A stretch of DNA of 64,000 nucleotides, from positions 1 to 64,000 of the forward strand of contig JADLBH010000001.1 of NCBI GenBank assembly GCA_020847855.1, read 5' to 3'. A program made the translations under genes and the position numbers. The notes under the pieces are model-generated. The model had not been told where the DNA came from. It was given only the letters and a program-made list of their open reading frames with translations, and ran no database searches. Each line of letters starts with the position of its first letter. The first letter of the stretch is position 1. Below, in pieces: positions 1 to 64,000 of this stretch. Source of the stretch: Fimbriimonadaceae bacterium. Lineage in GTDB: Bacteria > Armatimonadota > Fimbriimonadia > Fimbriimonadales > Fimbriimonadaceae.

Positions 1-275
1 CTGCTGAAGATCGCCAAGGTGAGCAACCCTGCCCCGAACGCGAGGACGGGTAGGCGGGGGACGGACTGGACCTGGCGTCGGAGCATGACGACCGTCAAGG
101 GCACAAGCACCAAGCAAAGAAGCACGAGGCGGGTCCCGAAGGGGGTCTCGCTCGACCCGGTGAGGGCAGCCTGAATCCAGGGAGTCGTGCCGGGGGAGGC
201 GTCGAGCGACAATTGGCCCCCGGCGAGCACGGCCAGAACGGTCGCGCAGAAGAGGCAAGCCTGCGCGAGCTTCAC
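1..275 (-). CDS. Polytopic membrane protein, 5' part only (cut by window edge)
   Basis: The reading frame starts at GTG 275 and runs off the left edge, giving 91 residues. It begins MKLAQACLFCATVLAVLAGG, a hydrophobic segment, followed by a polar loop and a second hydrophobic stretch (LVLLCLVLVPLTVVML) and then a third one starting near the edge. The GTG overlaps the stop of the upstream glycosyltransferase as GTGA, so the two are probably translationally coupled. Position after two glycosyltransferases and the hydrophobic pattern would suit an O-antigen ligase/polymerase-like protein, but no diagnostic motif lies in the visible part. Confidence 0.6.
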   Translation of the reverse strand, partial: MKLAQACLFCATVLAVLAGGQLSLDASPGTTPWIQAALTGSSETPFGTRLVLLCLVLVPLTVVMLRRQVQSVPRLPVLAFGAGLLTLAIFS

Positions 276-1168
276 CGTTGCACCCTCCTCACGACCTCGT
301 CCCAGAGGTTCTTCAGCAGAAAGAGCCCCGCCCGCACTCCCAGCGCGGCCATGGCCCCGAGATAGGCGAATGGACGAAGCGGAGGCCAGACCTTGCTGAT
401 CAAGTGCTTCGCGAAGTAGCGGAGCATGGAGCGGTGGAACCGGACGATCATCTTGTTCGCGACCTGATCAGTGCTACGCCCGATCGCGTGGGTCACCACG
501 GCCTCGGGAACGTAGGAGACGCGGTAGCCTGCGTCCCACGCTCGCCTACAGATGTCCACGTCTTCGCAATACATGAAGAACGACTCGTCGAGGCCCCCGA
601 CCTTATCGAGCAACTCGCCCTTGAGGAAGAGCGCTGCACCGGAAAGCCACTCGACGTCCCTGCGCTCGTTGTGGTCGAAGTCCTGCATCAGGTACTCGCG
701 GACATAGCGGTTCCTGGGGAAGATCCGTCCCAAGATCGTGTTCCGGAACGCAGCTGCGACCGGGTTGGGGAACCGGCGGCAGCTGAACTGGAGGGAACCG
801 TCGGGATTCAAGAGCCTCGGCCCGACGATACCGACACCGGGCTCGGCGAGGGCCTCGAGGAGGACTCGGATCGCGCCAGGATGGACGATCGTGTCCGAAT
901 TGAGGAGTGCAGCGTGTGTGCCCCTCCGGTGGGCAAGGGCGGCATTGTGCCCCCCGGTGAAGCCGAGGTTCGTGTCCATGCGGAGCAGCCTGACCCAGGG
1001 GAACTCCTGCTCCACCATGTCGGGCGAGCCGTCCGAGGACGCGTTGTCCACGACCAGAATCTCGCACGCGGTCTCTACATGCTCTGGATGGAGGCTGGCA
1101 AGACAGGCTCGCAGATCGCTGACCGTGTTCCAGCTACAGATCGTGACCGTGAGGTCAGGCTCCGTCAC
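272..1168 (-). CDS. Family 2 glycosyltransferase (rhamnosyltransferase-like)
   Basis: Predicted to transfer an activated sugar during cell-surface polysaccharide synthesis. The 298-residue protein has the GT-A nucleotide-sugar fold start (TVTICSWN), the acidic VDNASSDGS loop, a LNSDT motif as the DXD-like site and the later ED(V)DICRR helix typical of rhamnosyl/GT2 enzymes. The C-terminus has a hydrophobic stretch that may associate with the membrane. GTG 1168 is chosen because GAGGGG precedes it by about five bases; an upstream GTG at 1183 has no such site. It overlaps the end of another GT2 gene by 14 bases and overlaps the next membrane gene by four, so the three form one operon. The sugar specificity cannot be read from sequence. 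Confidence 0.85.
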   Translation of the reverse strand: MTEPDLTVTICSWNTVSDLRACLASLHPEHVETACEILVVDNASSDGSPDMVEQEFPWVRLLRMDTNLGFTGGHNAALAHRRGTHAALLNSDTIVHPGAIRVLLEALAEPGVGIVGPRLLNPDGSLQFSCRRFPNPVAAAFRNTILGRIFPRNRYVREYLMQDFDHNERRDVEWLSGAALFLKGELLDKVGGLDESFFMYCEDVDICRRAWDAGYRVSYVPEAVVTHAIGRSTDQVANKMIVRFHRSMLRYFAKHLISKVWPPLRPFAYLGAMAALGVRAGLFLLKNLWDEVVRRVQR

Positions 1169-2090
1169 GGAAACCCCTCGCACGGACGAGCGCTGCGATG
1201 TTCGCAGCGATGGCGATGCCAGGGATCCAGACCCGCTGGACTCCGCGCAAGTGTTTTCGGAAGAATCGCACGAGGCTTCGGTGGGACTCCCAGATCATGG
1301 CCTTGGGCCGTTGCCGCGTGCTTGCGCCGTGGGCATGGAGAACTTCGACCTGAGGCGAATAGAGGCACCGCAGGCCCGCTTGGTGCATCCGGTAAAGAAG
1401 GTCCACCTCGTTGAAGAAGATGGGGAACGCCTCATCGAAGGGCCTTCGCGGGTCTCCGACCGCCTCCAAGGCCGATCGTTTGAACATGAGAAACGTTCCC
1501 ATAGGCTGTGGCGCGGGGCCCTCGGAATCGTAGTCGAACGCAGGGAGCAAATAGGACCCTAGCGGGCCTTCTGGCGATAGATTTGCAAGTCCGGTGATTG
1601 CGCCGAAAACGCCTAAAATCGAAGGAAATCCTCTAACAGATCGTTGGGGCTTTCGATCTAGGCCAATAAGCCTAGGGGCTAGACATCCATACTCACTGTT
1701 ATCATCCAGGATATCTATGCACTTTCGCAGTGCATCTCGTGGGAGTTCCGTATCTGGATTAAGGGTTAGTATGTACTCTCCATTCACAAGAGTGATGCCT
1801 TGGTTGTTGCCCCGAGCATAGCCTTCGTTTCTCTCGTTTTGAACCAGGATTGCGTCTGGAAATCCCTCCCGTACCATCGCGGCAGAACCATCATGACTCG
1901 CATTGTCCACGACGATGACCTCGATCTCAAAGGGTGCATCGTTCCCGAAGACGGACGCCAGGCACTTTCGCAGGAGTTCCCTGGTGTTCCAGCTCACGAT
2001 GACGATGCTGACCAAACCGAGGCTGATCTTACCTATCGGCCCGTCGGCGAGGCACCGACAATCTGGGCAAAGGCCAGGGAATCGAAACAT
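1155..2090 (-). CDS. Family 2 glycosyltransferase
   Basis: A second GT2 enzyme of about 311 residues: VSIVIVSWN opens the fold, then VDNASHDGS, LNPDTEL (DXD-like) and FNEVDLLYR in the acceptor half. It is a paralogue-like partner of the following glycosyltransferase, with which it overlaps. The start is uncertain. The frame is open far upstream into the divergent LysM gene; ATG 2090 is taken because a TATACC-like -10 lies about 27 bases upstream and a weak AGGGA precedes it, while the first fold residue is only about 25 codons later. The middle of the gene (about 1575-1860) is strikingly AT-richer (about 45% GC) than its flanks, suggesting a recombined segment. Confidence 0.8.
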   Translation of the reverse strand: MFRFPGLCPDCRCLADGPIGKISLGLVSIVIVSWNTRELLRKCLASVFGNDAPFEIEVIVVDNASHDGSAAMVREGFPDAILVQNERNEGYARGNNQGITLVNGEYILTLNPDTELPRDALRKCIDILDDNSEYGCLAPRLIGLDRKPQRSVRGFPSILGVFGAITGLANLSPEGPLGSYLLPAFDYDSEGPAPQPMGTFLMFKRSALEAVGDPRRPFDEAFPIFFNEVDLLYRMHQAGLRCLYSPQVEVLHAHGASTRQRPKAMIWESHRSLVRFFRKHLRGVQRVWIPGIAIAANIAALVRARGFRDGA

Positions 2091-2166
2091 CGGTTCCGTG
2101 CGTCCCTGAAAATGGGCGGTATAGTGGTCCGCGAACTGGCTTTCGACGCTAGGCGAACGCAGTTCC

Positions 2167-2171
2167 GGAGG
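2167..2171 (+). promoter_or_regulatory. Ribosome binding site GGAGG deciding a TTG start
   Basis: GGAGG lies eight bases before TTG 2180, supporting that unusual start for the LysM/NlpC-P60 gene over the in-frame ATG at 2198. Confidence 0.65.
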
Positions 2172-2179
2172 ATTACGAT

Positions 2180-3739
2180 TTGATCGTGACATGTACGATG
2201 TGGGCGTGCGCGCTGCTTTCGAGCGGCGACTACACGTCCCCGAACCTGCACAAGATTCAACAAGGCGAGAGCTTCGCGACGGTTTCCCGCATGTACGGGG
2301 TCGGATACGAGGCTCTGGCATCGGCAAACCCAGGAATGGCCCCCGAGGCACTTCGGCCCGGCGCGGTGATCCTGATCCCAGCCCGAATGGCCCGTCACGC
2401 CGAGCCGCCCAAGCCTGGAACCTATGTCGTCGAGAACGGCGACACCGACTGGAGCATCGCCCGCCGTGTCGGCATCACGCCGAAAGCGCTGCGCACGATG
2501 AATCCAGGCGTGGACTGGGTCAAGCTCCAGATCGGGGCCAAGTTGAGCGTCCCCGTCAAGGATCGCGGCCAGGCATCCGCCCCGTCCTTGATGCTGGCCC
2601 ACCGTAATGCACCGACGAAGACGACCGTCCACGTCGTGAAGGCTGGGGAGAGCGACTGGGTCATCGCAAGGAAGTACGACATGACCGTCTCCCAACTCCG
2701 AAGCTTGAACCCAGGGACAAACTGGGAAGCGATTCAGATCGGTGCCCGGTTGCAGGTTGCAAAGCGGGCTGCGACCCAGGTCGTGCAGATCACGACGAAG
2801 CGGGCCAAGGTTGTCGCTTCCGACGTGATCGTGCGCAAGGGCGCCAAGCAGGAGAGTGGCAGGGTCGCGATCGTTGATCGCGGCCGGATCGCCTCGGTTC
2901 GCGATCGAATCGGCGACTGGTACAAACTAGCCTTCGACGGAGGCACGGTGGGCTGGATCCGTGGGGACCTCCTCGCCCCGGTCCATGCGAGCAGTGTCCA
3001 CGAGGTGGAACGAACCACGCCGCGGAGCGGTGCCGGGGTCTCGAATGGGGCCCTGATCGCCAGAGCGCCCTCCCGCCCGCGGGCGGGCACGGTACCGCGC
3101 AGCTATGTGGCGCCGCGCTCGACGATCGCCCAGGCTTCGCGGCCTCAGAACAATGTCCCTCTGCGCGACGTGAATGCAGGCTCCTTGATCGGCACAGCTC
3201 TCGCCAACCTAGGCACCCGCTATGTCTGGGGCGGCACGAGCAGGTCGGGCTTTGATTGCTCCGGCCTCACCAGCTATGTCTACAAGCAGCACGGCAAGGC
3301 GATTCCCCGGACCGCGGCCCAGCAGGCGAAGCAAGGGATGTCGGTCGGCAAGAGCGAACTGAAGGAAGGCGACCTCGTCTTCTTCCGCACGACGCGAGGC
3401 ACCCGGATCAGCCATGTCGGAATCTATATGGGCAACGGCAAGTTTGTCCACGCGAGCAGCGGGAGCGGAAGAGTGATCACGAGCTCGCTCAACGAGGGCT
3501 ACTACAACCGTAGATATGCTGGGGCCAAGCGAGTGGCCAACGTTGGGGAGGGCGGCAGCATCGCCAAGACTTCCGAAGCGACCAAGGCACGAGCCAAGTC
3601 GGCCACTCACGAGAGCGCCCCGAAGATCAAGGACACGGTCGAAGAGCAGATCAAGTCCGATGAGAAGGCGGGCGGCAAGCCAAAGGAGCACGCGGAGCCC
3701 CCGAAGAGCCCGAACGTTCCCGACGCAACGGGCCGATAG
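2180..3739 (+). CDS. LysM / SH3b / NlpC-P60 cell-wall endopeptidase
   Basis: Predicted secreted peptidoglycan hydrolase that cuts stem peptides. In order: a short hydrophobic N-terminus (residues 1-13), three LysM repeats (about 22-67, 80-125, 149-195), a bacterial SH3 domain (about 205-268), a low-complexity linker, an NlpC/P60 domain (about 335-452) and a charged lysine/glutamate-rich tail to 519. The catalytic cysteine is C360 in FDCSG, with H412 (ISHVGIY) and H424 (FVHAS) completing the site. The signal peptide is short for its class; starting at ATG 2198 would shorten it further. The gene is alone on this strand and ends just before a strong hairpin. Confidence 0.9.
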   Translation: MIVTCTMWACALLSSGDYTSPNLHKIQQGESFATVSRMYGVGYEALASANPGMAPEALRPGAVILIPARMARHAEPPKPGTYVVENGDTDWSIARRVGITPKALRTMNPGVDWVKLQIGAKLSVPVKDRGQASAPSLMLAHRNAPTKTTVHVVKAGESDWVIARKYDMTVSQLRSLNPGTNWEAIQIGARLQVAKRAATQVVQITTKRAKVVASDVIVRKGAKQESGRVAIVDRGRIASVRDRIGDWYKLAFDGGTVGWIRGDLLAPVHASSVHEVERTTPRSGAGVSNGALIARAPSRPRAGTVPRSYVAPRSTIAQASRPQNNVPLRDVNAGSLIGTALANLGTRYVWGGTSRSGFDCSGLTSYVYKQHGKAIPRTAAQQAKQGMSVGKSELKEGDLVFFRTTRGTRISHVGIYMGNGKFVHASSGSGRVITSSLNEGYYNRRYAGAKRVANVGEGGSIAKTSEATKARAKSATHESAPKIKDTVEEQIKSDEKAGGKPKEHAEPPKSPNVPDATGR

Positions 3740-3756
3740 GCCCCTCGATCCCGCTC

Positions 3757-3789
3757 CACGCACACCAAGGGCCGACCTTGGTGTGCGTG
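3757..3789 (+). terminator. Perfect 14-bp hairpin after the LysM gene
   Basis: CACGCACACCAAGG pairs with CCTTGGTGTGCGTG around a GCCGA loop, 18 bases after the stop codon. No U-tract follows, so it may stop polymerase without one or protect the 3' end of the mRNA. It separates the gene from tRNA-Glu. Confidence 0.7.
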
Positions 3790-3812
3790 CCTGTGTCAAA
3801 CTGCGTACGCTT

Positions 3813-3888
3813 GGCCCGGTGGTCTAGCGGTTAGGACGCCGCTCTTTCAAGGCGGATATCGCGGGTTCGAATCCCGTCCGGGCTACCA
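3813..3888 (+). tRNA. tRNA-Glu (anticodon TTC)
   Basis: A 76-base cloverleaf: acceptor GGCCCGG pairs with CCGGGCT, discriminator A and an encoded CCA end. The anticodon stem CCGCT/GGCGG carries loop CTTTCAA with TTC at 3846-3848. The T arm GCGGG-TTCGAAT-CCCGT is canonical. The 3' end is four bases from the stop of the convergent Nif3-like gene. Confidence 0.97.
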
Positions 3889-3892
3889 TCTT

Positions 3893-4975
3893 TCAGTGCG
3901 GCCTGCCTCCCTCTCCAGGCTCTGGCTGGAACGCCTGAACACGAATCTCGGGCAAGCGCTCGGCGAGCGTGGCACTCAGCGCCTCCACACCGGGTTGCTC
4001 GGTGGCAAAGTGCCCGGCCGCGATCAGGTTCGTGCCCGAGTCTGCGGCCTCGAGCCCCTCGTGGTGCTTCGCCTCGCCCGTGACGAGAGCCGCGCCATGC
4101 TCGTGAGCGAGCCTCCAATACTCCCCACCCGCACCGCCGACGACCATCACGGAGCGCACCGGTCCACAGCCATAGGCCAGGATCGGGCCACCCAGCCGCT
4201 CGCCGACGAGCCGCGCGAAGGCAACCGCCTCCATGGGCTTGCCCAACTCACCGATCCGAGCAAGCGGGGTTGAATGAACGGTGACCTCGTGAAAGTCATA
4301 GGCGGGCACCTCGTAAGGATGGGATCGCAACACCGCCTCCTCGACGTCGTGCCGGCGAGCCGAGGGGAGGATCACCTCCAAGCGGTCCTCGGCAACGACC
4401 TCGATAGACCCGACTGATCCCAGCGTGGGGTTCGCGCCTTGCATCGGCTGAAACGTCCCGCTCCCCGCGGACCAGAACGCGCACCGACGATAGGTGCCGA
4501 TCTCTCCGCCCCCGGCCCCAGAGACGGCATCGAGAACGCTCTGGGTCGCCTCGACAGGCACGGTCAGCGTGAGCTTCAGGCATCTCGGGCTCGCGCCTTC
4601 CCCTACGGGCCGGACGTTCCTGAGACCCAGCCTCTGCGCTAGGGCGTCGTTCACCCCTCCGCGGGCACAGTCGAGGTTGGTGTGGGCGACGGCCAAGGCA
4701 AGGCCGTTCCGCACGAGATCAACGGCCCTTCGGGCAGAGTAGGACCCGTTCAGGCGGGCGAGCGGCTCCCAGATGAGCGGGTGGTGGGAGACGATCATCT
4801 GCGCCGAGCCTAGGGCGGCGCGGATCGCCGCAATCGAGGCATCGAGCGAGACCAGGATCGAGTTGACTTCGTCCTTTGGATCGCCGACTTGGAGGCCGAT
4901 TCTGTCCCAGGCGAAGGCCTCGTGCCTCGGGGCAGTTCGTTCTAAGGCATCCAGGACGTCAGAGACTCGCGGCAC
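3893..4975 (-). CDS. Nif3-like dinuclear metal centre protein (YqfO/DUF34 family)
   Basis: Member of the widespread Nif3/YqfO family, toroidal hexamers with a two-metal site; the substrate is not settled for the family. Metal-binding residues are visible in SHHPLIW (about residue 63), AHTNLD (about 97) and the C-terminal GHFATEQPGVEAL. At 360 residues it is the long form, with a central PII-like insert (about 130-230) as in Bacillus YqfO. The start is GTG 4975, and TAGGCT lies six bases upstream, which would make the transcript leaderless. The gene stands alone, convergent with tRNA-Glu. Confidence 0.88.
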   Translation of the reverse strand: MPRVSDVLDALERTAPRHEAFAWDRIGLQVGDPKDEVNSILVSLDASIAAIRAALGSAQMIVSHHPLIWEPLARLNGSYSARRAVDLVRNGLALAVAHTNLDCARGGVNDALAQRLGLRNVRPVGEGASPRCLKLTLTVPVEATQSVLDAVSGAGGGEIGTYRRCAFWSAGSGTFQPMQGANPTLGSVGSIEVVAEDRLEVILPSARRHDVEEAVLRSHPYEVPAYDFHEVTVHSTPLARIGELGKPMEAVAFARLVGERLGGPILAYGCGPVRSVMVVGGAGGEYWRLAHEHGAALVTGEAKHHEGLEAADSGTNLIAAGHFATEQPGVEALSATLAERLPEIRVQAFQPEPGEGGRPH

Positions 4976-4981
4976 GGCGCT

Positions 4982-4987
4982 AGCCTA
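4982..4987 (-). promoter_or_regulatory. -10 box (TAGGCT) for the Nif3-like gene
   Basis: It ends six bases before GTG 4975, so transcription would begin at about the start codon. No clear -35 is visible. Confidence 0.4.
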
Positions 4988-5011
4988 CCGGTTTCGTAGA
5001 CCGATTCATGC

Positions 5012-5038
5012 GTCGAGGGCGGGTTGCCCCGCCTCGAC
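5012..5038 (-). terminator. Hairpin at the end of the 62-residue gene
   Basis: GTCGAG-G-GCGGG pairs with CCCGC-CTCGAC around TTGC, with one bulged G. It abuts the TAG stop of the small acidic gene, between it and the Nif3-like gene. Confidence 0.5.
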
Positions 5039-5226
5039 TAGCCCACGTGGCACTGGTTCGAAGGGCCAGCCTTGCCTGAGCCATTGACATGGCCCCCACA
5101 AAAGCGCGCCAACTTTTCCAGCGCTTGTTTGGTCTCGGCGTCCAACGGCATCTCGCTTGTCATGCACAAGTCGAGGAGCGAGTACGCCTCCTCCTCCGTG
5201 AGCTCCAGGATGTCTGTCTTTCCCAC
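5038..5226 (-). CDS. Small conserved-looking protein, 62 aa, function unknown
   Basis: The frame begins at GTG 5226, with AGGAA about nine bases upstream. The first 45 residues form an amphipathic, acidic helical segment (DILELTEEEAYSLLDLCM, then ETKQALEKLARF), followed by a Gly/Ser-rich tail with two cysteines and one histidine. The period of hydrophobic residues and the clear ribosome binding site argue for a real gene. No family is recognised. It is divergent from the DUF1385 gene. Confidence 0.55.
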   Translation of the reverse strand: MGKTDILELTEEEAYSLLDLCMTSEMPLDAETKQALEKLARFCGGHVNGSGKAGPSNQCHVG

Positions 5227-5325
5227 GGTTATTATTCCTGTGCACCGATCGGCGCACATAGCAAGGACTGCGTTTCCGCCGATTTGGTTCCCTGTCCTAG
5301 TCAGGGTGCCTGTTCAGGCGAAAGG

Positions 5326-5331
5326 TACACT
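5326..5331 (+). promoter_or_regulatory. -10 box (TACACT) for the DUF1385 gene
   Basis: It lies ten bases before ATG 5342, leaving a leader of only about four bases. Confidence 0.4.
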
Positions 5332-5341
5332 CCGTACACGC

Positions 5342-6337
5342 ATGTCCAAGAGCCCGGAGGCCGTTCCCCAGCAGGCCGAGTACCTGCAGTTCGGCGGGAT
5401 GGCGGTCCCCGAAGGCGTGATGATGCGTTCTCCCACGCATTACGCGGTGGCCTGCCGTGCGCCCAATGGCGAGATCGTAACGAAGCTGGAGCCTTTGGAG
5501 AAGACGTTCCTAGGGCGCCAGCTTTGGCTCAAGAAGCCCTTTCTCCGCGGCATGCTGGGCATGCTCGACACCATGGCCCTGGGGATGAGGGCGATGAAGT
5601 ACGCCGCCGAAGTCCAGATTGACCCCGCCTACCAGACCGAGGACGCCGAGCCGGTCAAGCCCTTGGGAGGGAGCAAGCTGACAGAGAACCTCGTAATCCT
5701 TGCGACGCTTGCGGGCTCGTTGGCCTTCGGGTTCTTCGTTTTCAACGTGGTGCCCCAGTTCACGACCGAGTACGGCGTGCGCGCCGCCACCGGCTCCATG
5801 AAAAAGAACGAGCACTTGCTCCTATCGAACTACGTGGCCGAGATCGTGAAGGCGATCTTCGTGATCGGGTACCTGCTGTTGATCCGAAGGTTGCCTCAGA
5901 TCTATGAGGTCTTTCGGTACCACGGCGCGGAGCACAAGGCGCTGAACGCGCTCGAGGCCGGAGCCGACCTCACCGTGGAGAACTGCTTGGCCCAAACGAA
6001 GCTCCACCCTCGGTGCGGGACGAACTTTGTCATCATCGTCACGATCGTCAGTTTCCTGCTTTTCCCGCTCATCCCGCGGGATCTGTTCGTACCTGCCGAT
6101 TCACCAGGGTGGCTCGTGGCGCTCACCAGGCTGCCCGTCGAGCTCCTGTGCCTGCCCATCGTTGCCGGTATCAGCTATGAGGTGATTCGGTTTGCCGGTC
6201 GTCGGCGGGATCAGCGTTGGGTGATGACGATCCTCAAGCCCGGATTGTGGACCCAGCTCATCACCACGGCCGAGCCGAACGAGGAGCAACAAGAGGTCGC
6301 GATCGCAGCTCTGAAGTCCGTCCTCGAGCCTTCCTAG
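5342..6337 (+). CDS. DUF1385 integral membrane protein (YqhQ-like)
   Basis: Belongs to the DUF1385/YqhQ family of metal-dependent-looking membrane proteins whose role is unknown. Signature motifs are GGMAVPEGVMMRSP (about residues 18-31), YHGAEHKALNALE (about 195) and HPRCGTNF (about 223), with several membrane segments between about 117 and 300. ATG 5342 starts immediately before the family's N-terminal motif; the frame is open upstream across the divergent gene but has no homology there. Its 331 residues match the family length. The TAG stop overlaps the opposite-strand stop of the next gene within a shared CTAG. Confidence 0.85.
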   Translation: MSKSPEAVPQQAEYLQFGGMAVPEGVMMRSPTHYAVACRAPNGEIVTKLEPLEKTFLGRQLWLKKPFLRGMLGMLDTMALGMRAMKYAAEVQIDPAYQTEDAEPVKPLGGSKLTENLVILATLAGSLAFGFFVFNVVPQFTTEYGVRAATGSMKKNEHLLLSNYVAEIVKAIFVIGYLLLIRRLPQIYEVFRYHGAEHKALNALEAGADLTVENCLAQTKLHPRCGTNFVIIVTIVSFLLFPLIPRDLFVPADSPGWLVALTRLPVELLCLPIVAGISYEVIRFAGRRRDQRWVMTILKPGLWTQLITTAEPNEEQQEVAIAALKSVLEPS

Positions 6338-6735
6338 GCGCGCGTGGCAATGAGGACGGGCAGCCGCTCCTCTCCGATCTGAGAGCCGTTGGCAAAAACG
6401 TCAAGGCGGTGCTCCCCAGGCTTCTCGAACCGGGTTCCTGGGATTCCGAACTGCATGAAGACGCGGATCGGGCCGAAGTTCGCGTCTTGGGGCACCTCTC
6501 CCTGGGCCTCGATCTCAAGGAGCTTCAGACCGTCCGGATCGAGGAACAATATCTTTGCATCGAGCGGCGTCCCTGCCTCCTCCGCCGAGAACTCTAGCTG
6601 GGCGCAGAGGAAGAAGGGAGGGTGGTCAATAGGAAGGTAGGGGGCGACGATGTTGTCGAAGATCCCGATCATCGAGTGCCGTCCGTTCTGTTGCTGCACG
6701 GCGTATTCGCAACACTTGAGCAATAGGATCCTCAT
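6334..6735 (-). CDS. Conserved hypothetical protein, 133 aa
   Basis: A soluble beta-rich protein beginning MRILLLKCCEYAVQQQNGRH. The pattern of a short lead, a central IDHPPFFLCAQLEFSAEEAG segment and alternating hydrophobic strands resembles the DUF6941 family (tentative, from memory). Its ATG overlaps the stop of the upstream glycosyltransferase as ATGA, so both are probably translated from one mRNA. No catalytic motif is visible; the ending GEERLPVLIATRA is a plain beta strand. Confidence 0.65.
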   Translation of the reverse strand: MRILLLKCCEYAVQQQNGRHSMIGIFDNIVAPYLPIDHPPFFLCAQLEFSAEEAGTPLDAKILFLDPDGLKLLEIEAQGEVPQDANFGPIRVFMQFGIPGTRFEKPGEHRLDVFANGSQIGEERLPVLIATRA

Positions 6736-7793
6736 CGGCGTTCCTCGATGGCTTCACTGTAGGCGATTTCGATCCCTGTTGCCATGGCATCAAGGGAGAA
6801 CTCGGAAAGTGCCTTCTCCCGACCCCGCTTCCCGATGCATTCGGCCCAAGCGGGGTCGCCCAGGAGTCGGCAGATCGCAAGAGCCCACTGGTGTGGCTCG
6901 TTTGGCACGATCAGGCCGGACTCGCCGTGGGTCACGAGCTCGGGGAGTGCCCCGGCGGGACTGACAATCACGGGCCGCCCTCGGGCCATCGCTTCCAGGA
7001 CCACGAGGCCGAACGACTCGATCACACTGGGGAGAAGGGCGATCTCACTGGCGTCGAAAAGGCTCGCAACGTTCTCCCAGTGGGGCACGAACGTAAGGCT
7101 CCCTCCCACGCCGAGGCGCGCCGCCTCTCGTTCCAGCAAGGCTTGGAATCCACCCGTGTCGCGCCCAACGCACACGAGGTGGGCGTTCGGATGGTGCGCG
7201 GTGACCTCCGGCATCGCCTGGATGGCGACGAGCTGGCCCTTCTCCGGACAGATCCTTCCCACCAGGCAAAGGATCTGCTTGCCCGGTGGGAGCACGTCCG
7301 GTACCGCCGAGGGGGGGGCCTCAGCGATCGGTGTGCCGTGTGGGACGACGCGGATGCGATTGGAGGGGACTCCTTGGGAGATCAAGACGTCCCGAATGTA
7401 GCCGCTGACCGCGATGAGTCGGTTCCTCCCGTGCGCCGCGAGGCGGTAGAGGGGCTCGCGGGTCTCCGTGTGGACGCTCAAGAGCACAGGGATGCGATTC
7501 CGCCAGCCTGCGAACAGAGACACGTAGCCCGCCCTGGAGAGGTGGGCGTGGAGTACGTCGGCCCGTTGGCCTGCCAGCACCCTGGCCAAAGCTTGGTGCG
7601 CCTCTCGACCCAACACCGCACGAAAGTCGGCCTGCACCACCTCGACGTCCTCCAGCCCCTCGCCCAGCCATGGGTTGTGGGGGCATACGAGAGTCAGTTC
7701 GTGACCCCGGTCTCGAAGGACTCGGGCGAGGGTGCGCACATGCCCTTCGCTGCCCGACCGGGCCGTGCTGGACACAACTTGCACTATGCGCAC
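6732..7793 (-). CDS. Family 4 glycosyltransferase
   Basis: GT-B retaining glycosyltransferase, probably acting on lipid-linked or surface glycans. MRIVQVVSSTARSGSEGHVR opens the acceptor domain; HAHLSRAGY, GRICPEKGQ (linker/donor domain start), PSVIESFGLVVLEAMA (the E-x7-E donor motif) and GRPVIVS follow in the expected order. GTG 7793 is chosen because the fold begins there; the frame is open further upstream into the divergent MFS gene. 353 residues is a usual length. A run of eight cytosines (minus strand; eight G on plus, 7311-7318) lies in the coding region. Confidence 0.87.
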   Translation of the reverse strand: MRIVQVVSSTARSGSEGHVRTLARVLRDRGHELTLVCPHNPWLGEGLEDVEVVQADFRAVLGREAHQALARVLAGQRADVLHAHLSRAGYVSLFAGWRNRIPVLLSVHTETREPLYRLAAHGRNRLIAVSGYIRDVLISQGVPSNRIRVVPHGTPIAEAPPSAVPDVLPPGKQILCLVGRICPEKGQLVAIQAMPEVTAHHPNAHLVCVGRDTGGFQALLEREAARLGVGGSLTFVPHWENVASLFDASEIALLPSVIESFGLVVLEAMARGRPVIVSPAGALPELVTHGESGLIVPNEPHQWALAICRLLGDPAWAECIGKRGREKALSEFSLDAMATGIEIAYSEAIEERR

Positions 7794-7854
7794 TGGCGCA
7801 AGGTTACCGAACGTGTCCCGACCCGCCTGCCTTTTTCGGCAGCATACTGTCATC

Positions 7855-9093
7855 GTGCGAGGTGTGGCGAAGGCGCTGAGGGAGACCGACCAGCCCTTCG
7901 TCCGAGCGTTCCGATCCGGCGACTTTCGCCTCCTCTGGGCAGGTGCGTTCCTCTCCTTCACCGGAGGGATGGTGCAGAACGTCGCCCAGGGCTATGTCGT
8001 GTACGACATTACGGGGAGCAACGCCAAGCTGGGTGCCGTGACCGTGGCGTTCATGATCCCGATGTCGTTCCTCTCGCCGGTGGGCGGGGTGGTCGCGGAC
8101 CTCTTCGACCGGCGCAAGGTCTTGGTGAACGCGATGCTGCTCAGCGCGATCGGTCCAGCGTGGCTCGCCTTTGCGACTCATACAGGTAGGGTTCAGTACT
8201 GGCACTTCCTCGCGGTCGCCTTCGCGGGGGGGTTGATTCAGTGCTTCGAAGTGCCGACCCGGCAAGCCGTGGTGCGCGAGGTCGTGGATCCGGAAGACCT
8301 TCCCGGCGCGATCCCGGCCCAAGCCATGACCTTCAACTTTGCCAGGGTGGTGGGGCCGACCCTCGGGGGCTTGGCCTATGCGGCGGTGGGGCCCTGGATC
8401 TGCTTTCTCATCAACTCGGTGAGTTATGGCGCGCTCGCGGGTTCCGCCCTGCTCATCCGGAGCGAGCTCAAACCGCCTGCCCGAGAGCGCCAACCGCTGT
8501 TCGACCTCATCACGGATGGAATTCGATACGTGTTCCAGGACAAGGCGCTCCGCATGCTGTTCTTGATGGAGGCGGCCACGTCCATCCTTGGAATGTTCTA
8601 TGTCTCCCAGATGCCGGCGCTCGCAAGGAGCGTCTGGGGCTTGGATGCCAAGGGTCTAGGAGTCGCGATGAGCTTCATCGGGATCGGCGCGGTTTCGGGC
8701 CTCGTATTGAACGGAGCCCTGGCGGGGAAGCGATGGCGGACTCGGCAGGCGCTATTCGCCATGCTCCTAGTCGCGATCGGCCTCACGCTGTTAGGGAGTC
8801 TTCCAGGGCCGTCCTCAGGGTACTTCGCGCTCACGTTGCTCGGTGGCGCCGTGATCGTTCAGTTCAACTCGACGAACGCATTGTTCCAGATGCTCTCGAC
8901 CGAGAAGCTCCGCGGGCGGGTGCTCTCGATGCACATGTGGGCGATCAGCGGCCTAGCACCGATCGGGATCTATTCTTTCGGCTGGGCCGCCGAGCTCATC
9001 GGACTCCGAACAGCCCTCCAAATTGGCGGTGTCGTGTTGTTCGTTTGTTGGCTGTTGGCCTTCCTGAACCGCCGGTCGCTTCGTGAGCCTTAG
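7855..9093 (+). CDS. MFS transporter (EntS/MFS_3-type exporter)
   Basis: Twelve-helix major facilitator protein, about 412 residues, of the EntS-like exporter group. Visible features are FRLLWAGAFLSFTGGMVQNV (helix 1), the loop motif DLFDRRKVLV between helices 2 and 3, and GRVLSMHMW late in the second half. Substrates in this group range from siderophores to drugs and cannot be assigned. The start is uncertain: GTG 7855 leaves about 60 bases shared with the divergent glycosyltransferase promoter. It ends four bases before tRNA-Thr. Confidence 0.85.
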   Translation: MRGVAKALRETDQPFVRAFRSGDFRLLWAGAFLSFTGGMVQNVAQGYVVYDITGSNAKLGAVTVAFMIPMSFLSPVGGVVADLFDRRKVLVNAMLLSAIGPAWLAFATHTGRVQYWHFLAVAFAGGLIQCFEVPTRQAVVREVVDPEDLPGAIPAQAMTFNFARVVGPTLGGLAYAAVGPWICFLINSVSYGALAGSALLIRSELKPPARERQPLFDLITDGIRYVFQDKALRMLFLMEAATSILGMFYVSQMPALARSVWGLDAKGLGVAMSFIGIGAVSGLVLNGALAGKRWRTRQALFAMLLVAIGLTLLGSLPGPSSGYFALTLLGGAVIVQFNSTNALFQMLSTEKLRGRVLSMHMWAISGLAPIGIYSFGWAAELIGLRTALQIGGVVLFVCWLLAFLNRRSLREP

Positions 9094-9097
9094 GGGC

Positions 9098-9172
9098 TGG
9101 AGCCGCCTCACGGATTTGAACCGAGGACCTACCGCTTACAAGGCGGTTGCTCTACCCCTGAGCTAAGGCGGC
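9098..9172 (-). tRNA. tRNA-Thr (anticodon TGT)
   Basis: A 75-base cloverleaf on the minus strand: acceptor GCCGCCT with AGGCGGC, discriminator T and encoded CCA. The anticodon stem ACCGC/GCGGT holds loop CTTGTAA with TGT (plus-strand ACA, 9138-9140). The D arm (GCTCAGGGGTAGAGC) and the T loop TTCAAAT are canonical. It is convergent with the MFS gene, four bases away. Confidence 0.97.
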
Positions 9173-9213
9173 AAGGGAGGGGCAATCGTCGGAACGAATC
9201 ACCCCGTTTCCCA

Positions 9214-9780
9214 CTACTTGGACTTTCGAGCTCGCTTGGTCTTGGTGGACTTGGCCTTCGTGGTCTTGGCTTTGGCCTTGACCGGAGCGGACTTCTTGGG
9301 AGCGGCTTCTGCAGGAGCGGCCTTGGCGGCGGCAGGCTTAGCCGCTGCGGACTTTGTGGTCTTCGCGGAAGGCTTGCGGTTTCGAGTTCGCACGATCCGG
9401 GGGGTTCCGTCGCGCGAGACATCGAGGCGGTACCCTGCGGGAATCTTGCCGAGCAGGTTCTGAAGCTCCGCTGGCAGTTCCGGGGCCTTCTTAGTGGACT
9501 TGCGAGCCGGTTTCGACCGGGTTTTCCGGAACGAGGTCGAGGCTTCCTTGGCTTCCTCTTCCGATGTGACGGGAGCCAGGGACTTTCCGTCCAGCTTCAT
9601 CAACATCGCGCTCGGTGGGATATGCACGAAGACGTACTTATCGCCGGAGAGGATCTTGGCCTCGAAGGGGAGCGTGTACTTGTGGGTTCCGACGCGCACC
9701 GAGAGCGCGTTCTTCTTGGGTAGCGCACGGAGCTTGAGCGATGCCGTAGTTTTGGCAACCTGTGATTGAGTCTTCTTCAT
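9214..9780 (-). CDS. Lysine/alanine-rich basic protein (histone H1-like tail)
   Basis: The protein has 188 residues. The N-terminal 60 or so are a compact part with beta character (TASLKLRALPKKNALSVRVG, then KYVFVHIPPSAML); from about 85 on it becomes strongly basic, and the last 60 residues are almost pure K/A/P/T, like histone-H1 or AlgP tails. A nucleic-acid-binding or nucleoid role is inferred from charge only. ATG 9780 is preceded by GGAG at seven bases. It is a single gene located between tRNA-Thr and panC. The tail is likely disordered. Confidence 0.7.
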   Translation of the reverse strand: MKKTQSQVAKTTASLKLRALPKKNALSVRVGTHKYTLPFEAKILSGDKYVFVHIPPSAMLMKLDGKSLAPVTSEEEAKEASTSFRKTRSKPARKSTKKAPELPAELQNLLGKIPAGYRLDVSRDGTPRIVRTRNRKPSAKTTKSAAAKPAAAKAAPAEAAPKKSAPVKAKAKTTKAKSTKTKRARKSK

Positions 9781-9873
9781 GGAGATTCTCCGACCGGAGC
9801 GCAACATTCCTATGTCGAACGGTGCGGACGTACTGTACCGAATCGAAGCGGTACAAATGGGCCTAGCGACGGA

Positions 9874-10701
9874 CTATTCTACAAATACTGGAAGATTGTC
9901 TATCAGTCTTACGCCTTCAAAAACGCCTGCGAATATCAAGTGCAACCGATTGCCTGGCGTTGCTTGTGGCTCCATCGTGATGGGATCCACGAGCGCGAAG
10001 TACTCTACTAAAATGCCTTGGGATTCGAGCAAACTCTTTCCGCGAGAGAGCGCATCCTCGATGCTACTTCCCGTTTCGAGGCTACGAGAACTCTCTTGTA
10101 GCGTAGCATAGATGCAAGAAGCGTGCTGGCGGCCCACTTGGCTCAAGCGCTGGTTCCTGCTCGACATCGCAAGGCCACTCGCTTCGCGAACCGTGGGGAC
10201 GAACCGCAGACCGACCGGCAACACGAGGCTGGCGACCATATCGCGTACGACTGCGCATTGCTGGAGGTCTTTGAGGCCGAAGTATGCCATGCAAGGGCCC
10301 ACGGCGCCAAAAAGTTTGGCGACTACCGTCGCGACCCCGTCGAAGTGACCAGGTCGCTGCTCGCCTTCCCAACGCGAGGCCACCTCGCCCGCGACGACCT
10401 TGGCGGTTCCATGCCCATAGATCTCCTCGACCGTGGGCAAGAAGACGATCTTGCATCCGGTACTCACGAGGGCTTCGAGATCGGCGTCGAGGGTTCGGGG
10501 ATAGGAGGCAAGGTCCTTGGGGTCGTTGAACTGAGTCGGGTTGACAAAGATGCTCGCGACGACGGTCTCACATTCCGCGACCGCGGAGCGGACGAGCGAG
10601 AGGTGACCCTCGTGCAGGGCCCCCATCGTCGGCACGAATCCGACATCGTCTTGATCGGCAAGTAAGCGCTGGACCTCACCGACCGTGGTGGCTTGGATCA
10701 G
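9874..10701 (-). CDS. panC: Pantothenate synthetase, apparent CTG start
   Basis: Joins pantoate and beta-alanine with ATP to make pantothenate. Motifs: PTMGALHEGHLSLV (HIGH-like ATP site), VNPTQF, the YFGLKDLQQ segment, and SSRNQRL (KMSKS-equivalent). The frame contains no ATG, GTG or TTG until GTG 10635, which would remove the first strand and start directly at the ATP site. A CTG at 10701 restores an N-terminus LIQATTVGEVQRLLADQDDV like other PanC proteins, overlaps the panB stop as CTGA, and has AGGAG at about the right spacing. That gives 275 residues, the normal size. The 3' quarter is AT-richer than the rest. Confidence 0.88.
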   Translation of the reverse strand: MIQATTVGEVQRLLADQDDVGFVPTMGALHEGHLSLVRSAVAECETVVASIFVNPTQFNDPKDLASYPRTLDADLEALVSTGCKIVFLPTVEEIYGHGTAKVVAGEVASRWEGEQRPGHFDGVATVVAKLFGAVGPCMAYFGLKDLQQCAVVRDMVASLVLPVGLRFVPTVREASGLAMSSRNQRLSQVGRQHASCIYATLQESSRSLETGSSIEDALSRGKSLLESQGILVEYFALVDPITMEPQATPGNRLHLIFAGVFEGVRLIDNLPVFVE

Positions 10702-11483
10702 CTGGAGTTCTCCTCAGTGGGGAACGTGCCGTCGCGAACGGCGCGGGTGTACTCTTGCAGGCCGCTGCTGAGCAGCTCTCGTCCGGCGACGAACGCGCGA
10801 GTGTGCCGATATTCGGTCTCGCTCAGGCCGAGCACGTCGTGGAACACTTGGATCTCCCCGCTGCACTCCGGCCCGGCCCCGATCCCGATCGTCGGCACGG
10901 TCAGTTCCTTCGTGATCCTCGCCGCCAGCACCGCAGGCACCAGTTCGAGCACGATCGAGAACGCCCCGGCGTCTTGCACCTTCCTTGCCGTGGAGAGCAC
11001 GGCGTCGCCGTCTTTGCCCTTGCCTTGCACCACGTGACCGCCGAAGGCCAACACTGACTGTGGAGTCATCCCCACGTGGCCCATGACCGGGATCCCTGCC
11101 TTGACGATCGCCGCGATCTCCTCGGTATAGGCACCTTCCAGCTTCACGGCCTCCGCCCCGGCCTTGACTAGTTCCACGGCCGCATCCACCGCCGCGCCCA
11201 CCGAGGATTGATACGAGCCGAATGGCATATCAGCGACGAGGAACGCGTTCTTGACCGAGCGGACGACGGCACCCAGATGGTAGGCGATGTCTTCCAACTC
11301 GACCCCGTGGGTGGTCTCGTGGCCGAGCACTACGTTGCCCAGGGAGTCGCCGACGAGGATGACATCCACGCCCGCGCTGTCCGCAAGGGAACCGCTCAAG
11401 ACATCGTACGCGGTAACGCAAACGATCTTCTCGCCTGCTGTGTGCTTCTTGGCGATCGTGCGAACCGTGACCTTTTCGCTCAC
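10698..11483 (-). CDS. panB: 3-methyl-2-oxobutanoate hydroxymethyltransferase
   Basis: First committed step of pantothenate/CoA synthesis: transfers a hydroxymethyl group from methylene-tetrahydrofolate to alpha-ketoisovalerate. The TIM-barrel enzyme has 261 residues. The metal ligands D46 (VGDSLGN) and D85 (VADMPFG), with E116 (KLEGA) and the catalytic E180 (VLELVP), align with E. coli PanB. The start is GTG 11483. It is directly followed by panC with a four-base overlap, a two-gene pantothenate operon. Confidence 0.95.
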   Translation of the reverse strand: MSEKVTVRTIAKKHTAGEKIVCVTAYDVLSGSLADSAGVDVILVGDSLGNVVLGHETTHGVELEDIAYHLGAVVRSVKNAFLVADMPFGSYQSSVGAAVDAAVELVKAGAEAVKLEGAYTEEIAAIVKAGIPVMGHVGMTPQSVLAFGGHVVQGKGKDGDAVLSTARKVQDAGAFSIVLELVPAVLAARITKELTVPTIGIGAGPECSGEIQVFHDVLGLSETEYRHTRAFVAGRELLSSGLQEYTRAVRDGTFPTEENSS

Positions 11484-11504
11484 GGCGAGAGTGTACCGAC
11501 CGGG

Positions 11505-11957
11505 CTAGCCAGGGAGCGAGGCCAGCACCTCGGCGGCGTGCCCCGCAGGCTTCACCTTCCGGAACACGGAGGCGACTTTCCCTTGGGAATCGAGGACGAA
11601 GGTCGTTCGCTCCACTCCCATGTACTTCTTCCCGTACATGGACTTCTCGACCCAAACCCCGCAACCCGTGCACAGAGACTTTTCCACGTCGGCCAAGAGC
11701 GGGAACGTGAGACCATACTTCTCGGCAAACCGCTTGTGGGAGCGGACAGGGTCGGGCGAAACGCCATAGACCTTTGCGCCGGGGATCTCCGCGAGCCGGT
11801 CGCGAAACTCGCAGGCTTCGACCGTACATCCCGAGGTGTCGTCCTTGGGATAGAAGTAGATCACGACGGGCGATCCGAGCAGGTCGGACTTGGTATGGGT
11901 GGTACCGCCTTGGTCTTGGAGGGAGAAGTCGGGGAACGGGTCGCCGGAATCGAGCAT
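11505..11957 (-). CDS. bcp: Thioredoxin-dependent peroxiredoxin (Bcp/PrxQ type)
   Basis: Reduces hydrogen peroxide and organic hydroperoxides using thioredoxin. The 150-residue protein has the peroxidatic C44 and resolving C49 in TSGCTVEACEFRD, five residues apart as in atypical 2-Cys PrxQ, plus a second pair in SLCTGCGVW. YPKDDTSG and the VERTTFVLD strand are conserved. TAGAAT lies nine bases before ATG 11957, so the gene likely has its own nearly leaderless promoter. Confidence 0.93.
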   Translation of the reverse strand: MLDSGDPFPDFSLQDQGGTTHTKSDLLGSPVVIYFYPKDDTSGCTVEACEFRDRLAEIPGAKVYGVSPDPVRSHKRFAEKYGLTFPLLADVEKSLCTGCGVWVEKSMYGKKYMGVERTTFVLDSQGKVASVFRKVKPAGHAAEVLASLPG

Positions 11958-11966
11958 GCTGATAAG

Positions 11967-11972
11967 ATTCTA
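11967..11972 (-). promoter_or_regulatory. -10 box (TAGAAT) for bcp
   Basis: It lies nine bases upstream of ATG 11957, predicting a transcript with a leader of only a few bases. Confidence 0.5.
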
Positions 11973-12392
11973 CGCTCCGTGCGCCCCGGCATCCGAGGCG
12001 GCCTGGGACGCATCCATCAGGATCGCCTGCATCAGGTCAACTCGCAACACCACCCCGCACAGTCCCTCCGCGTCCACGACCGGCAAAATGGTGAGCCCCG
12101 ACCCGATCATCATGTGGAGCGCGTCCGAGACCTCGCAGTCCGCATGGACCGTGGTCGGCTCCAGGGTGGCGATGTCGAGGATCGAGCTCGAACCAATCCC
12201 GATCAGGGTGCCGGACTTGTCCATGGCACGGCATATGTCCCCTTCCGTGACCACGGCCATGGGGCTGCCCTCAGGGTCAACGACGACGAGCGCCGGGAAC
12301 TGATAGATGTCCATCTTGTCCACGGCGTCACGGACGGTGGACGAGGCGGTCAGCGTGGGAATGTGTGCATGGAGCACTTCCCTCAGAACCAT
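11970..12392 (-). CDS. CBS-domain-pair protein
   Basis: The protein has 140 residues and consists of two CBS motifs (about 1-60 and 70-130) and nothing else. The repeats are recognisable as HIPTLTASSTVRDAVDKM...FPALVVVDPEG and EPTTVHADCEVSDALHMM...LTILPVVDAEG, each ending in a short strand with VV/VLR. Such stand-alone Bateman modules bind adenine nucleotides and regulate partners; no partner is evident here. Its stop lies 12 bases before the start of bcp, yet both have their own -10 box. ATG 12392 has TAGCAT six bases upstream. Confidence 0.88.
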   Translation of the reverse strand: MVLREVLHAHIPTLTASSTVRDAVDKMDIYQFPALVVVDPEGSPMAVVTEGDICRAMDKSGTLIGIGSSSILDIATLEPTTVHADCEVSDALHMMIGSGLTILPVVDAEGLCGVVLRVDLMQAILMDASQAASDAGAHGA

Positions 12393-12398
12393 GCTACG

Positions 12399-12404
12399 AT
12401 GCTA
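12399..12404 (-). promoter_or_regulatory. -10 box (TAGCAT) for the CBS-pair gene
   Basis: It lies six bases before ATG 12392 and overlaps the stop codon of the upstream gene (12402-12404). Confidence 0.4.
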
Positions 12405-12884
12405 CCAGTACGGGGGGAACGTGAATCCGTCCTTCTGCCGGGCAAAGGAGTTCACAACTTCGTACGACTCGGCGGTCCAACCCTTTGCCCCTTGCTTGAG
12501 CTCGACCGTAAAGACGGCCCGCTCGGGGAATCCTCCTTCGTCCTTATCGTCAGCGACCAAGATCGTTTTGGCCGTGTCTCCTTTGGTGCCGACCACCTTG
12601 TAGTAGACGATGTCGCCTGCAACGTCGGCGTCCACGAGCACATCCTCGTACGCGACGTCCATATCGGCCCCTTTCAGGAGGGTGAGGACCTCGTAATACC
12701 CGTACGGGGCGAGGATCGTCACGATGAAGGCAACGAGGAGGACGCGCCACGATTTTGCGTCGTCCTTCTTCTTGATCGGCTTGAAGAGCGCCGCGATGAT
12801 CGTGATCACGACCGCGACTGCAAAGCACGCCAGACCATAGATAATGGCTCCGATCAAGGTTTTCCTCCGATCTCCTTGTTCCAT
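12402..12884 (-). CDS. Two-helix membrane protein of unknown function
   Basis: The protein has 160 residues. After MEQGDRRKT come two membrane helices (about 10-33 and 45-66, the latter WRVLLVAFIVTILAPYGYYE) separated by a very basic KPIKKKDDAK loop. A soluble domain of about 95 residues follows (VLVDADVAGDIVYYKVV, FTVELKQGAKGW). ATG 12884 is taken because everything upstream in the frame lacks membrane or folded character. No family is recognised. It is divergent from the zinc-ribbon gene. Confidence 0.65.
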   Translation of the reverse strand: MEQGDRRKTLIGAIIYGLACFAVAVVITIIAALFKPIKKKDDAKSWRVLLVAFIVTILAPYGYYEVLTLLKGADMDVAYEDVLVDADVAGDIVYYKVVGTKGDTAKTILVADDKDEGGFPERAVFTVELKQGAKGWTAESYEVVNSFARQKDGFTFPPYW

Positions 12885-12982
12885 GTTTCGGTTCGATGGG
12901 GACGCCGCGAGAGCGCGAATGGGGATAGTTTCGCCAGGTTTTTTCAGAAGCCGGTAAAGATTCCGGGGCAGGAGTCCAACGC

Positions 12983-13261
12983 TTGTACGTGGTGGCACGA
13001 GGTCGAGCACGTTCGCACGAGTGTGGGCTCAAGCTATGTCCGCTCTGCGGCACGGTGAGTCGCGGGGAAGCGTGGGAGTGCCACACTTGCGGCTGGCACG
13101 GTGAGTTCGAGCACAACGAGTTTGCGATCGAGTACGCGCTTCAAAGGGATCAGGACGGAGGGCGCCCACACCGTTCGCTCGTGCCCTGGAAAACTGCGCT
13201 CATCGTGTGGGCACAGCGGCTGATGGGCCGATTGCGCGGCAGGCTCGATATCCTCGCTTGA
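12983..13261 (+). CDS. Small zinc-ribbon protein
   Basis: The protein has 92 residues. Two CxxC knuckles, CPLCG and CHTCG, spaced about 15 residues apart, form a rubredoxin-like zinc ribbon at about 19-37; the rest is a basic amphipathic tail (WKTALIVWAQRLMGRLRG). TTG 12983 is supported by AGGAG eight bases upstream. It lies just upstream of the sugar ABC importer, but that operon has its own promoter box, so a link is not required. Function unknown. Confidence 0.65.
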   Translation: MYVVARGRARSHECGLKLCPLCGTVSRGEAWECHTCGWHGEFEHNEFAIEYALQRDQDGGRPHRSLVPWKTALIVWAQRLMGRLRGRLDILA

Positions 13262-13273
13262 ACCCAGTCGGGA

Positions 13274-13279
13274 TACACT
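13274..13279 (+). promoter_or_regulatory. -10 box (TACACT) for the sugar ABC operon
   Basis: It lies seven bases before ATG 13287, implying a leaderless first gene. Confidence 0.45.
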
Positions 13280-13286
13280 CCAATGC

Positions 13287-14612
13287 ATGACCCGGCGCGC
13301 TGCACTTGGCTGGCTCGCGGCTGCCGGGCTCTCGCCGGGTTGTAGCCTGCAACGTGATTCGCGCCGTGTGGTCCGATTGGCGAATTGGGGGGGCGCGAGC
13401 GAGGACAACGAGTTCACGCGCACCGTCGCTCGGCTGCATCGCGAGTTCGAGAGAAGGAACCCAGGAGTCAGGCTCGAGGTGGAGAAGATCCCAGGGAGCC
13501 AGGAGTACGCGACCAAGCTCGTTTTCAGCCATATCTCGCGCTCGATGCCCGAGAGCCCGGTGATGGACGCGAGCAGCCTTGCGACGTTTGCCGACAACGG
13601 GCTCCTCGCCGACCTTTCCCAACTCACGCCAGGCCCCGACTTCGCATGGGACGACTTCTGGCCGAACGTGAAGGGGATGTTCGCTCAAGGCAGAGCGCAG
13701 TATGCGGCGCCCATAGACTTCACCCCGATCGTGCTCTACTACAACCGGGCGCACTTCCGCGAGGCAGGCATCGAGCCGCCCCGCGGCGCATGGAGCTACG
13801 ACCAGTTCCTGGCTGCCGCCCAAGAACTCACCCAGGAAGGTCGCTTCGGCCTGGAAATGCCCAATTGGATCCCAGGCTGGATCACTTGGCTCTGGAACGA
13901 TGGCGGCGACGTCCTCGACCCTAGAGGCCGAAAGGGTTCGGGCTGGTTCGACGGGGAGGCATCGCTGCGTGCCTTACAGTGGATCGCGGATCTCTTCCTC
14001 GTCCACAAGGTCGCGCCGACCCTGAGCGAGGCGGAAGCGACGGGCGTGGACTACTTCGCCAAGGGCAAGGCCTCGATGCAGGTCAGCGGCCACTGGGAAC
14101 TGGTCGGCCTTCAAAACGCAAGCGGGATCAAGATGGAAGACATTGGCGTGATGCCGGTGCCCAGTCGTTCAGGGGAGGGTAGCGTCACCGTGATGTACGG
14201 TGCGGGCCAATCCATCGCGGCCCAGGCCAAGGACCCGGGCGACGCTTGGAAGTTCGTGCAGTTCTGGACCGGCAGGGAGGCCCAAGAAGAGTACAACGCC
14301 AGCGGTATCGCGGTCTGTGGCCGACTCGACGTGGCCCGCTCCGCAGCGGGCCGAAGGCCACGATACATGGAAGGGAAGGGGACGCGCGACGCCACCGACG
14401 CGGAGTTTGCCGCCCACGCCGTCCGGGAGCGGAAATTCGTCGAGATCGTTCCCAGCTGTCGCCCGCCTTGGGGCGCAACCGTGGGCGACTACGTGGTGGT
14501 CGAGACGATCTGCCAGAAGGCGATGGACAAGGTCCTGCGCAACAACGTACCGGTAGCAGCCGCCGCGCGAGCCGCTGCCCAAGAGATTGACCGAGTTCTG
14601 GAGCCGAAGTGA
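13287..14612 (+). CDS. Sugar ABC transporter substrate-binding lipoprotein
   Basis: Extracytoplasmic binding protein of the family 1 (MalE/UgpB) type, 441 residues. The N-terminus MTRRAALGWLAAAGLSPGCS has a lipobox-like end with C19 as the lipid-attachment residue, and the twin-arginine followed by a hydrophobic stretch could direct Tat export. Landmarks are GGASEDNEFTR, the IPGSQEYATKL lobe and a hinge-proximal FTPIVLYYNRAHF. It is coupled to the permease gene by a GTGA overlap. The transported sugar cannot be deduced. Confidence 0.9.
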   Translation: MTRRAALGWLAAAGLSPGCSLQRDSRRVVRLANWGGASEDNEFTRTVARLHREFERRNPGVRLEVEKIPGSQEYATKLVFSHISRSMPESPVMDASSLATFADNGLLADLSQLTPGPDFAWDDFWPNVKGMFAQGRAQYAAPIDFTPIVLYYNRAHFREAGIEPPRGAWSYDQFLAAAQELTQEGRFGLEMPNWIPGWITWLWNDGGDVLDPRGRKGSGWFDGEASLRALQWIADLFLVHKVAPTLSEAEATGVDYFAKGKASMQVSGHWELVGLQNASGIKMEDIGVMPVPSRSGEGSVTVMYGAGQSIAAQAKDPGDAWKFVQFWTGREAQEEYNASGIAVCGRLDVARSAAGRRPRYMEGKGTRDATDAEFAAHAVRERKFVEIVPSCRPPWGATVGDYVVVETICQKAMDKVLRNNVPVAAAARAAAQEIDRVLEPK

Positions 14613-15487
14613 GAAGGGAGACACGAGCCGCCTGGTGGTGCCTCGCCCCCACGATGTTGCACTGGCTGGTCTTCGCTGCGTTCCCCATTGGCTTCTCCAT
14701 GGTGCTCGCGCTCTATGACTGGCAGATCGTGGCGGGCACAAACCGGTTCGTCGGCCTCGAACAGTTCCAAGCGCTCGCTCTGGACCGGCCCTTCTGGAAC
14801 TCCATGGGCAACTCGATCCGCTATGCGCTCTGGAGCGTTCCCATGGGGATGGCCCTGGCCCTCGGCGTGGCGCTGCTAGTCGCCAAGCCGTTACGGGGCA
14901 TCGCCTTCTTTCGCACCTTGTTCTACGCACCCTCGGTCATGAGCGGGGTCGCGATCTCCATGGTCTGGATCTACATCTATCTACCGGAGAAGGGGCTGGT
15001 GAACTCGCTGACCAGCCTGTTCGGGCTCCCGAGCGTCAGTTTCCTGAGCGATCCTCGCTGGGCGATGCCCGCGTTGGCGTTCATGGGCGCCGTAGTCGGC
15101 CTCGGCCCACGGATGGTGGTCTACGTGGCGGCGCTGCTCGCCGTGCCGCCCAGCCTGGAGGAGGCGGCGGCGCTCGACGGCGCGAGTGGGTGGCAGCGGC
15201 TACGAAACGTTACGCTACCGATGATCGCACCCACCTCCCTCTTCGTGCTGGTCACGAGCACCATCGGTGCGCTCCAATTGTTCACGCCGATCTATCTTAT
15301 GACGAAAGGCGGGCCGTTGGACACTACCGACGTGGTCGGATATCACATCTATACGACCGCGTGGCAGAAGTTCGAGGTCTCTCAGGCGTCGGCGCAGTCG
15401 TGCGTCGCGCTCGCCGTGATTGGGTTGGTAACGTGGCTTCAGTTCCGACTATCGCGTAAGGCAATCGAGGGTTACTCACCATCGTGA
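14609..15487 (+). CDS. Sugar ABC transporter permease (MalF/UgpA type)
   Basis: Inner-membrane permease of 292 residues with six predicted helices. The cytoplasmic EAA loop that docks the ATPase reads EEAAALDGASGWQRLRNVTL (about residues 191-210). GTG 14609 overlaps the stop of the binding-protein gene (GTGA), and its own stop overlaps the start of the second permease in the same manner. The ATPase subunit is not in the window. Confidence 0.92.
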   Translation: MRRETRAAWWCLAPTMLHWLVFAAFPIGFSMVLALYDWQIVAGTNRFVGLEQFQALALDRPFWNSMGNSIRYALWSVPMGMALALGVALLVAKPLRGIAFFRTLFYAPSVMSGVAISMVWIYIYLPEKGLVNSLTSLFGLPSVSFLSDPRWAMPALAFMGAVVGLGPRMVVYVAALLAVPPSLEEAAALDGASGWQRLRNVTLPMIAPTSLFVLVTSTIGALQLFTPIYLMTKGGPLDTTDVVGYHIYTTAWQKFEVSQASAQSCVALAVIGLVTWLQFRLSRKAIEGYSPS

Positions 15488-16299
15488 GGAAACTCTCGGT
15501 CTACCTGGCGTTGGCCATCTTGGCGGTGGCCATGGTCGCACCGTTGGCATGGGCGGTACTGGTCTCGCTCCACCAGCCCTGGTCCGAGATCCCGGAGTAC
15601 GGCAAGCTGGTTCCGGTGCAGCCGCGCTGGGACAACTATGCCACGGTCCTCTTTGGCACGGACCTCCCGGTCTTTCGATTCGCCCTGAACTCCTTTTTCG
15701 TCTGTACGGTCATCGTGATCGGCCAAGTTCTGGTGTGCAGTCTTGGCGCTTACGCCTTTGCCCGCTTGAGGTTTCGAGGCAGGGAGGCACTGTTCGCGCT
15801 TGTTTTGGGCAGCATGATGTTCGGGAGCACGGTCACCCAGATCCCTGTATTTCTCACGATGCGGCAGTTTGGTTGGCTCGATACATACCTGGCACTCGTG
15901 GTCCCCGGTCTAGGGAGCGCGTTTGGGGTCTTCCTCTTGCGCCAGGCCTTCCTCCAGGTGCCGCGCGAGCTCGACGAGGCCGCCAGGCTGGACGGTGCGG
16001 GCGACTGGGCGATCTATTCTCGGATCGTCATGCCCATGTGCAAGGCTGCTGTGGCCACCTTGGCCGCGTTCGCCTTCATCGGTACGTGGAACGACTTCTT
16101 TTGGCCCCTCATCGCGACCACGTCGCTCGAGATGCGGACGCTGGAGGTTGGGCTCAGCACGTTCAAGAACTCCTATGGCGGCCAGAACTGGCCCCTGCAG
16201 ATGGCGGCGGCTGTGATCGTCGTGGTGCCCTCGCTCGCCGTTTTCCTGCTCTGTCAGAAGTGGTTTGTTCGCGGTGCCGCGGTCGGCAGCCTCAAGTAG
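15484..16299 (+). CDS. Sugar ABC transporter permease (MalG/UgpE type)
   Basis: Second permease, 271 residues, six helices. The EAA loop is DEAARLDGAGDWAIYSRIVM, and the C-terminal QKWFVRGAAVGSLK is the typical MalG/UgpE ending. GTG 15484 overlaps the preceding stop. The operon ends here; the next gene is a cell-division-like protein on the same strand, so a shared ATPase encoded elsewhere (an MsmX-like arrangement) is likely. Confidence 0.92.
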   Translation: MRKLSVYLALAILAVAMVAPLAWAVLVSLHQPWSEIPEYGKLVPVQPRWDNYATVLFGTDLPVFRFALNSFFVCTVIVIGQVLVCSLGAYAFARLRFRGREALFALVLGSMMFGSTVTQIPVFLTMRQFGWLDTYLALVVPGLGSAFGVFLLRQAFLQVPRELDEAARLDGAGDWAIYSRIVMPMCKAAVATLAAFAFIGTWNDFFWPLIATTSLEMRTLEVGLSTFKNSYGGQNWPLQMAAAVIVVVPSLAVFLLCQKWFVRGAAVGSLK

Positions 16300-16352
16300 G
16301 GATCGCTTCGTGTAGAATAGCGTTACGCCTCACGGAGGAGGTGGATAGAATC

Positions 16353-16865
16353 GTGAAGGAACACTTGACTCCGGTCGAACTAGAGACCGTTCAACTGCCC
16401 GTGAGCTTCCGCGGATATCAAAAGGAAGCGGTGGACACCTTGGTTCGGCGCGTGGCCGCCGACGTTACCGAGCTCTTGCGCGAGAACAAGGCGATCAGCT
16501 TTGAGCGCGACCGCTTGGTGGCCGAACTCGAGCGGTATCGCTCGCAAGAGGTGGCGCTGCGCGATGCCTTGGTCGCCGCGGAACAGAGCGCCAAAGCGGT
16601 GCGCGAGAACGCCCAAAAAGAGGCCGCGCTGATCCGAGAGAAGGCCGAGGTCGAGGCCAGGGAGAACCGCCGGGCCGTTGCCGAGGCGGTTCGAATCCAG
16701 CGGTGGGAGGCGGAGCGCCTGCGGACGGAGAACCGTAACATCCATGCCGGGCTCCGTGCGTTTCTTACCGAGCACATTGACCGCTTGGACGCCAGTGCCA
16801 GCCCTGCGAGCATGGTCGGATCGGAGGCCTGTGACGAAGGGCGCACCGAAGCCCAGGCGAGTTGA
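16353..16865 (+). CDS. DivIVA-like coiled-coil protein
   Basis: The protein has 170 residues. The first 45 match a DivIVA lipid-binding start: LTPVELETVQLP then FRGYQKEAVDTLVRRVAADV. A long coiled coil follows (about 50-140) rich in Glu, Arg and Ala heptads. DivIVA proteins gather at negatively curved membrane and recruit division, growth or wall enzymes. GTG 16353 is chosen; GGAGGAG lies 12 bases upstream, and GTG 16341 is an alternative that would start right on that site. It overlaps the DUF167 gene by 35 bases. Confidence 0.8.
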   Translation: MKEHLTPVELETVQLPVSFRGYQKEAVDTLVRRVAADVTELLRENKAISFERDRLVAELERYRSQEVALRDALVAAEQSAKAVRENAQKEAALIREKAEVEARENRRAVAEAVRIQRWEAERLRTENRNIHAGLRAFLTEHIDRLDASASPASMVGSEACDEGRTEAQAS

Positions 16866-17118
16866 AGTCCGGGTCCGTGTAACGCCCAAGGCGTCTCGCT
16901 CCCGTTGGGAGGCCGGTGACCCTGTTCGGGTTTGGGTGACCGCCCCCCCGGCAGACGGCCAGGCGAACGAAGCCTTGATCGTCCTGCTCGCCCAGGCCCT
17001 AGGTGTGGCCAAGACCTCGGTGACGATCGTCCGAGGCGAGGCGTCGCGGGACAAGGTGATCGCCTTCGCTTCTGTGGACGAGAGCGAGGTCAGAAAGCGA
17101 CTTCAACGGGCGGAATGA
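16831..17118 (+). CDS. DUF167/YggU-family protein
   Basis: The protein has 95 residues. RVRVTPKASRS, the WVTAPPADGQANEALIVLLA core and SVTIVRGEASRDKV are the family signature; the biological role is unknown. GTG 16831 has GGAGG only three bases upstream, somewhat close. In many bacteria yggU sits beside divIVA and ylmE-type division genes, and here too it follows a DivIVA-like gene, which supports both assignments. Confidence 0.88.
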   Translation: MTKGAPKPRRVEVRVRVTPKASRSRWEAGDPVRVWVTAPPADGQANEALIVLLAQALGVAKTSVTIVRGEASRDKVIAFASVDESEVRKRLQRAE

Positions 17119-17134
17119 GGTATCCCCACCCTCT

Positions 17135-18808
17135 GTGGAACGCCGCGCCCTGAGCCCGTTCCGAAGGGAGCGCATCCTTCGCCAAGGCGTCGAGGCAGCC
17201 TTCGAGGAGATGGATCTGCCTCGTCTCCTGGGCAAGGTGGTCGAGCGGGCCTGCGTCCTCTTACGGGCCGATCATGGGGCGGTCGGATTGGTGGAGGGGG
17301 ACCCGGCCGCAATCCGGATCGAGAGCGCGTTCAATATGCCCGCGGGCGAGTTGGGCTCGGTCTGGACCCCCGGTGAAGGGCTCGCGGGCCGAATCTTGGA
17401 GTCCGAGGCTCTCGTGATCGCGAACCGCTATGGCGAGATCGCTGAGGATTGCCCTCGCGAGCTGCGCGACCATGCCGTCATTGGGGTCCCGATCCGTCGC
17501 CGCCGTCGCTTGGTCGGCTACTTCGGCATCGGAGCGAGCCCACCCCGGCAATTCTGCTTGGCGGATGCCCGTCTGCTCGGCCAGTTCGCCCGCGCTTGTG
17601 GGGGCGCGATCGAGAACGCACGGCTGCTCGCTTCGACTCGCTCCCATTTGGAGGACACGAAGCTTCAATATGAGCTGAGTATTCGAATCAGCACAGCGTC
17701 CGAGGTTCGGGACATCGTGCGGGCGTACCTTCTCTACATCGCCCGTTCGCTCGGGTTCGTCTGCACGGTCGTTCTTTACGAGTTTTCGCCGAGCGGGGAG
17801 CGGACGCACAACATCGCCGTGGGTCAGTGGAGCCCAGCGGAAGGGATCCGCGTGAACCCGACCAGCACGCCCCACGTCCGGGACGAGCACGACCCCCTCT
17901 TGGACGCTGGGCAACCCGTCTGGTTTCGGGATGTCCGCAAGGACCGGACCGCGTCCCAGGGTCTCCGCGAGGCGCAAGCGCGCGATAATCGTCCCGCGGT
18001 CGCCCTCGTCCCCTTGGTCTCGAGCGGCCGTCGGATCGGTCTCGTCGTTCTGAGCGACGCTCGGCCCGTGGCGTGGGACGACCACCTCGTGCGCCCGATC
18101 GTCATGACCGCGAACCACCTCGCAGCGGCCATTGACTCCCGGCAAGAGCACGCAAGACTGGAGGAGGCGCGAGAATCCGCCCGCGTCGGCCACGAGCGCC
18201 AAAAGATCGCAAGAGAGCTCCACGACTCCGTTACGCAGATGCTCTTCGCCGTCCACGTCGAATGCCAGTCGCTAGGACAGGCCAGGAGTTCCGAGATGGA
18301 CGCCCAAGCCCTGCAGCGGCTGCAGAAGTTGACGACGAGCACCTTGCGCGAGATGCGAGGCCTCCTGCAGGAGCTTCGACCCGCGGGAGAGACGCAGGGT
18401 GCCGAACCCAAGACTGGCGCCTTGGAGGAGCGCTTGCGCCTCCACGCGAGGGAAATCGGCGCCGGGTTCGAGTTGCACTTGGAGCAGAGGGGGGCAGGGC
18501 CGACCGATCCCGCCATCGCCCATACCCTTTTCCGGATCGGCCAAGAAGCCTTGACCAACGCCCATCGCCATGCCGGGGCACGGACGGTTCGAGCCGTGGT
18601 CGAGCGCAAAGATGGATGCTGGATCCTGACCGTGGGCGACGACGGCCGAGGAATGCCACGGTCTGGCCGAGTGGGCGAAGGGCAATGCTTCGGACTACGG
18701 GGAATGGCGGAGCGGGCCAAGGAGATGGGAGGGACTCTCAAGGTCGGCAAGAACACGCCATGCGGCACCCTTGTCACGTGCAGCATTCCAGTAGAGGGGG
18801 GGGGATGA
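17135..18808 (+). CDS. Cytoplasmic NarL-type sensor histidine kinase with two GAF domains
   Basis: The protein has 557 residues with no membrane segment, so it should sense a cytoplasmic signal. Domains: GAF 1 (about 25-165), GAF 2 (about 185-335), a coiled segment, a HisKA_3 dimerisation domain with phospho-accepting H363 in ARELHDSVTQML, and an ATPase domain with N box EALTNAHRHA (471-480) and G box DDGRGM (502-507). The ligand of the GAF domains is unknown. It is followed by its cognate regulator with an ATGA overlap. The last codons are a run of nine G that also forms the upstream region of the regulator start. Confidence 0.93.
   Translation: MERRALSPFRRERILRQGVEAAFEEMDLPRLLGKVVERACVLLRADHGAVGLVEGDPAAIRIESAFNMPAGELGSVWTPGEGLAGRILESEALVIANRYGEIAEDCPRELRDHAVIGVPIRRRRRLVGYFGIGASPPRQFCLADARLLGQFARACGGAIENARLLASTRSHLEDTKLQYELSIRISTASEVRDIVRAYLLYIARSLGFVCTVVLYEFSPSGERTHNIAVGQWSPAEGIRVNPTSTPHVRDEHDPLLDAGQPVWFRDVRKDRTASQGLREAQARDNRPAVALVPLVSSGRRIGLVVLSDARPVAWDDHLVRPIVMTANHLAAAIDSRQEHARLEEARESARVGHERQKIARELHDSVTQMLFAVHVECQSLGQARSSEMDAQALQRLQKLTTSTLREMRGLLQELRPAGETQGAEPKTGALEERLRLHAREIGAGFELHLEQRGAGPTDPAIAHTLFRIGQEALTNAHRHAGARTVRAVVERKDGCWILTVGDDGRGMPRSGRVGEGQCFGLRGMAERAKEMGGTLKVGKNTPCGTLVTCSIPVEGGG
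18796..18804 (+). repeat. Homopolymer run of nine G at the kinase/regulator junction
   Basis: It encodes the C-terminal glycines of the kinase and directly abuts ATG 18805 of the response regulator, so it also occupies the ribosome-binding region. Length changes would alter the end of the kinase frame and the stop/start overlap. Confidence 0.7.
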
Positions 18809-19434
18809 CCCGCGTCATGATCGTGGACGATCATCCGATGGTCCGGGCCGGGCTGCGGGCCTTGCTCTCCAACACTGTTGGCATCGAGGTGGTCGCCGAG
18901 GCCGCAGACGGATACTCTGCCCTGCACCGTGCCGCACTGGGCGGAGTGGACGTGGTGCTCATGGACATGATGCTGCCCAAGCTGGACGGCATCGAGTCGG
19001 CACGGAGGATGCGTGTCCAGTCTCCGGATGTCAAGGTCGTGATGCTCACCAGTCACCTCTCGGCCGAGGCGGTACGGTCGGCGATCAAGGCGGGTGTGAG
19101 CGGGTACGTGCTCAAGGATGTGTCGGCAGAGGAGCTTGCGGGGGCGATCCTCTCCGCGCAGAGCGGTAAGACCTGGCTCCATCCCGATGCCCAGGAAGCG
19201 GTCGTGAACGCGGTGCGTTCGCCTGTGGAGCAGGATTGGCGCACGCGCCTGACGGGTCGCGAGGTGAGTGTCCTCAAGCGGATCGCGGAAGGGAAGAGCA
19301 ACAAGGAGATCGCCAAAGATCTGGGGCTGACCGAAGGCACGGTGAAAGGGTATGTAAGCGCCGTGCTCGCGAAGATGGGGCTCGCGGACCGGACCCAAGC
19401 CGCGCTCGCCGCCGCCAAGGTAGACCTCAAATGA
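18805..19434 (+). CDS. NarL/LuxR-type response regulator
   Basis: The protein has 209 residues. The receiver domain (1-120) has the acidic pair D8/D9, phospho-acceptor D54 (VLMDMMLPKLDG), T82 and K104 (YVLKD). A LuxR-type helix-turn-helix follows (about 145-205: LTGREVSVLKRIAEGKSNKE, then KDLGLTEGTVKGYVSAVL). ATG 18805 overlaps the kinase stop. Target genes are not indicated; the next gene, mqnC, has its own promoter box. Confidence 0.95.
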   Translation: MTRVMIVDDHPMVRAGLRALLSNTVGIEVVAEAADGYSALHRAALGGVDVVLMDMMLPKLDGIESARRMRVQSPDVKVVMLTSHLSAEAVRSAIKAGVSGYVLKDVSAEELAGAILSAQSGKTWLHPDAQEAVVNAVRSPVEQDWRTRLTGREVSVLKRIAEGKSNKEIAKDLGLTEGTVKGYVSAVLAKMGLADRTQAALAAAKVDLK

Positions 19435-19467
19435 AACCGGAGTCCCGCTCCGGCCCTCCCCTTTGCG

Positions 19468-19473
19468 TAGAAT
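19468..19473 (+). promoter_or_regulatory. -10 box (TAGAAT) for mqnC
   Basis: It lies eight bases before ATG 19482. It supports that start over the in-frame ATG at 19431, which overlaps the previous stop. Confidence 0.5.
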
Positions 19474-19481
19474 CCTTGCAG

Positions 19482-20561
19482 ATGGCCATAGCGTCAGAGA
19501 CCAGGATCGAACGGATCGCGGACAAGGTGTTCGCGGACGAACGGGTGAGCCTTGAGGACGCGCTCGCCCTCTTCGAGCACCCTGACCTCAACGACCTCGC
19601 CGCCCTCGCCAACCATCGCCGCGAGAAGCGCACCGATCCTGAGGTGGTCAGCTACGTGGTCGGGCGCATCCTGAACTACACCAACGTTTGCTGGGTCCGT
19701 TGCAAGTTCTGCGCCTTCTACCGCGTCCCTGGGCACACGGAGGGCTATACCTTGACTTTGGAAGAGATCTTGGACAAGGTCCGCGACACCGTGGAGCAAG
19801 GCGGCACCGAAATACTCTTCCAAGGCGGGCTCAACCCCAAGCTCAAGATTGACTGGTATTTGGAGACCTTTGCCGCGATCAAGTCTCGGTTTCCGAGCGT
19901 GAACCTCCATGCACTCTCGCCCGCCGAGCTTATCTATATCGCGCACATCAGCAAGCTCACCCTCAAGGAGTGCTTGGAGAAGCTGAAGACGGTCGGGCAC
20001 GAGTCCATCCCTGGGGCCGGGGGGGAGATCCTCGTGGATCGGGTGCGCAAGATCATCGCGCCCTACAAGGACACGACCGACGAGTGGCTCGAATGCATGC
20101 GTACCGCGGCTTCGCTCGGCATGCGGTCGAGCGCGAGCATGATGTTCGGCCACGTCGAGACGATGTCAGACCGGGTCGAGCACCTCGGGCGCATCCGCGA
20201 CCTCCAGGACGAGTGCTCGCCGTTCCGCGCCTTCGTGACCTGGTCGTTCCAACCGGAAGAGACGAACCTACCGATCGAGCGCAAGGCCTCGGCCTTTGAT
20301 TATCTGCGCACGGTCGCGGTCTCCCGGATCTTCCTGGACAACTTCGACCACGTCCAGCTCTCGATCTTGACCCAAGGTCCCAAGATCGCCCAAATCGCCT
20401 TGCGATACGGTGCCGACGACTTTGGTTCTACGATGATCGAGGAGAACGTCGTCTCGGCGGCAGGGAACAAGTTCATCTTGAACGCAGAGGAGTTCGAGCG
20501 GCTCATTCTGGACGCAGGCTACACGCCTCGCGTGCGTAACACTCGGTACGAATTGATTTAG
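19482..20561 (+). CDS. mqnC: Cyclic dehypoxanthinyl futalosine synthase (MqnC)
   Basis: Radical-SAM enzyme of the futalosine route to menaquinone, cyclising dehypoxanthine futalosine. The 4Fe-4S cluster cysteines are C70, C74 and C77 in NVCWVRCKFCAFYR, and GYTLTLEEI, FQGGLNPKL and SMMFGHVET are typical. The 359-residue length fits MqnC better than MqnE. No other menaquinone gene is in the window. MqnE belongs to the same family and is the main alternative. Confidence 0.88.
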   Translation: MAIASETRIERIADKVFADERVSLEDALALFEHPDLNDLAALANHRREKRTDPEVVSYVVGRILNYTNVCWVRCKFCAFYRVPGHTEGYTLTLEEILDKVRDTVEQGGTEILFQGGLNPKLKIDWYLETFAAIKSRFPSVNLHALSPAELIYIAHISKLTLKECLEKLKTVGHESIPGAGGEILVDRVRKIIAPYKDTTDEWLECMRTAASLGMRSSASMMFGHVETMSDRVEHLGRIRDLQDECSPFRAFVTWSFQPEETNLPIERKASAFDYLRTVAVSRIFLDNFDHVQLSILTQGPKIAQIALRYGADDFGSTMIEENVVSAAGNKFILNAEEFERLILDAGYTPRVRNTRYELI

Positions 20562-20573
20562 ACCGCCTAGCCC

Positions 20574-21518
20574 TTAGCGCCAACCGCCGAAGAGCTCGCT
20601 CACCGACCGGTTGCAGTGAATCCTCCGGATCGCCTCGCCCAGGAGCGGAGCTGAGGGCAGGACGGTCAGCTTGGGGAACTGCTTGCTCCCTGGGATCGGC
20701 ACGGTATCGAGGCAGACGACCTTGGTCACGACGCTGTCTTGGAGGCGCTGGGAGGCGTTGCCGCTAAAGACCCCATGGCTACAGGCGACCATGACCTCGA
20801 CCGCCCCTCGCTTCAGCAAGGCCTCGGCCCCTTGGATCACCGAGCCCCCGGTGTCCACCATGTCGTCAATCATCACACACCGGCGACCGTCCACTTCGCC
20901 GATGATCTCCACGATGTCCACCTTGTTCGGCTCGGGGCGTCGCTTGGCGATGATCGCGATCGGGGCCTTGAGCATCTCCGCGAGTGCCCTGGCGCGACCG
21001 ACCCCGGCGACGTCCGGGCTCACGACCACCACGTCCTCGAGCTGGTCAAACCCCTGCTCGATAAAGTGACGCCCTATGATCGGCCCCGCATAGAGGTGGT
21101 CCACTGGAATGTCGAAGAAGCCTTGAATCTGCTCGGCGTGGAGGTCAATGCAAACGACGCGGTGGGCGCCCGCCTCCTCGATCAGGTCGGCGACGAGCCT
21201 CGCGGTGATGGGTTCGCGCGGCTTGAGCTTCTTGTCCTGCCGGGCATAGCCATAGTAGGGGCAGACCACGGTGATACGGTTCGCGCTCGCGCGGCGGAAC
21301 GCATCGAGCATGATGAGCAGCTCCATGAGGGAGTCGTTCACCGGAGCGCAGGTGGGCTGAATCAGGAAAACGTCGTCACCACGGGCGCTCTCGTCCACCT
21401 GGATCCGAAGCTCGCCGTCGCTAAACTTGGTGGAGGTCATGCGGCCCATCTGAACACCGAGATAGTCGGCGACACGGTGTCCCAGCTCTGAGTGGGCATT
21501 CCCACAAAAGAGCTTCAT
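20574..21518 (-). CDS. prs: Ribose-phosphate pyrophosphokinase
   Basis: Makes PRPP from ribose 5-phosphate and ATP for nucleotide, His and Trp synthesis. The 314-residue protein has the flexible-loop PYYGYARQDKK, the VCIDLHAEQIQGFF metal/ATP segment and the PRPP loop VMIDDMVDTGGS. ATG 21518 (MKLFCGNAHSELGHRVADYL) matches the family start; the frame opens further up but only into glmU. It lies 20 bases after glmU, a common gene pairing, and is convergent with mqnC. Confidence 0.95.
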   Translation of the reverse strand: MKLFCGNAHSELGHRVADYLGVQMGRMTSTKFSDGELRIQVDESARGDDVFLIQPTCAPVNDSLMELLIMLDAFRRASANRITVVCPYYGYARQDKKLKPREPITARLVADLIEEAGAHRVVCIDLHAEQIQGFFDIPVDHLYAGPIIGRHFIEQGFDQLEDVVVVSPDVAGVGRARALAEMLKAPIAIIAKRRPEPNKVDIVEIIGEVDGRRCVMIDDMVDTGGSVIQGAEALLKRGAVEVMVACSHGVFSGNASQRLQDSVVTKVVCLDTVPIPGSKQFPKLTVLPSAPLLGEAIRRIHCNRSVSELFGGWR

Positions 21519-21538
21519 ATCAATGAGCTCGTTGCCGT

Positions 21539-22930
21539 TTATTCTGGTGAGCTCTTCTTGGCTTTCCACGAGTTGACCCATCCTTCCCTGACCTCTTGAC
21601 GCGCCCTGCCGACACCGAGAGCGCCCTCGGGCACCCCTTTCGTGATCACGCTCCCTGCGGCGACAAATCCATTATCTCCAATCTCGACCGGCGCGACAAG
21701 GGTCGAGTTGGATCCGATGAACGCCCCGTTGCCGATCTTGGTCCTGTGCTTCGCAAAGCCGTCGTAGTTGCAGGTGATCGTGCCTGCCCCGATGTTCGCG
21801 CCTGAACCTACGGTCGCGTCCCCGATATAGGTGAGGTGCGAGATCGCGGTGGCTTGGCCGATCTCGCTGTTCTTCACCTCGACGAAATTGCCGATCTTGA
21901 CCCCCGCACCCAACCGAGTACCGGGGCGAAGGTTGCTGAACGGGCCGCACCGAGAACCTTCCGCCATTGTCGCTTGGTCAACGTGGCTCATGAAGACTCT
22001 GCAATCCTGGCCGATCACGGAGTCCTTGACCCAAGCATTGGGACCGATGCGCGCGCCCGCTCCAATCCGAGTGTTTCCCTCGATCACGGTCATCGGTTCG
22101 ATGAGGGCGTCTGGTTCGATCTCGACGTCCATCGTGATATAGCTGCTGCTCGGGTCCACGATCGTGACCCCGTTCATCGCGTGCTTCCGGAGGATGCGCA
22201 GGCGGAGGATTCGGGAAGCCTCGGCGAGCTGCCAGCGGTCGTTGACCCCCATAAACTCGTCCGGGTCGTCGAAGGTTTCGGCCACGATCTTGCCACCTCG
22301 GGAATGGATCGCAGCGATGGCGTCGGTGAGGTAGACCTCCCCTTGGGCGTTGTTCGAGTCTAGCCCCTGGATCACTTCGAGCAAGAGCTGGCAATCAAAG
22401 CAGTACACGGCCGGGTTCACTTCGAGCAGGGCCTTTTGCTGCGGCGTCGCGTCGCGATCCTCCACGATCTGGGCGACCTGACCCTCCTCGTCCCGGACAA
22501 TGCGTCCATAGCCTCCCGGCTCGACCGTTACGAAGGTAGCCATCGAGACCTGTGCAGACTCCGCGTGGTACGCCTCGATGAGGCGAGCGAGGGTCTCGGA
22601 GGAGAGCAACGGGGTGTCCCCTGGGGTGACGAGCAAGGGCCCGTGATGGTGGCGAAGCGCCTCGGCCGCCATCATCACGGCGTGGCCAGTCCCCCTTTGT
22701 TCGCGCTGCCAGACGAAGTCGTAACCGTCGCCGAGGCCCTCGATAACAGCGTCGCCACCATGGCCGACCACGACGGTCGGGCGCGGGATGCCGGCCCCCC
22801 GTACCGCCCGGCTCACCAGCTCGACCATCGGCATTCCGGCCACCGGGTGGAGGGCCTTGGGAATCTCGCTCTTCATCCTGGTCCCCTTGCCGGCGGCAAG
22901 GATCAGACCAGCGGTGGGTTCACGGCTCAT
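21539..22930 (-). CDS. glmU: Bifunctional UDP-N-acetylglucosamine pyrophosphorylase / glucosamine-1-phosphate acetyltransferase
   Basis: Makes UDP-GlcNAc for wall and surface polymers. The N-terminal uridylyltransferase domain has LILAAGKGTRMKSEIPKALH and the GTGHAVMMA segment; the C-terminal left-handed beta helix shows the hexad repeats (IGAGARIGPNAWV, IGNFVEVKNSEIGQATAISH) and the catalytic-histidine region HRTKIGNGAFIGSNSTL. 463 residues is the normal length. ATG 22930 starts directly at the fold. The gene precedes prs. Confidence 0.95.
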   Translation of the reverse strand: MSREPTAGLILAAGKGTRMKSEIPKALHPVAGMPMVELVSRAVRGAGIPRPTVVVGHGGDAVIEGLGDGYDFVWQREQRGTGHAVMMAAEALRHHHGPLLVTPGDTPLLSSETLARLIEAYHAESAQVSMATFVTVEPGGYGRIVRDEEGQVAQIVEDRDATPQQKALLEVNPAVYCFDCQLLLEVIQGLDSNNAQGEVYLTDAIAAIHSRGGKIVAETFDDPDEFMGVNDRWQLAEASRILRLRILRKHAMNGVTIVDPSSSYITMDVEIEPDALIEPMTVIEGNTRIGAGARIGPNAWVKDSVIGQDCRVFMSHVDQATMAEGSRCGPFSNLRPGTRLGAGVKIGNFVEVKNSEIGQATAISHLTYIGDATVGSGANIGAGTITCNYDGFAKHRTKIGNGAFIGSNSTLVAPVEIGDNGFVAAGSVITKGVPEGALGVGRARQEVREGWVNSWKAKKSSPE

Positions 22931-22982
22931 GCAGGAGTAGGACGTTACCCGGAAGGCATGGACGGCTTGCGGGGGGATGGGC

Positions 22983-24140
22983 TCAGTTGGCCTCGACCAG
23001 CTCCCGCAGGTCATCGTCCATGACTTCGCTCTTGGTGTCCGCCAAGGTCAAGAAGCGGTCATAGAGCTCTTCGAACCGGGGCTCCGGGAAGTTGAACCCC
23101 AGTTCGTGGAGCCGGTGCCTCAGTCCGTGCCGCCCAGAGCGAGCGGTAAGGATGATCTCGGACTTTTCGGCTCCCACGAGCTCCGGTGCGATGATCTCAT
23201 ACGTGGTCCGCTCCTTGAGCACCCCGTCTTGATGGATCCCTGAGGAGTGTGCATAGGCGTTGGCCCCCACGACGGCCTTGTTGCGCTGCACGATCATCCC
23301 TGTCAGGTTAGCGACCATCCTGCTCGCGGCGAGGAGCTTCTCGGTCTTGATCGAGGTCTCGACTTGGAAGAGGTCGTCCCGGATGTGGAGCGCCATGACC
23401 ACCTCTTCCAGCGAGGTGTTGCCCGCTCTCTCGCCGATCCCGTTCACGGTCACCTCCACCTGTCGCGCCCCGCCGATCACCCCGCCGAGCGTGTTCGCGG
23501 TCGCCATCCCGAGGTCGTTGTGGCAGTGGCAGCTGAACGTGGCCTTGTCGCTGTTCGGCACGTTCGCGATGACGTTGGCAAAGAAGTCGCGGTACTCGGT
23601 GGGGAACATGTACCCGGTCGTGTCGGGCATGTTGATCACCGTGGCTCCGGCTCCGATCACGGCTTCGACCACTTGGTAGAGGTATTCGGGGTGGTCGAGG
23701 TAGCCCCGTCCGCTGTCCTCCATGAAATACTCGACATCGTCCACGAAGCTCCTGGCGAGCTTCACGGCGGCCACTCCTTTCTCCAGAGCCTGCTCCTTGG
23801 TCATCTTGAGCTTGTGGTCCAAGTGACTGTTGCTCACGCCGAGACCCGTATGGATCCGGGGGCGGGCAGCAGGTTTCAGCGCGTCGGCGGCGCACTCGAT
23901 GTCCTTCGCGACTGCACGGGTGAGCCCACAGACCGTCACGTTTCGCAGCTCCTTGCTCAAGGTGTTGACGCTCTCGAAGTCGCCAGGGCTGGAGATGGGG
24001 AAGCCCGCCTCGATGACGTTCACGCCCAGATCTTCGAGCATTCGCCCGATCTCGAGCTTTTGAGACATGCTGAGGCGGACGCCGGGGCTCTGCTCGCCGT
24101 CGCGCAGCGTAGTGTCGAAGACTTGGACGCGGTCGGCCAT
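22983..24140 (-). CDS. 2-isopropylmalate synthase-type enzyme lacking the LeuA regulatory domain
   Basis: HMGL-like TIM barrel condensing acetyl-CoA with a 2-oxo acid. DTTLRDGEQSPGVRLS, the CHCHNDLGMA metal motif and NGIGERAGNTSLEEVVM are LeuA/homocitrate-synthase hallmarks, and SGIHQDGVLK is a communication-domain motif. At 385 residues it stops before the C-terminal allosteric domain of classical LeuA (about 500 residues), so leucine feedback through that domain is impossible. Leucine synthesis is likeliest; citramalate or homocitrate synthesis cannot be excluded. TATAAT lies six bases before ATG 24140. Confidence 0.85.
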   Translation of the reverse strand: MADRVQVFDTTLRDGEQSPGVRLSMSQKLEIGRMLEDLGVNVIEAGFPISSPGDFESVNTLSKELRNVTVCGLTRAVAKDIECAADALKPAARPRIHTGLGVSNSHLDHKLKMTKEQALEKGVAAVKLARSFVDDVEYFMEDSGRGYLDHPEYLYQVVEAVIGAGATVINMPDTTGYMFPTEYRDFFANVIANVPNSDKATFSCHCHNDLGMATANTLGGVIGGARQVEVTVNGIGERAGNTSLEEVVMALHIRDDLFQVETSIKTEKLLAASRMVANLTGMIVQRNKAVVGANAYAHSSGIHQDGVLKERTTYEIIAPELVGAEKSEIILTARSGRHGLRHRLHELGFNFPEPRFEELYDRFLTLADTKSEVMDDDLRELVEAN

Positions 24141-24146
24141 GACCCT

Positions 24147-24152
24147 ATTATA
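24147..24152 (-). promoter_or_regulatory. Consensus -10 box (TATAAT) for the leuA-type gene
   Basis: A perfect TATAAT lies six bases before ATG 24140, implying a leaderless mRNA. Confidence 0.6.
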
Positions 24153-24161
24153 GTGCGAGTC

Positions 24162-25640
24162 TCAATCGGTTTCGCCGTATCCGAACGGGGACGAGTAGTT
24201 CGGCGGCTCTTTGGTGATCCAGACGTCGTGAGGGTGCGACTCCCGGAGCCCGGCGTTCGTGATTCGGACGAACTGGGCCCGCTTGTGGAGCTCCGCCAGC
24301 GATCCTGCCCCGACGTAACCCATGCCGCTGCGGAGCCCTCCCACGAGCTGGGTGACGGTCTCACTGAGCGGGCCCTTGAACGGGACGCGACCTTCGACAC
24401 CTTCGGGCACCATGGTCGCGCTCGTGGACTTCACGGCCATGTAACGGTCGGACGAGCCTTGGCGCATTGCTGCGATCGAGCCCATCCCGCGGTAGACCTT
24501 GTAGGCCCGGTTTCGGAAGATCTCGGTCTCACCGGGGGATTCCTCGCAACCGGCGAACATGTTCCCCATCATCACCGTGCTGGCCCCTGCGGCCAGTGCC
24601 TTCACGATGTCGCCACTGGTTCGGATTCCGCCGTCGGCGATGGTCGGGATTTGTAGCTCGTTCGCTTCTTGACAGCACTCGTAGACCGCGGAGAACTGCG
24701 GAACCCCGATGCCCGCTACGACCCGCGTCGTGCAGATCGAACCGGCCCCGATCCCGAGCCGGATCGCATCGGCGCCTGCCGCATGGAGCGCGCGCACCCC
24801 CTCCTTGGTCGCGACGTTACCGGGCACGACGGTCAGGCCAGGGAGCCGCTCTTTGAGCATCCGAGTGCACTCGATCACCCCTTTGCTCTCGCCGTGCGCC
24901 GCATCAATGACGACGAAGTCCACGCCGGCGTCCATCAGGGCTTTGGCCCGTTCGAAGGGCTCGCGCAGGGGGCCGATCGCCGCGCCCACCACGAGGCGAC
25001 CCAAGGGATCCTTGGTTGCGTTGGGGTGACGCTTAACCTTTTCGATGTCCTTGATCGTGATCAAGCCTTTGAGCTTTCCCTCGGAGTCCACGATGGGCAG
25101 CTTCTCGATCCGGTGCTCCGCGAGGAGCTTCTGCGCCTCGTCGAGCGTCGTTCCGGGCCTGCCCGTAACGAGGTCGTTCGAGGTCATGCGCTCGCGAATG
25201 GGCTGGTCGAACTCGGTCTCGAAGCGAATGTCGCGGTTGGTCAAGATCCCCACGAGCCGGTTATCGGCGTCGGTGATCGGCACGCCGCTGATGCGGAACC
25301 TCGCCATGAGTGCGACCGCGTCGGCGATCGTCTCGTCTGGGCTGAGCTTGAAGGGGTCGGTGATGACGCCGTGCTCGCTCCGCTTGACCCGGTCCACCTG
25401 GTCGGCCTGCTCGTCGATCGGCATGTTGCGATGGATGACCCCCACGCCGCCCTCGCGGGCCATGGAGATCGCAAGGCGCGCCTCGGTGACCGTGTCCATG
25501 GGGGCGGAGACGATGGGGATGCTGAGTCGGATTCCGGGAACGATCTCGGAAGAAGTGTCCACTTCGGTGGGCAAGACGTCTGACCTCGCGGGCAAAAGGA
25601 GAACGTCGTCGAAGCTCAATGCCTCGGGAAACTCGGCCAT
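24162..25640 (-). CDS. guaB: IMP dehydrogenase
   Basis: Oxidises IMP to XMP, the committed step of GMP synthesis. The 492-residue protein has an interrupted barrel: residues 1-90, two CBS repeats (about 95-205), then the rest of the barrel with catalytic C303 in [13 protein letters not shown], preceded by FVVIDAAHG and followed by [13 protein letters not shown] 25640 fits both the family start ([17 protein letters not shown]) and a CATACT box five bases upstream. The frame extends far upstream but without homology. Confidence 0.96.
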
Positions 25641-25645
25641 ATAGA

Positions 25646-25651
25646 AGTATG
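25646..25651 (-). promoter_or_regulatory. -10 box (CATACT) for guaB
   Basis: It lies five bases before ATG 25640. Confidence 0.35.
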
Positions 25652-25665
25652 ACGGGCCCTCGCTC

Positions 25666-26070
25666 CTAGAAGCGGCGAGTCCCAGGCCGGAGCGGGCGTG
25701 GCACAGGGAGCAGGGACGCGTCGCGTCGGATCGGGGCCGTGGAGTTGGCGAGCATGGAGACGATCTGCTCCTCGACCTCGCGGCGGTACTCGGTGATCCT
25801 TTCTTCCGCCTCGCGGTGGAGCTCCGCCAACTCGTCCAAGAGCCGCAGGACGATCTCGACGCCGGCAAGGTTCACCCCCATCTCTTGGGTCAAGCGTTGG
25901 ATCTGACGGACCCTCTCGATGTCAAAGTCGCTAAAGAGCCGGTTCTTCGAGCCTGCCCGCGCAGGCTGGACGAGGCCGAGGCGCTCGTATTGGCGGAGGG
26001 TCTGCGGGTGGACTCCGCACAGCTCCGCGGCGACCCCGATCATATAGACTGGCTGATTGCCTCGGGTCAC
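25666..26070 (-). CDS. hspR: MerR-family heat-shock repressor (HspR-like)
   Basis: The protein has 134 residues. A winged-helix MerR domain ([31 protein letters not shown], then [17 protein letters not shown]) is followed by a coiled coil and a proline/arginine tail. The [14 protein letters not shown] string is typical of HspR, the chaperone-operon repressor. GTG 26070 overlaps the stop of dnaJ, as in Streptomyces-like dnaK operons where hspR is the last gene. A candidate HspR operator lies upstream of dnaJ. No dnaK or grpE is adjacent. Confidence 0.88.
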
Positions 26071-27017
26071 GATGGCGTCACCTCGAGCTCTCCGAGCCGC
26101 TCGATCAACTCTCGCTGCTCATCGGTAAGAGACTTGGGCACCGCGACCTTGATCCGCACCCGCAGATCTCCGCGCTGGCCCCCGAGCTTGGAGACACCCT
26201 GGCCCTTGAGGCGCAGGACTTGGCCGGACTGCGTGCCGGGCGGCACGGCCACCCTGCCGGACGATCGCGGGGTAGGAACTTGGACCTCGCCACCCAGCGC
26301 AGCGGTGGGGAAGGGCACGGACACTTCGACCTCGGTGTCCTGGCCGACGCGCTGAAACAACCGGTGGGGCAGGACATGGACGAGCACGAAGAGGTCACCC
26401 CGGCGACCGTTGCTACCCAGTGTCCCACCACCTGGCACACGAAGCTTCTTGGCGTCCTGGCATCCCGCTGGGATCGTGACGACGATCTTGCGAGGGTTCT
26501 GTACCGTTCCCGTGCCGTGGCAGGTCGGACAAGCGGTCCGGCTTCGGTCGCGGCCCAGCACTGCGCCCGTTCCGTGGCATGTAGAACATGCATCGGGGAG
26601 AGCGTAGCTCAGGGTGCGCTTCGTGCCCGAGTCAATCTCCTCGAGGGTGACGTCCACCCGGCGCTCGACGTCCGAGGCGGGCCGACCGGTCTGCATTCCC
26701 CCCATGCCAAACAGGTTGCCGAAGATCCCGCCGAGGTCAAACCCCGAGGCGTCTACATAGGCTTGAAAGTCCTCGGGCGAGGCTGCCCCCGACTGCCCTT
26801 CGCCGAGGTCGGCGCCGAACCGGTCGTACTTCTTGCGCTTCTCGGCGTCCTTGAGGACCTCGTAGGCCTCGCTGATCTCCTTGAACTTGCCCTCAGCCCC
26901 CGGATCGCGGTTTACGTCCGGGTGCCACTTCCGCGCTAGTTTCCGGTAGGCGGATTGGATCTCCTTCTGCGTCGCACCCTTGGCGACGCCAAGGACTTCG
27001 TAGTAGTCTCGGGGCAT
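26067..27017 (-). CDS. DnaJ-family co-chaperone with a half-size zinc region
   Basis: Stimulates DnaK ATPase and delivers substrates. The protein has 316 residues: J domain (1-67, HPD in KWHPDVNRD), a G/F-rich stretch, a zinc region with only two CxxCxGxG repeats (CSTCHGTG and CPTCHGTG) instead of four, then the C-terminal beta domains. Classical DnaJ has about 375 residues with four repeats, and CbpA has none, so this is intermediate. ATG 27017 starts at [14 protein letters not shown] 27026 is possible. It is coupled to hspR by a GTGA overlap. Confidence 0.92.
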
Positions 27018-27037
27018 GGTTCTCATTGGTTCAATCG

Positions 27038-27058
27038 CTTGAGCCTGTCACTATCAAA
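27038..27058 (-). promoter_or_regulatory. Candidate HspR operator (HAIR-like inverted repeat) upstream of dnaJ-hspR
   Basis: On the plus strand CTTGAGC, seven bases, then TATCAAA. The published HAIR consensus is CTTGAGT-N7-ACTCAAG; the match is 6/7 and 4/7 with the exact seven-base spacing. It lies 21-41 bases before ATG 27017, where a repressor would block the promoter of the dnaJ-hspR operon. Confidence 0.55.
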
Positions 27059-27147
27059 CAACGTGCCAGCCACGAGAAAAGTTTCCATCGCGTGCCAGTA
27101 TGGGACGACCCTGAGACAACGGCTGCCACAAACCGAAGATCACCCGT

Positions 27148-27999
27148 GTGGATCTCTCCAGCCTGGAGCTCAGGCTGTCGCGTACCGAGAACCTGCCCGT
27201 CCTTCCCCAGGCGGCGAGTGCAGTACTGCGCCTGGCCGACGACCCGAACGTGAACCAACGCGAGATCGCGACCGCGATCGAGCGCGACCCTGCCGTGACC
27301 GCGAAGCTCTTGCGCGTGGCGAACTCTGCCTATTACGGGGCGCAGGATGTCACGACCGTCCCTCGAGCGATCAGCTTCCTCGGGATCAACTGCGTGCGCA
27401 GCATCGTGGTCAGCTCGGCGATGCAACAGATGGTCTCCGGCCGCTCGACCTGTTCCGGTTTTCACCGCCTCGAACACTGGCGCCACAGTCTCGCGGTGGC
27501 AACGGGGTGCAGGATCCTGAGCCGCCTCAAGGTGCCGCACCTGGCCGAGATGCTTTATTGCGCGGGCATGCTCCATGACATCGGGCTGCTCGCACTGGAG
27601 CGGTTCATGCCGGAGGAGCTCTCGCGGGCACTGGATACGGCCAAGCGCCGAGGCGAACCGTTGGTGGACGTGGAGCAGGAGATCAACGGGTTCGACCATG
27701 CGTGCCTGGGCGGAATCGTGGTGAAGCAGTGGGGCCTGCACACAATGGTGCAGGACTGCGTCTCCTTCCATCACGAGCCGATGGGTTCGGAGCAGTACTT
27801 CCTGGAGACCTGCATCGTGGCCCTCGCGAACGCGATCGCCCACCAGGCCGGGTTCTCGAACAACCAACTCGAGGGGAGCCACAAGGTCACGGACGACATC
27901 GCGATGGTGGTGGGATTGCCGACTGCCCAGTACGCGATCATCCAGCAGGTGGTCTCGGAAGAAGTGGGCCGGGCCGAAGAGGCGTTCAAGATCGCATAG
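27148..27999 (+). CDS. HDOD-domain signalling protein
   Basis: The protein has 283 residues. The HDOD fold spans about 5-210: LPVLPQAASAVLRLADDP, VTAKLLRVANSAYYG, then ISFLGINCVRSIVV and the HD-like AGMLHDIGLLALERF. HDOD proteins are regulatory relatives of HD phosphohydrolases seen in motility, stress and second-messenger pathways; whether this one is enzymatic is unclear. GTG 27148 is the only reasonable start. It is divergent from dnaJ. Confidence 0.88.
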   Translation: MDLSSLELRLSRTENLPVLPQAASAVLRLADDPNVNQREIATAIERDPAVTAKLLRVANSAYYGAQDVTTVPRAISFLGINCVRSIVVSSAMQQMVSGRSTCSGFHRLEHWRHSLAVATGCRILSRLKVPHLAEMLYCAGMLHDIGLLALERFMPEELSRALDTAKRRGEPLVDVEQEINGFDHACLGGIVVKQWGLHTMVQDCVSFHHEPMGSEQYFLETCIVALANAIAHQAGFSNNQLEGSHKVTDDIAMVVGLPTAQYAIIQQVVSEEVGRAEEAFKIA

Positions 28000-28071
28000 T
28001 CAGGCGGGCGGGCGCCGAACGCAGGGGCGAGGCTAGTCCGGTAGCCCAGCGTGCGCGTCGCTTGAGCAGGG

Positions 28072-28077
28072 TAAGTT
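28072..28077 (+). promoter_or_regulatory. -10 box (TAAGTT) for the aldo/keto reductase
   Basis: It lies six bases before ATG 28084; the match is weaker than for the TAGAAT boxes. Confidence 0.3.
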
Positions 28078-28083
28078 TCGGCG

Positions 28084-29085
28084 ATGGAGTTTCGCGCCCT
28101 AGGTCGGACAGGCGTCCAGGTGAGCAACCCGTGCCTCGGCACCATGACATTCGGTTGGGAGCCGCAGGACTGGGGCTCCACCGAGGTCGAGGCGGCCAAG
28201 GTCATGGCGAAGGCCTTCGACCTAGGCATCAACTTCTTCGATACCGCCGACGTCTACGCCCGAGGCACCAGCGAGACGATCCTAGGCAAGCACATTCGCG
28301 GCAAGCGCGATTCCCTCGTGATCGCGACCAAGTGCCACGGCAAGATGAGCGACGACGACCCCAACGCATGGGGCAACTCCCGGCGGCACGTGATCGCGGC
28401 GTGCGAAGCGTCCCTCAAGCGGCTGGGAACCGAATATATTGACCTCTACCAGATTCACCGGCCGCAACCTTCGATCCCGATTGACGAGACGCTGCGCGGG
28501 TTGGACGATCTTGTCCGCAGTGGCAAGGTTCGCTACATCGGCTGCAGCACGTTCGCCGCGTGGCAGGTGTGCGAGGCGAACTATGTGGCCAAGGCTCTGG
28601 GAGCCACCTGCTTCGTGAGCGAACAACCGCCCTATAACCTGCTGGACCGCTCGATCGAGCGGGAGCTCTTGCCGTTCTGCCGAACCTATGACCTTGCGGT
28701 GATCCCATGGTCCCCCTTGGCAGGCGGGCAGCTCACCGGCAAATACCTCGGACGGCCCAAGAGCGGGCGCTATGTGAAGAGCGACCCCTTCGGTCGGATC
28801 ACGCCCGCGGCGTCCAAAGTCGTGACTCGGCTTGCCACCCTCGCCTCGAAGAACGGGATGACGCTCACGGAGATGAGCCTGGGATGGGTCGCCTCGATGC
28901 CGGGCGTCACGGTGCCCATCATCGGCGCGAAGTCGGCGACACAGCTGGAGCAAGGGGTGCGCGCGGCCCAGACCAAGGTGGACGACAGGCTCAAGGCCAA
29001 GATAGATAAGATCGTCGCGCCGCTGCACACGGTCGTGCCCTACTACAGTGCCAACTTCGGCCCGAACGCCCGGCCTTGGGCCTAA
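28084..29085 (+). CDS. Aldo/keto reductase (YajO/Tas-type)
   Basis: NADPH-dependent oxidoreductase of 333 residues with the AKR catalytic tetrad D53, Y58, K83 and H125 (FFDTADVYARG, IATKCHG, YQIHRPQP). VRYIGCSTF, SPLAGGQLTGKY and the C-terminal cofactor segment PIIGAKSATQLE are conserved. It resembles the YajO/YghZ group; the physiological substrate is unknown. It stands alone. Confidence 0.93.
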   Translation: MEFRALGRTGVQVSNPCLGTMTFGWEPQDWGSTEVEAAKVMAKAFDLGINFFDTADVYARGTSETILGKHIRGKRDSLVIATKCHGKMSDDDPNAWGNSRRHVIAACEASLKRLGTEYIDLYQIHRPQPSIPIDETLRGLDDLVRSGKVRYIGCSTFAAWQVCEANYVAKALGATCFVSEQPPYNLLDRSIERELLPFCRTYDLAVIPWSPLAGGQLTGKYLGRPKSGRYVKSDPFGRITPAASKVVTRLATLASKNGMTLTEMSLGWVASMPGVTVPIIGAKSATQLEQGVRAAQTKVDDRLKAKIDKIVAPLHTVVPYYSANFGPNARPWA

Positions 29086-29150
29086 GAAAGTGCCTCGTGG
29101 AAATACCGGACTATCGCGGCGGGTCAGCCCGAACCGTGGTGGGAACGGGC

Positions 29151-29156
29151 TAGACT
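29151..29156 (+). promoter_or_regulatory. -10 box (TAGACT) for the 597-residue exported protein
   Basis: It lies nine bases before ATG 29166. Confidence 0.35.
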
Positions 29157-29165
29157 GCCTCTAGC

Positions 29166-30959
29166 ATGCGCTGTCTGTGTCTTGGCCTGTTCTCGGTCGC
29201 TCTCGCATCTCTCGCTTCGGCCCAACAAACCGTATACCGGGCGACGAGCGTGACTACCTCGAGCTTCGGGCCTGGGGGAGTGGGCTCGGCGTGGAACGGC
29301 CAGCCGGACTTTTCCCAGTGGACCGCGTGGCCGGAGCGTGGGAGCCAAGTGACGCTGACCCAAGCGTCGGTGGTTACCGAGCTCACGGTCTTTTACCGCG
29401 AGGTCGGCCCAATGACGGGGGCGGAGCGGGTCATCGTTCGCGTGTATGCGAACGACGGGCCCAACTCGAACGGCGATGGGACGAACACGCCCTACGCCTC
29501 GCCAGGCACCTTGCTCTGGACGAGCACGCCGCAAACCGTCCGGCCCGGTGATCGCGTGCTCCGGCTCACCGTGCCGAGTGTGTCATTCCCCACGAACGTG
29601 ACCGTGACCGCCCAGTTCTCGGGCGGCAACCTCGGGGTCGGCCCTTTCGACCCGAACAACGCTCCGACCCGCGGCGGCCTGCGGTTCCACGGCACGCCCC
29701 AGGTCGGCAGCCTGCCCGCCAACGCTGCGAACGTGAATGCTCCGGGCCTGGTCTGGCGCCGGGTCTTCACCGCGGGCGGGGCGAGCACATGGGGCTGCGA
29801 CGAGCCTGCCGCCAGCTGGCCACCGTTCAACCCGTCTACCGGCTGGGGGTTCGGAGTCGTCGTGATGAGCGGGGACCTTTCCGCCCTGCCGAGCCCGTTC
29901 GACAACCAGACCAACGCCATAGTCCCGCAGTTCTTCTTGGACTTTCCTTATACGGACGGGACGACCGGGGGCACCTACGACGGGGTAGGGGCGCGAGTCT
30001 CGGTGGAGGGACCGAACCGGCGGCTCACTTCGGTGAACGTGCTCTTCGGCGCGGACACGACAGCGAACCCTGGCGCCTCGTTCATCCTGCGGCTTTGGAA
30101 GCCCAACGACAGCGACACCGCGAGCGATCAGGGAAGGCCCGGCACGCTCCTCTGGGCAAGTCCGGTCCAGGCTATCCCCGACGGGCTCGATCCCAGCTCG
30201 AACCCTCAGTTCACGGTCACGATCCCGATCCCGAACATCGTGGTTCCAAGCGAGTTCTGCTGGACGGCGGAGTTCAGCGGTCTGACCGGAGGAGCTGGAG
30301 CGCTCGCGGGCCCCTACGTGCGCTGGTCCCCGGCACCGGGCAACTCCGTGAACGGGCTCTACCAGCGCAACACATCTACCGGCGTGTGGGAGGGGCCGTT
30401 CGTGTTTCTCCCTGCCGGCTGGACGAACGGCGGGCCGACCTTCCAGTTCGAGATCAACGCAAAGCTGGATGCGAAGTTCACAGGTGCGAACCCCGAGACG
30501 ACGGTCGTGCCGACTTCTTTCTCCCTTGTCTTTGGGAGGCAGGATGCGGGCAACCTTGCGAGCCTCTCCGCCGTGGATGGCGACTCCCTCCGGGTCTGCC
30601 GCTTCATCGTGCCCAATGCCACGGTGCCGCCCGTGCGGGTCCAGGTGGATAGCACGGTAGGCTTGTCCCAGCTCGAAACGCTCGTTTTCTCGCTCCATTC
30701 GAGAATGGTCCACGCGGGTGCGTTCGCTCTGGAACTCGAGCTGTTCGACTTTGCGAGCGGCCAGTACCGCGACTTGACGAGTAGCTCGCTCGGCACCGCC
30801 TTCGTCACGCGATCGGTTGTGGGGGGGGGCACGGTGAACGACTTCCTGGGAGCGGGTGGAGCTTTGCGTGCGCGTTACAGCGTCCGGTCCGTCGGCCCGA
30901 CCGCGGTCGCCGCCTGGTGCCACGAGGTGGATCAGGCGAACTGGGTGGCCGCCCCCTAA
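29166..30959 (+). CDS. Exported beta-rich protein with internal duplication
   Basis: The protein has 597 residues with a signal peptide (residues 1-19, cleavage after ASA). Two segments are repeats of each other: about 67-153 and 285-371, both containing PGTLLW followed about 30 residues later by a strand ending TAQFSG or TAEFSG. The third part (about 450-597) is different and also beta-rich. Low Cys, many Thr/Asn/Gly; a surface or extracellular structural protein is the likeliest reading. A nine-G run lies at 30821-30829 near the 3' end. No catalytic motif is seen. Confidence 0.75.
   Translation: MRCLCLGLFSVALASLASAQQTVYRATSVTTSSFGPGGVGSAWNGQPDFSQWTAWPERGSQVTLTQASVVTELTVFYREVGPMTGAERVIVRVYANDGPNSNGDGTNTPYASPGTLLWTSTPQTVRPGDRVLRLTVPSVSFPTNVTVTAQFSGGNLGVGPFDPNNAPTRGGLRFHGTPQVGSLPANAANVNAPGLVWRRVFTAGGASTWGCDEPAASWPPFNPSTGWGFGVVVMSGDLSALPSPFDNQTNAIVPQFFLDFPYTDGTTGGTYDGVGARVSVEGPNRRLTSVNVLFGADTTANPGASFILRLWKPNDSDTASDQGRPGTLLWASPVQAIPDGLDPSSNPQFTVTIPIPNIVVPSEFCWTAEFSGLTGGAGALAGPYVRWSPAPGNSVNGLYQRNTSTGVWEGPFVFLPAGWTNGGPTFQFEINAKLDAKFTGANPETTVVPTSFSLVFGRQDAGNLASLSAVDGDSLRVCRFIVPNATVPPVRVQVDSTVGLSQLETLVFSLHSRMVHAGAFALELELFDFASGQYRDLTSSSLGTAFVTRSVVGGGTVNDFLGAGGALRARYSVRSVGPTAVAAWCHEVDQANWVAAP
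30821..30829 (+). repeat. Homopolymer run of nine G inside the exported-protein gene
   Basis: It encodes the glycines of VVGGGT near residue 555. Loss or gain of one base would truncate or change the last 40 residues. Confidence 0.7.
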
Positions 30960-31005
30960 CGAAAGTTAGGGTTCCAAGGCCTCGCGGGTGGAGCATGATG
31001 GGTGC

Positions 31006-32214
31006 ATGCGCAAGCGCACACTCCTCGTCACCTCGTCGTTGATCGTGCTCGCGAGCACTGCCGTCCTTGCCCAGCAGGAAGGGATCCAGGCCGTGGTCGG
31101 CAACGTGTTCCTGCAGAACACGACGCCCGGCACCGTGCAACCGGGCCATGCGAGCATCGGCGGCACCTTCCGCGCCGGGCAGGTGAACGTCAGCCAAGCG
31201 ACCGGCACGACCATTCCAGTCATCGGCAACAAGTCTGCGACCGGCGCGGGGGCATCAGTGGGCGGCTCTTTCAGTGCGGCCCAGCAGTCCAGCATCGCCC
31301 TGCGCGGGACGGCGACCTCGACGACTGGCGCGAACATTGGCGTGTACGGTGAGACGCGGTCGGCGTCCGGGACGGGAGTTCTTGGGCTAGCGCGCTCGTC
31401 CCTCGCCTTCGGCGTACACGCGAAGAACACGAACCTTTCCGGGGCCGCGCTTGTGGCCGAAAACGCACCGACCGGACTCGCAGCGAGGTTCGTGGGCCTC
31501 GCGGAGTTTCTCGACGGCGTCAGCTTGAACGGGGATCGGCAATTCTCTTCGATCGTGGTCAAGCGCGGCGGACTTGATCGTTTCAAGGTCAGCCAAGCGG
31601 GGGTGGGGAAGCTTGCCCTCCGGCTGAACACTACCGGTGGCAGCCCGTTCGGAAGCGTCCTTATGCAACCCGCGATCCTCAACGGCAACGGGGCTCAGAT
31701 CATCGTCTACGGTACTCAACCGAATATTGGCGCGATCTCTACTTTGGCCGATGGGCGCGTCAGCATCTCCGCCCAGATCAAGAACTTCGTCGAGGTAGAC
31801 CCTCGCGACCCCACGCGCGACATCGTCTACACTTGCATCGAAGGGCCCGAGGCGGCGATGTACACGCGAGGCACGTCCCGCCTGACGAACGGTCGGGCGT
31901 ACGTCACCATTCCGGGGCACTTCTCCGCCTTGGCATCCGCCGTTGGCGTCACGGTGACACTGACGCCAGGATCCGGCTCGTCGAAGGGGCTCGCATGGCA
32001 GAACAAGTCGAACACCGGATTCGAGGTGGTCGAGCTGTCCGGCGGTAAAGGGAACTATGAGTTCGACTGGGAGGTGAAAGCCGTCCGTAAGGCATATGAG
32101 GACTACGAAGCCTCGCGACCTTGGGCAAGCGAGCTCGTCCCGGCGAGCGAGCACGCGAAGGTGCTCGAGGCACGCCGCCGGGTGGCCGCCCAGGCCCAGT
32201 CGCTCGGAGGCTAG
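31006..32214 (+). CDS. Exported protein with a phage-tail-fibre-like C-terminal beta module
   Basis: The protein has 402 residues. A signal peptide (1-22, ending VLAQQ) is followed by Gly/Ala/Thr-rich repetitive segments (GASVGGSFSAAQQ, SASGTGVLGLARSS). The C-terminal part (about 275-380: YTCIEGPEAAMYTRGT, TIPGHFSALASAVGVTVTLT) resembles modules found near the ends of tail-fibre and S74-type proteins, although no S74 protease motif is visible. ATG 31006 is chosen because it opens the signal peptide. It follows another secreted protein on the same strand. Confidence 0.7.
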   Translation: MRKRTLLVTSSLIVLASTAVLAQQEGIQAVVGNVFLQNTTPGTVQPGHASIGGTFRAGQVNVSQATGTTIPVIGNKSATGAGASVGGSFSAAQQSSIALRGTATSTTGANIGVYGETRSASGTGVLGLARSSLAFGVHAKNTNLSGAALVAENAPTGLAARFVGLAEFLDGVSLNGDRQFSSIVVKRGGLDRFKVSQAGVGKLALRLNTTGGSPFGSVLMQPAILNGNGAQIIVYGTQPNIGAISTLADGRVSISAQIKNFVEVDPRDPTRDIVYTCIEGPEAAMYTRGTSRLTNGRAYVTIPGHFSALASAVGVTVTLTPGSGSSKGLAWQNKSNTGFEVVELSGGKGNYEFDWEVKAVRKAYEDYEASRPWASELVPASEHAKVLEARRRVAAQAQSLGG

Positions 32215-32224
32215 CAAGTCGAGG

Positions 32225-32262
32225 GACCTCCCTCGTCCCGGCGCACCGGGATGGGGGAGGTC
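32225..32262 (+). terminator. Two-part hairpin after the exported-protein gene
   Basis: GACCTCCC pairs with GGGAGGTC and, inside it, TCCCGG with CCGGGA around CGCA. It begins ten bases after the stop at 32214. No U-tract follows. The rest of 32263-32372 holds nothing recognised. Confidence 0.55.
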
Positions 32263-32372
32263 GGTGAGCGCAGCGAACCGGGAGGGGGCAAGCGCGCCGA
32301 GCAAGCAATGCGTGTGCCAGCCATCGCCCCGATCCGCAAGGCAAACCGACCGAGTGGAAAGGCGATGCCCGC

Positions 32373-32917
32373 TCAGCCCTCAGCCAAGAGTTGAGCCCCG
32401 AGCGTCTTGGCGAGCTGCTCCGGTACCGTCCCTTCCGCGGAGGTGCTGAGCCACGCAGGAGTCTCGATATCCTCCTTCGCGCCGCTCAAGACTAGCACGA
32501 GCACGATACTCCCTACCTGGCGGGCACCGTCCTTCTCGGCGAGTGCGACGCTGATCTCGGTCTTTTTCCCGCGGAGCCACTTGCGCTCGGCGGGTTCTCG
32601 TCTTCGCCGAGGTCGGTGAATTGTACGGCGAATCGGAACGAGTGTCTGTTCGAGCCTCGAGTCTTGACCGGGCACGCCTTGCAGCTGGAGAGGTCACAGT
32701 CGGCGTGCTTGACGTGCTTGCCCCCTCCGCACTCGCGGACGCAAGAGCCTGCCTCGATCTCAGTGTCGCCCGCAACCTTCCACGTGAGCGTGGCGTTCAT
32801 ACCCACGCCGTCGGCGATCCTTCCGCTGCCGGTGAACTTGCTCCCGTGCTCGGGCAACTGGCCATGTGCGAGGATGCTGGCCATCGACAGCGTAAGCGTA
32901 GCTAGCGCATGCTTCAT
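32373..32917 (-). pseudogene. Secreted cysteine-rich protein gene interrupted by a frameshift
   Basis: The first frame starts at ATG 32917 with a signal peptide (MKHALATLTLSMASILAHGQ) and continues through a cysteine-rich part (CVRECGGGKH, DCDLSSCKACPV) to about LGEDE near 32597. The sensible continuation, EPAERKWLRGKKTEISVAL and on to LGAQLLAEG, is in another frame (-1 relative to the first) and ends at 32373. GC-rich third positions in the second frame from about 32597 indicate the switch is there. Joined, the product has about 181 residues. It may be a mutated gene or a sequencing error. Function unknown. Confidence 0.6.
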
Positions 32918-33246
32918 CAGCAAAATATACGTGGCAGAAACCGCTGAAGGCACCGATTGTTAGGGGTGATGAACCTAGAAGCTCTTGCTGAACTCTTCTC
33001 AACGGCGCCGCTTTCCGTCCCGAGCGCTCCCGCTGAAAGGATGCGGTACGTCGAGCAGGCCTAGGGCCCATTTGCACGAAGGTATAGTCCGAACCTGCCT
33101 TGGACACCAGGGCAGAAAAGATCGCGCGGCTTCGAGTCTGGCCATTGCCGCCCCCTAACCAGGGGCAACGGTTCTGAGTGGACACGGCACGGGAAGCTGC
33201 AGCGAGCTCACAGCGAGCACGGTTCGGCCGTGCGACAGGAGTGACC
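32918..33246. other. 329-base intergenic region before the ribosomal protein cluster
   Basis: No coding frame with a recognisable product is seen on either strand, and in particular no rpsJ. It holds a TATAGT -10-like box at 33083-33088 and a hairpin at about 33145-33168 (TTGC-CCC with GGGGCAA, two-base bulge). With that promoter, rplC would have a leader of about 150 bases. Confidence 0.5.
33083..33088 (+). promoter_or_regulatory. Candidate -10 box (TATAGT) of the S10 cluster
   Basis: This is the best -10-like site in the region before rplC, about 158 bases upstream of its start; the -35 is weak. Confidence 0.4.
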
Positions 33247-33873
33247 TTGCTCACAGGAATACTAGGAACCAAGATTGGGATGACGCATGTCTTCAGCGAA
33301 GACGGGCGGATGATCCCCGTCACCGTCATTCAAGCCGGGCCGGTGTTCGTCACCCAGGTGAAAACCCAGGCCAGCGACGGCTACTCGGCTGTTCAGGTCG
33401 GCTTCGGGGAGATCAGCGACAAGAAGATCACCTTCCCCAAGTTCGGCCACCTGAAGAAGGCCGGCCTGAGCCAGAACTTGCGACACCTTCGCGAATATCG
33501 CGTGGCAGACACAAGCGGCTTCGAACCTGGCCAGATGATCGGGTGCGACATCTTCGCGGAAGGCGACGACGTCCGTGTCACGGCAACCAGCAAGGGACGC
33601 GGCTTCCAAGGAGGCGTGAAGCGGTATGGGTTCAAGGGCCAGCACATGACCCACGGGTATATGACCCACCGCAGGCCGCTCTCGAGCGGAGCCACCGGGC
33701 CTCAGCGCGTATTCAAAGGAACCCGAAAGCCGGGCCGGATGGGAACCGAGACCGTGACTCAAAAGGGACTCAAGATCGTGGGTGTGGACGCAGAAAGGAA
33801 CCTGATCCTCGTGAGCGGCAGCGTCCCGGGGCACAACGGGTGCCTCGTCTCGCTCGCCAAGGAGGCCAAGTAA
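33247..33873 (+). CDS. rplC: 50S ribosomal protein L3
   Basis: Early-assembly 23S rRNA-binding protein near the peptidyl-transferase entrance, 208 residues. MLTGILGTKIGMTHVFSEDG is the family start, and the glycine-rich GRGFQGGVKRYGFKGQHMTH finger is intact, including the glutamine that is methylated by PrmB in other bacteria. TTG 33247 is preferred over GTG 33241 because AGGAG lies five bases before it and the N-terminus then matches other L3 proteins. It is the first gene of the cluster; rpsJ, which normally precedes it, is absent. Confidence 0.95.
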   Translation: MLTGILGTKIGMTHVFSEDGRMIPVTVIQAGPVFVTQVKTQASDGYSAVQVGFGEISDKKITFPKFGHLKKAGLSQNLRHLREYRVADTSGFEPGQMIGCDIFAEGDDVRVTATSKGRGFQGGVKRYGFKGQHMTHGYMTHRRPLSSGATGPQRVFKGTRKPGRMGTETVTQKGLKIVGVDAERNLILVSGSVPGHNGCLVSLAKEAK

Positions 33874-33876
33874 GAG

Positions 33877-34500
33877 ATGGCAGAAGTTTTCAAGAACCTC
33901 AAGGCCCTGGAGGTGGACAGCAACCTGCTCCACCGCGTCGTGGTCGCGGAAGAGGCGAACGCGCGACAAGGCACGCACAGCGCACGGACCCGGAGCGAGA
34001 CCCGTGGCGGCGGACGCAAGCCTTATAAGCAGAAAAAGACCGGCAACGCCCGACAAGGCACGATCCGCGCCCCGCACTATGCCCACGGGGGCATGGCCTT
34101 CGCGATCAAGCCGAGGGACTACTCCAAGAAGGTCAACAAGAAGGAAAGGCGCCTGGCCATGGCCCAAGCCCTCGCCGAAAAGGTGCAAGGCGACAATATC
34201 GTCGTCTGCGATAAGATCAGCATCAAGGAGCCCAAAACGGCCGAGGCGGTCAAGCTCCTCGGCGCCAACGGCCTCGGGGAGACCCGGAGGGTACTGGTGG
34301 TGCTTGGAGAGCATGACGCCATCGTGCTGAAGAGCTTCCGAAACCTCCCGAACGTGGTAGTGCGCACCGTGCCGAGCACGGAGGGCAAGGGTGAGGGCTT
34401 CTCCACTCGCGACCTCATCGTGGCCCACAAGATCCTTATGGACAAGGCCGCGGCCAAGGCCCTCGAAGGTCGCTACACCGCGAAGGAGACGAAGAGTTGA
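33877..34500 (+). CDS. rplD: 50S ribosomal protein L4
   Basis: Lines the exit tunnel; in some bacteria also represses the S10 operon. The protein has 207 residues. The rRNA-binding loop KKTGNARQGTIRAPHYAHGG is intact, as are the ARQGTHSARTRSETRGGGRK segment and the DLIVAHKILMDKAAAKALEG C-terminus. ATG 33877 follows the rplC stop by three bases. Confidence 0.96.
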   Translation: MAEVFKNLKALEVDSNLLHRVVVAEEANARQGTHSARTRSETRGGGRKPYKQKKTGNARQGTIRAPHYAHGGMAFAIKPRDYSKKVNKKERRLAMAQALAEKVQGDNIVVCDKISIKEPKTAEAVKLLGANGLGETRRVLVVLGEHDAIVLKSFRNLPNVVVRTVPSTEGKGEGFSTRDLIVAHKILMDKAAAKALEGRYTAKETKS

Positions 34501-34844
34501 GAGACCCGCACACGATCATCGTCCGCCCGCACGTCACCGAGAAGACAGTTCGGTTGAGCTACGGCGACCCTAGGATCAAGGACGATGCGCAGATCGCGCG
34601 CAAGTACACCTTCATCGTCTCGCCCGACGCCAACAAGATCGAGATCAAGGGTGCGATCGAGGCGATCTACAACGCAGGCCGGACTAAGAAGGAGGGCCTG
34701 ATCGAGGTCACCAGCGTGCGCACCGTGACCATGCACGGCAAGTCGAAGCGGGTCGGGATGCGGGCCAAGGGCAAGCGACCCGACCAGAAAAAGGCGATCG
34801 TAACGCTCGCCAAAGGACAAGTCCTGGAGGACTACGGAGTCTAA
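34497..34844 (+). CDS. rplW: 50S ribosomal protein L23
   Basis: Protein at the tunnel exit that docks trigger factor and SRP, 115 residues. [40 protein letters not shown] and [16 protein letters not shown]-like elements (here [19 protein letters not shown]) identify it. TTG 34497 overlaps the rplD stop as TTGA. Confidence 0.95.
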
Positions 34845-35677
34845 TGCCGGTACGCCGACTCAAACCCACATCGCCGGGCCGCCGGCACATGATCGTCTCG
34901 ACCTATTCTGAGGTCACGAAGAAGAAGCCGGAGAAGTCGCTCACCGCCCCGATCAAGAAGTCTGGCGGCCGGAACGCAACCGGACGGCTCACCATGGCGA
35001 ACCGCGGCGGCGGGAACAAGCGCCGCTACCGCATCATTGACTTCAAGCGACAGAAGGACGGCGTGCCCGCGACGGTCGTCGCGATCGAGTACGACCCCAA
35101 CCGCACCTGCCGCATCGCCCTTCTCGAGTACGAGGACGGCGAGAAGCGATACATCCTCGCGCCCAAGGGGCTCGTGGTCGGGAAGGTCGTTCGAAGCGGG
35201 GACGGGGCGGACATCCTGCCCGGCCACTGCCTCCAACTCGCGAAGGTTCCGCTCGGCACCCTGGTGCACAACATCGAGTTCCAGCCTGGAAAGGGCGGCC
35301 AGATGGTGCGGAGCGCCGGGGCTGCGGCCCAGCTCGTCGCCAAAGAGGGCGCGTACGCCACGCTCAGGCTCCCGAGCGGTGAGATGCGCATGGTTCATGC
35401 GGACTGCCGCGCCACCGTTGGCGAGGTCGGAAACGCAGAGCACGAGAACGAGCAGATCGGCAAGGCGGGCAAGAACCGCGGCCTGGGCAAGAAGCCGCAC
35501 GTCCGTGGCGTCGTAAAGAGCCCGCGAGACCACCCCCACGGCGGCGGCGAGGCGAAATCGCCCGTGGGCCGAAGGAAGGGTCCGGTGGACCGATGGGGCA
35601 ACAAGGCCCTGGGCCGTCGCACACGGCACAACAAGAGCACCGACAAGTACATCGTTCGACGGAGGAACTCCAAGTAA
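34844..35677 (+). CDS. rplB: 50S ribosomal protein L2
   Basis: Core 23S rRNA-binding protein required for subunit association and peptidyl transfer, 277 residues. The [20 protein letters not shown] start, [20 protein letters not shown], and [18 protein letters not shown] with the functionally important histidine are all present. ATG 34844 shares one base with the rplW stop (TAATG). Confidence 0.97.
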
Positions 35678-35683
35678 ACCGCT

Positions 35684-35971
35684 ATGGCTAGAAGTCTCAA
35701 GAAAGGGTTCTTCGTGGACGACCACCTGATGAAGAAGGTGGACGCGCTGAACTCCGCTTCCGAAAAGAAGCTCATCAAGACGTGGTCTCGCCGGAGCACG
35801 ATCACCCCGGAGATGATCGGGCACACGATCGCGGTCCACGATGGCCGAAAGCACGTCCCGGTCTTCGTCACGGAGAACATGGTGGGGCACAAGCTCGGCG
35901 AGTTCGCCCCCACACGCACCTACCGCGGTCACGGCGGCTCCTTACCGGAGAGGGGGACCCGCCTGAAGTAA
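35684..35971 (+). CDS. rpsS: 30S ribosomal protein S19
   Basis: Binds 16S rRNA with S13 in the head of the small subunit, 95 residues. [40 protein letters not shown] and [16 protein letters not shown] are diagnostic. It is six bases after rplB. An 80-base gap to rplV contains TAGAAT at 35997-36002, a possible internal promoter. Confidence 0.97.
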
Positions 35972-36051
35972 GTCCCGAGGCGGGGGCAGGCTCCGGTAGA
36001 ATCCGGAACCTTGTCAGACCCGGCCTCAGACCTGCCAGGCGGCAAGGAACT

Positions 36052-36678
36052 ATGGAAGTCCAAGCAGTAGCGAAGTATATCAAGGTGCAACCGAGGAAGG
36101 TTCGCATCGTCGCAGATCTGGTGCGCGGCAAGTCCGCGAGCCAGACCGTAGACCACCTGCGCTTCCACCCCAGCAAGGGCGCCTTCGTGCTCCGAAAAGT
36201 GATCATGAGCGCGATCGCCAACGCCCAAGAGAACCATGGCGCGAACCCCGACACCTTGCGGATCGCGGTGATCAAGGTGGACGAGGGGCCGATCGCCAAG
36301 CGGATTCAGGCTCGGGCCATGGGCCGGGCGAACCGGATCCTCAAAAAAACGAGCCACATCACCGTGGTCGTGGACGATTCTGCCGCGACCGCGAAGCAGA
36401 AGCCGACCGGCACCCAAGCCAAACCCCGACCGAAGTTCCAATCACCGAAGCCAAAGAAAGCCGTAAAGGCGAAATCGGAGGCGGTCGAGGAGACCGTGGC
36501 CGAGGAGGGCGTCGTGGAAGACGCCGTGACCAAGGAAGCCGTCGAGGCGGCCCCCGCCGAGCCCGAGGTCGAGGCTGGCTCGATGGCAGAAACTGAAGCC
36601 ACCGAGGAACCGATCGCCGAGGCGGCGGAACCGGAACGCGAGGCACCTGCGGGCGACGAGCCCAAGGAGGGCGAGTAG
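36052..36678 (+). CDS. rplV: 50S ribosomal protein L22 with long acidic C-terminal extension
   Basis: Tunnel-lining protein of the large subunit. Residues 1-113 are a normal L22 ([20 protein letters not shown], hairpin [20 protein letters not shown]). A tail of about 95 residues follows: first a basic Pro/Lys linker, then a strongly acidic Glu/Ala/Val stretch to residue 208. Bacterial L22 usually ends near residue 110-120. The tail is probably disordered; its charge is opposite to that of most ribosomal proteins. ATG 36052. Confidence 0.94.
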
Positions 36679-36679
36679 C

Positions 36680-37468
36680 TTGGGCCAGAAGATCCACCCC
36701 ATCGGTTTCCGGATCGGCGTGATCCGTGGCCACGACAGCCACTGGATCGTGCCCAAGAAGCTCTATCGCAGCACGCTGATGTCGGACAAGAAGATCCGGG
36801 ACTACCTCCTGCAAAAGGTCGGAAAGGGCCTTGTGAGCCGCGTCGAGATCGAGCGCGCCGCAAACCGGGTCAAGGTCACCGTCTTCACCTCCCGCCCTGG
36901 CGCGGTCATCGGTCGCGGTGGGAAGGGCATTGACGAGATCAGCAACGACCTGAACAAGCAGATCCGAAAGGAGGACGAGACCGCGCAAGTTCAGGTCAAC
37001 GTGAGCGAGGTTCGCCAGCCCGAAGTGGACGCACAACTCGTCGCCGAGAACATCGCGATCCAGCTCGAGCGCCGGATCAGCCATCGCCGCGCCATGCGGC
37101 AGTCCATGACCCGCGCGATGCGGATGAACGCGAGGGGTATGAAGGTGATCGTGAGCGGCCGACTGAACGGTGCTGAGATCGCCAGGGTCGAGCAGGACAA
37201 GTTTGGCAAGGTGCCGCTTCACACCCTGCGGGCCGACATTGACTACGGCTTCGCCATCGCCATGACGATGTATGGAACCATCGGGGTCCGGGTCTGGATC
37301 TACAAGGGCGAGGTCTTGCCGGAGAAGCAGCTCATGGCCGCGATTGCGGCCGAGGCGGCTACCGCGCCGCGACGCGCTCGGCGGGCGAGCGAAGAGGCCG
37401 AGGCCGGTGGCGACACTGCCGGACCCGTGAACGAAGGGACACAGACCACAGGTGAGGTGACACAGTAA
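36680..37468 (+). CDS. rpsC: 30S ribosomal protein S3
   Basis: Head protein at the mRNA entry channel with helicase activity, 262 residues. The [20 protein letters not shown] start, a KH domain ([16 protein letters not shown]) and the C-terminal domain ([13 protein letters not shown]) are clear. TTG 36680 follows AAGGAGG and the rplV stop by one base. A tail of about 45 residues beyond the core is Ala/Glu/Thr-rich. Confidence 0.96.
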
Positions 37469-37472
37469 CGCC

Positions 37473-37931
37473 ATGTTGATGCCGAAAAGGATGAAGTTCC
37501 GCAAGCAGTTCCGCGGGCGGATGAAGGGTCGAGCGAAGGGCGGTAGCGAGATCGCCTTCGGCGATTACGCGATCCTTGCCCTCGAGCCCGGCTGGATCAC
37601 GGCCCGACAGATCGAGGCGGCCCGTATCGCGATGACCCGCCACGTCCGGCGCGTCGGAAAGGTCTGGATCCGCGTCTTCCCCGACAAGCCGATCTCCAAG
37701 AAGCCCCTGGAACAACGCATGGGCAAAGGCAAGGCCGGAGTCGAGTTCTACGTGGCCGTCGTCCGTCCCGACCGCGTCCTCTTCGAGATGGCTGGGCCAC
37801 CGCCCGAGGTCGCCAAGGAAGCCTTGAGGCTCGCGCAGCACAAGCTGCCGATACGAACGAAGTTCTTGATTCGAGAAGGGTTTACGTATGAGGAAGTCGG
37901 CAAGTCGGCCAAGAAGGAGGGCAACGAATGA
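37473..37931 (+). CDS. rplP: 50S ribosomal protein L16
   Basis: Binds helices near the A site, 152 residues. [20 protein letters not shown], the [20 protein letters not shown] core and [15 protein letters not shown] are typical. The arginine-rich PRMC-type region is intact. The C-terminus has about 15 extra basic residues. It ends with an ATGA overlap to rpmC. Confidence 0.97.
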
Positions 37932-38137
37932 AGTCGCTCAAGGCGTCTGAACTGAGGGACAAGTCCGTTCCCGAGCTCGAAAAGCTGATCGCCGAGGAGC
38001 GCGCCGCCCTCTACAAGGCTCGGCGAGACCTCGTATTCCGACAGCAGACCGACACCTCGAGGCTCAAGGTCCACCGCCACAACATCGCACGGATGCTGAC
38101 CTTGATCTCGGAGAAGAAGCGAGGGGGCGACAAGTGA
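37928..38137 (+). CDS. rpmC: 50S ribosomal protein L29
   Basis: Small helical protein at the tunnel exit, 69 residues. [20 protein letters not shown] and the basic C-terminal helix ([17 protein letters not shown]) match the family. Its start overlaps the rplP stop, and its stop overlaps the rpsQ start. Confidence 0.95.
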
Positions 38138-38394
38138 GCGCAGAGCCGCGCGGGAACCGAAAAGTGCGACGCGGCGTCGTTGCCTCGAACAAGATGACGA
38201 AGACCGTCGTCGTGAAGCTCGAGCGCGCGATGCAGCACCCGCTCTATGGCAAGACCGTACGCACGACGGATCGCGTCAAGGCTCACGACGAGCTGGGCTG
38301 CGACATCGGCGACACCGTCGAGATCATGGAGACCCGGCCGCTCAGCAAGCACAAGCACTGGCGCGTGACCCGAGTGATCGAGAAGGTGAAGTAA
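38134..38394 (+). CDS. rpsQ: 30S ribosomal protein S17
   Basis: OB-fold 16S rRNA-binding protein, 86 residues. [20 protein letters not shown] and [20 protein letters not shown], then [20 protein letters not shown], are diagnostic. GTG 38134 overlaps the rpmC stop (GTGA). A 92-base structured gap follows before rplN. Confidence 0.96.
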
Positions 38395-38414
38395 CGAGAT
38401 ATCGAAATCAGGTA

Positions 38415-38462
38415 GGGCGAGGGAGAAAACCCTAGGGCCGGCGGGCGACCGCTCCGGCCCGT
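38415..38462 (+). promoter_or_regulatory. Two adjacent hairpins in the rpsQ-rplN gap
   Basis: The first stem is TAGGG (38415-38419) with CCCTA (38432-38436). The second is GGGCCGG (38437-38443) with CCGGCCC (38456-38462), extended by CGG/CCG across a GCGA tetraloop of the GNRA type, with a two-base bulge at 38454-38455. The stems are directly adjacent and could stack. They stand 24 bases before ATG 38487, whose AAGGAG site is unstructured. Confidence 0.55.
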
Positions 38463-38486
38463 GCCCGACGATGAAGGAGCGAACAA

Positions 38487-38858
38487 ATGATCCAGCAATT
38501 TTCCAGGCTCAAGGTGGCCGACAACAGTGGCGCGAGGGAAGTCATGTGCATCCGAGTGCTCAAGGGCTCGCAACCCCGGTACGGCGGCGTCGGCGATGTG
38601 ATCGTGGCCTCCGTCAAGGTCGCAACCCCGAACATGCCCGTCAAGAAGGGCGAAGTGGTGCGCTGCGTCGTCGTGCGGACCAAGCGCGACATCCGTCGCG
38701 CCGATGGAAGCACGCTCAAGTTTGATGACAACGCCTGCGTCGTGATCAACCCGCAGAGCGGAGAGCCGAGAGGAACGAGAATCTTCGGCCCCGTCGCCCG
38801 CGAACTGCGAGACCACAACTACATGAAGATCGTCTCGCTCGCTCCGGAGGTGATCTGA
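38487..38858 (+). CDS. rplN: 50S ribosomal protein L14
   Basis: Binds 23S rRNA and forms an inter-subunit bridge with 16S rRNA, 123 residues. [40 protein letters not shown] and [20 protein letters not shown] are the family signature. AAGGAG lies seven bases before ATG. First gene of the spc-like half of the cluster. Confidence 0.97.
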
Positions 38859-38861
38859 ACC

Positions 38862-39275
38862 ATGCCCACGAAAGCCGAGATCAAAGCAGCCAAGAAGCCC
38901 ATCAAGTCCAAAGTGAGGACGGGCGACAAGGTGATCATCATCGCGGGCAAGGACAAGGGCCAGATCGGTATCGTCGCCGCCCTCTCCCCCAAGGAGCGGA
39001 AGGCAATCGTGATACAAGAGAACCCGGAGAACCCGGAGCAACCGATCCCGCTCAACGCTGTGACCAAGCACCGCAAGGCAAAGTACCAAGGCCAGCAGTC
39101 GGCGCGCATCCGCATGCCGGCACCGCTCGATCTGAGCAACCTCATGGTGATTGACCCCGCATCCGACCAGCCGAGCCGGATCGGCCGACGCGAGGAGAAG
39201 GGCAAGCTCGTGCGATACGCCAAAAAGAGCGGCAAGACGATCGTGGACAAGCCCAACATCAGCAAGGAGAAGTAA
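38862..39275 (+). CDS. rplX: 50S ribosomal protein L24
   Basis: Assembly-initiating 23S rRNA-binding protein with a KOW motif (KVRTGDKVIIIAGKDKGQIG). At 137 residues it is longer than the usual 100-115, with an N-terminal basic lead of 14 residues and a C-terminal tail that keeps the L24 ending (LMVIDPASDQPSRIGRREE, GKLVRYAKKSGKTI). ATG 38862 is three bases after rplN. Confidence 0.95.
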   Translation: MPTKAEIKAAKKPIKSKVRTGDKVIIIAGKDKGQIGIVAALSPKERKAIVIQENPENPEQPIPLNAVTKHRKAKYQGQQSARIRMPAPLDLSNLMVIDPASDQPSRIGRREEKGKLVRYAKKSGKTIVDKPNISKEK

Positions 39276-39278
39276 GGA

Positions 39279-39860
39279 ATGGCGAAGAAGGACAAGCAGG
39301 AAGGCGGACCGCAGGGCAAGCTGCCGGCAGCGCGACTGAAGAAGATTTACGCGTAGAAGGTGCGTCCGGAGCTCATGGAGCAGTTCAAGTACTCCAGCTT
39401 GATGGAGGCACCCCGCCTCGTCAAGGTCGTCGTGAACATGGGCACCGGCATCGAGGAGAAGGAACTCGAGGCTGCCATTAACGACATGTCCTTGATCACG
39501 GGGCAGAAACCAGTCGCGACCGTCGCCCGAAAGTCGGTCTCCAACTTCAAGCTAAGAGAAGGGATGAAGGTCGGGTGCCGGGTCACCCTTCGCGGGGATC
39601 GGGCCTACCACTTCCTGGACAAGCTCGCCACGGTCGCGCTTCCGCGCATCCGCGACTTCCAAGGTCTCCCGCCCAAGTCGTTCGATGGCCGAGGAAACTA
39701 CTCGCTCGGGCTCAAGGAGCAGCTTGTCTTCCCTGAGATTGATTACGACAAGTTCGACAAGCAGCGCGGGATGGACATCACGATCTGCACAACGGCCAAG
39801 ACGGACGAAGAGGGGCGGGCTTTCCTCAAGGCAATGGGCATGCCCTTGCGCGAGAAGTAG
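39279..39860 (+). CDS. rplE: 50S ribosomal protein L5 with in-frame amber codon near the N-terminus
   Basis: L5 binds 5S rRNA in the central protuberance and is essential. The body is intact ([60 protein letters not shown]). The full frame starts at ATG 39279, four bases after rplX, with AAGGAG nine bases upstream, and reads [20 protein letters not shown] then KKIYA, but then meets TAG at 39354-39356 before AAG and GTG (39360). The codons before the stop align with the first helix of L5 (RLKEKY-xEVxPxLM), so TAG replaces one residue, probably Glu or Lys. The uninterrupted frame from GTG 39360 gives 166 residues, lacking half of helix 1; normal L5 has about 180. Readthrough, reinitiation or a sequence error are all possible. 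Confidence 0.9.
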
Positions 39861-39868
39861 ACCTCCTC

Positions 39869-39888
39869 GCACGCTCTCTTCTGCGTGC
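39869..39888 (+). terminator. Short hairpin after rplE
   Basis: GCACGC pairs with GCGTGC around an eight-base pyrimidine loop, nine bases after the rplE stop. The stem is short and without a U-tract, so this is a weak candidate for the end of the ribosomal protein operon. Confidence 0.3.
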
Positions 39889-39938
39889 CCGGCTCTCTCC
39901 TCGCGTGCGCCTGGCCCACCCGCGAACCGCCCGGCACG

Positions 39939-39944
39939 TAGAAT
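39939..39944 (+). promoter_or_regulatory. -10 box (TAGAAT) for ispG
   Basis: It lies six bases before ATG 39951, so ispG is likely transcribed on its own without a leader rather than as part of the ribosomal cluster. Confidence 0.55.
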
Positions 39945-39950
39945 AGAGCC

Positions 39951-41237
39951 ATGAGCGGTGGCACGGCAAGGCGGCGCACCCGGCCGTGCAGGGTTGGGGA
40001 ACTGACCATGGGCTTTGGGTTCCCGGTCGTGGTCCAAAGCATGGTCACGGCCGAGACCCGCGAGATCGAAGAGGTCGTCGCGCAGGTCATCGAGTTGCAC
40101 AAGGCAGGCTGTGAGCTTGTCCGCGTGACGACCCCCACTCTTCAAGAGGCACAGTGCTTGGAGGAGATCCGGGCCAAGGTCGCAGAGCGACACGGCCCAG
40201 TGCCGCTTACCGCCGACGTCCACCATCAAGGCTCGGCGATTGCCATCGAGGCCGCAAAGCATGTGGACGAAGTCCGGCTGAACCCCGGCCTGTTCGTCTT
40301 CAAGCGGCACGGGACTCGCGCCGCGGCACTCGACTCAGGAGACTCGGACCTCCGAGGGAGAGAGACCACCGAACTGGACGCGCTCCGAGCCGAGCTGGCC
40401 TACAGCGAGAGCGAGGAGCAGGAGGAGCTGGAAGCGATCGAGGCAAGCCTTGCCCCTGTGATCGAAGCGTGCAAGAAGCAGGGACGGGCCATGCGGATCG
40501 GAGTCAATCACGGCTCGCTCAGCGAGCGCATTCTCGTGACGCACGGTGACACGCCGGCAGGGATGGTCGCAAGCGCGATGGAGTATCTGCGAATCTGCGA
40601 CCGGCACGGCTTTCACAACCTCAACGTGAGCGCCAAGGCGAGCCGGGTCGCGGTAATGGTAGAAGCGAATAGGCTAATGGCCCGGATCATGGATGCCGAA
40701 GGCTTGAACTTTCCCTTGCACCTCGGGGTCACGGAGGCCGGCGATGGACAGTACGCCCGAATCAAGTCCACCGCAGGGATCGCGGCGCTGTTGCTCGACG
40801 GGCTCGGCGACACGATTCGAGTCAGCCTCGCCGAGGATCCCCTGCACGAGATCCCCGTTTGTTACGAGATCCTCCAAGCCACAGGGCTGCGCAAGACGCA
40901 GGTCGAGTACATCGCTTGCCCTTCCTGCGGGCGGACGAAGTTCGACCTTCCGACGGTGCTTCGTGAAGTGCGCCAAGCGACCAAGCACCTGGTGGGCTTG
41001 GACATCGCTGTGATGGGGTGCATTGTGAACGGACCCGGCGAAATGGCCGATGCCGATTATGGTTACGTAGGGGCGGCGGGGGGGAAAATCACCCTATATC
41101 GCAAGCGCGAGCCCGTCCGCCATGGCATTCCGCAGAGCGAGGGGGTTTCGGCCTTGATCGAACTCCTGAAGCAAGATGGTAAGTGGGTCGAACCGACGGG
41201 TGCCCCCAGTCTACTCTTGCCGCTCAAGACGTTGTAA
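39951..41237 (+). CDS. ispG: 4-hydroxy-3-methylbut-2-en-1-yl diphosphate synthase
   Basis: Penultimate step of the MEP isoprenoid pathway, using a 4Fe-4S cluster. The 428-residue protein has the TIM-barrel start ([17 protein letters not shown]) and [10 protein letters not shown], plus the cluster ligands C323 and C326 ([11 protein letters not shown]), C357 ([10 protein letters not shown]) and the glutamate after them. The bacterial core is about 370; an acidic insertion of about 40 residues after RLNPGLFVF (about 120-165, [16 protein letters not shown]) accounts for the excess. An ordinary prokaryotic IspG otherwise. Confidence 0.95.
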
Positions 41238-41797
41238 CCCCATTACTTTTCACCTCGTAAGGCACAGAGGAAGAAGTTCCGAGAAGGGTGACGCCGAAGC
41301 CATGCGGTGCTGGTGCGCAACTGAAGGAAGGTTGCCACCATCGCGGCTGTATTGGCCTTTGGCGCATATTGAACAGAGGTCGTTCTTGAGGAAAATTACA
41401 TTCGAAAAGGGGTGGCTCTTGCCTGCATCTAAGGTAGCACGGAATCGGAAGTAGTTTGTGGCCTTCCATCGGATCCAGCTTCCGGCTTGTTTCGAGCAGC
41501 AACGTGGGCAGCTGGTTTTTGGGGGTCGTGCCAGGCAGGTGGAGGTCCCCAGGACCCGGGAAGCGTTGGCAGTCTTGCCGATTTGTGGCGAGCAGAACGG
41601 ATGGAAGCCACGCGGCCCGCCGACCGCGAATCTCGGGAACACCCGGCCTCATGAATCCTTGACCCAGCGGGGCCACAAAGTATTGGAAGCGAGGAGTTCC
41701 CCCCGGAAGTCAGCTTCCAACCCAGGCGCGGGCTCGGTGCCATCGGACGGGTCTTTCCCTACGTGAGGGTCGTGCCGGTACAAGTAGAATCCCACTC
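41238..41797. other. 560-base region without a recognised gene
   Basis: Several open frames exist on both strands, for example 41458-41766 plus and 41224-41676 minus, but none has a ribosome binding site, plausible codon use or a recognisable motif. The first 220 bases are AT-richer than the chromosome average. No tRNA, RNase P, tmRNA or transposon end was recognised. The promoter of the downstream aminotransferase lies at its right end. Confidence 0.4.
41785..41790 (+). promoter_or_regulatory. -10 box (TAGAAT) for the aminotransferase
   Basis: It lies seven bases before ATG 41798. Confidence 0.5.
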
Positions 41798-42994
41798 ATG
41801 CCAACTCCAAGCAGGCGCTTCGAATCCGTCCCGCCTTACCTTTTCGCCGAGGTGGCGCGGGCCAAGCGGGAGGCGATCGCCCGAGGCGTGGACGTCATTG
41901 ACCTAGGCATTGGCGATCCCGATATCCCAACGCCCAAGCCCGTCATCGAGGCTCTTTGCGCGGCGGCTCACAACCCGAGGACCCACCGCTATGACGAGAG
42001 CGCGAACGGCTGGCCTGCGTTCCTGAATGCCGCGAAGGAATGGTATGCGAAGACCTTCGGTGTCCCCTCAGCCGACCAAGGCGAGCTGTGCCAGGTCATC
42101 GGGAGCAAGGAGGGGCTCGCCCATCTCGCGTGGGCTTTCATTGATCACGGCGACGTTGCCATCGTCCCGAACCCTGGGTATCCGGTCTACAAGGTGAACA
42201 CGCTGATGGCGGGCGGGGAAGTGTTCGAAGTCCCGTTGCGAGAGGAGAACGCCTTTCTTCCGAGGCTGGTGGATATCCCGACCGAGGCTGCCCGTCGAGC
42301 CAAGCTCTTCTATGTCTGCTATCCGAACAATCCGACCGCGGCCGTGGCGACTTCCGAGTTCTATGCCGACGCGATACGGTTCTGCCGCGACCACGACATC
42401 CTGCTCGTGAACGACATGGCCTACGCCACGGTGACCTATGACGGTTTGCTGCACCCCACCGCCCTTCAGGCACCCGGCTCCGTAGAGCACGTGATCGAGT
42501 TCCACTCGCTGAGCAAGATGTTCAACATGACGGGCTGGCGCTTGGGCTTCGCGATCGGGAACCCCGGTGCGATCCAGGCGCTGCAAGCGATGAAGAGCAA
42601 CATTGACAGCAAGCAGTTCGGGGCGATCGCCGAGGCCGGGGCCGTGGCCCTGAGCGGGGTGGACAACCGCGAGACCATGGCGCTCTATGCGAAGCGGCGC
42701 GACTACCTGTGCGACGGCCTGGCAGCCCTTGGATGGGAGGTTCCCAAGCCCAAGGCGACCTTGTTCGTTTGGGCGCGGGTGCCTCGCGACGACATGTCGA
42801 GCGCCGAGTTTTGCGCCGCGCTCATCGAGAAGGCAGGGATCGTGGCCGTGCCCGGTAACGGGGCGGGAAGCGAGGGCGAGGGCTTTGTGCGCATGTCGCT
42901 TACCCTGCCAGGCGACGTTGGCGGGGAGCGGTACGCCGAAGCGGTCCGGCGGATCGGCGAGTCGGGACTCGTCCCGAGCCGAGCTGGAGTGTAG
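41798..42994 (+). CDS. Class I/II aminotransferase, LL-diaminopimelate aminotransferase-like
   Basis: PLP-dependent enzyme of 398 residues. VIDLGIGDPDIPTPKPVIEA, VIGSKEGLAHLAWAF, YPNNPTAAVA, and the Schiff-base lysine in HSLSKMFNMTGWRLGF are present. The start and DPD segment look like the DapL group, which makes LL-diaminopimelate for lysine and peptidoglycan; alanine or aspartate aminotransferases are close alternatives. It is followed seven bases later by an unknown gene and then folC. Confidence 0.85.
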   Translation: MPTPSRRFESVPPYLFAEVARAKREAIARGVDVIDLGIGDPDIPTPKPVIEALCAAAHNPRTHRYDESANGWPAFLNAAKEWYAKTFGVPSADQGELCQVIGSKEGLAHLAWAFIDHGDVAIVPNPGYPVYKVNTLMAGGEVFEVPLREENAFLPRLVDIPTEAARRAKLFYVCYPNNPTAAVATSEFYADAIRFCRDHDILLVNDMAYATVTYDGLLHPTALQAPGSVEHVIEFHSLSKMFNMTGWRLGFAIGNPGAIQALQAMKSNIDSKQFGAIAEAGAVALSGVDNRETMALYAKRRDYLCDGLAALGWEVPKPKATLFVWARVPRDDMSSAEFCAALIEKAGIVAVPGNGAGSEGEGFVRMSLTLPGDVGGERYAEAVRRIGESGLVPSRAGV

Positions 42995-43000
42995 CCGACC

Positions 43001-43594
43001 ATGGGCCCGAACGAGATGAGGGAGGTCCTCGCCCGAGCCGAGGCGATCCAATCGGGCCAGGCTCTGCGGCTCGAGGACTCGGGCGACGTCGAGGCCCTGG
43101 TCGAGGCTGCCTCGGAGGCCGGCCTTTCGCGCGACGCCGTGCTGCAAGCTCTGCGGGAAAGGCTCCTCGCCTGTGCTCCCCTCGCGGCAGGAGAGACTGC
43201 CTTCGCGAAGAGCGCGGACGGGCACAGCTATGTCGCGAACGTCGAAGAGGTGAGGGAGCACTCGGTGCTCGTGCGGTTCGTGCGCGGGGGGACGGCGGAG
43301 GTCCGCCAGAGCGATCTCGTGAGGTTCTCGCCCACGCCTGGCCTACAGATTCAAGCGAACTACCCTTCGTGGGGCTGGTGGTCCTCTACCGTTCTCGGCT
43401 ACGACGAGAAGTCCATGACGGTGTCGGTCTCTGACAACATGGGGTCGGAGTACAAGCTCCCGATCAGCGAGGTCAGGATGCCGCGGCCCAAGTCAAGGTC
43501 GGAGCTTGCTTGGCAGCGGTTCTATGTCGGGGCAGCGATCTTTGCCGCGGGCATCGGTATGGGGCTCTTGATCTTCAGGTTCTTGCAACGGTGA
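43001..43594 (+). CDS. Membrane-anchored protein of unknown function
   Basis: The protein has 197 residues. The N-terminal half is helical and acidic (SGDVEALVEAASEAGLSRDA), the middle has beta strands with an SH3/Tudor-like spacing (HSVLVRFVRGGTAEVRQSDL, STVLGYDEKSMTVSVSDNMG), and a single membrane helix ends the protein (FYVGAAIFAAGIGMGLLIFR). It lies between the aminotransferase and folC, overlapping the latter by GTGA. No family is recognised. Confidence 0.7.
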   Translation: MGPNEMREVLARAEAIQSGQALRLEDSGDVEALVEAASEAGLSRDAVLQALRERLLACAPLAAGETAFAKSADGHSYVANVEEVREHSVLVRFVRGGTAEVRQSDLVRFSPTPGLQIQANYPSWGWWSSTVLGYDEKSMTVSVSDNMGSEYKLPISEVRMPRPKSRSELAWQRFYVGAAIFAAGIGMGLLIFRFLQR

Positions 43595-44847
43595 GCGACC
43601 GGCTGGAGGCCGCGCTGGCAAGCCTTGAAAAGTTCAGGCACGCGGGTTGGCGGCTTGGGCTGGATCGGATCGAGGCGTTGCTCAGTTCGCTCGGCGACCC
43701 ACATCAGACGTGTCGGTTTGTCCACATCGCAGGCACGAACGGCAAGGGTTCGACCACCGCGTTCGTCGAAGCCGTGCTCCGGTCACAAGGGTATCGGACT
43801 GGGGCGGCCTTCAGCCCGTATGTCTATGAAGTGACCGAAAGGATCCAGGTCGCGGGCAAGCCCTGGGGGCGTGACCGTTTTGCCGAGGCACTTGGGACCG
43901 TGATCGCCATCGCGCACGGGATGGATGGGAGCCCCTACGGCCTTCCCACGGAGTTCGAGATCAAGACTGCGGCAGGGTTTCTCGCCTGGGCGCAGGAGGG
44001 TTGCGACGTGGTTGCGCTCGAGGTGGGACTGGGTGGGCGGCTCGATGCGACGAACGTCGTGGACCCGGCCGTTTCAGTGATCGTGAGTATCGGGCTCGAC
44101 CATACGGAGCACCTCGGTACCTCGCTCGCACGGATCGCGCGCGAGAAGGCAGGCATCATCAAGGCGGGCCGACCGGTCGTCGTGGGCGAAATGCCACCCG
44201 AGGCCGGTGAGGTCGTCGAGTCGGTCGCCGCCGAGCTTGGTTCCCCGGTCTTGCGTTTTGGGCGCGAGATCGCCCTGGATCGGAGCGGCGAGGGCTGGCG
44301 CGTCGAGTGGCCCGACGGGTCAGCGGGGCCGTTCCAACCTGGGATTCAAGGCTGCCCCATGCCACACAACGCGGCTCTCGCCCTTGCGTCCTGTGCTGCG
44401 GGAGGTTTCCTCTGCGATGGCAGCCTCGCCTGCCGCGCGGTCGCCGAAACGCGACTGCCGGGGAGGATGGAGCGTCGCACCTGGTCTGGCCGAGAGTGGA
44501 TCCTTGATGGCGCCCATAACGAGGATGCGGCCCGCATGTTAGCAGCGAGCCTGCCCGAGCCTCTGGATGTGATCGTCGGGATGCTGGAGGGCCACGATGT
44601 GCGGGCTTTTGGGAGAGCCTTGGGCCCGCGGGTGCGCCGGGCCTTTGTCGTGCCTATCGCCTGGCATCGCAGCCGCGACGCACGGGAGCTTGCGGGCGAG
44701 CTCGCCGAGTGCGGCTGGGAGGCCATCCCATGCACTAGCATCGCGGACGCCTTCGCCCGACTCGACGGAACTCAGGGCACCGTGCTCGTGACCGGGAGCT
44801 TCTACCTCGTCGGCGAGGTCGGCCGGTTCCTCTCGGCCCTCGAATGA
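43591..44847 (+). CDS. folC: Dihydrofolate / folylpolyglutamate synthase
   Basis: ATP-dependent Mur-ligase-like enzyme adding glutamate to (dihydro)folate, 418 residues. HIAGTNGKGSTTAFVEAVL (P-loop), FSPYVYEVTERIQVAG, VALEVGLGGRLDATNVVDP and GLDHTEHLG are typical; the C-terminal domain has LDGAHNEDAARM. GTG 43591 overlaps the stop of the preceding gene as GTGA. Confidence 0.94.
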   Translation: MSDRLEAALASLEKFRHAGWRLGLDRIEALLSSLGDPHQTCRFVHIAGTNGKGSTTAFVEAVLRSQGYRTGAAFSPYVYEVTERIQVAGKPWGRDRFAEALGTVIAIAHGMDGSPYGLPTEFEIKTAAGFLAWAQEGCDVVALEVGLGGRLDATNVVDPAVSVIVSIGLDHTEHLGTSLARIAREKAGIIKAGRPVVVGEMPPEAGEVVESVAAELGSPVLRFGREIALDRSGEGWRVEWPDGSAGPFQPGIQGCPMPHNAALALASCAAGGFLCDGSLACRAVAETRLPGRMERRTWSGREWILDGAHNEDAARMLAASLPEPLDVIVGMLEGHDVRAFGRALGPRVRRAFVVPIAWHRSRDARELAGELAECGWEAIPCTSIADAFARLDGTQGTVLVTGSFYLVGEVGRFLSALE

Positions 44848-44850
44848 CCG

Positions 44851-45600
44851 TCAGCGCACGCCAAAGCCAAGCGTGACGATCGCGGTGATCGCCTTTTCCC
44901 GGGAGGTCGTGTCGTTGATGCCTTCGCCGCTCACTTCGGTGGAGAACTCGGGGGTGATCTGGAGCGGGCTCATGCGGGCGAACCGAACGCCTGTGATCTT
45001 GGCCCCGCTGTTCGAGGCAATTTCCTCGGCCCTTCTTCGAGCGTCCTTGGCGGCCTCGGCCAGGATTTGCACCTTCTCCTCGCTGATCTTGGTGTAGATG
45101 TAGCTCGGCTCGCTGGACTCGATGTTCACGCCTTGCGACAAAAGGTCGGTGATCTCGCGGGCGATCTTCTCGATCTGGTCCACGTTGGAGCTCCGGACTT
45201 CGACGGCCTGGGTGAGCTCATAGCCTTGGACCGTGCGCATCGTCTGGTAGTCGTAGCCCTCGTCCGCGGGCCGAGGGGCGTAGAGCGTCTGGGTTCGGAT
45301 CGAAGAAGGGAAGACCTCCTCGGCCTTCACCCCCTTGGTGGCCAGGAACTTCTGCGCCTTGTCCACCGCGCTTTTGAGCCCGGAGTAGGCACCTGCCATG
45401 TCGTTGGCCCGCTGGGTCACCTGAAGCCGCCAAATCACGAAGTCGCTTGAGATCTGTTTTCGGGCTGAGCCCGTGACGCGGATCATTTCAGCGTCGCTCT
45501 TCGAGCGTACGAGTGCGTTCCCCAAGATCGAGGCGCCCACGACCGCCCCGATGGACACGATGAGGGCAACCAGTGCCCCTCCTAGCTTGGAGCCTTCCAT
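44851..45600 (-). CDS. SIMPL-domain (DUF541) membrane-anchored protein
   Basis: The protein has 249 residues from ATG 45600. A single N-terminal membrane helix (LGGALVALIVSIGAVVGASI) anchors a periplasmic SIMPL domain: MIRVTGSARKQISSDFVIWR, the VEVRSSNVDQIEKIAREITD helix, and AAKDARRRAEEIASNSGAKI. The family's role is poorly defined (BP26-like, stress linked). TTG 45663 is an alternative that would overlap the upstream BON gene; no ribosome binding site decides. It is convergent with folC, three bases apart. Confidence 0.85.
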   Translation of the reverse strand: MEGSKLGGALVALIVSIGAVVGASILGNALVRSKSDAEMIRVTGSARKQISSDFVIWRLQVTQRANDMAGAYSGLKSAVDKAQKFLATKGVKAEEVFPSSIRTQTLYAPRPADEGYDYQTMRTVQGYELTQAVEVRSSNVDQIEKIAREITDLLSQGVNIESSEPSYIYTKISEEKVQILAEAAKDARRRAEEIASNSGAKITGVRFARMSPLQITPEFSTEVSGEGINDTTSREKAITAIVTLGFGVR

Positions 45601-45640
45601 TTCCGAAGATTCAGACGTGCGGCCCTCGGGGTTCGTATCC

Positions 45641-45883
45641 CTATTGGCGGTAGACGGCGTCAATGACGACGTCCTTGACGATGCCCTTCTGTCTCAACCC
45701 GTTCCCGACCTGGAGCAGGGCGCTCTTCAGATCGGTCGGCCCACCCACGATCCCCTTGACGACGCCACGGATATAGGCGACGCCATGCATGACCCGGACG
45801 TCGGCCTGGGTCACGTCTATCATCTTCCTGCCAAGTTCGGAGCGGAGCTGCTTGGAAGCTCGAACGTCGTTCGGATCGGCCAT
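45641..45883 (-). CDS. BON-domain protein
   Basis: The protein has 80 residues, one BON fold: ALGRKMIDVTQADVRV-like strand (here LGRKMIDVTQADVRVMHGVA), YIRGVVKGIVGG and VGNGLRQKGIVKDVVIDAVY. BON domains bind membranes or other envelope components, but no signal peptide is visible. TAGAAT lies six bases before ATG 45883. Divergent from the subtilase; followed by the SIMPL gene. Confidence 0.75.
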   Translation of the reverse strand: MADPNDVRASKQLRSELGRKMIDVTQADVRVMHGVAYIRGVVKGIVGGPTDLKSALLQVGNGLRQKGIVKDVVIDAVYRQ

Positions 45884-45889
45884 AGATGA

Positions 45890-45895
45890 ATTCTA
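45890..45895 (-). promoter_or_regulatory. -10 box (TAGAAT) for the BON-domain gene
   Basis: It lies six bases before ATG 45883, in the divergent region shared with the subtilase. Confidence 0.5.
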
Positions 45896-45934
45896 TCTCA
45901 TCTGGGGTGCGAACCGAACCAACCAGAAATCGCG

Positions 45935-45940
45935 TATACT
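45935..45940 (+). promoter_or_regulatory. -10 box (TATACT) for the subtilase gene
   Basis: TATACT lies 63 bases before ATG 46004, giving a leader of about 55 bases, unlike the leaderless genes around it. Confidence 0.45.
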
Positions 45941-46003
45941 CTTTTGGGTAGGGGTAGTCGCGCACCTTGGCTCGGGTACCCAGGCAATACATTGGTGACC
46001 AAT

Positions 46004-47713
46004 ATGAGAAACCGGACCTTAGTCTGCGTCGCCCTTGCTCTCTTGGCGCTCCCCTCGTTCGGGCAGCAGTATCGAGAGATCCGTGGCGAGAAAGAATTCA
46101 GCGGCGAGATGATCGTGCGGCCGGTCGGCTATGACGACCTCGCCAAGCGAGGCATTACGGGGCAAGCGGCACGGGACGTGCGCAGCAGGGCGATCAACCG
46201 ATTTCGTCCGAACATGATCCGCGTGATCCCCGGCACGGACATGTACGTCGTGCGGGTTCCGAGCGGGTTCAACGAGAACACATACTCCTCGTCGCTCATG
46301 GCGACGAGCGACTATCGCTACGCCGAGCCCAACTACATCGTGTACCCGCTCGCCGTGACGCCGAACGATCCCCTATTCAACCGGCAGTGGCACCATGCCG
46401 TCATGGGTTCGACCGTGGGTTGGACCTATGGCACCGGCACGTCGAACGTGACCGTGGGCATCTGCGACACCGGAATCATGAAGAACCACGAGGATCTCAC
46501 GCCCTCGATCCTTCCGGGCTACAACTCGGTGGACGAGCTGACCGAGGCCAACGGTGGGGACGTGAACGACGTCAACGGCCACGGGACCCACGTCGCGGGC
46601 TGCGCCACCGCGATCGGCAACAACAGCCGCGGCCTCGCGGGCGTGTGCTGGAACGCAAAGATCCTTCCGGTGAAGGTTTCGAACAGCCCCGGCGGCGGTG
46701 CCTTCTTCGATGACATCCTGGGCGGCGCGAAGTGGGCGGCCGAGAACGGTGCCCGCGTCGTGAGCGCGAGCTACTCGGGAGTCGAGGGCCAAGCGGTCGG
46801 CGACACCGGAACCTACATCAAGCAGCTCGGCAAGATTTTCCTCTATGCCGCTGGCAACTCGCCGGTGAACCTGGACTTCGAGCATCCCGACACGATCGTG
46901 GTCTCCTCGTCCTCCACCCAGGACAGGGCTTCGAACTGGTCCGCCTATGGGCGCGGCGTTCACGTCCTGGCACCGGGCGAGACAGTCTGGAGCACGACGA
47001 ACGACGGCGGATACCAGGGTTGGTTCGGCACGAGCATGTCCACACCGGTCGCGAACGGCGTGTGCGCGCTGATCTGGTCCATCAATCCCAACCTGACGGA
47101 GCAGGAAGTGAGGGACATCCTCTATTCGACCTGCGTCCGCATCCCCAAGGCCGACGGCTCGGCCCTTGATTACAGCCACGGGCGCGTCAGCGTCTCGGGC
47201 GCCGCACTGGAAGCGTTCCGTTCGCTCTCCATCGAGACCAAGTTCAAGCCGACCGTGGTGCGAACCATCCGTGGGACGTACTTCTCCGGCAACCTGAACC
47301 TGATCCAGAACGGAGCCGGCGGTGGATACCGGGTTCGAAGCGAAGCGGTCGCCAATCGCGGCCACTACACCGACATGGGTATGGACTTCAAGTCGGGCGT
47401 GAGCCGGAGCAGCTTGCTCAGCCTCACGATTCGCGCCGATGCCAGCTCCAACGTGGATGGAACGACTGCGATGCTCTACGTCTGGAACTATCAGACTAGC
47501 AATTGGCAGTTCATGAAGGCAGCGGCTGCGACCCGAAACCCGAACAAGATGGAAGTGACGATCAATTCGGGCTTCGACCGCTACGTCGCGGCAGACGGTT
47601 CGATCAAGACCATGACAAGGGTCTTCTCCACCGACCGGAGGAGGGGCCAGGCTGGCGTTCCGTTCGTCGGGGCGCTACGGTTCGGCGAGATCCACGTGAC
47701 CGTGCGCCGCTAG
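46004..47713 (+). CDS. Secreted subtilisin-family serine protease
   Basis: The protein has 569 residues: signal peptide (1-20, ending PSFGQ), a prodomain (about 25-115), the S8 catalytic domain with D155 (GICDTGI), H193 (NGHGTHVAGC), oxyanion N285 (YAAGNSP) and S344 (FGTSMSTPVANG), and a C-terminal beta domain (about 420-569). The full catalytic set is intact, so it should be an active extracellular peptidase. ATG 46004 opens the signal peptide. A hairpin follows the stop. Confidence 0.93.
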   Translation: MRNRTLVCVALALLALPSFGQQYREIRGEKEFSGEMIVRPVGYDDLAKRGITGQAARDVRSRAINRFRPNMIRVIPGTDMYVVRVPSGFNENTYSSSLMATSDYRYAEPNYIVYPLAVTPNDPLFNRQWHHAVMGSTVGWTYGTGTSNVTVGICDTGIMKNHEDLTPSILPGYNSVDELTEANGGDVNDVNGHGTHVAGCATAIGNNSRGLAGVCWNAKILPVKVSNSPGGGAFFDDILGGAKWAAENGARVVSASYSGVEGQAVGDTGTYIKQLGKIFLYAAGNSPVNLDFEHPDTIVVSSSSTQDRASNWSAYGRGVHVLAPGETVWSTTNDGGYQGWFGTSMSTPVANGVCALIWSINPNLTEQEVRDILYSTCVRIPKADGSALDYSHGRVSVSGAALEAFRSLSIETKFKPTVVRTIRGTYFSGNLNLIQNGAGGGYRVRSEAVANRGHYTDMGMDFKSGVSRSSLLSLTIRADASSNVDGTTAMLYVWNYQTSNWQFMKAAAATRNPNKMEVTINSGFDRYVAADGSIKTMTRVFSTDRRRGQAGVPFVGALRFGEIHVTVRR

Positions 47714-47735
47714 TCGGCGCGTTGCAACGGCGGGT

Positions 47736-47763
47736 GCGCCCCTGGGGACTTTCCCTGGGGCGC
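47736..47763 (+). terminator. Hairpin after the subtilase gene
   Basis: GCGCCCC (47736-47742) pairs with GGGGCGC (47757-47763), and inside it GGGA pairs with TCCC around CTT. It lies 22 bases after the stop, has no U-tract, and its arms match those of the palindrome at 49885-49905. Confidence 0.55.
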
Positions 47764-47818
47764 GAGCCCGTGGGCAAGACGGAGATTTCGCCCTCTGTCG
47801 GATTTCCGCTCCAAGGCT

Positions 47819-48964
47819 GTGCCAAGAACCGACCCACCCGTGACTTCGAAGCGTCCCAAGAGACTGCCACCGACCCTCGATCAGGTGGTGGACTTGCTCT
47901 TTCAAAAGCCGGAACGCGACCCGGAGTGGTTCTTTCAGCGTGTACGGTGCCCGCTCTTCCGAACCATGAACAGGGCTGCGGGAGAGGCACTGATCCGGGA
48001 GCGCGTTTCTGCTCACCGGTGGGTATTCACGGAAGTGAGACTAGGGCGCCACGTTTGTCACGCGAACCCCTCGAAGGAAGTAAGACTCGGACTGATGGAC
48101 GGCCAACGAGGCTTCTGTATACTCCTCGAGGGATTGCTGGGTGTTCAGGCTGGTGCGCGAACCAAGGGACGCACGGCCACGATCTTGTCGCAGGTCGTGA
48201 ATCCCGGCGAGCTGGTGCGCCACTTTGGGATGGCAGCTCGGCTCGGCCGCTGTGCCCACCGCGAGGACGCTCTCGCTGCGGTCTACGCACTGAAGAACTC
48301 CTGGGTGCTGTCAATCCCGGAAAACGAGTTGTTAGAGCCCAAGGACTTGGAGCCAGCCGTGTACCACGGGATGACCCTGGGCCTCATGGGATCGCTCTTT
48401 GACGCATTGAGCACGAACCGTGTGATCGAGAGACGACTGGCGGACGGTGGCCGCCGAGTCCGATTCGTCGCAACGATGCTCGCGGTCGCTGCCCGCCATG
48501 GCGAAGTGGAGACGTTGGCCGAAGACCCGGATTTGTGGACGATCAAGACGAACTTCGACGCGCCCGCTCAGTTCTACAAAGGACTGGCACGTCTCAAGGA
48601 GAAGGACATCGGGTGGCGATACGACCTTCACATGCGGGAAGTACTGGAAATCCCACGGGGCAAGGGAAGGGTCCGACTCTGGCCGCACAAGCTCGTCTTC
48701 CCCGCGCTCTGGAAGAAGTTCGAAGGGGACTTGGCCGCCTTGAAGGACCTCACAGAGGCACCCGAGCGGGAGAGGGGCTTCCGAGCCGTGTGCCGGGACG
48801 TAGCCTACGCCGCCTATCGGGAAGAGGATCGGCCCGACAAGGTTCGGCTCGCCAGATACGGCTTAGCTGCTGACTGCCTGACCGAGTGGGAAAAGCACCT
48901 GGCTGACGTGCTTCCCAGAGAAACGAGGGCCGATCCTGATCGCGAACACTGGCTCGTCAAGTGA
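47819..48964 (+). CDS. Unrecognised protein, 381 aa
   Basis: A soluble, mostly helical, basic protein with no recognised domain. Segments such as GFCILLEGLLGVQAG, MTLGLMGSLFDALSTNRVIE and RLKEKDIGWRYDLHMREVLE look structured. Cysteines are scattered rather than in zinc pairs. No membrane helix or signal peptide is visible. GTG 47819 is the longest start; GTG 47840 is also possible. Codon third positions and overall GC are a little lower than in its neighbours. It is followed after 126 bases by another unknown gene, with a small GTTCCG-TTT-CGGAAC hairpin between. Confidence 0.7.
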   Translation: MPRTDPPVTSKRPKRLPPTLDQVVDLLFQKPERDPEWFFQRVRCPLFRTMNRAAGEALIRERVSAHRWVFTEVRLGRHVCHANPSKEVRLGLMDGQRGFCILLEGLLGVQAGARTKGRTATILSQVVNPGELVRHFGMAARLGRCAHREDALAAVYALKNSWVLSIPENELLEPKDLEPAVYHGMTLGLMGSLFDALSTNRVIERRLADGGRRVRFVATMLAVAARHGEVETLAEDPDLWTIKTNFDAPAQFYKGLARLKEKDIGWRYDLHMREVLEIPRGKGRVRLWPHKLVFPALWKKFEGDLAALKDLTEAPERERGFRAVCRDVAYAAYREEDRPDKVRLARYGLAADCLTEWEKHLADVLPRETRADPDREHWLVK

Positions 48965-49090
48965 CTGGGTTCGTTCCGTTTCGGAACAAGTCGTGCCCCG
49001 ATGGATCGTCTTCGGAACTCCGTTCGCGGAAAGCGCATCCTCGTGATTACCGGCCCTGGATCTAGAAGGTCGGTACTTGAGGAAAAGACA

Positions 49091-49873
49091 ATGCGTAAGC
49101 GTAAGAATCCGACAACCGCAAAGACGACGCTCATCGGCCTGGCCATCGTCGCCGGGAGTACCTTCCTCGCGAAGGTGGGCTCCGAGTTCAACGACGATCT
49201 GGGGACCCACGCGGCGACCCAGATTCGACTAGCGTTCCGAGCCGCGCGGGAGAAGCCGCTCCCACCCTCGCCTCCACCGAGCCCAGCTCGGTCGTATGCG
49301 GTAGATCTGACCCCGGAGGGCCGACCTGGACCTGGCATCCTCGCTGGCCTTGCTCGTGAAGCGAACCCAAGTGCCGCGGCGGGGGTGGTGCCGCTCGGCC
49401 TCATGGTCGCGGGCTTCGATACGGTCCTTGCCGTTAACATCAAGCTCTCCGATTGGGCACGGGGTGCCCACGAACGGGTCGGCCTGGTCGTCTCCGACCC
49501 CGACGGGGCATCGAGCCTTCTTTCGCGTCCCGGTTCGCGCTGGGCCGAAGAGTTTCGAAAGGAGACCGGGTCCCTCGTCGTGGTCGTCAATGCAGCCTCG
49601 GCGGCGGAGGCAGTCGAGATGGCGTCCGAGTACTTCAAGAGCCGGGCGGTACAGAGCTTCCTTTCGGCGTGGGAGGCAGGCTGCGTGGGGCCGATGACGG
49701 CCGAGGTCCGCCAGGTTCGCGTCCAGCTCGGTTCCGACATCGAGGCAGACATCTCGGCTTACGTCCGGACGCCGTCCTCGAAGTCGCTCGATCAGCTCTT
49801 CGGGGCGGTCATGGGCATCGTCGAGGCCTACGAGGCGAAGGCGATCGAGAACCACCAGGCCAACGGGACGTGA
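49091..49873 (+). CDS. Unrecognised membrane-anchored protein, 260 aa
   Basis: ATG 49091 opens MRKRKNPTTAKTTLIGLAIV, a basic start and one membrane helix (about 11-30). A Pro-rich linker (PLPPSPPPSPARS) leads to a soluble alpha/beta domain with hydrophobic strands (VPLGLMVAGFDTVLAVNI, GSLVVVVNAASAAEAVEMAS). TTGAGGAAAAGACA precedes the start and could hold the ribosome binding site (GAGG). No family is recognised. It ends shortly before a perfect nine-base palindrome. Confidence 0.65.
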   Translation: MRKRKNPTTAKTTLIGLAIVAGSTFLAKVGSEFNDDLGTHAATQIRLAFRAAREKPLPPSPPPSPARSYAVDLTPEGRPGPGILAGLAREANPSAAAGVVPLGLMVAGFDTVLAVNIKLSDWARGAHERVGLVVSDPDGASSLLSRPGSRWAEEFRKETGSLVVVVNAASAAEAVEMASEYFKSRAVQSFLSAWEAGCVGPMTAEVRQVRVQLGSDIEADISAYVRTPSSKSLDQLFGAVMGIVEAYEAKAIENHQANGT

Positions 49874-49884
49874 GCGGAGTGCCT

Positions 49885-49905
49885 GCGCCCCTAGTCTAGG
49901 GGCGC
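49885..49905 (+). terminator. Perfect palindrome after the unknown membrane protein gene
   Basis: GCGCCCCTA and TAGGGGCGC pair around GTC, a nine-base stem 11 bases after the stop. Its outer seven bases are identical to those of the hairpin at 47736-47763. Confidence 0.55.
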
Positions 49906-49954
49906 GGGAGCGGGGCCAGGGATTGCAACCTGGCCTCGCGGTCCAACAAACCAA

Positions 49955-49985
49955 AGCGGCCCCTCTTCCAAGGAAGGGGGCCGCT
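49955..49985 (-). terminator. Intrinsic terminator of the membrane pyrophosphatase gene
   Basis: AGCGGCCCC pairs with GGGGCCGCT and, beyond one bulged base, CTTCC with GGAAG around AA. On the minus strand the stem is followed by TTTGGTTTGTTGG, the most U-rich tail of any hairpin here. It lies 29 bases after the hppA stop. Confidence 0.75.
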
Positions 49986-50014
49986 CGATTCTTCGGCTCC
50001 GTAGGAGGGAACCT

Positions 50015-53000
50015 CTAGCCTTGCGGCTCGCTGTCCTCGGTGGCCTCTTGCGGCGCGGCAGCCGGCACCGTGGGCGCCGCCGATCCGAGCTCCGGTGTCG
50101 CTTCGCCGGACGCGGCCGCCATCTCCGAGCCCAGGCTGCCCCGCTTGGACATCCAGATCGCCACCGCGAGGGCGACGAGGCCCGCAACCGTGATCACGAT
50201 CAACTCGGTGTTGCCCCTCGGCGCGATGATCGCGGGGACGAGGAGCAGGGCGATGAGGTTCATCACCTTGATCAGCGGGTTAAGCGCAGGCCCGGCAGTG
50301 TCCTTGAAGGGGTCGCCGACCGTGTCGCAGACCACGCCGGCCTTGTGGGCCTCGGTGCCCTTGCCGCCGTGCAGCCCGTCCTCGATGAGCTTCTTCGCGT
50401 TGTCCCAGATGCCGCCCGAGTTTGCGAGCATGACCGCCAGGAGCTGGCCGCTGAGAATGGCCCCGGCGAGGAAGCCGCCCAGTGCTTGCGCACCCGTGAG
50501 GTTGTAGAGTTGGCCGCCGACCTCGACCGGTTGCTTCCCGATCGAGAAGCCGAAGGCCACGATGATCGGGAGGGCGATCGCGAGGATGCCAGGGCCGAGC
50601 AGTTCCTTCTGGGCGGCGCCGGTCACGATCTCGACGCACCTTGCATAGTTCGGCTTCGAGGTGCCAGCCATGATGCCCGGATCCTTGCGGAACTGGTCCC
50701 GCACCTCGTTGATCAGCTTGAAGGCAGCGCGCCCGACCGCGTTGATCGAGAACGCCGAGAAGAGGTACGGCGCCGCACCGCCGATCAATAGACCCAGGAA
50801 GATCTCCGGGATGTCGAGCGGCATGCCGATGCCGGTGAGCATCGCGGACTCCACGTAGGCGTGGAACAAAGCGACGGCAGCGACCACGGCGGTCGCGATG
50901 GCGAAGCCCTTCGTGAGGGCCTTGGTCGTGTTCCCGGCCGCGTCGAGCCGTTGAATACCCTTGGACGCCTCGGGGTTCGCGTGGCCCGCCCCCGACATCT
51001 CGAAGACGCCTTGAGCGTTGTCGCTGATGGGCCCGAACGTGTCCATGGCAAGGATGAAGCCAGTCGTGGTCAGGAGACCGAGGCCGACGAGGGCGATCCC
51101 ATAGAAGCTCAGGATGTAGCTTCCATAGACGCTCACGGGGAAGATGAGCAAAGGCAGAATCAGCGCGGCCACGATCGCGAACACGCTGAAGACCGAAGAC
51201 TCCTTGCCCAGGGCAAAGCCCTGGATGATCATGGGGGCTGGGCCTGCCGTCGCAACGCCCGCGACCTCGGTGACCGGCTTCTTGTGCAGGGAGACGTAGT
51301 AGTCGGTCAATCGCTCAAAGACGAACGCCATGCCGATACCGAACACGACACAGGCGAAGAAGCCCCACCAGGGCACGGTGTTCTGCTCCAAGCGAGCGAA
51401 GGTGACCTGCTCCGTAGGAGGCCCAGGCGCCATCGGGTCGGCCTGCCTGGCGGCGTTGATCTTGTCGAACTCTTCGACAGAGACCTTGCTATAGGTGATC
51501 GGCGGCCCGGAGACCTTCTGGGCTGGGATCTCGCCCTTGGGGTCGTCAATGGTGGCTACGATCTGGCCGTTGGCGTTCCCGAAGAAGAGCACCGGCTTGG
51601 AGTCGGTGACCTTGATGTTCGGGTTCTGCTTCTTGGCCTCGGTCAGCAGGGTGTCAAAGTCCTTCTGCGTGGTCGGGCCATAGTGGAACGTCTGGGTCTC
51701 TGGTTTGGGGGTCACCCCAGGCGTACCGGGCGGTGGGGTCGTGGTCATCTCGATCTGGAAGACCTTGTATTCCTCAGAGAGCCGTTCGCCGATCGTCGTC
51801 GCCTTGGCGGGTGGTGGGGCGGTCTGCCCCGGCACGGCCTGAGGCTGAACCTGGGTTGCATAGCCCGCGACGGCCAGGGTCGAGTCCTTGGTGATCCGCT
51901 GGAAGCCGCTGAGCGGGTCCGGCTTGCGCACCTGCTCGCGCTGGGCCGCAAGGAAGTTTGTGATCGTTTGCTCGCGCTCCGTGGCGGTCGCGCCGATCTT
52001 TTGGAGCGTCGGGTCGTCCAGGATGTCCGCCGGTTTGATCTGGTAGCGTTCCTTGCCCAGCTTCTTCGCGGCGGCGTCTTGGGCCGCCCAGACGAGCTGG
52101 ACGTCACGGTACTGGAGCTCCGCTGAAGAGACGAGCTGGTTCGTGGCGATCTTGGCTCCGGTCCCGCCCATCATCCAGTAGGCGAGGCCGGCGGTGAGCA
52201 CGATCGCAGCCACCGCCGATACGTTGAAACCGCGCCCGATCGCCTTGAGCGGGTCGGCGTCCACATTGTCGCTGCCCTTCACCATGAAGATGCCCAGGAT
52301 CGAGGCGATGATGCCAACGCCGCGGGCCATGAGGGCGAAGAGGATCAGTTTCATCCACGTCTGCTGGTCGAAGATCGCGGCCGTGGCAGCGCCCAGCACG
52401 ATCGCGGCGACGAGCGTGACCTCATAGCTCTCGAAGACGTCCGCCGCCATACCGGCGCAGTCTCCGACGTTGTCGCCCACGTTGTCGGCAATGACGGCCG
52501 GGTTCCTCGGGTCGTCCTCGGGGATTCCCGCCTCCACCTTGCCGACCAAGTCCGCTCCGACGTCGGCGGCCTTCGTGTAGATGCCACCGCCGACGCGCAT
52601 GAAGAGGGCGGCAAGCGAGCCGCCGAAACCAAAACCAACGAGGAGCCGCATGGCCTGCTCGCCCGCCAGGAGGAAGATGAGCGTGGCGCCGATCAAGCCC
52701 AGGCCGACCGTCATCATGCCCGCGACCGCACCGGAGCGGAACGCGACTTGCAGTGCCTTCGCATAGCTGGTGAGTCCTGCGGCCGCGGTTCGCATGTTCG
52801 CAGCCACCGCCATTCGCATTCCGAGGAACCCAGCGATGTAGCTGGCTGCAACGCCCAAAACGAACGAAACCGCCACCATGAGGGCCGTCTGTTGACCGTA
52901 GTCGCCTTGATAGAGCACGAAGAGGCCGACCGCCAGGACGACGATGAAGATGATCATCGTGCGTACCTGCTTGCTCAGGTACGCCATCGCACCGTCACGG

Positions 53001-53272
53001 ATCGCGGCGCCGACCTCCTGCATCTTCTCGTCGCCAGTCGTCGCCTTCATGACCCCGGACTGGAGGATCCAGCCCGCTAGGATCGCGATCGCGCCGAACG
53101 CGAGCGAGGCGTACAGGTACATCTTGTCAGCCTGGGTGAAAACGAGCTTGATGTTCGCCTCTGCGCTCGAAGCGAACGCAGAAGCGGCCAAAAGGAACGT
53201 TGCGAGCACGGCAATCGCGCCCTTCCAGCGCGCGGTGCCGATCGTGGGGAACTTCGAAGTCATAGGTGCCAT
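50015..53272 (-). CDS. hppA: Membrane-bound proton-pumping pyrophosphatase with a large inserted domain
   Basis: Couples pyrophosphate hydrolysis to ion pumping across the inner membrane. Substrate-binding motifs are intact: [65 protein letters not shown] and [20 protein letters not shown]. K784 in AGNTTKA is the residue that marks potassium-independent (proton) enzymes; potassium-dependent ones have Ala there. The protein has 1085 residues against about 670-770 normally. The excess is a soluble insert at about residues 370-633 between two membrane helices, rich in Pro/Thr/Gln ([18 protein letters not shown]). The last 40 residues are an Ala/Glu/Pro tail. ATG 53272 or 53263. Confidence 0.94.
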   Translation of the reverse strand: [1085 protein letters not shown]

Positions 53273-53370
53273 CCGGTGCGACGACCTGTCACGAAGACAG
53301 ACGGGCCCGACCATGCTGGGCCGCGTGCGAGGATACCCAAGGAGCGAAGGGCCCGAGTCTGGGACTGAGG

Positions 53371-54093
53371 CTAACCGACCGTGTGCTGGGTCGAGGCGCT
53401 GCCTCCGTGCATCTCGATCTGCGCCTTCATCATCTCCGCCTTTCGCTTGGGCACGCCGGTGAGCAAAGTCACGGGAAGCTCGTCGAACATGGTTCTGACC
53501 TGATCCCGATTGAGCGCAAGAGCGTGTTGCAGGGCACCGACAAGCTCCTCGTTCTTCGCCTCTCCACCGGTCAAGACGAGGTCGTACGGGCTGTCGTCAT
53601 CGTGGACGGTGTACTGCTCGAAGGTCTTTTTGGCGTGGGGCGCACCTTCCGCGGTGGCGATAGGCACGACCCGGTTGCAGCTCTCGCAGATGAGGCCCGT
53701 GCTTTTCTCACTGTAAAAGTTGAGATGATTACAGTAGCCGCACCGCACTTGCCAAACCTGAAGGATTCGTCCGTCAAGGATCGGCACCATGCGCTGGCAG
53801 CCCTCGCACCGCACGTCCTCCATCGCCTTCGTGGTGAAGCCGTTCTTGTGATGGCAGAAGGGACAGTCCACGGGGAAGGAGGGAACTTGCCTCGCCTTGA
53901 CGAACTGCGCGACCCCATAGACGATCGCGGCCAGGGCCATGGCACTGAGCAGGTAGCCCAAGACCATGAGGACGCTTTGATAGACGATCATCGGTACTGC
54001 GATCAGCAGCACCACCACGCCAGGGATGATCGCAAAGAGGGCTCGCTGTGCGAACTTCTCCTTCAGACTGGTGCTTCGTTCAGGCTGTGACAT
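53371..54093 (-). CDS. Membrane protein with two zinc ribbons and an L7/L12-like C-terminal domain
   Basis: The protein has 240 residues. Two membrane helices (about 20-40 and 43-65) are followed by CxxC pairs CPFC, CEGC, CGYC and CESC, which form two zinc ribbons (about 75-145). The last 70 residues (YDLVLTGGEAKNEELVGALQ, ALNRDQVRTMFDELPVTLLT, KRKAEMMKAQIEMHGGSA) follow the helix/strand pattern of the ribosomal L7/L12 C-terminal domain; this likeness is inferred by eye. A TACAAT -10 box lies in the loop of the hairpin just upstream. Function unknown. Confidence 0.75.
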   Translation of the reverse strand: MSQPERSTSLKEKFAQRALFAIIPGVVVLLIAVPMIVYQSVLMVLGYLLSAMALAAIVYGVAQFVKARQVPSFPVDCPFCHHKNGFTTKAMEDVRCEGCQRMVPILDGRILQVWQVRCGYCNHLNFYSEKSTGLICESCNRVVPIATAEGAPHAKKTFEQYTVHDDDSPYDLVLTGGEAKNEELVGALQHALALNRDQVRTMFDELPVTLLTGVPKRKAEMMKAQIEMHGGSASTQHTVG

Positions 54094-54096
54094 ACG

Positions 54097-54131
54097 CGGA
54101 ACCCGTCCCTATTGTAGAAGGACGGGTTCCG
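54097..54131 (-). terminator. Perfect 12-bp hairpin with a promoter box in its loop
   Basis: CGGAACCCGTCC pairs with GGACGGGTTCCG across an 11-base loop. It follows the stop of the prepilin-like gene by 24 bases on the minus strand. The loop contains TACAAT (plus-strand ATTGTA, 54111-54116), 17 bases before ATG 54093 of the next gene. Confidence 0.65.
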
Positions 54132-54155
54132 AAGCGGTATGGGAGCGGCTCAGGC

Positions 54156-54971
54156 TTAGCGGAACCGCCAGATCACGGCGCCGAACGCATTGAGGGCGTT
54201 GGCGGAGTAGACCTTGACGTGGGAGTCGCCGAAGATGATCGGCGTTCGCCCGTCGCCCTTCAGGTTCGCACCATATCGGGCGTAGATGGGCTTGAGCTGG
54301 CCTGGGCTGAGCGAGGGCGAGTTCGGGTACCGCGGATCGTTGGGATCAATGGTGAGGTCGCGGTCGCTGATCATGGGCAGCCCCTTGTAGTAGTCGCCGT
54401 CCGGGGAGTTCAGGCCGTTGTACGGGTTGAAGACGTAGCCTCTGTGCTTCGAGGTCGTGTCTCCCTCCGGGCCGTTCGGGGTGACCGCGAAGAGGCCAGT
54501 CCGGGCAACTTCCTGCATCTCGCTGGCGTTGGCTGCGCTCGTGAAGCCCTCGGTGCCGGGAGGCGCGTTGCCCGGAATGGCGGTGCTGTTCGGGTCAACC
54601 CCAGTGGCATCGTTGTAGCCGATGCTTTGCACCCGGCGGGTGGCCCAGTTCTCGGCGTAGCCCGCGTTGGAGCCGTTGGCGATGAAGATCTGCTTGTTCT
54701 TTACGTAGGGCTGGAGCCTCTCGGTCCAGATCGTCGGGTTGAACGCGCCCGCCGGGTCTCGCATCGAGGCCGGCACGAGGTAGTCGTCGTGATCGCTCCC
54801 ATACATGGCGACCGCCATAGAGAGCTGTCGCATGTTCGAGAGGGTGGCCGTGAGCTTGGCTTGCTCCTTGGCAGCGGCGAAGACGGGGAAGAGGATCGCC
54901 GCGAGGATCGCGATGATCGCGATGACGACGAGAAGTTCGATAAGCGTGAAGCCACGGAAGCGAAGTTTCAT
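54156..54971 (-). CDS. Type II secretion/prepilin-like protein (DUF1559-type)
   Basis: The protein has 271 residues. The class III leader MKLRFRG is followed by FTLIELLVVIAIIAILAAIL; cleavage by prepilin peptidase before F8 would leave a methylatable Phe and the conserved Glu at position 5 of the mature protein. The rest (LSNMRQLSMAVAMYGSDHDD, then the C-terminal IIFGDSHVKVY) is the DUF1559/H-X9-DG pseudopilin body seen in multi-copy in Planctomycetes and Armatimonadota. ATG 54971 is chosen because it opens the leader. TACAAT lies about 28 bases upstream. No pilus machinery is nearby. Confidence 0.9.
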   Translation of the reverse strand: MKLRFRGFTLIELLVVIAIIAILAAILFPVFAAAKEQAKLTATLSNMRQLSMAVAMYGSDHDDYLVPASMRDPAGAFNPTIWTERLQPYVKNKQIFIANGSNAGYAENWATRRVQSIGYNDATGVDPNSTAIPGNAPPGTEGFTSAANASEMQEVARTGLFAVTPNGPEGDTTSKHRGYVFNPYNGLNSPDGDYYKGLPMISDRDLTIDPNDPRYPNSPSLSPGQLKPIYARYGANLKGDGRTPIIFGDSHVKVYSANALNAFGAVIWRFR

Positions 54972-55042
54972 GATCGTAATCTCAAGAGAGGGAAGAGGAT
55001 TGTACTCTAAGGAACGCATTTCGCGTGCCAATCGTTCGCGGC

Positions 55043-55801
55043 TTATTCGTTCTCGGTCGGGAGCGAGTACGAATCGTTCGGTATGTTGATCGGCGGCCGC
55101 GAAGGATCGAGGGCGGGCACGATGAGGGCCTCGTTGCCTTGCTGGACCACGACCGTGAAGCCGAAGTTCTGGCCGAGGTCGTCGAGGACCTGCTTGGCGG
55201 AGAGCCCGGAGTAGTGCGCCTCGATCTCCTTGTCCTCGAAGAGCGGGGCGATCGTGAGACGGAGGCCGGCTTGGGTCGCGATGGATTGGATCGCCTGGCT
55301 CAGCATCGTGCCGTTGGAGTCGAGCTCGACCGTCTTCTCGAAGGCGGAGACCGGCGTGTTGGGAGGCGGGGCTTGCGTCGAGGGCGGCTCACCAGACCCT
55401 GCTTGCGGCTGGTTCGGCACTTCGCGAGGGCCCCAAGGTCGCACCGTGGGTTGGTAATCGCTCGCACCCGGAGACTGCTCTGAACTGGGCGTGGGGTTCG
55501 CGCGCGGTGCAGGCCGGGAGACGAACATCACGGTGGCGAAGACGAGTGACGCACCGAGCAGGCCCACGACCGCGACCGCCGACCGCGGCCAGCCTCGTGC
55601 CGATGGGGTCGGCGGAAGCTCGAACCTCGGAGTAGGCGAGTTGGGTCGGGCCAGCCGCATCTGGCGGACGAGGGACATGCGCTTATGAAGCTCGGGCACG
55701 AAGTCAGGATATCGGGTCTCGAACTCGCGCACCGCGTCGAGGTCGCCCTCCTCGGCAATCTGCCAAATGAGGTCGTGCACCATGGGCGGGATGGGGTTCA
55801 C
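55043..55801 (-). CDS. Anti-sigma-like membrane protein with a periplasmic STN domain
   Basis: The protein has 252 residues. A cytoplasmic helical part (1-70: LIWQIAEEGDLDAVREFETR, YPDFVPELHKRMSLVRQMRL) is followed by one membrane helix (RSAVAVVGLLGASLVFATVM), a Pro/Ser-rich linker, and a C-terminal STN/secretin-N0 domain (about 160-235: GTMLSQAIQSIATQAGLRLT, LSAKQVLDDLGQNFGFTVVV). GTG 55801 overlaps the sigma factor stop (GTGA), as expected for a sigma/anti-sigma pair. The signal is probably extracytoplasmic. Confidence 0.8.
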   Translation of the reverse strand: MNPIPPMVHDLIWQIAEEGDLDAVREFETRYPDFVPELHKRMSLVRQMRLARPNSPTPRFELPPTPSARGWPRSAVAVVGLLGASLVFATVMFVSRPAPRANPTPSSEQSPGASDYQPTVRPWGPREVPNQPQAGSGEPPSTQAPPPNTPVSAFEKTVELDSNGTMLSQAIQSIATQAGLRLTIAPLFEDKEIEAHYSGLSAKQVLDDLGQNFGFTVVVQQGNEALIVPALDPSRPPINIPNDSYSLPTENE

Positions 55802-56340
55802 GTGACCTCCTCATAGGCGGCGCGAAACCGCTCTCGCGCCCGGAACAGCCTGACCTTGGCAGCGTTGGGGCTGCAATCCAGAGCGTCCGCCATCTCGTTG
55901 ATCGAGAGGTCGTCCCAGTAGAACAAGGAGAGCACGGCTCGGTCGCTGGGTGAGAGCAGTACCATCGCGGCCTCGATCGCCGGGTCAGCGTGCTCGTCGT
56001 TGGTTTGAACGGGAAGCCCCGTCTCCGGGGTTTGGTCGAGCGGAACTAGGCGCCGACGGAAGCCGAGCTTTCGCGAGTGCTGGATCGAGCGGTTCACGGC
56101 GACCCGGTAAAGCCATGTGCTGAAGCGAGAACGACGGTCGAAGCGCTTGAGGTTCTTCAGGACGGCCGTAAAGATTTCTTGGGCAGCGTCCGCGGCCTCG
56201 TCGGCGTCCAGCAGGACGCCACGCGCGATCGCATAGACCCGATCGTAGTGTCGCGCGAAGAGCGATTCGAACGCTTCCTTGTCCCCCAAGATCGCCCGTT
56301 CGATCAGGATGAGGTCAGGATCGCTCGTTGCGCCGGCCAT
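55798..56340 (-). CDS. ECF-type RNA polymerase sigma factor
   Basis: The protein has 180 residues. Region 2 (FESLFARHYDRVYAIARGVL, then DAAQEIFTAVLKNLKRFDRR and STWLYRVAVNRSIQHSR) recognises the -10 and melts DNA; region 4 (LSPSDRAVLSLFYWDDLSIN, ALDCSPNAAKVRLFRARERF) recognises the -35. There is no long C-terminal extension. ATG 56340 is chosen; upstream codons add nothing. It is coupled to the STN-domain anti-sigma-like gene and followed by the prepilin-like gene. Confidence 0.93.
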   Translation of the reverse strand: MAGATSDPDLILIERAILGDKEAFESLFARHYDRVYAIARGVLLDADEAADAAQEIFTAVLKNLKRFDRRSRFSTWLYRVAVNRSIQHSRKLGFRRRLVPLDQTPETGLPVQTNDEHADPAIEAAMVLLSPSDRAVLSLFYWDDLSINEMADALDCSPNAAKVRLFRARERFRAAYEEVT

Positions 56341-56398
56341 ATGAGTCCAACCTTGGCTGACCAACTCGCTAGGTTTGACGAGGGCAACCGGCCCCTGG

Positions 56399-57724
56399 TT
56401 ACAGGGAACCAGCGGCGGCCTGGGTTCGCAACGGAAAGCCTTGAACCAAGGTCTGCCAAGCTACCACATCCAAGATCGTGAAGAGCACGAGCGCACAAGC
56501 AAGCGCGAAGAGAGGCCTGCGGACGACCCGGCACATGCCCTCCGCCCACAACCAGGCGATCGCGGCAACGGCGGGGTACACGTACCGGCCCTGCCCCTGG
56601 AAATAGGTCATGTTGAAGAGGACGAAGAACCCCATCACGAGCCCGAGAAGCAGCAGGGAGAGGTAGGTGGCAGGGCGACTGATCCGAGGAGACTCGGCCG
56701 GAGGCGGGAAGAAACAACCCAGGAACGGGACCGCGAGGATCGCCAAGATGCGGACATAGAACTCCGAGGACTGGGCGTAGCCCTTCGTCTCGAGCATGAA
56801 AAGATCGAGATAGCCGAACGCCCCGACGACGCTACGGAGCGTCCACCATCCCACCATCTGCGCCCAATAGCCGACTGGCCCCACCGATTCGATGAAGGTG
56901 GACGCGGCAGGAGAGCCCACGAACGCCTCGCGGAACGCCTTTTGTGCGAGCGGGTCGCCATAGAGCACCGTGTTTCGAACCCACCAAGGCATGGCGATCA
57001 CGAGGGCGATGCCTAAGGCAAGGGCCAGGTACCTCCCTGGCCGCTGGCCCTTGGTGGTGAGGAGCCATCCCGCCACGAGGCAGGGCAGGAGCGCGATCGC
57101 CGTTGTCTTGGTCACGAACGCCAACCCCGCCACTGTGCCCAAGGCGATCGTGCCGCGAAGCGACCACCCGTCCCGCGACAACCGAACGAGGAGCGCGAGG
57201 CTCCAAGAAACCAGGCAATAGAGCAAGGGGTCGTTGCTCACGGCCGCGTGTAGGGCGACGACCATGGGAATGAGCATCACGGAGCCTGCAACGGCGGCAG
57301 CGATCGGGCCCATCCCCGCCCAACGTGCGCCGAGATAGATCGCAGCCAGGGTCGCGAGGCCGATGAGGATGTTGAGCGATCGTAGCCGGAGCCCATCAGA
57401 GGGGGATTCCAGGTCGGCCCCTGCCAGCTTCGTCCAAGCCGCGAGGAGAAAGTAGTAGGTCGGAGGCTGGTGCGCTTGGTAACCCTCGAAGTCGCCGACC
57501 TTGAGCACGGGGATTCCCTGCCCCGACATGAGGTGGGCGGCATAGTTCGCATGCTGGCGCTCGTCCGGTGCCCCCACGTCCGGGATTCTCATGGGCTCCC
57601 CGGTCTGCGGGTCTCGTTGGCCGAAGAGGACGCCCGCGGTTCGATAGGGTGTCACAGAGGCGAATACGCCGCACCACACGACGAAGAGGACAGCGATCGC
57701 GAGGATCCATCCGTGTTCCCGCAT
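56399..57724 (-). CDS. Polytopic membrane protein, glycosyltransferase 39/DUF2142-like
   Basis: The protein has 441 residues with about ten helices. The N-terminal periplasmic motif PDERQHANYAAHLMSGQGIP recalls the acidic DE motif of GT-C mannosyltransferases and DUF2142 proteins, which use polyprenyl-phosphate sugars. The Q-A-H-Q-P-P-T-Y-Y-F string after it is also seen in DUF2142-type proteins. TAAACT lies seven bases before ATG 57724. The substrate is unknown. Confidence 0.75.
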   Translation of the reverse strand: MREHGWILAIAVLFVVWCGVFASVTPYRTAGVLFGQRDPQTGEPMRIPDVGAPDERQHANYAAHLMSGQGIPVLKVGDFEGYQAHQPPTYYFLLAAWTKLAGADLESPSDGLRLRSLNILIGLATLAAIYLGARWAGMGPIAAAVAGSVMLIPMVVALHAAVSNDPLLYCLVSWSLALLVRLSRDGWSLRGTIALGTVAGLAFVTKTTAIALLPCLVAGWLLTTKGQRPGRYLALALGIALVIAMPWWVRNTVLYGDPLAQKAFREAFVGSPAASTFIESVGPVGYWAQMVGWWTLRSVVGAFGYLDLFMLETKGYAQSSEFYVRILAILAVPFLGCFFPPPAESPRISRPATYLSLLLLGLVMGFFVLFNMTYFQGQGRYVYPAVAAIAWLWAEGMCRVVRRPLFALACALVLFTILDVVAWQTLVQGFPLRTQAAAGSL

Positions 57725-57731
57725 CGGTCAA

Positions 57732-57737
57732 AGTTTA
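57732..57737 (-). promoter_or_regulatory. -10 box (TAAACT) for the DUF2142-like gene
   Basis: It lies seven bases before ATG 57724. Confidence 0.4.
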
Positions 57738-57785
57738 GCCCGGCCCAAGTTCGGGTATCATCAAGGTTGGAGTCGGAGCAAAACG

Positions 57786-58757
57786 ATGAACACGATCCTG
57801 CTTGCGTCCTTGCTCGCCCTGGCACCCTCGGGCGACGTGTCCCCCATGCTGAGAGAGCACGCGGAAGCCATCGCCGCCGCGCCGGGCCTATCGGTCCAAT
57901 ACAAGGTCACCACGGTCGGTGGGACCAGCGTCGAGTACAGCGTCAAGCTTGCCAAGCCCAACCTGGCACGGATCGAGTCCCCAGGAAAGGTCTGGACCGC
58001 GGACGGTCAGAACGTGACCGTCTATGACAAGGGCTCGAACTCCTACACCGTCGAACCTCAGGACGACACCAACCTGATGGACGTTTTCGACGTGCCGATG
58101 GCCGGGGTTTGGGCGACGTTCTTCGATGCGAAGGGAATCGAGCACCTCGCTTCGAGCAAGGATCTCGGTTCGAAGAAGCTTCGAGGCAAGACGTTCAACG
58201 CGGTGAGCATCGTCGCCGACAACGAAGGCACCATGAGCGCGAACGTCTACCTGGATCCAAGCGACAAGATGCCTCGCATTATCGAGCAAACCAAGAAAAG
58301 CAGTGCCTCGACAACGACCCAGATCATGGACGTAAGCCAGATCTCGTTGGAGACGGTTGCGGCCGCTGCGTTCGCCTTCGCTCCGCCTGCCGGTGCGACC
58401 AAGGTGGACGTTATGGCGAGCACGGGCGTCTGGCTGCACGACTTCGAAGAGGCGCAGAAGCTCGCCAACGCCACGGGCAAGAAGATCATGGTGGACTTCA
58501 TGGCCTCATGGTGTGGCCCCTGCAAGATGATGGATGCCGAGGTCTTCCAGTCCGAGCGGTTCAAGAAGGAGGCAAAGGACTTCGTGCTGTGCAAGATTGA
58601 CGTGGACGAGCAGAAGGGCCTCGCCCAGCGCTACAACATCGAGGCCATGCCGACGGTGAAGTTCATCCGAGGCGACGGCTCGGTCGCGCACGAGTTCGTC
58701 GGTTATGGCGGGCCCGAAGGCGTGTACAAGGAGATGGCGATCGCCCGCTCCAAGTAG
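57786..58757 (+). CDS. Exported LolA-like / thioredoxin fusion protein
   Basis: The protein has 323 residues. A short signal peptide (1-14) is followed by a LolA/DUF2092-like beta half (about 20-200: SVQYKVTTVGGTSVEYSVKL, NVYLDPSDKMPRIIEQTKKS) and a C-terminal thioredoxin domain (about 215-320) with the redox site WCGPCKMMD and the cis-proline in AMPTVKFI. Found in the envelope, the thioredoxin part could reduce or isomerise disulfides; the fusion partner may bind a lipid or substrate. ATG 57786 has GGAG nine bases upstream. Confidence 0.8.
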   Translation: MNTILLASLLALAPSGDVSPMLREHAEAIAAAPGLSVQYKVTTVGGTSVEYSVKLAKPNLARIESPGKVWTADGQNVTVYDKGSNSYTVEPQDDTNLMDVFDVPMAGVWATFFDAKGIEHLASSKDLGSKKLRGKTFNAVSIVADNEGTMSANVYLDPSDKMPRIIEQTKKSSASTTTQIMDVSQISLETVAAAAFAFAPPAGATKVDVMASTGVWLHDFEEAQKLANATGKKIMVDFMASWCGPCKMMDAEVFQSERFKKEAKDFVLCKIDVDEQKGLAQRYNIEAMPTVKFIRGDGSVAHEFVGYGGPEGVYKEMAIARSK

Positions 58758-58776
58758 GCTCGCCCACCAGGTCGAA

Positions 58777-58811
58777 CGGCCCTGGGCGCGGCATTCCCGC
58801 GCCTAGGGCCG
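58777..58811 (+). terminator. 15-bp hairpin after the thioredoxin fusion gene
   Basis: CGGCCCTGGGCGCGG pairs with CCGCGCCTAGGGCCG around CATTC, with a single G-U pair. It lies 19 bases after the stop, and no U-tract follows. Confidence 0.7.
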
Positions 58812-58884
58812 TCCTCGTGATGGGCCTGTTGAACTCGTGACAGGTTCCCGACATTGGTAACATTCAGGTTCCCGAGGAGCGATC

Positions 58885-60021
58885 TTGGCCAAAACTGACC
58901 CTGCCCGAACCACCAAAGAACGCCAAAGCAAGGCGGAAAAGGGTGCGGCGGACCCCTTGCCCGCAAGTTTGACAAAATCCGACTATCAAGAGCTGTTGCT
59001 CCAGCTCTACCTCGCGCGGTATTTCGACGTCCGCCTTATCAAGGAGAAGAAGCGCGGAAGGCTCCGCGGCACGCTGTATTCGTCCCACAACCAAGAGGCG
59101 ATCCTCGTGGGCTCGCTCTTCGGCCTGCGCCCGACGGACTGGATCAGCCCGATCCACCGCGACATGCCCGCATTTTTCCTGAAGGACATGCGGGCCGGGT
59201 GGTCGAACCCGAACCGGAGCGGCATGTCCATCGAGGAAGTCTGCGGCCAAGTATGGGGAAAGGTGGGCTCGCCGGGCCGCGCACGGGACAACTGGTCCCA
59301 CATCGGCTCGACCAAGCACAAAATCATCCATTCGACCTCGATGCTCGCGGGCACGATCCCTGCGGCGTGCGGAGTGGTCCTGGCCGACCGGCTCGACGGG
59401 AAGGACTCGGTCGCGCTCACGTTCAACGGCGAAGGGTCAACCGCCCAAGGCGTGTTTCATGAGGCGATCAACTTCGCGTCCGTCCACAAGCTGCCGGTGG
59501 TCACGATCGTCGAGAACAACCAGTGGGCTTTCGGAACCCCGGCCCACTTAGAGTACGCGCTTGAGGACTTTGCGCGGCGGGCGGACGGGTATGGAATCCC
59601 AGGGCTCATCGCCGACGGGCAGGACGTCATTGACGTGTACGAGAAGGTGAGCGAGGCCGTGGCATGGGCACGGTCCGGTAAGGGCCCCAGCATCGTCGAG
59701 TGCAAGTCGTTCCGGGCCTACGGCCATGGCGACCACGACGACGATAGGGCCGCCAAGTACCGCCCCAAGGATGAGGTCAAGGCGGGCAGGTCGCGCGACC
59801 CCATCGGGATCATGAAGGAGAAGATGATCGAACTGGGCTATCTCTCGCAAAAGGAAGCAGAGAAGTACCCGGTGGAGGGCAAGGGCGCGAACGACCTGAC
59901 CGACGAGGACTTCCCCAAGCAGGTCGTCGAATACCTTGCCAAGGGCGTCGAGTTCGCCATCGCCTCCCCGGTGCCGCCACCGGAAGAGGGTGCGATGTGG
60001 GTCTTCAGGGAGGTGGAGTGA
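58885..60021 (+). CDS. 2-oxoacid dehydrogenase E1 component, alpha subunit
   Basis: Thiamine-diphosphate enzyme that decarboxylates pyruvate or a branched-chain 2-oxo acid. The 378-residue protein has the alpha-subunit start (LTKSDYQELLLQLYLARYFD), the SMLAGTIPAACGVVLA helix and the ThDP motif FNGEGSTAQGVFHEAINFAS with NNQ at its end (GEG instead of the usual GDG). TTG 58885 is preceded by GAGGAG at four to five bases. It shares one base with the beta gene (TGATG). E2 and E3 are not adjacent. Pyruvate, branched-chain or acetoin specificity is undecided. Confidence 0.9.
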   Translation: MAKTDPARTTKERQSKAEKGAADPLPASLTKSDYQELLLQLYLARYFDVRLIKEKKRGRLRGTLYSSHNQEAILVGSLFGLRPTDWISPIHRDMPAFFLKDMRAGWSNPNRSGMSIEEVCGQVWGKVGSPGRARDNWSHIGSTKHKIIHSTSMLAGTIPAACGVVLADRLDGKDSVALTFNGEGSTAQGVFHEAINFASVHKLPVVTIVENNQWAFGTPAHLEYALEDFARRADGYGIPGLIADGQDVIDVYEKVSEAVAWARSGKGPSIVECKSFRAYGHGDHDDDRAAKYRPKDEVKAGRSRDPIGIMKEKMIELGYLSQKEAEKYPVEGKGANDLTDEDFPKQVVEYLAKGVEFAIASPVPPPEEGAMWVFREVE

Positions 60022-61028
60022 TGGCGCTGATCGAGAACACGGAAAAGGTCAACTATCTGAACGCCCTGCGCGAGGCGATCTTCGAGGAGTTCGAGCTTAA
60101 CGAAAACTTCATCGCGATCGGGGAGGACATCGGCTTGCTCGGCGGTGCGTTCGGCGTGACCGACGGATTGCAGGCGCGGTTTGGCACCGATCGGGTCTAT
60201 GACGCGCCGATCAGCGAGGCCACGATCGTGGGCACCGCCTGTGGGCTTTGCCTGAACGGAAAGCGGGCGATGGTGGAGATGCAGTTCATTGACTTCATCT
60301 CCTGCGGCTTCGACCAGATCGTGAACATGGTCGCGACGTACCACTACCGGACCGCGGGCGAGGTCAGCATCCCGATGGTGATCCGCGGCCCGGCCGGGGC
60401 CTATGGCGGCGGTGCGCTCTATCACAGCCAGATGAACGAGGCGTGGTTCGCCAACTCTCCTGGGCTCAAGATCGTTTGCCCCAGCACCCCCGCGGATGCA
60501 AAGGGCCTGCTCAAGAGCGCGCTGCGCGACCCGAACCCCGTGATCTTCTACGAGATCAAGGAGCTCTACCGCAAGCGCCAGATCGAAGAGCCGGTGGAGC
60601 GCGGGGACGCCTCCCTCGTACCCCTGGGCAAAGCCAAGGTCAGGAGGGAAGGAAGCGATGTCACGATCGTCACCTATGGCCAGAACGTCTACCACTGTCT
60701 GGACGCGGCCAACAACCTCAAGGCCGAGGGATTCGAGGCCGAGGTCATTGACCTGCGGACTTTGGTTCCCTTGGACAAACAGACCGTGATCGAGTCCATG
60801 ACCAAGACGAACCGGCTTGTGGTCGTGAACGAGGCCCCAAGGACGTGCGGCTTTGCGGGCGAGGTTCTCGCGAACGTCGCGGAGGAGGCCTTCGAGCTCC
60901 TCGATGCGCCTCCTGTGCGCATCAGTCGAATGGACACCCCAGTGCCGTGGGCGAAGCCCCTTGAGATGCACGTTCTGCCGAGCGTAGAGAGTATCACCGA
61001 GGCGGCCCTGAGGACGTGCCGATACTAA
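60021..61028 (+). CDS. 2-oxoacid dehydrogenase E1 component, beta subunit
   Basis: Partner of the alpha subunit, 335 residues. IAIGEDIGLLGGAFGVTDGL, YDAPISEATIVGTACGLCLN, EMQFIDFISCGFDQIVNMVA, GPAGAYGGGALYHSQMNEAW and the C-terminal transketolase domain (VTIVTYGQNVYHCLDAANNL) are diagnostic. It completes the ThDP site with the alpha subunit. It is convergent with the serpin gene, three bases between the stops. Confidence 0.93.
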   Translation: MALIENTEKVNYLNALREAIFEEFELNENFIAIGEDIGLLGGAFGVTDGLQARFGTDRVYDAPISEATIVGTACGLCLNGKRAMVEMQFIDFISCGFDQIVNMVATYHYRTAGEVSIPMVIRGPAGAYGGGALYHSQMNEAWFANSPGLKIVCPSTPADAKGLLKSALRDPNPVIFYEIKELYRKRQIEEPVERGDASLVPLGKAKVRREGSDVTIVTYGQNVYHCLDAANNLKAEGFEAEVIDLRTLVPLDKQTVIESMTKTNRLVVVNEAPRTCGFAGEVLANVAEEAFELLDAPPVRISRMDTPVPWAKPLEMHVLPSVESITEAALRTCRY

Positions 61029-61031
61029 CTC

Positions 61032-62222
61032 CTATCGCGGATTGTGGACGGCGGCGATGATCAGCGGGATCTGCCGATCTCGATAGGAGCAGTCTACGAG
61101 CAAGAGGAAAGGACGGTTCACGAGGAACTCGTTGCCTGAGGGCTTCGGCGTTGGCCCAGGCTCAGTGCCATGACCGGGCGCGCCGAGTTCGAGAACGATC
61201 CGCTGGTGAACGGCGATCGGCAACCTGTCCTCTAGTTCGTGAGAGAGATAGCGGAGATCCGCGCTCTGGATCGTCTCGCCCCCCGGTAGGCGAGCGAGCG
61301 AAGGTACAAGGTTCGCCTCGGTGTCCGATCGGAAGGCCGGAAACCGCAAGCGTCCGGACTTCGAGACGAACGCGGCCTCGGATCGTTCGATGAGCCCCGA
61401 AGCCAGGTCGTCCAAGGCCACCTGGAGAGTCTTGCCTTCCCTTGGAATGACGAACGTTGTCTGAATCGCGCCAGCGCGCACCCTTGCAATCCGGGTTCCG
61501 TCCAGGTCGGCAGTCTGAAACTCGTGGGTCAGGGATACCATCGGCAACCGGGCCTCCCCGGTCGCTGATTGGAACCGACCCGTCGTAGTCTCGACTCCGC
61601 CAAGCGTGGCCGCGATCGCGTGGCTGAAGACCATGGCCGTGCGGGTGTCGAGTGATTCGAAGAGGCGCGGGATGCGTCCGCGGGTCTGCTTATCGCACCA
61701 TGTGTTGATCTGGCTGAGCGACTCGCGGCCCGCGGAACCCAAGTTCGTCACCTTGGCCCAATAGGCGGGTGCAACGTCCTCTTGAAACTCCGGGCGCACG
61801 GGGAGGGGCCAGACGCACCAGGCCGAGTTCGCGATCGTGACTTCCTTGTTCTGTGCCAACGCGGTCAAGAGGGAGGCTTGCGCCTCGTTGTACGTCTCCA
61901 GGCTTCCCGGAGTCACTCGGAGCATCTCCAAGAGCCGGTCGCGGGTGGGGCCGTCGGCCGCGTTTGCCATGAGCGCAAGGGCTTGGGTGGTCCCGGCCGG
62001 GGCCACGACCCCGTTCGAGTTTCCCGTTCCCAGCCGGGCAGCTCGGGCGAGTTCCCACCCAAACTGCCGAATGCCCGCGAGGGCCCTCGCTCCCGCTTCG
62101 GAAGGCGCGACCTTGAGGCCGGTGACCGTGCTCGTGGTCTTGGACCCGAGATAAGCGATCTCCCCGTCCTGGTTCCGGCATCCGCCAGCGAGCAGGGCCG
62201 CGAGAACGACGAAGAGCCTCAT
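61032..62222 (-). CDS. Serpin-family lipoprotein
   Basis: The protein has 396 residues. A lipoprotein signal (MRLFVVLAALLAGGC, C15 lipidated) tethers a serpin fold: ANSAWCVWPLPVRPEFQEDV, INTWCDKQTRGRIPRLFES, TTFVIPREGKTLQVALDDL, and the C-terminal FLVNRPFLLLVDCSYRDR with AAVHNPR. The reactive-loop hinge, normally E-E-G-T-E-A plus small residues, reads GHGTEPGPTPKPSG, with Pro and Gly that should block loop insertion, so inhibition by the classic mechanism is doubtful. TAGAGT lies seven bases before ATG 62222. Confidence 0.87.
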   Translation of the reverse strand: MRLFVVLAALLAGGCRNQDGEIAYLGSKTTSTVTGLKVAPSEAGARALAGIRQFGWELARAARLGTGNSNGVVAPAGTTQALALMANAADGPTRDRLLEMLRVTPGSLETYNEAQASLLTALAQNKEVTIANSAWCVWPLPVRPEFQEDVAPAYWAKVTNLGSAGRESLSQINTWCDKQTRGRIPRLFESLDTRTAMVFSHAIAATLGGVETTTGRFQSATGEARLPMVSLTHEFQTADLDGTRIARVRAGAIQTTFVIPREGKTLQVALDDLASGLIERSEAAFVSKSGRLRFPAFRSDTEANLVPSLARLPGGETIQSADLRYLSHELEDRLPIAVHQRIVLELGAPGHGTEPGPTPKPSGNEFLVNRPFLLLVDCSYRDRQIPLIIAAVHNPR

Positions 62223-62229
62223 ACTACGA

Positions 62230-62235
62230 ACTCTA
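62230..62235 (-). promoter_or_regulatory. -10 box (TAGAGT) for the serpin gene
   Basis: It lies seven bases before ATG 62222. Confidence 0.4.
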
Positions 62236-62260
62236 CGCTACCAGGCGACCCAGCCTACGG

Positions 62261-63040
62261 CTAGACCGCGGCACCGAGGTAGGCCTCGATCACCTTGGGG
62301 TCATTGCGGATCGCGTCGGGCGGCCCTTGGGCGATCTCCTCGCCGTGATCCAGGACCACGATCCGCTCGCAGAGGCCCATGACGAACCGCATGTCGTGCT
62401 CGATGAGCAGAACCGTCTTGTCGAAGTCGTCTCGGATCCTGCGGACGGTCTGTTGCAGATCCACCTTCTCGTTCGGGTTCATCCCGGCGGCGGGCTCGTC
62501 GAGCAAGAGCAGCTCAGGCTGGGTCGCCATGGCGCGGGCGATCTCGAGCCTGCGCTGGCGCCCGTAGGCCAGGTCTCCGCTCCGCTCTTCCGCGACATCA
62601 GAGAGACCGACCACATCGAGGAGTTCGAGCGCCTGACGCCGCAGCTCCTTCGTTTCGCGAATCGCGGAGGGGAGCAGCCCCAGCCCCGAGCCCAGGCCGG
62701 TGCGATGACGGAGATACGCGGCCACCATGACGTTCTCCACGGCAGAGAGCGCCTTGAAGAGCCGGATGTTCTGGAACGTGCGACAGATGCCGAGCTTGGC
62801 GATCTTCGCGCTAGCCATGCCCGAGATGTCCCGGCCCATGAACTCGATCGAGCCGGATGTGGGCGGGTACAGCCCCGTGACCAGGTTGAAGCAAGTAGTC
62901 TTTCCCGCACCGTTCGGGCCGATCAGCCCGAACAGGTCGCCCTTCATGAGGTCGAAGCTGACGCAATTCACCGCGATCAGGCCGCCGAACTTGATCGTGG
63001 CCTCCTTAAGCCGAAGGACGGGCGTAGCGTTCTCGCTCAC
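62261..63040 (-). CDS. livG: Branched-chain amino acid ABC transporter ATPase (LivG)
   Basis: ATP-hydrolysing subunit of a Liv-type importer, 259 residues. Walker A GPNGAGKTT (about 41-49), a Q loop at RTFQNIRLF, signature-like LAYGRQRRLEIARAM (family LSYGQQRR), Walker B LLLLDEPAAGMNP and switch H in LIEHDMRFVM. The R-T-F-Q-N-I-R-L-F string is typical of LivG. GTG 63040 overlaps the livM stop as GTGA. LivF is expected next but the next gene downstream is the serpin. Confidence 0.94.
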   Translation of the reverse strand: MSENATPVLRLKEATIKFGGLIAVNCVSFDLMKGDLFGLIGPNGAGKTTCFNLVTGLYPPTSGSIEFMGRDISGMASAKIAKLGICRTFQNIRLFKALSAVENVMVAAYLRHRTGLGSGLGLLPSAIRETKELRRQALELLDVVGLSDVAEERSGDLAYGRQRRLEIARAMATQPELLLLDEPAAGMNPNEKVDLQQTVRRIRDDFDKTVLLIEHDMRFVMGLCERIVVLDHGEEIAQGPPDAIRNDPKVIEAYLGAAV

Positions 63041-64000
63041 GCCTTGGCTCCCGATGTTCGACGTCGCAGCCGTTTTCCGATCCCGTCCCAACTGAACTCG
63101 TGGTGCCCCATGATCCCGGCAGGGCGCAATAGCATCAGCGCGATGAGCACGAGCGCAAAGATCGCCATGCGAAGCTCCGCCATCGTGTAGTTCCGAGAGC
63201 GCAGGAAGGGCACGCCGTGCAATGCGAGACTCCCCAAGTAGACGAGCAGGGCCGTGGCGGCCAACGCCCCCAGGTTCCCAGCCCAGCGCTGCCACTTCGA
63301 GCCGACCACCTTCGCCTGCACGACCCGCAAGAGCCAGACCAGCACGATCACGCCGACCAGCCCCGCCGCCACGGCCGGGCCCCCGATCGAGATCGCCTTG
63401 CTCGTCCCCGGCTGCTTCATGAGCCGCAGATACTCCGGCAACAAGTAGAGGAGCAGGCCCGCGATCGCCGATCCCGTGACCGATCCAGTACCGCCCATCA
63501 CCACCATCGTGAGAACGATGAAGGACTGGTACATGTCGAAGTTCAGAGGAGTGATGAACACCTGGAACGGGGCATAGATCGCGCCCGCCGCCCCCGCGAG
63601 CATCGAGCCCACCACGAAGGCCGTGACCTTCACCTTCGTCACCTGCACTCCCATGGCGGAGCTCGCAATCTCGTCCTCCCGCACCGCGAGGAAGGGAAGG
63701 CCGTGCGCAGACTTGAGGAGGTTCCGACAGATCGCGATCGTGAGGATCGCGAGCAGCCACATCAGCATGATGCTGGGAGGGGCGGGTTCCACGCGGCAGT
63801 CAATGCCAAAGCTGCCACCCAGCGCCTTCACGTTCTGCACCACGATGCGGATGATCTCGCCAAAGCCGAGCGTCACGATTGCGAGATAGTCCCCGCGGAG
63901 GCGCAAGGAGGGAAGGCCGACGACAAGCCCCGCGATCCCCGCGACCACTGAGCCCGCAACGACCATGAGCACGACCCATGCCGTGGAGTCCAGAGGTTGC
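63037..64000 (-). CDS. livM: Branched-chain amino acid ABC transporter permease (LivM), 5' end beyond window
   Basis: Permease subunit, at least 320 residues visible with the start outside the window (the frame stays open to base 64000). LPSLRLRGDYLAIVTLGFGE, the VREDEIASSAMGVQVTKVKV docking loop and the TGSVTGSAIAGLLLYLLPEY helix are characteristic of LivM. The C-terminus adds about 60 residues with extra helices and a basic end. It is coupled to livG by a GTGA overlap. Confidence 0.93.
   Translation of the reverse strand, partial: QPLDSTAWVVLMVVAGSVVAGIAGLVVGLPSLRLRGDYLAIVTLGFGEIIRIVVQNVKALGGSFGIDCRVEPAPPSIMLMWLLAILTIAICRNLLKSAHGLPFLAVREDEIASSAMGVQVTKVKVTAFVVGSMLAGAAGAIYAPFQVFITPLNFDMYQSFIVLTMVVMGGTGSVTGSAIAGLLLYLLPEYLRLMKQPGTSKAISIGGPAVAAGLVGVIVLVWLLRVVQAKVVGSKWQRWAGNLGALAATALLVYLGSLALHGVPFLRSRNYTMAELRMAIFALVLIALMLLRPAGIMGHHEFSWDGIGKRLRRRTSGAKA

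Follow-up and report, generated by a model that had tools for sequence, protein, structure and literature searches.

A covarying hairpin upstream of rplN in Fimbriimonadaceae is a candidate ribosomal protein leader resembling 23S rRNA H96/H97

The first 64,000 nt of contig JADLBH010000001.1 from a Fimbriimonadaceae bacterium (this whole stretch is called the window here) carry a cluster of ribosomal protein (r-protein) genes with a gap between rpsQ and rplN. A sequence-only reading of this DNA had proposed that the gap interrupts an otherwise tightly packed cluster, and that its two stems, the second with a GNRA-type loop, are typical of a leader mimicking a protein or rRNA target. The locus thus raises the question of whether the gap is the site of such a leader, what it may bind and in what state the window carries it.

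The ends of rpsQ and rplN confirmed that the gap is non-coding and 92 bases long, and the Pfam domains found around it were L29, S17, L14, L24, L5 and GcpE (Table 1). The junctions on either side overlap or measure 3-4 nt, in line with tight packing, but rpsS and rplV lie 80 nt apart (35972-36051), and the cluster is therefore not otherwise gap-free. This rpsS-rplV spacing is itself structured (z = -1.97, 8/200 shuffles). Within the window, the N-terminal part of rplE contains an in-frame TAG (39355-39357) at a place where all 21 relatives compared have a sense codon; it may be a sequencing error, a real nonsense codon with a restart at GTG 39360, or recoding.

Table 1. Genes and predicted RNA elements at the rpsQ-rplN gap of the window
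Feature	Position	Strand	Basis
rpsQ (uS17), gene 5' of the gap	38134..38394	+	ORF; Pfam PF00366, E 6.2e-28
rpsQ-rplN gap, site of the family's candidate leader	38395..38486	+	non-coding, 92 bases
Closing helix, UCA 5' strand (partner 38472-38474)	38408..38410	+	folding, probability 0.46-0.82
Enclosing helix, GGGC 5' strand (partner 38463-38466)	38415..38418	+	folding, probability 0.99-1.00
First stem, AGGG-agaaaa-CCCU	38420..38433	+	folding; 38420-38423 with 38430-38433, 4 bp
Second stem, 10 bp, GCGA loop 38445-38448, two-base bulge 38453-38454	38435..38460	+	folding; 38435-38444 with 38449-38460
Enclosing helix, GCCC 3' strand	38463..38466	+	folding
Closing helix, UGA 3' strand, touches the Shine-Dalgarno	38472..38474	+	folding
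rplN Shine-Dalgarno AAGGAG	38474..38479	+	sequence
rplN (uL14), presumed ligand and first controlled gene	38487..38858	+	ORF; Pfam PF00238, E 7.5e-53
rplX (uL24), 3 nt 3' of rplN, presumably co-controlled	38862..39275	+	ORF, Pfam
rplE (uL5), in-frame TAG 39355-39357; last ribosomal gene of the cluster	39279..39860	+	ORF, Pfam

Folding predicted both stems of the sequence-only reading, one of 4 bp and, after a single base, one of 10 bp with a GCGA loop and a two-base bulge. They are the arms of a three-way junction, and two helices had been missed: an enclosing GGGC:GCCC helix, extended by GU:AC (probability 0.64-0.76), and a closing UCA:UGA helix, whose probability varied with the flanks included in the fold. 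The window gap alone was marginally stable (z = -1.93), its stability being equalled or exceeded by 11 of 200 dinucleotide shuffles, and by 4 of 100 in a second run. Family-wide, folding was clear, with a mean z of -2.5 over the 70 gaps of at least 45 nt and z < -2 in 40 of them.

We searched 85 genomes of the family, the window's included. rplN was found in 81 of them, and the rpsQ-rplN gap was taken from 80; G080 (L106) was excluded, as its contig has no rpsQ upstream. The gap exceeded 40 nt in 70 of the 80 genomes (median 87), and its sequence and length were highly variable. Of the five remaining junctions between rpsC and rplE, rplX-rplE alone was often long (33/78), the rest giving 0/76, 1/79, 7/79 and 0/80. 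In the rplX-rplE count, the window's own value of 84 arises spuriously from the in-frame TAG in rplE; its gap measures 3 nt. One record titled 'Methanoregulaceae archaeon isolate SJ84' (L141) carries a Fimbriimonadaceae ribosomal cluster with the same gap as G011, and is probably mislabelled or contaminated.

A motif recurred in these gaps: a lower helix ending in A-U, one base opposite CUC (a 1x3 internal loop N / CUC), and then three G-C pairs. A descriptor of this motif, accepting CUC, CGC or CUG, matched 34 of the 80 gaps in 10 genera, including 18 of the 61 outside genus g20. Over 100 rounds of dinucleotide shuffling, the mean was 0.36 matches and the maximum 2; because the descriptor was written after seeing the data, the shuffles serve as a control, not as a blind test. 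Match density was 5.2 per kb within the gaps; the sequences flanking them had 0.12 per kb on the sense strand (34 matches in 273 kb) and 0.19 per kb on the antisense strand (52 matches). The antisense strand of the rpsQ-rplN gaps gave no match. The exact motif was missing from 46 of the 80 gaps, six of which hold near variants recognised by eye (L025, L069, L070, L095, L097 and L100), and from all 24 loci examined in the order's other families.

As in r-leaders, the 34 matches lie in untranslated sequence immediately before r-protein genes. The 3' end of the hairpin lies 13-24 nt upstream of the rplN start in 27 of the 34 copies, and UCA/UGA trinucleotides close it in 10 of the 23 distinct cores of relatives. 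The features on which the sequence-only argument had leaned, a GCGA loop and a bulged stem of 10 bp, are not conserved, other loops and stems being found in relatives. As a recognition element, the GNRA-capped stem was accordingly rejected.

We examined covariation in an alignment of 19 copies from genera g20, g7 and g26 (A2), from which the GGC-type copies, the g27 and g3 copies and L103 were omitted. The apical helix, which played no part in choosing these copies, had 81.6% of cells paired and both-sided change in 6/6 pairs. The whole structure was 90.4% paired, versus 26-45% when slid. Three of five covariation measures exceeded all 500 shuffles; the two that did not were both-sided pair changes (103/500) and further pair types (124/500). 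The six core pairs of A2 were nearly invariant. For these pairs, we therefore built a second alignment (A4) by joining the two strands of 23 distinct cores, which together represent all 10 genera, and left out eleven core-identical rows and the six near variants (L097 is in A2). A4 was 93.2% paired, a fraction biased because its rows were chosen by pairing, so that the evidence lies in the variety of pairs: 28 cells changed on both sides, and the upper helix alternates GCC:GGC, GGC:GCC and CCC:GGG. The A4 score was 0.436 versus 0.108, with 0 of 500 shuffles as high; both-sided pair changes were reached by 3/500 shuffles and further pair types by 29/500. Since related sequences can beat shuffles without structure, the spread over genera outweighs these counts. 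No counts were taken from an all-in-one alignment (A1), which misaligned many GGC-type copies. Taken together, the secondary structure of the family hairpin is supported by covariation, with compensatory changes in both helices. The covariation check suggested earlier thus came out positive for this conserved hairpin, but not for the window's particular stems, which are not conserved.

A covariance model built from A2 (R1) recovered, on 76 loci, its 19 members and L064 from a fourth genus (26.3 bits, E 6.8e-5), with a weak match to L103 (E 0.053); it did not match the other GGC-type copies, the g27 and g3 copies or the window. In the 85 whole genomes it gave 20 matches at E <= 1e-3, namely the 19 training copies and one overlapping an open reading frame. 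On the 16S-bearing stretches L121 and L122, both without 23S, no convincing match was obtained.

The two-strand core of the hairpin was scanned against rRNA, with reversed strands allowed, in five 23S sequences of the family. In three of them, those with CUC at the place, the best score (21.0 bits) fell on the junction just after the sarcin-ricin loop, which we take to be H96/H97. This core score was reached by 12 of 200 shuffled 16S+23S sequences, and the likeness in sequence only is not decisive. The other two sequences have CUA at H96/H97, and their top-scoring place was another one (GCAAACC / GGUCUCUGC), whose strands are about 155 nt apart; this candidate was set aside. On inspection by eye, a uS8-like h21 motif and a kink-turn were also discarded. 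Downstream of the sarcin-ricin loop, the two G017 contigs with L207 and L230 differ in their 23S segments, which may reflect contamination of that assembly.

In the curated 23S structure of Rfam RF02541, the place consists of a helix of six, then CUC facing a single base, and three pairs UGG:CCA, which is the layout of the mRNA hairpin. rRNA and mRNA thus have in common a helix, a CUC opposite one base and an A-U-closed 3-bp helix, the latter being UGG:CCA in rRNA and mostly UGA:UCA, UGG:CCA or UGC:GCA in mRNA. Unlike the rRNA, in which the CUC strand comes first, the mRNA has the strands in reversed order and an apical hairpin of its own. Further, genera with CUA in 23S carry CUC or CGC in mRNA. 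Therefore, rRNA and mRNA do not covary at that base, which counts against strict mimicry.

It is the usual position of the hairpin next to the rplN ribosome-binding site, together with the H96/H97 layout, that leads us to read it as an r-protein leader. We give even odds to the reading that a cis-acting leader of this kind has its place in the gap, in which an H96/H97-like hairpin before rplN would bind uL14 or an H96 neighbour, and of which the window would carry a diverged copy. From the observed place, conservation, covariation and rRNA resemblance, we infer binding, a ligand and repression along the following lines. In its intact form, the leader would be an mRNA hairpin with an A-U-closed N / CUC 1x3 loop in front of the rplN ribosome-binding site. 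Once uL14 (or an H96 neighbour) exceeds free rRNA, it would bind this hairpin and clamp its weak lower helix, and the clamped hairpin would block initiation on rplN and, by coupling, on rplX. Given the distance of the hairpin end from the rplN start in most copies, a stabilising protein would cover the ribosome-binding site.

The window's own gap fails both the descriptor and R1. It has no CUC and lacks the conserved signature of N / CUC with a closing A-U, and its second stem resembles the R1 upper hairpin only in part (2.1 bits, not significant). It retains the UCA:UGA pairing that touches the Shine-Dalgarno and, further up, GGC:GCC; in place of the N / CUC loop it has longer strands, and there is an additional arm. 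The window may thus carry a diverged or a decayed copy of the family hairpin. Accordingly, the earlier proposal of an rRNA-mimicking leader is plausible at the family level, where a covarying hairpin with the 23S H96/H97 layout occurs, but is unproven for the window, where the signature is missing.

We also placed the motif on a quick tree of L16, L29, S17, L14 and L24. Its bearers (40 of 80, near variants included) are spread over both halves of the family, which requires at least 11 state changes; therefore, the element is either old and often lost, or arose repeatedly. The group of eight rows that includes the window (g1, g8, g11 and g17) has just two motif bearers, both g17 genomes; the motif is missing from the nearest rows, g8 and g11, and from 2 of the 4 g17 genomes. 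This distribution, like the lack of a model match and the marginal folding, would also suit a decayed remnant, that is, an ancestral leader that lost its signature in this lineage and left GC-rich stems behind as functionless leftovers. The retained UCA:UGA and GGC:GCC pairs and an enclosing helix with a probability near 1 argue against decay. A remnant is quite possible, though we lean somewhat against it.

Returning to the leader reading, the ligand of the hairpin is probably uL14, which we prefer because its gene lies directly downstream. In the portions of the literature covered by our search for a direct uL14-H96/H97 contact, no passage placed uL14 on this loop. Contacts in this neighbourhood are described for other proteins: uL6 binds H97 and uL3 touches domain VI (PMC9687910), and bL19, the neighbour of uL14, contacts H96 (PMC11354259). 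The uL3 gene lies within the window's cluster (33178-33873). That uL3, uL6 or bL19 rather than uL14 is bound nevertheless seems rather doubtful, as uL6 is encoded on another contig and the 19 confident R1 gap matches, which are also the training set of R1, all lie directly before rplN.

We also considered that the hairpin might serve to process or stabilise the mRNA where two segments of the cluster meet, for instance as an RNase III site, in which case its sequence would be unimportant. In many relatives (L009, L022, L025, L074-L076, L090, L097 and others, by eye), a variable, well-paired second stem-loop of unconserved sequence precedes the conserved hairpin, as might be expected of such a site, and the E. 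coli spc operon begins at rplN (PMC10931766). However, a generic stem would need neither the unpaired CUC nor the closing A-U that are kept in 10 genera, and the match to the 23S layout likewise makes this explanation unlikely.

That the gap is only a promoter or intrinsic terminator region, as might be supposed from E. coli, which has a promoter in its rpsQ-rplN gap, is very improbable, since the window gap has neither a GC stem with a T run nor a sigma-70-type promoter-like site, GGTANAAT occurs in 0 of 80 rpsQ-rplN gaps versus 9 of the 15 rpsS-rplV gaps of at least 50 nt, and relatives have a covarying RNA structure here; the termination or promotion that the sequence-only reading had named as speaking against a leader is thus not indicated.

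Of the 30 loci tried for the rpsS-rplV gap, some of which repeat a genome, 28 gave a readable sequence, and 21 gaps were counted, the window's included. GGTANAAT, which is often followed by CCTTG in these gaps, is likely a -10 promoter element. Its uneven occurrence makes a promoter likelier in the rpsS-rplV gap than in the rpsQ-rplN gap, and the former probably holds a promoter inside the cluster. In the window, the rpsS-rplV gap contains GGTAGAAT.

Many relatives (L024, L023, L008, L104 and others), but not the window, have a second hairpin, GCCUG-GUCAGNAAU-CAGGC, between rplX and rplE. Among 27 copies collected by eye, each of its five pairs was changed on both sides in at least one copy. 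In L023 and L024, the core of 19 nt matches without a difference a 23S stretch of G007, which we take to be H84. Across the 85 genomes, a model built from the mRNA copies alone (R2) gave 58 matches at E 0.01. Of these, 32 lay between rplX and rplE, 25 fell within 23S rRNA (21 assigned by distance to the sarcin-ricin loop and 4 by Rfam) and one was unexplained (G032:C1:2451033). The P-site loop of uL5 contacts H84 (PMC10531944). The rplE hairpin is therefore, by its sequence, a candidate H84 mimic and a candidate for the first uL5 leader. A hairpin that appears to copy H84 strongly supports mimicry in this operon.

We compared these elements with known systems. In Rfam 15, two tRNAs were the only window matches above the gathering threshold, with nothing in the gap, and the loci of 12 relatives gave two weak matches at E <= 1, neither in the gap. 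Eckert and Weinberg reported 20 candidate r-leaders in 2020 (PMC7247131). As far as that article's main text goes, the family element is like them in being a covarying RNA just upstream of r-protein genes, with rRNA resemblance and a narrow taxonomic range; it differs in its presumed ligand, since none of the 20 leaders in their Table 1 is assigned to uL14, uL24 or uL5. In the article text, to which this comparison applies, the terms rplN, L14, uL24, uS17 and Armatimonad are absent.

In E. coli, uS8 is the spc repressor; it binds at the rplE start and mimics 16S h21 (PMC10931766). The uS8 operator and the family element share the L14-L24-L5 gene group, with translational feedback by rRNA mimicry in E. 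coli (PMC10931766) and a putative regulation in the family. Unlike the uS8 operator, the family element lies before rplN and resembles 23S H96/H97, and rpsH is on another contig in the window's genome. There, S14, S8, L6, L18 and S5 form a separate locus behind a flagellin gene (L167, G000 contig C37), and feedback by uS8 of the E. coli type is therefore unlikely to act in the same way. In L167, a stretch of about 280 nt precedes the S14 gene.

The family hairpin is thus a candidate r-leader, and the literature searched yielded no described leader with uL14 or uL5 as ligand. Our overall picture, which we rate only slightly short of an even chance, is that Fimbriimonadaceae, with their spc genes split and uS8 outside the rplN-rplX-rplE operon (shown in the window's genome only), would use two mimic leaders, one before rplN resembling 23S H96/H97 (the first uL14 leader) and one before rplE resembling 23S H84 (the first uL5 leader), with the window's lineage re-evolving or losing the first. 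The family-wide hairpins are specific, testable proposals for one bacterial family, with uL14 and uL5 as the suggested ligands. They may also illustrate the frequency with which leaders of this type disappear or are rebuilt, the window being a case of divergence.
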